A stretch of DNA of 11,650 nucleotides, taken from Candidatus Fermentibacterota bacterium. Lineage in GTDB: Bacteria; JAFGKV01. The DNA is taken from positions 1 to 11,650 of the forward strand of contig JAUXFG010000124.1 of assembly GCA_030620115.1 (NCBI GenBank), in the 5' to 3' direction. Positions within the stretch are counted from its first letter, which is position 1; every line of letters starts with the position of its first letter. The notes below the pieces were generated by a model. It did no database searches and was not told where the DNA came from. It saw nothing but the letters and a program-made list of their open reading frames with translations. This document shows, one piece after another, positions 1-11,650 of this stretch. Made by a program: the position numbers and the translations under genes.

Positions 1-140
1 TCCCCCATTCCCCCATTCCCCCCTTCCCCCATTCCCCCATTCCAGCAATCAAGCAATCCAGCATTTCCAGATTCCTCCTCCACATCCCCCCAGATTACAG
101 ATTCAAGATTGACAGATTTCACATTCCTCCCATCCCCCAC
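1..140. repeat. C-rich intergenic repeat block, copy 1 (cut by window start)
   Basis: There is no credible gene here. Positions 1-45 are an 8-bp tandem repeat (CCCCCATT and variants). Positions 44-68 are a second 8-bp tandem (CCAGCAAT, CAAGCAAT, CCAGCATT). These are followed by pyrimidine-rich filler. Read on the - strand, the order is purine-rich GGAGGAGG, then AAATGCTGG/ATTGCTGG, then GGGGGAATG units. That is the same order as in the spacer at 8940-9083 (also - strand) and, in part, the spacer at 7384-7680 (+ strand). It is therefore a copy of a dispersed composite repeat, truncated by the window edge. Confidence 0.7.
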
Positions 141-148
141 CCCCTCCT

Positions 149-208
149 ATACCCATACGTATATTTCCTACTTGACATCTCCACACCTATACCTATACGT
201 ATCCGTAT
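149..208. promoter_or_regulatory. Paired ATAC/GTAT operator sites flanking the promoter
   Basis: Two copies of ATACNNATACGTAT lie exactly 40 bp apart, at 149-162 and 189-202. The downstream copy extends to a 20-bp near-perfect palindrome with four half sites: ATAC (189-192), ATAC (195-198), GTAT (199-202) and GTAT (205-208). The upstream copy lacks the last GTAT. One copy lies upstream of the -35 and the other on the -10. The 40-bp spacing is close to four helical turns, which would put both sites on the same face of the DNA. The adjacent MerR-type regulator is the natural candidate to bind here; this is inference. Confidence 0.6.
172..199 (+). promoter_or_regulatory. Candidate promoter of the MerR/radical SAM operon
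   Basis: A perfect -35 hexamer TTGACA lies at 172-177. After a 16-bp spacer comes TATACG (194-199), a 4/6 match to the -10 consensus. The -10 sits inside the ATAC/GTAT palindrome at 189-208, so a bound regulator would cover it. The start codon at 236 lies about 36 bp downstream of the -10. The -10 assignment is uncertain because the sequence is repetitive, and MerR-type promoters often have 19-20 bp spacers, which would give ACGTAT instead. Confidence 0.45.
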
Positions 209-235
209 GTTTTCATGTTATCCAAGGAGGATTCT

Positions 236-946
236 ATGACCGAGACATCCATCTTATCGAAGGAAGAGTTCATAAAGCGCACTGAACTGTTGGAAGATCG
301 ATTGGAGCGTTGGCTCAAGCTTGGACTAATCATTCCAGTGGGGCACACGGCTGGAGAGGTTTCTTTCTTTGCTCCATCACAGTTGGAGACCATCGAGAAG
401 ATTCGAACACTCCTCGGCCTCGGCTATGATGAAGAGGAAGTCGCGAAAATCATCCGCAGAGTGGGACTCCCAAGTTCGGAAGGCCAAGCAAGTGAGGTAC
501 CACAGAAACTCCGTACCGTCGGTGAATTGGCTCAAATATGCGATCTCAACACGCGGACGATCAAGCATTGGGAAGAAAAAGGGCTCCTGCAGCCCGATGC
601 AAGGTCGGAAGGAGGCTTTCGGCTCTACGGACCGGCCAGTGTGGCGCGGTGCAAACGAATCGTTGATCTGCAGAATCTCGGCTACACGCTGGAACAGATT
701 CACGGCATGGACGAAATGCTGCTCGAGATCGAACCCCTTGGGGAAACACTGAAGGCTGAGCTCAGTGACGAGGTCATCGGAACCCTTGAAACACATAGCG
801 TAGCGCTCAAGAAACGCATCAAGATGGTCCGTGACAGCGCCAAACGGCTGGAAGATCTTCTGAAGCGACGAGGTAAACTAGTCTCGACATTGAAATCCCA
901 ATTGGAAAAGCAGATAAAGAACCAGAAGCAGGCGCATGATGAGTAG
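236..946 (+). CDS. Tandem MerR-type transcriptional regulator
   Basis: This 236-residue protein carries two MerR-like winged-helix units. Residues about 92-160 form a canonical MerR DNA-binding domain: LRTVGELAQ, then NTRTIKHWEEKGLLQP, then GGFRLYG and a helix ending LGYTLEQIHGM. Residues about 9-77 resemble a diverged copy (ERWLKLGLIIP, then SFFAPSQLETIEKIRTLLGLGYDEEEVAKII). Residues about 165-236 are charged and helical, probably a coiled-coil dimerisation segment. There is no cysteine metal site and no cobalamin-binding domain, so the effector is unknown. The start at 236 is chosen over an in-frame ATG at 215 because a strong AAGGAGG at 224-230 sits 5 nt upstream. The gene overlaps the downstream radical SAM gene, so it probably regulates its own operon through the ATAC/GTAT sites. 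The MerR family call is strong; the reading of the N-terminal unit as a second MerR fold is less sure. Confidence 0.85.
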   Translation: MTETSILSKEEFIKRTELLEDRLERWLKLGLIIPVGHTAGEVSFFAPSQLETIEKIRTLLGLGYDEEEVAKIIRRVGLPSSEGQASEVPQKLRTVGELAQICDLNTRTIKHWEEKGLLQPDARSEGGFRLYGPASVARCKRIVDLQNLGYTLEQIHGMDEMLLEIEPLGETLKAELSDEVIGTLETHSVALKKRIKMVRDSAKRLEDLLKRRGKLVSTLKSQLEKQIKNQKQAHDE

Positions 947-2420
947 CAAACCAAACACGCAAAGCCCCCGAGTCGTATTCATCGAACCAAGGAGTCCGGA
1001 TTCTCACATCTTCAGCATCTATCCCCTCCCCCGGCTGGGTTCCATCCTCCCGGGGACCATACTGGAGAAACACGGCTTCCAAGTCGATGTCTTGGTGGAA
1101 GAGATACACCCCATCGACATTCACGCCATCCAGGAGGCCGATATCGTCGCGATCAGTACCACCACCTCCACGGCGCCACGGGCCTATGCGTACGCTGCTC
1201 TCGCCAGGGAACTCGGAAAGCCGGTCGTCTTGGGTGGTCCCCATGTCACCTTCATGGCGGACGAGGCGATCCACCATGCCGATTGCGTAGTCTTGGGAGA
1301 GGCAGAGCACATTGTTCTAGAGCTTTTCCGCCGCCTTGCAAATTCAGAACCGGTTGATGATCTACCCGGCGTGGTGACGGCCGGGAATCTCTCCTCTGCA
1401 ATGAACCAGCAGACACCTCGGGTTCAGTGTCTTGATGACCTCCCTATCCCCAACCTTAATCTAATCAGAGGTTTTAATCTCAAAGACCGCATATTCAGGA
1501 AAGTCGTGGTACCGGTGCAAGCCTCCCGCGGCTGCCCCCACGACTGCTGCTTCTGCAGCGTCACGGGCATGTTCGGCAGGCGATTCAGGTTCCGGAGCGT
1601 TGATCACGTCATAGAGGAGCTGCTTGAGCATGATGCGCGGGGCGTAAGCGTCTTTTTCTACGATGACAACCTCGCCGCAAACCGGAAGTGGTTCCTCGAA
1701 CTCCTGGAACAGATGGCTCGGGCCGGGACTCGTTTCAAATGGTCGGCGCAGGTTCGTATCGAGGTGGCCCGGGATCGCGAGCTCTTGGGCCTCATGCGCC
1801 GGACAGGGTGCACCACGCTTTTCATCGGCCTCGAATCCATCAATCCAGAGACCCTGGCAGCAATGAACAAGCATCAAACCCGGGAAGATATCTTTGAGGC
1901 GATGTCCCGCTTCAGAGAGTACCGACTCCCCGTGCATGGCATGTTCATTCTCGGCATGGATACCGATACCCCTGAATCAATCCGCACGACTGTTTCTTGG
2001 GCCCTCCGGGGAGGGGTGCGATCAGCGCAGTTTCTCATCCTCACCCCCTTCCCCGGCACACGGATATACCAGGAGCTGCGAGATCAGGGAAGAATGCTGT
2101 TTGACGACTGGTCGCTTTATGACGGTCATCACGTCACGTTCCAACCTGCCAACATGTCCCCTGCGGAACTCCAATTGCTTCAGCTCGAGGCACATGATCG
2201 CTTCTACAGCCGTTTCAGGACAGCGCAACGATTGGCGACCTGCAAACTCGAAACCGCCGGCATCTTCTTGTATGCCCGCCGGCTGCAGCGCAAATGGAGA
2301 AGGACAAATCAGGTATTCGAGGATCTCCTGGCTCTCATGGCTCGCTCCCATGGCATGATCCGGAATGTCAAGATCGAGCATCCCGCGCGACGACTCGGTA
2401 CAGCCTACTTGAGTTGTTGA
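936..2420 (+). CDS. B12-binding-type radical SAM protein (COG1032-like)
   Basis: This protein has 494 residues from the ATG at 936, or 493 from the ATG at 939. The second start is better spaced from AAGCAGG (926-932). Residues about 10-145 form the Rossmann-like cobalamin-binding-type domain, with the family signature LGGPHVTF and, after a gap, ADCVVLGEAE. The radical SAM core follows, with the [4Fe-4S] motif CxxxCxxC at C200, C204 and C207 and an extra Cys at 205. Downstream core motifs FYDDN, FKWSAQVRI, LFIGLES and HGMFILGMDTDTPE are in the expected order. The C-terminal roughly 110 residues are basic and helical. Relatives include methyltransferases and cyclases such as BchE- and HpnP-type enzymes, but nothing here fixes a substrate. 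It overlaps the 3' end of the MerR gene, indicating translational coupling. Family confidence is high; the reaction is unknown. Confidence 0.88.
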   Translation: MMSSKPNTQSPRVVFIEPRSPDSHIFSIYPLPRLGSILPGTILEKHGFQVDVLVEEIHPIDIHAIQEADIVAISTTTSTAPRAYAYAALARELGKPVVLGGPHVTFMADEAIHHADCVVLGEAEHIVLELFRRLANSEPVDDLPGVVTAGNLSSAMNQQTPRVQCLDDLPIPNLNLIRGFNLKDRIFRKVVVPVQASRGCPHDCCFCSVTGMFGRRFRFRSVDHVIEELLEHDARGVSVFFYDDNLAANRKWFLELLEQMARAGTRFKWSAQVRIEVARDRELLGLMRRTGCTTLFIGLESINPETLAAMNKHQTREDIFEAMSRFREYRLPVHGMFILGMDTDTPESIRTTVSWALRGGVRSAQFLILTPFPGTRIYQELRDQGRMLFDDWSLYDGHHVTFQPANMSPAELQLLQLEAHDRFYSRFRTAQRLATCKLETAGIFLYARRLQRKWRRTNQVFEDLLALMARSHGMIRNVKIEHPARRLGTAYLSC

Positions 2421-2769
2421 GCGGGCGGGCCTGTGGCCAATTATGAATTCTCAATTCTGAATTTTGAATTGCGGAGAGAGGAGGAAGCTGATGAGCTGGA
2501 GGAGAGGGAGGATGGGGGGATGGGGGATTGGAAAAAAGATAGCGTTCAGCGTGCAGCGGTCAGACGACGAAGCAGAGATTCTTCGCTCCTTGTGGTCGCT
2601 CAGAATGACAGGGGTTTGAGGCAGAGGGATGTGAAAATGTGTGTCATTCTGAGGAAGCGCAGCGACCGAAGAATCTGGGAGAGGGAACGGGGGATTGAGG
2701 AATTGAATCCGCCGGCCGGCGGAAACATCCAACATCCAACATCCACGCGGGAGTTCGCAACGGCGAGCA
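2421..2769. repeat. Repeat-filled intergenic spacer, copy 2
   Basis: I see no gene here. In order the spacer holds: AATTC/GAATT-rich sequence (2443-2472); purine-rich GGAGGAAG blocks; AGCGTTC-like heptamers (2541-2562); a pair of 35-bp inverted arms; GGGGGATTG and GAATTG motifs (about 2690-2707); a perfect 14-bp palindrome CCGCCGGCCGGCGG (2709-2722); and three exact heptamers AACATCC (2724-2744). The same parts recur in the spacers at 7384-7680 and 8742-9150. The open frame across 2433-2807 is only translated repeat. Confidence 0.75.
2576..2676. repeat. Inverted-arm hairpin repeat (35-bp arms)
   Basis: The left arm, 2576-2610, starts AGATTCTTCG and ends TCAGAATGACA. The right arm, 2642-2676, is its imperfect reverse complement (TGTCATTCTGA to CGAAGAATCT). 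The outer 10-11 bp of both arms match perfectly and the middle is diverged. The loop is 31 bp. The same element with the same geometry lies at 7478-7577, and a single arm at 9049-9083. Similar sequences occur widely between genes in environmental bacteria. Its function is unknown; a transcript could fold into a long hairpin. Confidence 0.75.
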
Positions 2770-2895
2770 TTGACACAAGCCCCATGCTTGAAGACTCATG
2801 GGGGTGAGTCACCACATTCGGTGCTCGGATCTTCTCGCTGTTAAGGCGAGACCGCATCTGCATATTCATGGCAGGATGAGCCAACGGAGTCGATC
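2770..2895 (+). promoter_or_regulatory. Leader region of the aminomutase gene with overlapping hairpins
   Basis: TTGACA (2770-2775) could be a -35, but no good -10 follows at 16-18 bp. CCCCATG (2780-2786) and CATGGGG (2797-2803) form a perfect 7-bp stem. GACTCA (2793-2798) and TGAGTC (2805-2810) form another perfect stem that shares bases with the first, so the two cannot form together. A third hairpin pairs TCTCGC (2833-2838) with GCGAGA (2846-2851). A ribosome-binding site GGAG (2886-2889) lies 6 nt before the ATG at 2896. This matches no riboswitch class I know. Confidence 0.35.
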
Positions 2896-4842
2896 ATGAG
2901 CCTACATAACCAGGATCCCCGCGAAAACACCGATCCTCCGGTGGAATCCACCGGCACGCATCACCGGGTCAGCACGAAGATCATCGACGATGTCTTCACG
3001 GACGCTGTTGCCATGATCAAACCACGTTTCGAGGTTGACTACAAAGCATACCTCATTCGTTTGTGGGAAGCAAATGGCCATATCCATCGTCTCCTCAAGG
3101 ATGCGCCCGATCTCGAGGCCGCACGAGACGCCCTGTTCTTATACCTCGAAAGGGCGGAACGGGCCATCTTCGATGTGGAGAATGATCTTCACATACTCGA
3201 GAAGGCGACGCTCCGGGAATGTGTTCGGGCCTTCAGGAGCATCATCGGGCCCATCAACGAGTACAGGACTGGCGTTTCGGCGTTGGAGTATCTCTGGAAG
3301 CTGGCGCAAAACCGGCGCAATGATCTCCCTGCGAATATATCGGTGGGCTTTCTCGAGGAGTTCATCAACCTGTTCCGAGGAGTCTCAGGCAAATCACATA
3401 TCTATCGCGAGACCACTGAGGTAAGGAAAGGAATACCTGAATTCCTGCTTCTGGAAGGCAAGGAAGCCGCGGATGCGCGGACAAAGATTCTGGATGACAT
3501 GGGATCCACAGTCAGGAAGTACATGATGAAATACCCGTCAGGTCTTCTTGATGAGGTCGTAACCTGGCGCGACGAGAATCGTCAACGAATACTCGATTAC
3601 TTCGGGGGAAGAAACTCGGACTGGTACGACTATCGGTGGCAACTGACCCATGTGATCCGTGATGCAAAGCCCCTCCTCGACCTTATCGAGTTGACCGCAG
3701 AACAGCAGGATGCAGTGGAAAAGGCCGGTGGGAACAGGATTCCTTTTGGCATCACACCCTACTACGTCAGCCTCATGGACCGCAATCTCTCCATCGGATA
3801 CGATCATGCGGTCCGTGCCCAGGTGATACCGCCTCCCGACTACGTTGATGCCATGGCTCAGCACCGAGCTGATCGTGAAACTGTGTTCGACTTCATGGGT
3901 GAGCACGACACATCGCCTGTTGATCTTGTGACGCGCCGCTACCCCGGCATCGCCATCCTCAAACCCTTCAACACATGTGCACAGATCTGTGTGTACTGCC
4001 AACGGAATTGGGAAATCGATCAATGCCTCGATCCCAAGGCACTTGCGTCTCAGAAAGCCATCGATAGGGCACTCCACTGGTTCGACGATCATAAGAGCAT
4101 TGGTGATATCCTGGTAACCGGTGGTGATCCGTGCATCATGAAAGACCGCCAGCTCCGATCCTTGCTAGAAAAGCTGGCACAGAGGAAACATATCTACCGG
4201 ATCAGAATCGGAACCCGAACTCCCGTGGTGTTGCCCATGCGATGGACCGATGATTTAGTAGAGCTGGTTGGAGAGTTCCACGAGCCCGGGGTACGTGAAA
4301 TCGCCATCGTCACCCATTTCGAGCACCCTTATGAAATCACTCCAGAGGCTTTGGAGGCTATCAAGAAGATCCGGACCAAGGGAATAGGCATCTACAATCA
4401 GGTGGTCTTCACCATCGAGAACTCCCGTCGATTCGAGCTCGCCAAGCTTCGGCTTGATTTGAAGAGCATCGGAGTGGATCCGTACTATACCTTCAACATG
4501 AAAGGCAAAGAGGAAACACAGCGATACATGGTACCCATCGCCAGGATCCTCCAGGAACGGAAAGAGGAGGCGCGTCTCCTTCCAGGCCTCGATCGTACCG
4601 ACGAACCCGTCTTCAATGTGCCAAAACTAGGAAAAAACCATCTCCGGGCATGGCAGGATCATCGGCTCGTGATGATCCGCCCCGACGGTCGCCGCGTATA
4701 TGAGTTCCATCCCTGGGAGAAGAATATGACTGCTGTGCCTCCCTATAACTACGTCGACGTCCCTATCTATGACTACTTGGAGGAACTCGCCGCGCGCGGA
4801 GAGAGTATTCGAGATTATCGAACGATCTGGTACTACTACTGA
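2896..4842 (+). CDS. KamA-family radical SAM aminomutase, glutamate 2,3-aminomutase-like
   Basis: This 648-residue protein is a radical SAM, PLP-dependent amino acid 2,3-aminomutase. Residues about 240-648 align with the whole lysine 2,3-aminomutase (LAM, about 416 aa): DWYDYRWQL, then GITPYYVSLMD, the cluster motif CxxxCxxC at C361/C365/C368, R370 in the place of the carboxylate-binding R134 of LAM, GGDP (409-412), RIGTRTPVVLP, and K580 in the place of the PLP lysine K337. The two Asp residues that hold the lysine side chain in LAM (D293, D330) are K536 and N574 here. Lys and Asn at these places are reported for Clostridium difficile glutamate 2,3-aminomutase, so I predict L-glutamate to beta-glutamate, possibly an osmolyte. 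Residues 1-240 are a mostly helical extension absent from classical LAM. The start has GGAG 6 nt upstream. No ablB-like acetyltransferase lies nearby. Confidence 0.85.
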   Translation: MSLHNQDPRENTDPPVESTGTHHRVSTKIIDDVFTDAVAMIKPRFEVDYKAYLIRLWEANGHIHRLLKDAPDLEAARDALFLYLERAERAIFDVENDLHILEKATLRECVRAFRSIIGPINEYRTGVSALEYLWKLAQNRRNDLPANISVGFLEEFINLFRGVSGKSHIYRETTEVRKGIPEFLLLEGKEAADARTKILDDMGSTVRKYMMKYPSGLLDEVVTWRDENRQRILDYFGGRNSDWYDYRWQLTHVIRDAKPLLDLIELTAEQQDAVEKAGGNRIPFGITPYYVSLMDRNLSIGYDHAVRAQVIPPPDYVDAMAQHRADRETVFDFMGEHDTSPVDLVTRRYPGIAILKPFNTCAQICVYCQRNWEIDQCLDPKALASQKAIDRALHWFDDHKSIGDILVTGGDPCIMKDRQLRSLLEKLAQRKHIYRIRIGTRTPVVLPMRWTDDLVELVGEFHEPGVREIAIVTHFEHPYEITPEALEAIKKIRTKGIGIYNQVVFTIENSRRFELAKLRLDLKSIGVDPYYTFNMKGKEETQRYMVPIARILQERKEEARLLPGLDRTDEPVFNVPKLGKNHLRAWQDHRLVMIRPDGRRVYEFHPWEKNMTAVPPYNYVDVPIYDYLEELAARGESIRDYRTIWYYY

Positions 4843-4893
4843 TCGAGAGTATATTTCCACAGGTTTTCTCCATTCTTGCGATATAGGATGCGT

Positions 4894-4904
4894 AGTCCGG
4901 GCTA
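4894..4904. repeat. Possible solo end of the 181-bp element
   Basis: The 11 bases AGTCCGGGCTA are the exact reverse complement of the first 11 bases of the element copy at 11612 (TAGCCCGGACT). They resemble the right end of the copy at 5939-6119 (ACTGCGGGCTA). The sequence lies in the 83-bp gap before the membrane-protein gene. It could be a remnant of an insertion or chance, since it is short. Confidence 0.25.
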
Positions 4905-4925
4905 AGACACGAGAGGTTGTTTCAT

Positions 4926-5921
4926 ATGGACCCCATGACTCATGTACTGTCAGGCGTCATCGTCGGTAGCCTGCTCGGCGGAGACGGCGTCGAAACCGCA
5001 GTCGCGGTGGGAGCTGCCGTCGCGCCTGATGCGGAATTCCTGACTCGCAAGATCCCACGCACTGCATTCCTGGACTATCACCACGGTATTACACACACCA
5101 TCGCGGGTGGCGCCATCCTATCCATAGGGTGGGCGGTGTTGGCCGGCATGGTCTTCGGGCGTTCCTGGGTTTCTTTGCTACCGGTGTCTATTGGCGGTGT
5201 GCTGATGCACATCTTGCTGGATCTGTTGATGCACAACAACGGTGTGGCCCTGCTGGCGCCCTTTTCGAGGAAACGTTATGCGTGCCCGGTGGTGCTTGGC
5301 CTGAACCCAAACACCGCTTCCAAGAAATGCAAGGAGGGGTGCTATGGGACATGTTTTGTGTGTCAAGCTCACGGCTCTTTGTTCAACCCGTTCATGTGGG
5401 TCTTTCTTGGGGCCTCTTCCCTGGCGCTGGCTTCTGCGTCATTGGGTCGCCCCGTAGCGCTAGTCTCGTGTCTACTTCTTCTCGGTTATGTTTTTTTTGC
5501 GCAGAATCGCAAGAGAACTGCCATCCGGATAGCTTCGGATGAGGACAATCCAGGCGTGCGTCAGCTTGCATTCCCTGCGTCCCCCGGGCCGTACTTGTGG
5601 CTCATCGTCAAGGAGCAACCAGCGCGGTTCAGGGCCGTGCTTGTTGACACGAAGCGCAAGCTGAAACTCTGGACAGAGGATCTGTCCAAGCCACCTGTTC
5701 CAGCAGCGGTCAAGGCCACCGAATCCCTCATTTCCGTGAGGGGGTTCAAGAACAGCGTTATCTTCCCTTTCTGGAGTTATAAGAGGGAAGGGGACGTAGA
5801 TCATGTGGTGTGGCACGACTTGAGCTATCTCTTTTCTTCGGATGTTGAGCTGTACACACTTCACATCAGGCGCGACCAATATGGAGAGATCCTTCAGAAC
5901 GAGTTCCACGAAAGATGGTAG
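4926..5921 (+). CDS. YdjM/DUF457-type membrane-bound putative metal-dependent hydrolase
   Basis: This protein has 331 residues from the ATG at 4926. That start is chosen because family members begin MDPxTH and GAGAGG (4911-4916) lies 9 nt upstream; an in-frame TTG at 4917 is less likely. The N-terminal part (about 1-205) is a membrane domain with family motifs MDPMTHVLSG, APDAEFL and YHHGITHT, whose His/Asp residues are thought to bind metal, then roughly four to five hydrophobic segments. Between two of these is an unusual cluster C135-x3-C139-x3-C143-x2-C146. After about residue 205 comes a soluble, positively charged domain of about 125 residues. The hydrolase label is a family name, not a proven activity. 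It follows the aminomutase gene by 83 bp on the same strand and might be co-transcribed. It is followed at once by the 181-bp element. Confidence 0.75.
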   Translation: MDPMTHVLSGVIVGSLLGGDGVETAVAVGAAVAPDAEFLTRKIPRTAFLDYHHGITHTIAGGAILSIGWAVLAGMVFGRSWVSLLPVSIGGVLMHILLDLLMHNNGVALLAPFSRKRYACPVVLGLNPNTASKKCKEGCYGTCFVCQAHGSLFNPFMWVFLGASSLALASASLGRPVALVSCLLLLGYVFFAQNRKRTAIRIASDEDNPGVRQLAFPASPGPYLWLIVKEQPARFRAVLVDTKRKLKLWTEDLSKPPVPAAVKATESLISVRGFKNSVIFPFWSYKREGDVDHVVWHDLSYLFSSDVELYTLHIRRDQYGEILQNEFHERW

Positions 5922-5938
5922 CGATGAGAAGTGTGGAG

Positions 5939-6119
5939 TAGCCCGCATTTCTCATCGGCTTTCGTCGCGAGACGGGAGAAATGGTTGTGGCTGCAAGGCT
6001 TGCGACCGAGGCTCCCGCAGGCGTATCCTCTGCGATACGGTGAGGAAGCCGACGGAGCGTAACGCAGTCCCGCGGCGGACGCGGGATCGTAGCAGGAAGC
6101 TGGTGAGAACTGCGGGCTA
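5939..6119. mobile_element. 181-bp element with 18-bp terminal inverted repeats (MITE-like or structured RNA)
   Basis: The ends are inverted repeats with 16 of 18 bases matching: TAGCCCGCATTTCTCATC (5939-5956) and GGTGAGAACTGCGGGCTA (6102-6119). Inside are strong hairpins: CGTC/GACG closing a GCGA tetraloop (5963-5974), CGTATC/GATACG (6022-6039) and TCCCGCG/CGCGGGA (6068-6086). A second copy starts at 11612. It holds no credible gene. It starts 17 nt after a stop codon and ends 19 nt before the next ATG. Non-autonomous transposable element and transcribed structured RNA are both open. Confidence 0.65.
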
Positions 6120-6138
6120 ACCTACTGCTCTCTTCCCC

Positions 6139-7383
6139 ATGAGAAACCTTCGCGGCAATCTGCGGCGGTATCAGGTATTCTCTGCCCTCGCCCATACCCC
6201 CTTCATGCTCCCGGTCATCGTGCTCTTCTGGAAAGAGAACAGTCTGGACCTTCTTGATATCTATCTGCTGCAGGGCATCTTTGCCTTGGCCATGGTGCTC
6301 CTTGAAGTGCCCACCGGTATGGTGGCGGATCGACTGGGAAAACGAGCAAGCCTTGTCGCATCTACGGCATTGATGTGTGCGGGCTTCCTCATCTACACCG
6401 CTGGAAGCTCTTTCGGGATTTTCTTGGCGGCTGAGCTTGTGCTTGCGGTAGGGGGCTCGCTGCTCTCTGGTGCTGACTCCGCCCTGCTCTACGACACACT
6501 CAGGCAGCTTGGACGTCATGATGAATATGCGCGCATAGAGGGCAAGGCCCGCGCCATCCAGATGGTCTCCTTTGCGGTCTGCAATGTGGTGGGTGGGCTT
6601 GTCGGGAGCCTGTCGTACCGGGTGACCGTGGGCATGACTGGTATAGGTCCCCTGGTGGCGTTCTTTGTTGCGATGGGATTCGTTGAAGCGAGAAGGTTCC
6701 CAGACTCAGACTCCAATGCCGCATCCGACAAAGCGCCGCCTCTTGCGCACGGATCCTATCGCACCCTCATCAATGATTCGATGCGATTCGTCCGAAGGCA
6801 TCGCCTGGTCAGGTGGCACATTGTCTTCCTTGCCATCCTCTCAGGCAGCAGTACATGGCTGCTCTGGCTATACCAACCCTATATGAAGTGGACCGGTCTG
6901 CCGGTATTTGCCTTCGGGTTCGCCTTTGCGTTCTTCAATCTGTTCTCCGCCGCAATGAGCAAACTCGCCCATCGCTTCGACGAAACATTCGGGAGAACCG
7001 GCGCGCTCATCGTTTTGATGATCCTCCAGATCGCTCCACTCCCTCTCATGGCCCTCTTCGTGACGCCGGCGAGTTTCCTGTTCATCCTCGGCCATCAAGC
7101 AGTACGCGGCATCATGCGCATTGTGATCAGCGATAGAATCCTCCGCTACACCTATGCCGACAAACGAGCAACCGTGCTCTCCCTTGGCTCCATGTTCGGT
7201 CGTCTCTTCTTCGCCCTGAGCGCACCATTCGTCGGGCTCGTGGCCAACCGGTACGACATGACGACAAATCTGCTGGTTCAGGGCTCCCTCCTTTTCATCC
7301 TCATGGGTATTCTTCTCGTCCTGTACCACCGCATCCCAGCGAAATACTTTGTGGTGAAGGGCTCGGTGCAGATTGAACAGTAG
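6139..7383 (+). CDS. MFS transporter
   Basis: This 414-residue, very hydrophobic protein has the pattern of a 12-helix major facilitator, sited in the inner membrane. Motif A between helices 2 and 3 is clear at residues 60-69 (GMVADRLGKR), preceded by LLEVPT. The protein splits into two six-helix halves around a hydrophilic linker near residues 192-212 (DSDSNAASDKAPP), with a related loop KLAHRFDETFGR in the second half. The substrate cannot be told from the sequence; drug/solute efflux is the common annotation for this subgroup. No Shine-Dalgarno sequence is visible before the ATG (the upstream bases are pyrimidine-rich), and the 181-bp element ends only 19 nt upstream. The start may therefore be wrong, leaderless, or dependent on a promoter in the element. 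Confidence 0.85.
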   Translation: MRNLRGNLRRYQVFSALAHTPFMLPVIVLFWKENSLDLLDIYLLQGIFALAMVLLEVPTGMVADRLGKRASLVASTALMCAGFLIYTAGSSFGIFLAAELVLAVGGSLLSGADSALLYDTLRQLGRHDEYARIEGKARAIQMVSFAVCNVVGGLVGSLSYRVTVGMTGIGPLVAFFVAMGFVEARRFPDSDSNAASDKAPPLAHGSYRTLINDSMRFVRRHRLVRWHIVFLAILSGSSTWLLWLYQPYMKWTGLPVFAFGFAFAFFNLFSAAMSKLAHRFDETFGRTGALIVLMILQIAPLPLMALFVTPASFLFILGHQAVRGIMRIVISDRILRYTYADKRATVLSLGSMFGRLFFALSAPFVGLVANRYDMTTNLLVQGSLLFILMGILLVLYHRIPAKYFVVKGSVQIEQ

Positions 7384-7477
7384 GCCAGATATGTGAAACA
7401 ACCCGGAATCGGGGAAATGCTGCGATGCTGGAATGGGGTGAAGGAAGCGTTCAGATGGCAGAACGAGGACCAAGGAG

Positions 7478-7577
7478 AGATTCTTCGCTCCTTGTGGTCG
7501 CTCAGAATGACAGTGGCAGTGTGCAGAATATGTGGCACTACGTGTCATTCTGAGGGAGCAGAGCGATGGAAGAATCT
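7478..7577. repeat. Inverted-arm hairpin repeat (35-bp arms), second copy
   Basis: Arms lie at 7478-7512 (AGATTCTTCG to TCAGAATGACA) and 7543-7577 (TGTCATTCTGA to AGAATCT), with a 30-bp loop. The left arm is identical over its 35 bp to the left arm at 2576-2610. The right arm has diverged more. Confidence 0.75.
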
Positions 7578-7629
7578 GGGAGGAGGGAGGAGGATATGCG
7601 AAATGTTGAAATGGGGGATTGGGGAATTG

Positions 7630-7678
7630 AACATTGAACATCCAACATCCAACATCCAACGTCCAACATCCAACATCG
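7630..7678. repeat. Heptamer tandem array (AACATCC, seven units)
   Basis: There are seven contiguous 7-bp units: AACATTG, three AACATCC, AACGTCC, AACATCC and AACATCG. The same heptamer occurs three times at 2724-2744 and, inverted, three times at 8945-8965. Units are contiguous with no spacers, so this is not a CRISPR array. Confidence 0.85.
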
Positions 7679-7716
7679 AATGAGAGGCGTGGAATGTTCG
7701 GGGGATCATGGATCCA

Positions 7717-7744
7717 TTGCGGCCTAGTTCGTACATCCTATATT
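7717..7744 (+). promoter_or_regulatory. Weak candidate promoter for nadA
   Basis: TTGCGG (7717-7722) and TATATT (7739-7744) are separated by 16 bp in the only non-repetitive part of this spacer, 92 bp before the nadA ATG. Matches are 4/6 and 5/6. The leader in between shows no riboswitch I recognise. Confidence 0.3.
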
Positions 7745-7835
7745 CGGGCTCACTTGCATAGCCTTGCTCGGAAGGCCGGATGTTCGGCAACGGGAACCCA
7801 TTCATGATCTCTTGGAAAGGTTCGGTAGACATACC

Positions 7836-8741
7836 ATGGAAACAATAGAGCGGAAGATCAAGACGCTTCAGGCCGAACGACGAGCGGTCATAATGGCGCA
7901 CAACTATACCCGCGGGGAAGTGCAAGACATTGCTGACTATGTCGGCGATTCGTTGGAGCTGGCGCGCCTGGCCACCCGCGTAGAAGCAGAGGTCATCGTG
8001 TTCTGCGGCGTGCATTTCATGGCCGAGACCGCGGCAATTCTCAATCCGGGCCTTCCCGTGCTCATGCCCGATCTTCACGCGGGCTGCCCAATGGCCAACA
8101 TGATCACCCCCAAGGAGTTGATCGTATGGAAAGCAGAGCACCCAGACGTCATGGTTGTCGCCTATGTGAATAGTACGGCCGATATCAAAGCTGAAGTTGA
8201 TGTCTGTTGTACCTCTGCCAACGCCGTAGAAGTCGTCCGATCCCTGGGGGATGCCGAGGTTCTCTTTGTTCCCGACCAGTATCTCGGTCACTATGTTCAG
8301 ACGCAATTGGGAAAGAAGCTTCACCTCTGGCCGGGCTACTGCCCCACACATCGCCGCATTCTCGAGAAGGATATCGATGAGTCACGCACTGCGCATCCTG
8401 ATGCCCTCGTGGTCGTGCATCCGGAATGCACTCCTCAAGTCATCCAGCAAGCAGATCATGTAGGCAGCACATCGGGGATACTTCGATTCTGTAATCAGTC
8501 ATCCGCAGAGGAGTTCATCATTGGCACTGAGATCGGGCTCCTCCATCGACTGAAACGGGAGAACCCCGACAAGATCTTCTACCCGGCCTCGGAGCTGGCC
8601 GACTGCCCGGACATGAAGCTTGCCACGCTGGAGAAGATCTACTGGTCTCTCCGCGACATGGAATATGAGGTGTCAGTACCAGAAAAGATTGCCCTGCGGG
8701 CCCGCAGGCCCATCGAACGCATGTTGGAGATCTTTGCCTGA
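7836..8741 (+). CDS. nadA: Quinolinate synthase
   Basis: NadA condenses iminoaspartate with dihydroxyacetone phosphate to quinolinate in de novo NAD synthesis, using an oxygen-sensitive [4Fe-4S] cluster. This 301-residue protein has the usual length. It shows the family motifs MAHNYTRGEVQDIADYVGDSL, GVHFMAET, CCTSANAVEV, VHPEC, GSTSGI and FIIGTEIGLLHRL. The three cluster ligands are C84 (HAGCPMAN), C169 (GYCPTH) and C257 (ADCPDMK), matching C81, C168 and C254 of the Thermotoga enzyme. The ATG at 7836 is chosen because the protein then begins like other NadAs; an in-frame TTG at 7764 would add 24 atypical residues. No strong ribosome-binding site is seen (GGAAAGG at 7813-7819 is too far). nadB and nadC are not in the window, and the gene stands alone between two repeat spacers. 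Confidence 0.95.
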   Translation: METIERKIKTLQAERRAVIMAHNYTRGEVQDIADYVGDSLELARLATRVEAEVIVFCGVHFMAETAAILNPGLPVLMPDLHAGCPMANMITPKELIVWKAEHPDVMVVAYVNSTADIKAEVDVCCTSANAVEVVRSLGDAEVLFVPDQYLGHYVQTQLGKKLHLWPGYCPTHRRILEKDIDESRTAHPDALVVVHPECTPQVIQQADHVGSTSGILRFCNQSSAEEFIIGTEIGLLHRLKRENPDKIFYPASELADCPDMKLATLEKIYWSLRDMEYEVSVPEKIALRARRPIERMLEIFA

Positions 8742-8857
8742 CGTGTAGGCGTTCATAGGTTTTAGCGTTCAGCGTTCAGCGTTCAGGAAAAAACCTGGTC
8801 CATAGCCGCTGATCCCCCTGAACACTCGCACAACCTGAAGCAAGGTATAGGCGTTAC

Positions 8858-8925
8858 TGGAGGGACGCGCTCCGTCGCGTCCGACGTATCAAGCATCAAC
8901 GACCATGACGGAGCATGGCCCTCCA
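8858..8925. repeat. 68-bp nested palindromic element
   Basis: The outer ends TGGAGGG (8858-8864) and CCCTCCA (8919-8925) are perfect inverted repeats. Next to the left end lies a perfect GC-rich stem, GGACGCG (8863-8869) with CGCGTCC (8876-8882), around a 6-nt loop. The two stems share two bases, so they compete at the junction. No U-tract follows, so this is not a standard terminator. Confidence 0.6.
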
Positions 8926-9048
8926 TCATCCTCACTTCGGTGTTGGACGTTCGATGTTGAATGTTCGTTCAATCCCCCAATCCGGCATTCCCCCTTTCCA
9001 GCAATCCAGCAATCCAGCATTTCGCATTTCCTCCCTATTCCTCCACCC

Positions 9049-9083
9049 AGATTCTTCGGTCGCTCCGCTTCCTCAGAATGACA
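9049..9083. repeat. Single copy of the 35-bp arm repeat
   Basis: It starts AGATTCTTCG and ends TCAGAATGACA, and is exactly 35 bp like the arms at 2576-2610, 2642-2676, 7478-7512 and 7543-7577. It is closest to the reverse complement of the right arm at 2642-2676. Its partner arm is missing. Confidence 0.7.
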
Positions 9084-9266
9084 CGTGTCGTCACATCCAA
9101 TACGGGCTCAACAGCTCAACAGCTTATCAGCTTCCCTCTTCGATGTTTGATCGCGACGATGGGCAGGGCTACGGCGCCAAGGCGCCTCTATTGCCACGCG
9201 AAGTCGCGGGAATAGCATAGCTTCCCTAATCAAATTGGTTGGTGCGATTCTCACCATAATCGGCTC

Positions 9267-9295
9267 TTGACAACCATCCGATTTTTGCGTACATT
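9267..9295 (+). promoter_or_regulatory. Promoter of the MocR/radical SAM unit
   Basis: TTGACA (9267-9272) is a perfect -35 hexamer. After a 17-bp spacer comes TACATT (9290-9295), a 4/6 -10. Transcription would start near 9302 and give a leader of about 60 nt before the GTG at 9364. Just upstream, GGTG (9240-9243) and CACC (9252-9255) form a short inverted pair that could be part of an operator, though this is weak. Confidence 0.6.
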
Positions 9296-9320
9296 TCCAT
9301 AACAAGATTCGGAGAGATCT

Positions 9321-9362
9321 ATGTCGTTGGAAATGTGCACCTCGATATACGGAGGACAGTAG
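9321..9362 (+). CDS. Possible 13-codon leader peptide ahead of the MocR gene
   Basis: An ATG at 9321 opens a 13-codon frame (MSLEMCTSIYGGQ) ending with TAG at 9360-9362, one base before the GTG of the next gene. GGAGAG (9311-9316) lies 4 nt before the ATG. Its last glycine codons GGA GGA are also the ribosome-binding site of the downstream gene. If translated, ribosomes ending here would sit on that site, allowing coupling or control. It could be chance. Confidence 0.3.
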   Translation: MSLEMCTSIYGGQ

Positions 9363-9363
9363 C

Positions 9364-10869
9364 GTGATACTCGTGAATCTCGATAGAAGCAGCAGGACTC
9401 CGCTATACATGCAGATTATGAGCCAGGTCAAAACCTTGATCGAGAATGGATCCCTTCCCATAAGCACGATTCTGCCTTCAACGCGATCCTTTGCTCAGCA
9501 GCTAGGCGTGAACCGGTCCACGGTATACCGCGCCTATGAAGAGCTCTGGGCTCTTGGTTATATCGATGGCCGCCCGGGCTCGTACTCGCGCGTGAGAGAA
9601 CGCCCGCACATCAAAATGGAGGGTGAACCGGAGACTCAAGGATTGATCGACTGGGGTGCCGTAGCAGCACCTGCTTGTGAGTCGGTCTTCGAGGCATTTA
9701 CCCATTACCGACCCGAGGGAGACGGATCGCATGGTGAGAAAATCATAGATCTGAGTCGGCTGGCGATGGATCCCCGGATTCTACCGGTAGAATCCTTCCG
9801 CAAGAGTATGAACAGGGTTCTTCATCGAGAAGGACATCGCGTCATGAACTATGCTGAATATGCCGGCTATCGTCCCCTGAGGAAGTACATAGCACAAAGA
9901 CTCCGCATACACGGTATCGCCGTGTCGGAGGAGGAGATCCTCATTACCAACGGGTCGCAACACGCATTGGACCTGATCATACGGCTACTTGCCATCCCAG
10001 GGAGACCGGTTGTAGTGGAATCCCCGACCTATGCGCTGTTACTCCCCCTGCTCAGGTTGCATGGCGCCACCATCATCAGCATCCCCATGCAAAAGGACGG
10101 TGTTGATATAGGAATACTGGAGGGCACTCTGGCGAAACACGTACCGGCTTTCGTCTACACCATGCCGAACTTTCACAATCCCACCGGAATCTCGACAACC
10201 CAGGCGCACCGAGAGGCTCTCCTCGAGCTCTGCCAGAGACATCGCGTTCCCCTCGTAGAGGATGGGTTTGAAGAAGAAATGAAATATTTCGGCAAGGTGA
10301 CATTGCCCATCAAATCCATGGATGCGCATCACATGGTCCTCTACCTCGGCACTTTCTCCAAAGTGCTTATGCCTGGTGTCCGGATCGGGTGGATTGCGGC
10401 ACATCGGTTCTGTATCAGACGATTGCTCTCCATGAAGCGGTTCTCCGACATCTCGTCGAATTCGTTGACCCAAGCCGCGGTGTATGAATTCTGTCGGGAG
10501 GGGTGGTACGATCTCCACATCCGCCGAATGCATCGGACCTACCGGAAGCGGATGCAGGCGGCGCTTCAAGCGCTCAAAGACCAGGTATCCCCGAATCATC
10601 TCTCCTGGACCGAACCTAATGGCGGGTATCTGATCTGGGGACAGATGCCGGGTCCCCTCATTCCATTGCCCGAGTTCCAGGCTGTGCTCAACAAACATGG
10701 CCTTCTCGTATCCCCAGGTGAGTTCTACTTCGCCGAGAAACCGAAGCAGACGTGTTTTCGGCTTTCCATCTCAGCGCTGAGTGAAGACGAGATCACGGAA
10801 GGCATGCGACGGCTGGGTAATGCCATGAAGGAATTGTCGGAAAGGGGAAAAGACCACGATGTTGCTTGA
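9364..10869 (+). CDS. MocR-type (GntR/aminotransferase) transcriptional regulator
   Basis: This 501-residue protein has the full MocR plan. Residues about 1-75 are a GntR winged helix (PLYMQIMSQVKTLIENG, then LPSTRSFAQQLGVNRSTVYRAYEELWALGYI). After a linker, residues about 120-490 form a fold-type I aminotransferase domain with ITNGSQHALDL, NFHNPTG, the PLP-facing D in VEDGFEEEM, the PLP lysine K333 in GTFSKVLMPGVRIGW, and a late Arg in CFRLSISAL. The start is GTG at 9364, with GGAGG (9351-9355) 8 nt upstream. MocR proteins bind PLP and usually control neighbouring amino-acid, GABA, taurine or vitamin B6 genes. Here the likely target is its own unit with the overlapping radical SAM gene. No pdx gene is in view, so I do not call it pdxR. 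Retained catalytic residues leave room for real aminotransferase activity. Confidence 0.9.
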   Translation: MILVNLDRSSRTPLYMQIMSQVKTLIENGSLPISTILPSTRSFAQQLGVNRSTVYRAYEELWALGYIDGRPGSYSRVRERPHIKMEGEPETQGLIDWGAVAAPACESVFEAFTHYRPEGDGSHGEKIIDLSRLAMDPRILPVESFRKSMNRVLHREGHRVMNYAEYAGYRPLRKYIAQRLRIHGIAVSEEEILITNGSQHALDLIIRLLAIPGRPVVVESPTYALLLPLLRLHGATIISIPMQKDGVDIGILEGTLAKHVPAFVYTMPNFHNPTGISTTQAHREALLELCQRHRVPLVEDGFEEEMKYFGKVTLPIKSMDAHHMVLYLGTFSKVLMPGVRIGWIAAHRFCIRRLLSMKRFSDISSNSLTQAAVYEFCREGWYDLHIRRMHRTYRKRMQAALQALKDQVSPNHLSWTEPNGGYLIWGQMPGPLIPLPEFQAVLNKHGLLVSPGEFYFAEKPKQTCFRLSISALSEDEITEGMRRLGNAMKELSERGKDHDVA

Positions 10870-11614
10870 ACTGAAGGATCAGATCATTTACGGGCCGGTC
10901 AGATCGCGGCGGCTGGGGAGATCACTGGGCATAAACGTACTCCCGGCGCGAGAAAAGGTCTGTACGTTCGACTGCCTCTACTGCCAGTACGGTTTGGCCG
11001 AGCCGATAGATCTCGAGACAGGTCGACTGAGATTTCCGTCAGTGGACAAAATCATGACCGCCGTGGCGGAGGCCCTTCGGGCACTCTCCCCTCCCCCCGC
11101 CTACCTCACCTTCTCGGGGAATGGTGAGCCAACACTCCACCCGCGCTTCCCTGAATTGGTAGATGGTCTGGCTCATCTCCGGAACCAGTACGTGCCACAT
11201 GCACAGACTGCTGTCTTGTCGAATGCCACCACGGCGCATCTTCCCGAGATACGGGCAGCGCTCTCAAAACTCGACGTCCGGATCATGAAGCTCGATGCAG
11301 GAAGCCAGGAAATGCTGGACCAGTATAACAGACCGAGAACAAGGGAATCCTTCCAGACCATTGTCGCCAGCCTGGCCACGCTCCAAGATGTCACCATTCA
11401 ATCGCTCTTCACAGGAGGCCCACTCGGAAACTTCTCGGAGGAACACGTTGAGGTTTGGATCGAGCAACTCCTTTTGATCAACCCACGACTCGTGCAACTC
11501 TATACCCTGGATCGCACCTCGCCCTCCGCAGACATCACACACCTCTCCCAGGAGAATCTGCTCAACCTTCGCAGAAGACTGTCCAACATGGGCATCAACG
11601 CCGAAGTCTTCTAG
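10859..11614 (+). CDS. Radical SAM protein, COG0731-like
   Basis: This 251-residue radical SAM protein starts with the family signature YGPVRSRRLGRSLGINVLP, followed by the [4Fe-4S] motif CxxxCxxC at C35, C39 and C42 (VCTFDCLYCQYG). SAM-binding core strands follow: LTFSGNGEPTLHP, AVLSNATT, IMKLDAG, and the late motif VQLYTLDRTSPS. It has no C-terminal auxiliary cluster and is short, so it is close to a minimal core. COG0731 includes wyosine-type tRNA enzymes, but many bacterial members like this one have no known reaction. It overlaps the MocR gene by 11 bp, a sign of translational coupling; its own ribosome-binding site is weak (purine-rich AAAGGGG about 12 nt upstream). The last base of its TAG stop is the third base of the second 181-bp element copy. 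Confidence 0.85.
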   Translation: MLLELKDQIIYGPVRSRRLGRSLGINVLPAREKVCTFDCLYCQYGLAEPIDLETGRLRFPSVDKIMTAVAEALRALSPPPAYLTFSGNGEPTLHPRFPELVDGLAHLRNQYVPHAQTAVLSNATTAHLPEIRAALSKLDVRIMKLDAGSQEMLDQYNRPRTRESFQTIVASLATLQDVTIQSLFTGGPLGNFSEEHVEVWIEQLLLINPRLVQLYTLDRTSPSADITHLSQENLLNLRRRLSNMGINAEVF

Positions 11615-11650
11615 CCCGGACTTCTCACCGGCTTTCGTGGCGAGACAGAA
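11612..11650. mobile_element. Second copy of the 181-bp element (left end only, cut by window)
   Basis: From 11612 the sequence matches the left end of the element at 5939: TAGCCCGSAYTTCTCAYCGG, then CTTTCGTSGCGAGAC (S and Y mark the differing bases). About 33 of the 39 visible bases are alike. It begins on the TAG stop codon of the radical SAM gene and has the same orientation relative to the upstream gene as the first copy. Confidence 0.7.

Follow-up and report, generated by a model that had tools for sequence, protein, structure and literature searches.

The hairpin and its surroundings

The window, the whole 11,650-nucleotide stretch of Candidatus Fermentibacterota DNA that was analysed, carries at 5939–6119 a feature that forms one imperfect hairpin from end to end and occupies the gap between two co-directional genes, encoding a YdjM-like membrane protein and an MFS transporter (Table 1). 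The fold of positions 5925–6135 has an energy of −109.7 kcal/mol (z = −6.0; 0 of 200 dinucleotide shuffles were as stable), and the same fold is adopted by a complete sister copy that lacks the small inserted hairpin (z −6.8). The terminal inverted repeats (TIRs) and internal stems described in the first-pass annotation are present where it placed them. The GCGA sequence, which it had read as a tetraloop closed by one of the stems, lies instead in the conserved internal-loop region of the minimum-energy fold. The TIR is of the IS1380-family type (CCCGCAYTTCTCAYC), with insertion at YTAR and a 4-bp target duplication that is degenerate in the window copy (GTAG/CTAA). The partial second copy at 11612, which the contig end truncates, is genuine: none of 200 shuffles produced such a match. 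Its CTAG target (11611–11614) shares bases with the stop codon of the radical SAM gene upstream.

Table 1. Positions of the element, its parts and the neighbouring features in the window.
Position	Strand	Feature	Basis
5921	+	Stop of the YdjM-like membrane protein gene	
5938..5941	+	Left target-site remnant GTAG, YTAR type	Sequence; target preference of 109 copies
5942..6116	+	Element proper, CCCGC...GCGGG, 175 nt; long imperfect hairpin, probable IS1380-type MITE	Fold, copies, target duplication, TIR
5942..5958	+	Left terminal inverted repeat CCCGCATTTCTCATCGG	Compare P. putida IS1380 TIR, CTAG then CCCGCATTTCTCACAG
5961..5971	+	Outer internal-loop motif TTCGTCGCGAG; right-arm partner GCAG(T/C)AG	Recurrence among representatives
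5988..6067	+	Conserved folded core	Cross-lineage alignment with covariation; 42/386 genomes
5994-5999; 6002-6005; 6015-6020	+	Core motifs, 5' part: CAAGGC; GCGA; CCGCAG	
~6020-6041; 6042-6046; 6061-6067	+	Core motifs, 3' part: apex hairpin; GAGGA; AACGCAG	
6068..6086	+	Small hairpin TCCCGCGGCGGACGCGGGA, standing in for part of the right arm in the window copy	
6100..6116	+	Right terminal inverted repeat CTGGTGAGAACTGCGGG	Sequence and copies' ends
6117..6120	+	Right target-site remnant CTAA	Sequence; copies' target preference
6139	+	Start of the MFS transporter gene	
11611..11650	+	Second copy, left part only (contig end); target CTAG then CCCGGACTTCTCACCGGCTTTCGTGGCGAGAC	

A conformational RNA switch had also been proposed, in which ATTTCTC has two alternative partners, GAGAAAT and the right terminal repeat. 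The 7-bp complementarity is indeed found in the window copy. However, the local stem has a probability of ∼7e-12, and including it in the fold costs 17 kcal/mol. All seven ATTTCTC/GAGAAAT pairs are kept in 0 of the 16 other copies, whereas terminal pairing keeps 5–7 of 7 pairs in 16 of 16. Energy and lack of conservation thus refute the switch in silico, and we give it practically no credence.

Several further repeats were noticed. The genome contains 214 instances of a 19-nt hairpin, TCCCGCG-NNNNN-CGCGGGA, against 0 in the reversed control; this hairpin substitutes for different arm segments of the long element (window 6068–6086; L022, L025, L027 and L029) and also adjoins a ATTGCGAGGAG-type repeat at L028. 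Another palindromic repeat is present between genes in several copies (window 2565–2685, 7480–7580 and 9048–9085) with the units GATTCTTCGCTCC..CTCAGAATGACA / TGTCATTCTGAG..CGAAGAATC. Runs of short tandem-like units (CCCCCATT, CCAACATCCAACATC and TTCAGCGTTCAGCG) lie in intergenic gaps at window 1–60, 2700–2760, 7615–7680, 8760–8790 and 8985–9060.

Dispersed copies and their target-site duplications

Sixteen copies were used to build a covariance model (A1, R1), which matched at least 141 dispersed copies in the host genome (E ≤ 0.01), a floor since 150 candidates were scored and the E-values are rough; a plain DNA search of the same genome (4.1 Mb, 296 contigs) found about 40. The copies are 175–279 nt long, carry no transposase gene and contain only short, spurious open reading frames; at ∼180 nt each they make up at least 0.6% of the genome. 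The element was absent from the plasmids searched, and the core pattern had no match in the viral contigs searched.

Target-site duplications, which the first-pass annotation had named as something to look for, were found at the ends, of 4 bp (statistically) in the host genome and of 5 bp in Omnitrophota. In the host genome, 109 distinct full copies with flanks were analysed. A CCC start is present in 95 and a GGG end in 106, and the 4-mers flanking the two ends mostly fit YTAR (CTAG, TTAG, TTAA or CTAA). The left and right 4-mers agree at 0.663, against 0.592 ± 0.016 in shuffled pairs, and are perfect pairs in 22 of the 109 copies (9.2 expected; maximum of 21 in 500 shuffles); flank lengths other than 4 give no comparable signal. 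Because YTAR 4-mers are duplicated outside the ends, the palindrome TAGCCC...GGGCTA represents target plus TIR. Nested copies differ from uninterrupted ones by exactly four extra bases besides the element, and the 4-mers around the nested insertion have diverged (TTAG/CTCG versus CGAG). Elements nested in another element, at one same site, were observed at L011, L012, L013, L014, L029 and L128; the same composite stands at several loci and so seems to have multiplied as a whole.

Relatives in Omnitrophota are 178-nt near-identical copies with clean 5-bp duplications (TTAAA four times, TTTAA twice, and TTCAA, ATTAT and ATAAT). One Omnitrophota genome, G060, also contains five 58–64-bp derivatives that share one deletion between AAATCC repeats (L178, L180, L182, L263 and L264), at least two of which have perfect 5-bp target duplications (TTTAA, TTAAA). 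Because 58-bp derivatives with internal deletions recur in one genome, the core may be dispensable for movement. A search for an autonomous copy in Omnitrophota G060 and G061 returned deletion derivatives only.

Matching ends on IS1380-family elements

The TIR starting with CC and the 4–5 bp duplication raised the suspicion of the IS1380 family, and PF13701 was searched in element-bearing genomes. An IS1380 transposase (NF033539, 404 bits) was found in an Acidobacteria MAG (G070) that carries element L069. This IS is bounded by CTAG followed by CCCGGATATCTCATCG and, at the right end (reverse complement), by CTAG followed by TCCGCATTTCTCAACGGGGTG, with a CTAG/CTAG duplication; its right end is matched by that of L069 across the TIR and past it. 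The IS1380 element on the P. putida plasmid pKF715A has perfect TIRs of CTAG followed by CCCGCATTTCTCACAG (16/16). In G296, an IS1380 gene is followed by TTAG and CCCGCATTTCTCACCACGC, and the genome's own element begins with CTAG and CCCGCATTTCTCACCAGGC. IS1380 elements in P. putida, the Acidobacteria MAG and G296 therefore all bear CCCGCATTTCTCAC-type TIRs. The end match is weaker in G372, where the end beside a transposase fragment (CCCGAATATCTCATGA) resembles the local element (CCCGGATATCTCATCA). The TIRs of two IS1380 elements in G218, CCCGGATTTCGCA, are similar to the Omnitrophota ends CCCGGATTTTGCA. The IS1380 transposase of G078 was discarded, no matching TIR being found there. A YTAR mobiliser of the IS5/IS701 type, considered on account of the target sequence, was discarded as well: in a PF01609 search the only locus with matching TIRs was the IS1380 element.

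The TIRs matched at IS1380 transposases, together with the target duplications, point to a MITE that is mobilised in trans, presumably by an IS1380-family transposase. Copy number, IS1380-type TIRs, target duplications and compensatory changes (see below) all bear out the earlier proposal of a non-autonomous mobile element with strong internal structure.

A folded core shared by unrelated hairpins

The distal 90 nt of the hairpin are common to hairpins with unrelated arms and, in some cases, unrelated ends. An exact apex scan of GTDB genomes with the pattern CAGGCGTAYCC N0-10 GRTACGNCGAGG returned 42 stretches from about eight named phyla, with conservation of the apex in this set given by construction of the pattern. 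They come from Omnitrophota, Nitrospira and other Nitrospirae, Deltaproteobacteria, Desulfuromonadales, Syntrophobacterales, Myxococcales, Acidobacteria, Eisenbacteria, Brocadiia and Sporomusaceae; many of the genomes are metagenome bins, for which single assignments may err, and the breadth does not depend on one bin. About one chance match is expected by rough estimate, and L083 and L089 resemble chance. Nearly all the other matches form the tip of a ∼40–84-pair hairpin with unrelated arms, and the loop motifs CAAGGC and AACGNAG, which are outside the scan pattern, still recur.

The stems covary in a 17-sequence cross-lineage alignment (0.503 versus 0.180 ± 0.020 when shuffled and ≤0.15 when slid). 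A model built from this alignment (R2) matched 42 of 386 diverse genomes at E ≤ 0.001, or 40 of 326 genera, and 53 matches from this search (48 distinct), once aligned, gave a covariation of 0.545 versus 0.182 ± 0.011 when shuffled; these scores ignore phylogeny, and many copies are related. Across the cross-lineage alignments the core loop bases are fixed while the stems covary. Many core hairpins have IS1380-type ends (including L304, L306, L320, L326 and L352), and others such as L058, L335 and L342 are without them. The outer motif TTCGTCGCGAG is present in 10 of 43 representatives (background 0.1%) and its right partner in 19 of 43 (background 1.5%); some of the hairpins share the outer loop pair TTCGTNRCGAG/GCAGTAGA. 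Some genomes contain inverted pairs of cores at short spacing (L313, L317, L321 and L325), which recalls the REPIN arrangement.

Rfam gave no relevant match above the gathering threshold for the window and 17 other element-bearing loci. A Twister ribozyme was rejected: Twister-P5 scored 15.4 bits against a threshold of 37.6, the match is missing from the Omnitrophota copy tested, and the matched bases vary in the cross-lineage alignment. No published description of the core was found in the literature searched, an absence that is weak evidence. The recurrence of the core points to an undescribed mobile structured element. We tentatively propose, giving the idea nearly even chances, that the 90-nt core represents a structured nucleic acid of an undescribed class, present in about one-ninth of the sampled genomes, which would travel between phyla on several kinds of short transposon and be kept because the folded single strand acts for the element or the host.

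Signs of selection on a folded single strand

In an alignment of 92 copies from the host genome, double changes were found in 36 of 59 pairs and compensatory cells numbered 335 against 119.9 ± 8.3 in shuffled data, the alignment having been fitted to the model; covariation was 0.259 versus 0.165. Neither outcome that the first-pass annotation had named as refuting, a lack of further copies or differences that break the stems uncompensated, was observed. At pairs that are usually Watson–Crick, G-U cells exceed A-C cells by 340:154. Of the two strands, the plus strand gives the more stable fold in 108 of 109 copies (mean difference 14 kcal/mol), an asymmetry that is partly due to the conserved G-A loops; the same holds for 45 of 50 copies from other lineages, for which the plus strand had served to set the boundaries. 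The asymmetry is the same with DNA energy parameters (107 of 109), so this measure does not separate RNA from single-stranded DNA (ssDNA). Flanking genes are oriented ++ in 28 cases and −− in 14 (P = 0.04, heuristic ORF calls), a weak hint of transcription.

Judged by the fixed loops, covarying stems and strand asymmetry, selection seems to act on a folded single strand, either RNA or ssDNA. The combination of covarying stems and conserved unpaired bases is one expected of a structured RNA. The other option of the first-pass annotation, a domesticated structured RNA between genes, is not supported as worded, for the copies are dispersed and their target duplications are kept; selection for a single-strand fold is nonetheless strongly indicated.

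Preferred explanation and alternatives

The element is probably a non-autonomous DNA transposon (MITE) with IS1380-family ends and a conserved structured module inside. The sequences support its spread as DNA via its CCCG TIRs, inserting at YTAR with a 4-bp duplication, and the folding of the whole element as one hairpin with stems preserved by compensatory change. Its mobility would be provided in trans by an IS1380-family transposase. The core would be selected as a folded single strand, most probably RNA made on read-through with the neighbours, and could then form a protein-binding or mRNA-stability structure. Our best guess is that MITEs carry the core as a structured RNA module borne on transcripts, with a putative function. 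Against this explanation, no IS1380 transposase above the cut-off was found in the host genome assembly, a 296-contig MAG, in contrast to G070 and G296; the active source may have been lost from the draft. Homogenisation of the arms by template switching can also mimic compensatory change.

In one alternative, the element is an ordinary MITE with a functionless interior, its conservation due to recent ancestry and its complementarity to template switching between the palindrome arms. Palindrome correction is a known process and the host-genome copies are closely related. However, fixed mismatched loop bases persist while the arms are swapped across many families, and neither the excess of G-U over A-C nor the plus-strand stability bias is expected under double-strand correction; we regard this account as improbable. 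It is somewhat unlikely that the selected fold is ssDNA on the lagging strand or at DNA uptake, with a structure-specific recombinase or nuclease reading the loops and the core serving as mobility machinery. Such a role would suit the cross-phylum spread, the presence of the core on hairpins with different ends and the strand asymmetry obtained with DNA parameters. But the 4–5 bp target duplications and IS1380 TIRs indicate a DDE-type double-strand mechanism, and core-less 58-bp derivatives with target duplications exist. Moreover, 7 of 22 element-bearing genomes lack HUH (Y1) transposases, and the four Y1 genes of the host are not flanked by the element.

Integron attC sites have the ends RYYYAAC...GTTRRRY and were rejected, the ends here being CCCG TIRs with a target duplication. 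A REP/REPIN-type element moved by a RAYT (Y1) transposase might be considered since the genome has four Y1_Tnp genes and REPs are palindromic and intergenic. REPs are defined as hairpins of 20–40 bp with a terminal GTAG or CGTC tag, whereas the present element is far longer, lacks such terminal tags (PMC3733652), has target duplications and DDE-type TIRs, and gave no convincing match around the four Y1 genes. A RAYT/REP origin, rejected on the unflanked Y1 genes and the differing size, ends and insertion signature, is very improbable.

Comparison with known systems

The interiors of MITEs are usually regarded as filler between transposase-binding ends. Here the conserved part is the interior, with the same loops and covarying stems set in unrelated arms in dozens of lineages. 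This suggests that transposons carry a selectable passenger across bacterial phyla, in the form of a structured module of RNA or ssDNA. Given its genome share and intergenic position, the element may broadly affect transcript stability or processing. The core is missing from the RNA family library searched and would therefore be overlooked by annotation pipelines.

With IS1380-family IS (IS1380A and the P. putida pKF715A element) the present element shares the CCCGCATTTCTCAC TIR, CTAG/YTAR insertion and 4-bp duplication; it differs in having no transposase gene, a length of 175–180 bp and a hairpin over its whole length, and its conserved core was unseen in the IS1380-family IS examined. PiggyBac transposons, to which IS1380 is taken as an outgroup (PMC10813416), likewise have CCC ends and a TTAA-like 4-bp duplication, but are eukaryotic, autonomous and without such a core. 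REP/BIME/REPIN sequences with RAYT are also dispersed palindromic extragenic repeats, and differ in size, tags, insertion signature and transposase. In form the element also resembles the bacterial MITEs that fold as RNA hairpins, namely ERIC/RU, RUP, NEMIS/Correia and Nezha (PMC3733652, PMC2229807), which are similarly short, non-coding, intergenic, palindromic and present in many copies, with a strong RNA fold and likely read-through with neighbours. Those elements have been described within limited groups, whereas the core reported here, with its fixed loops and covarying stems, spans about eight phyla on different arms and ends.
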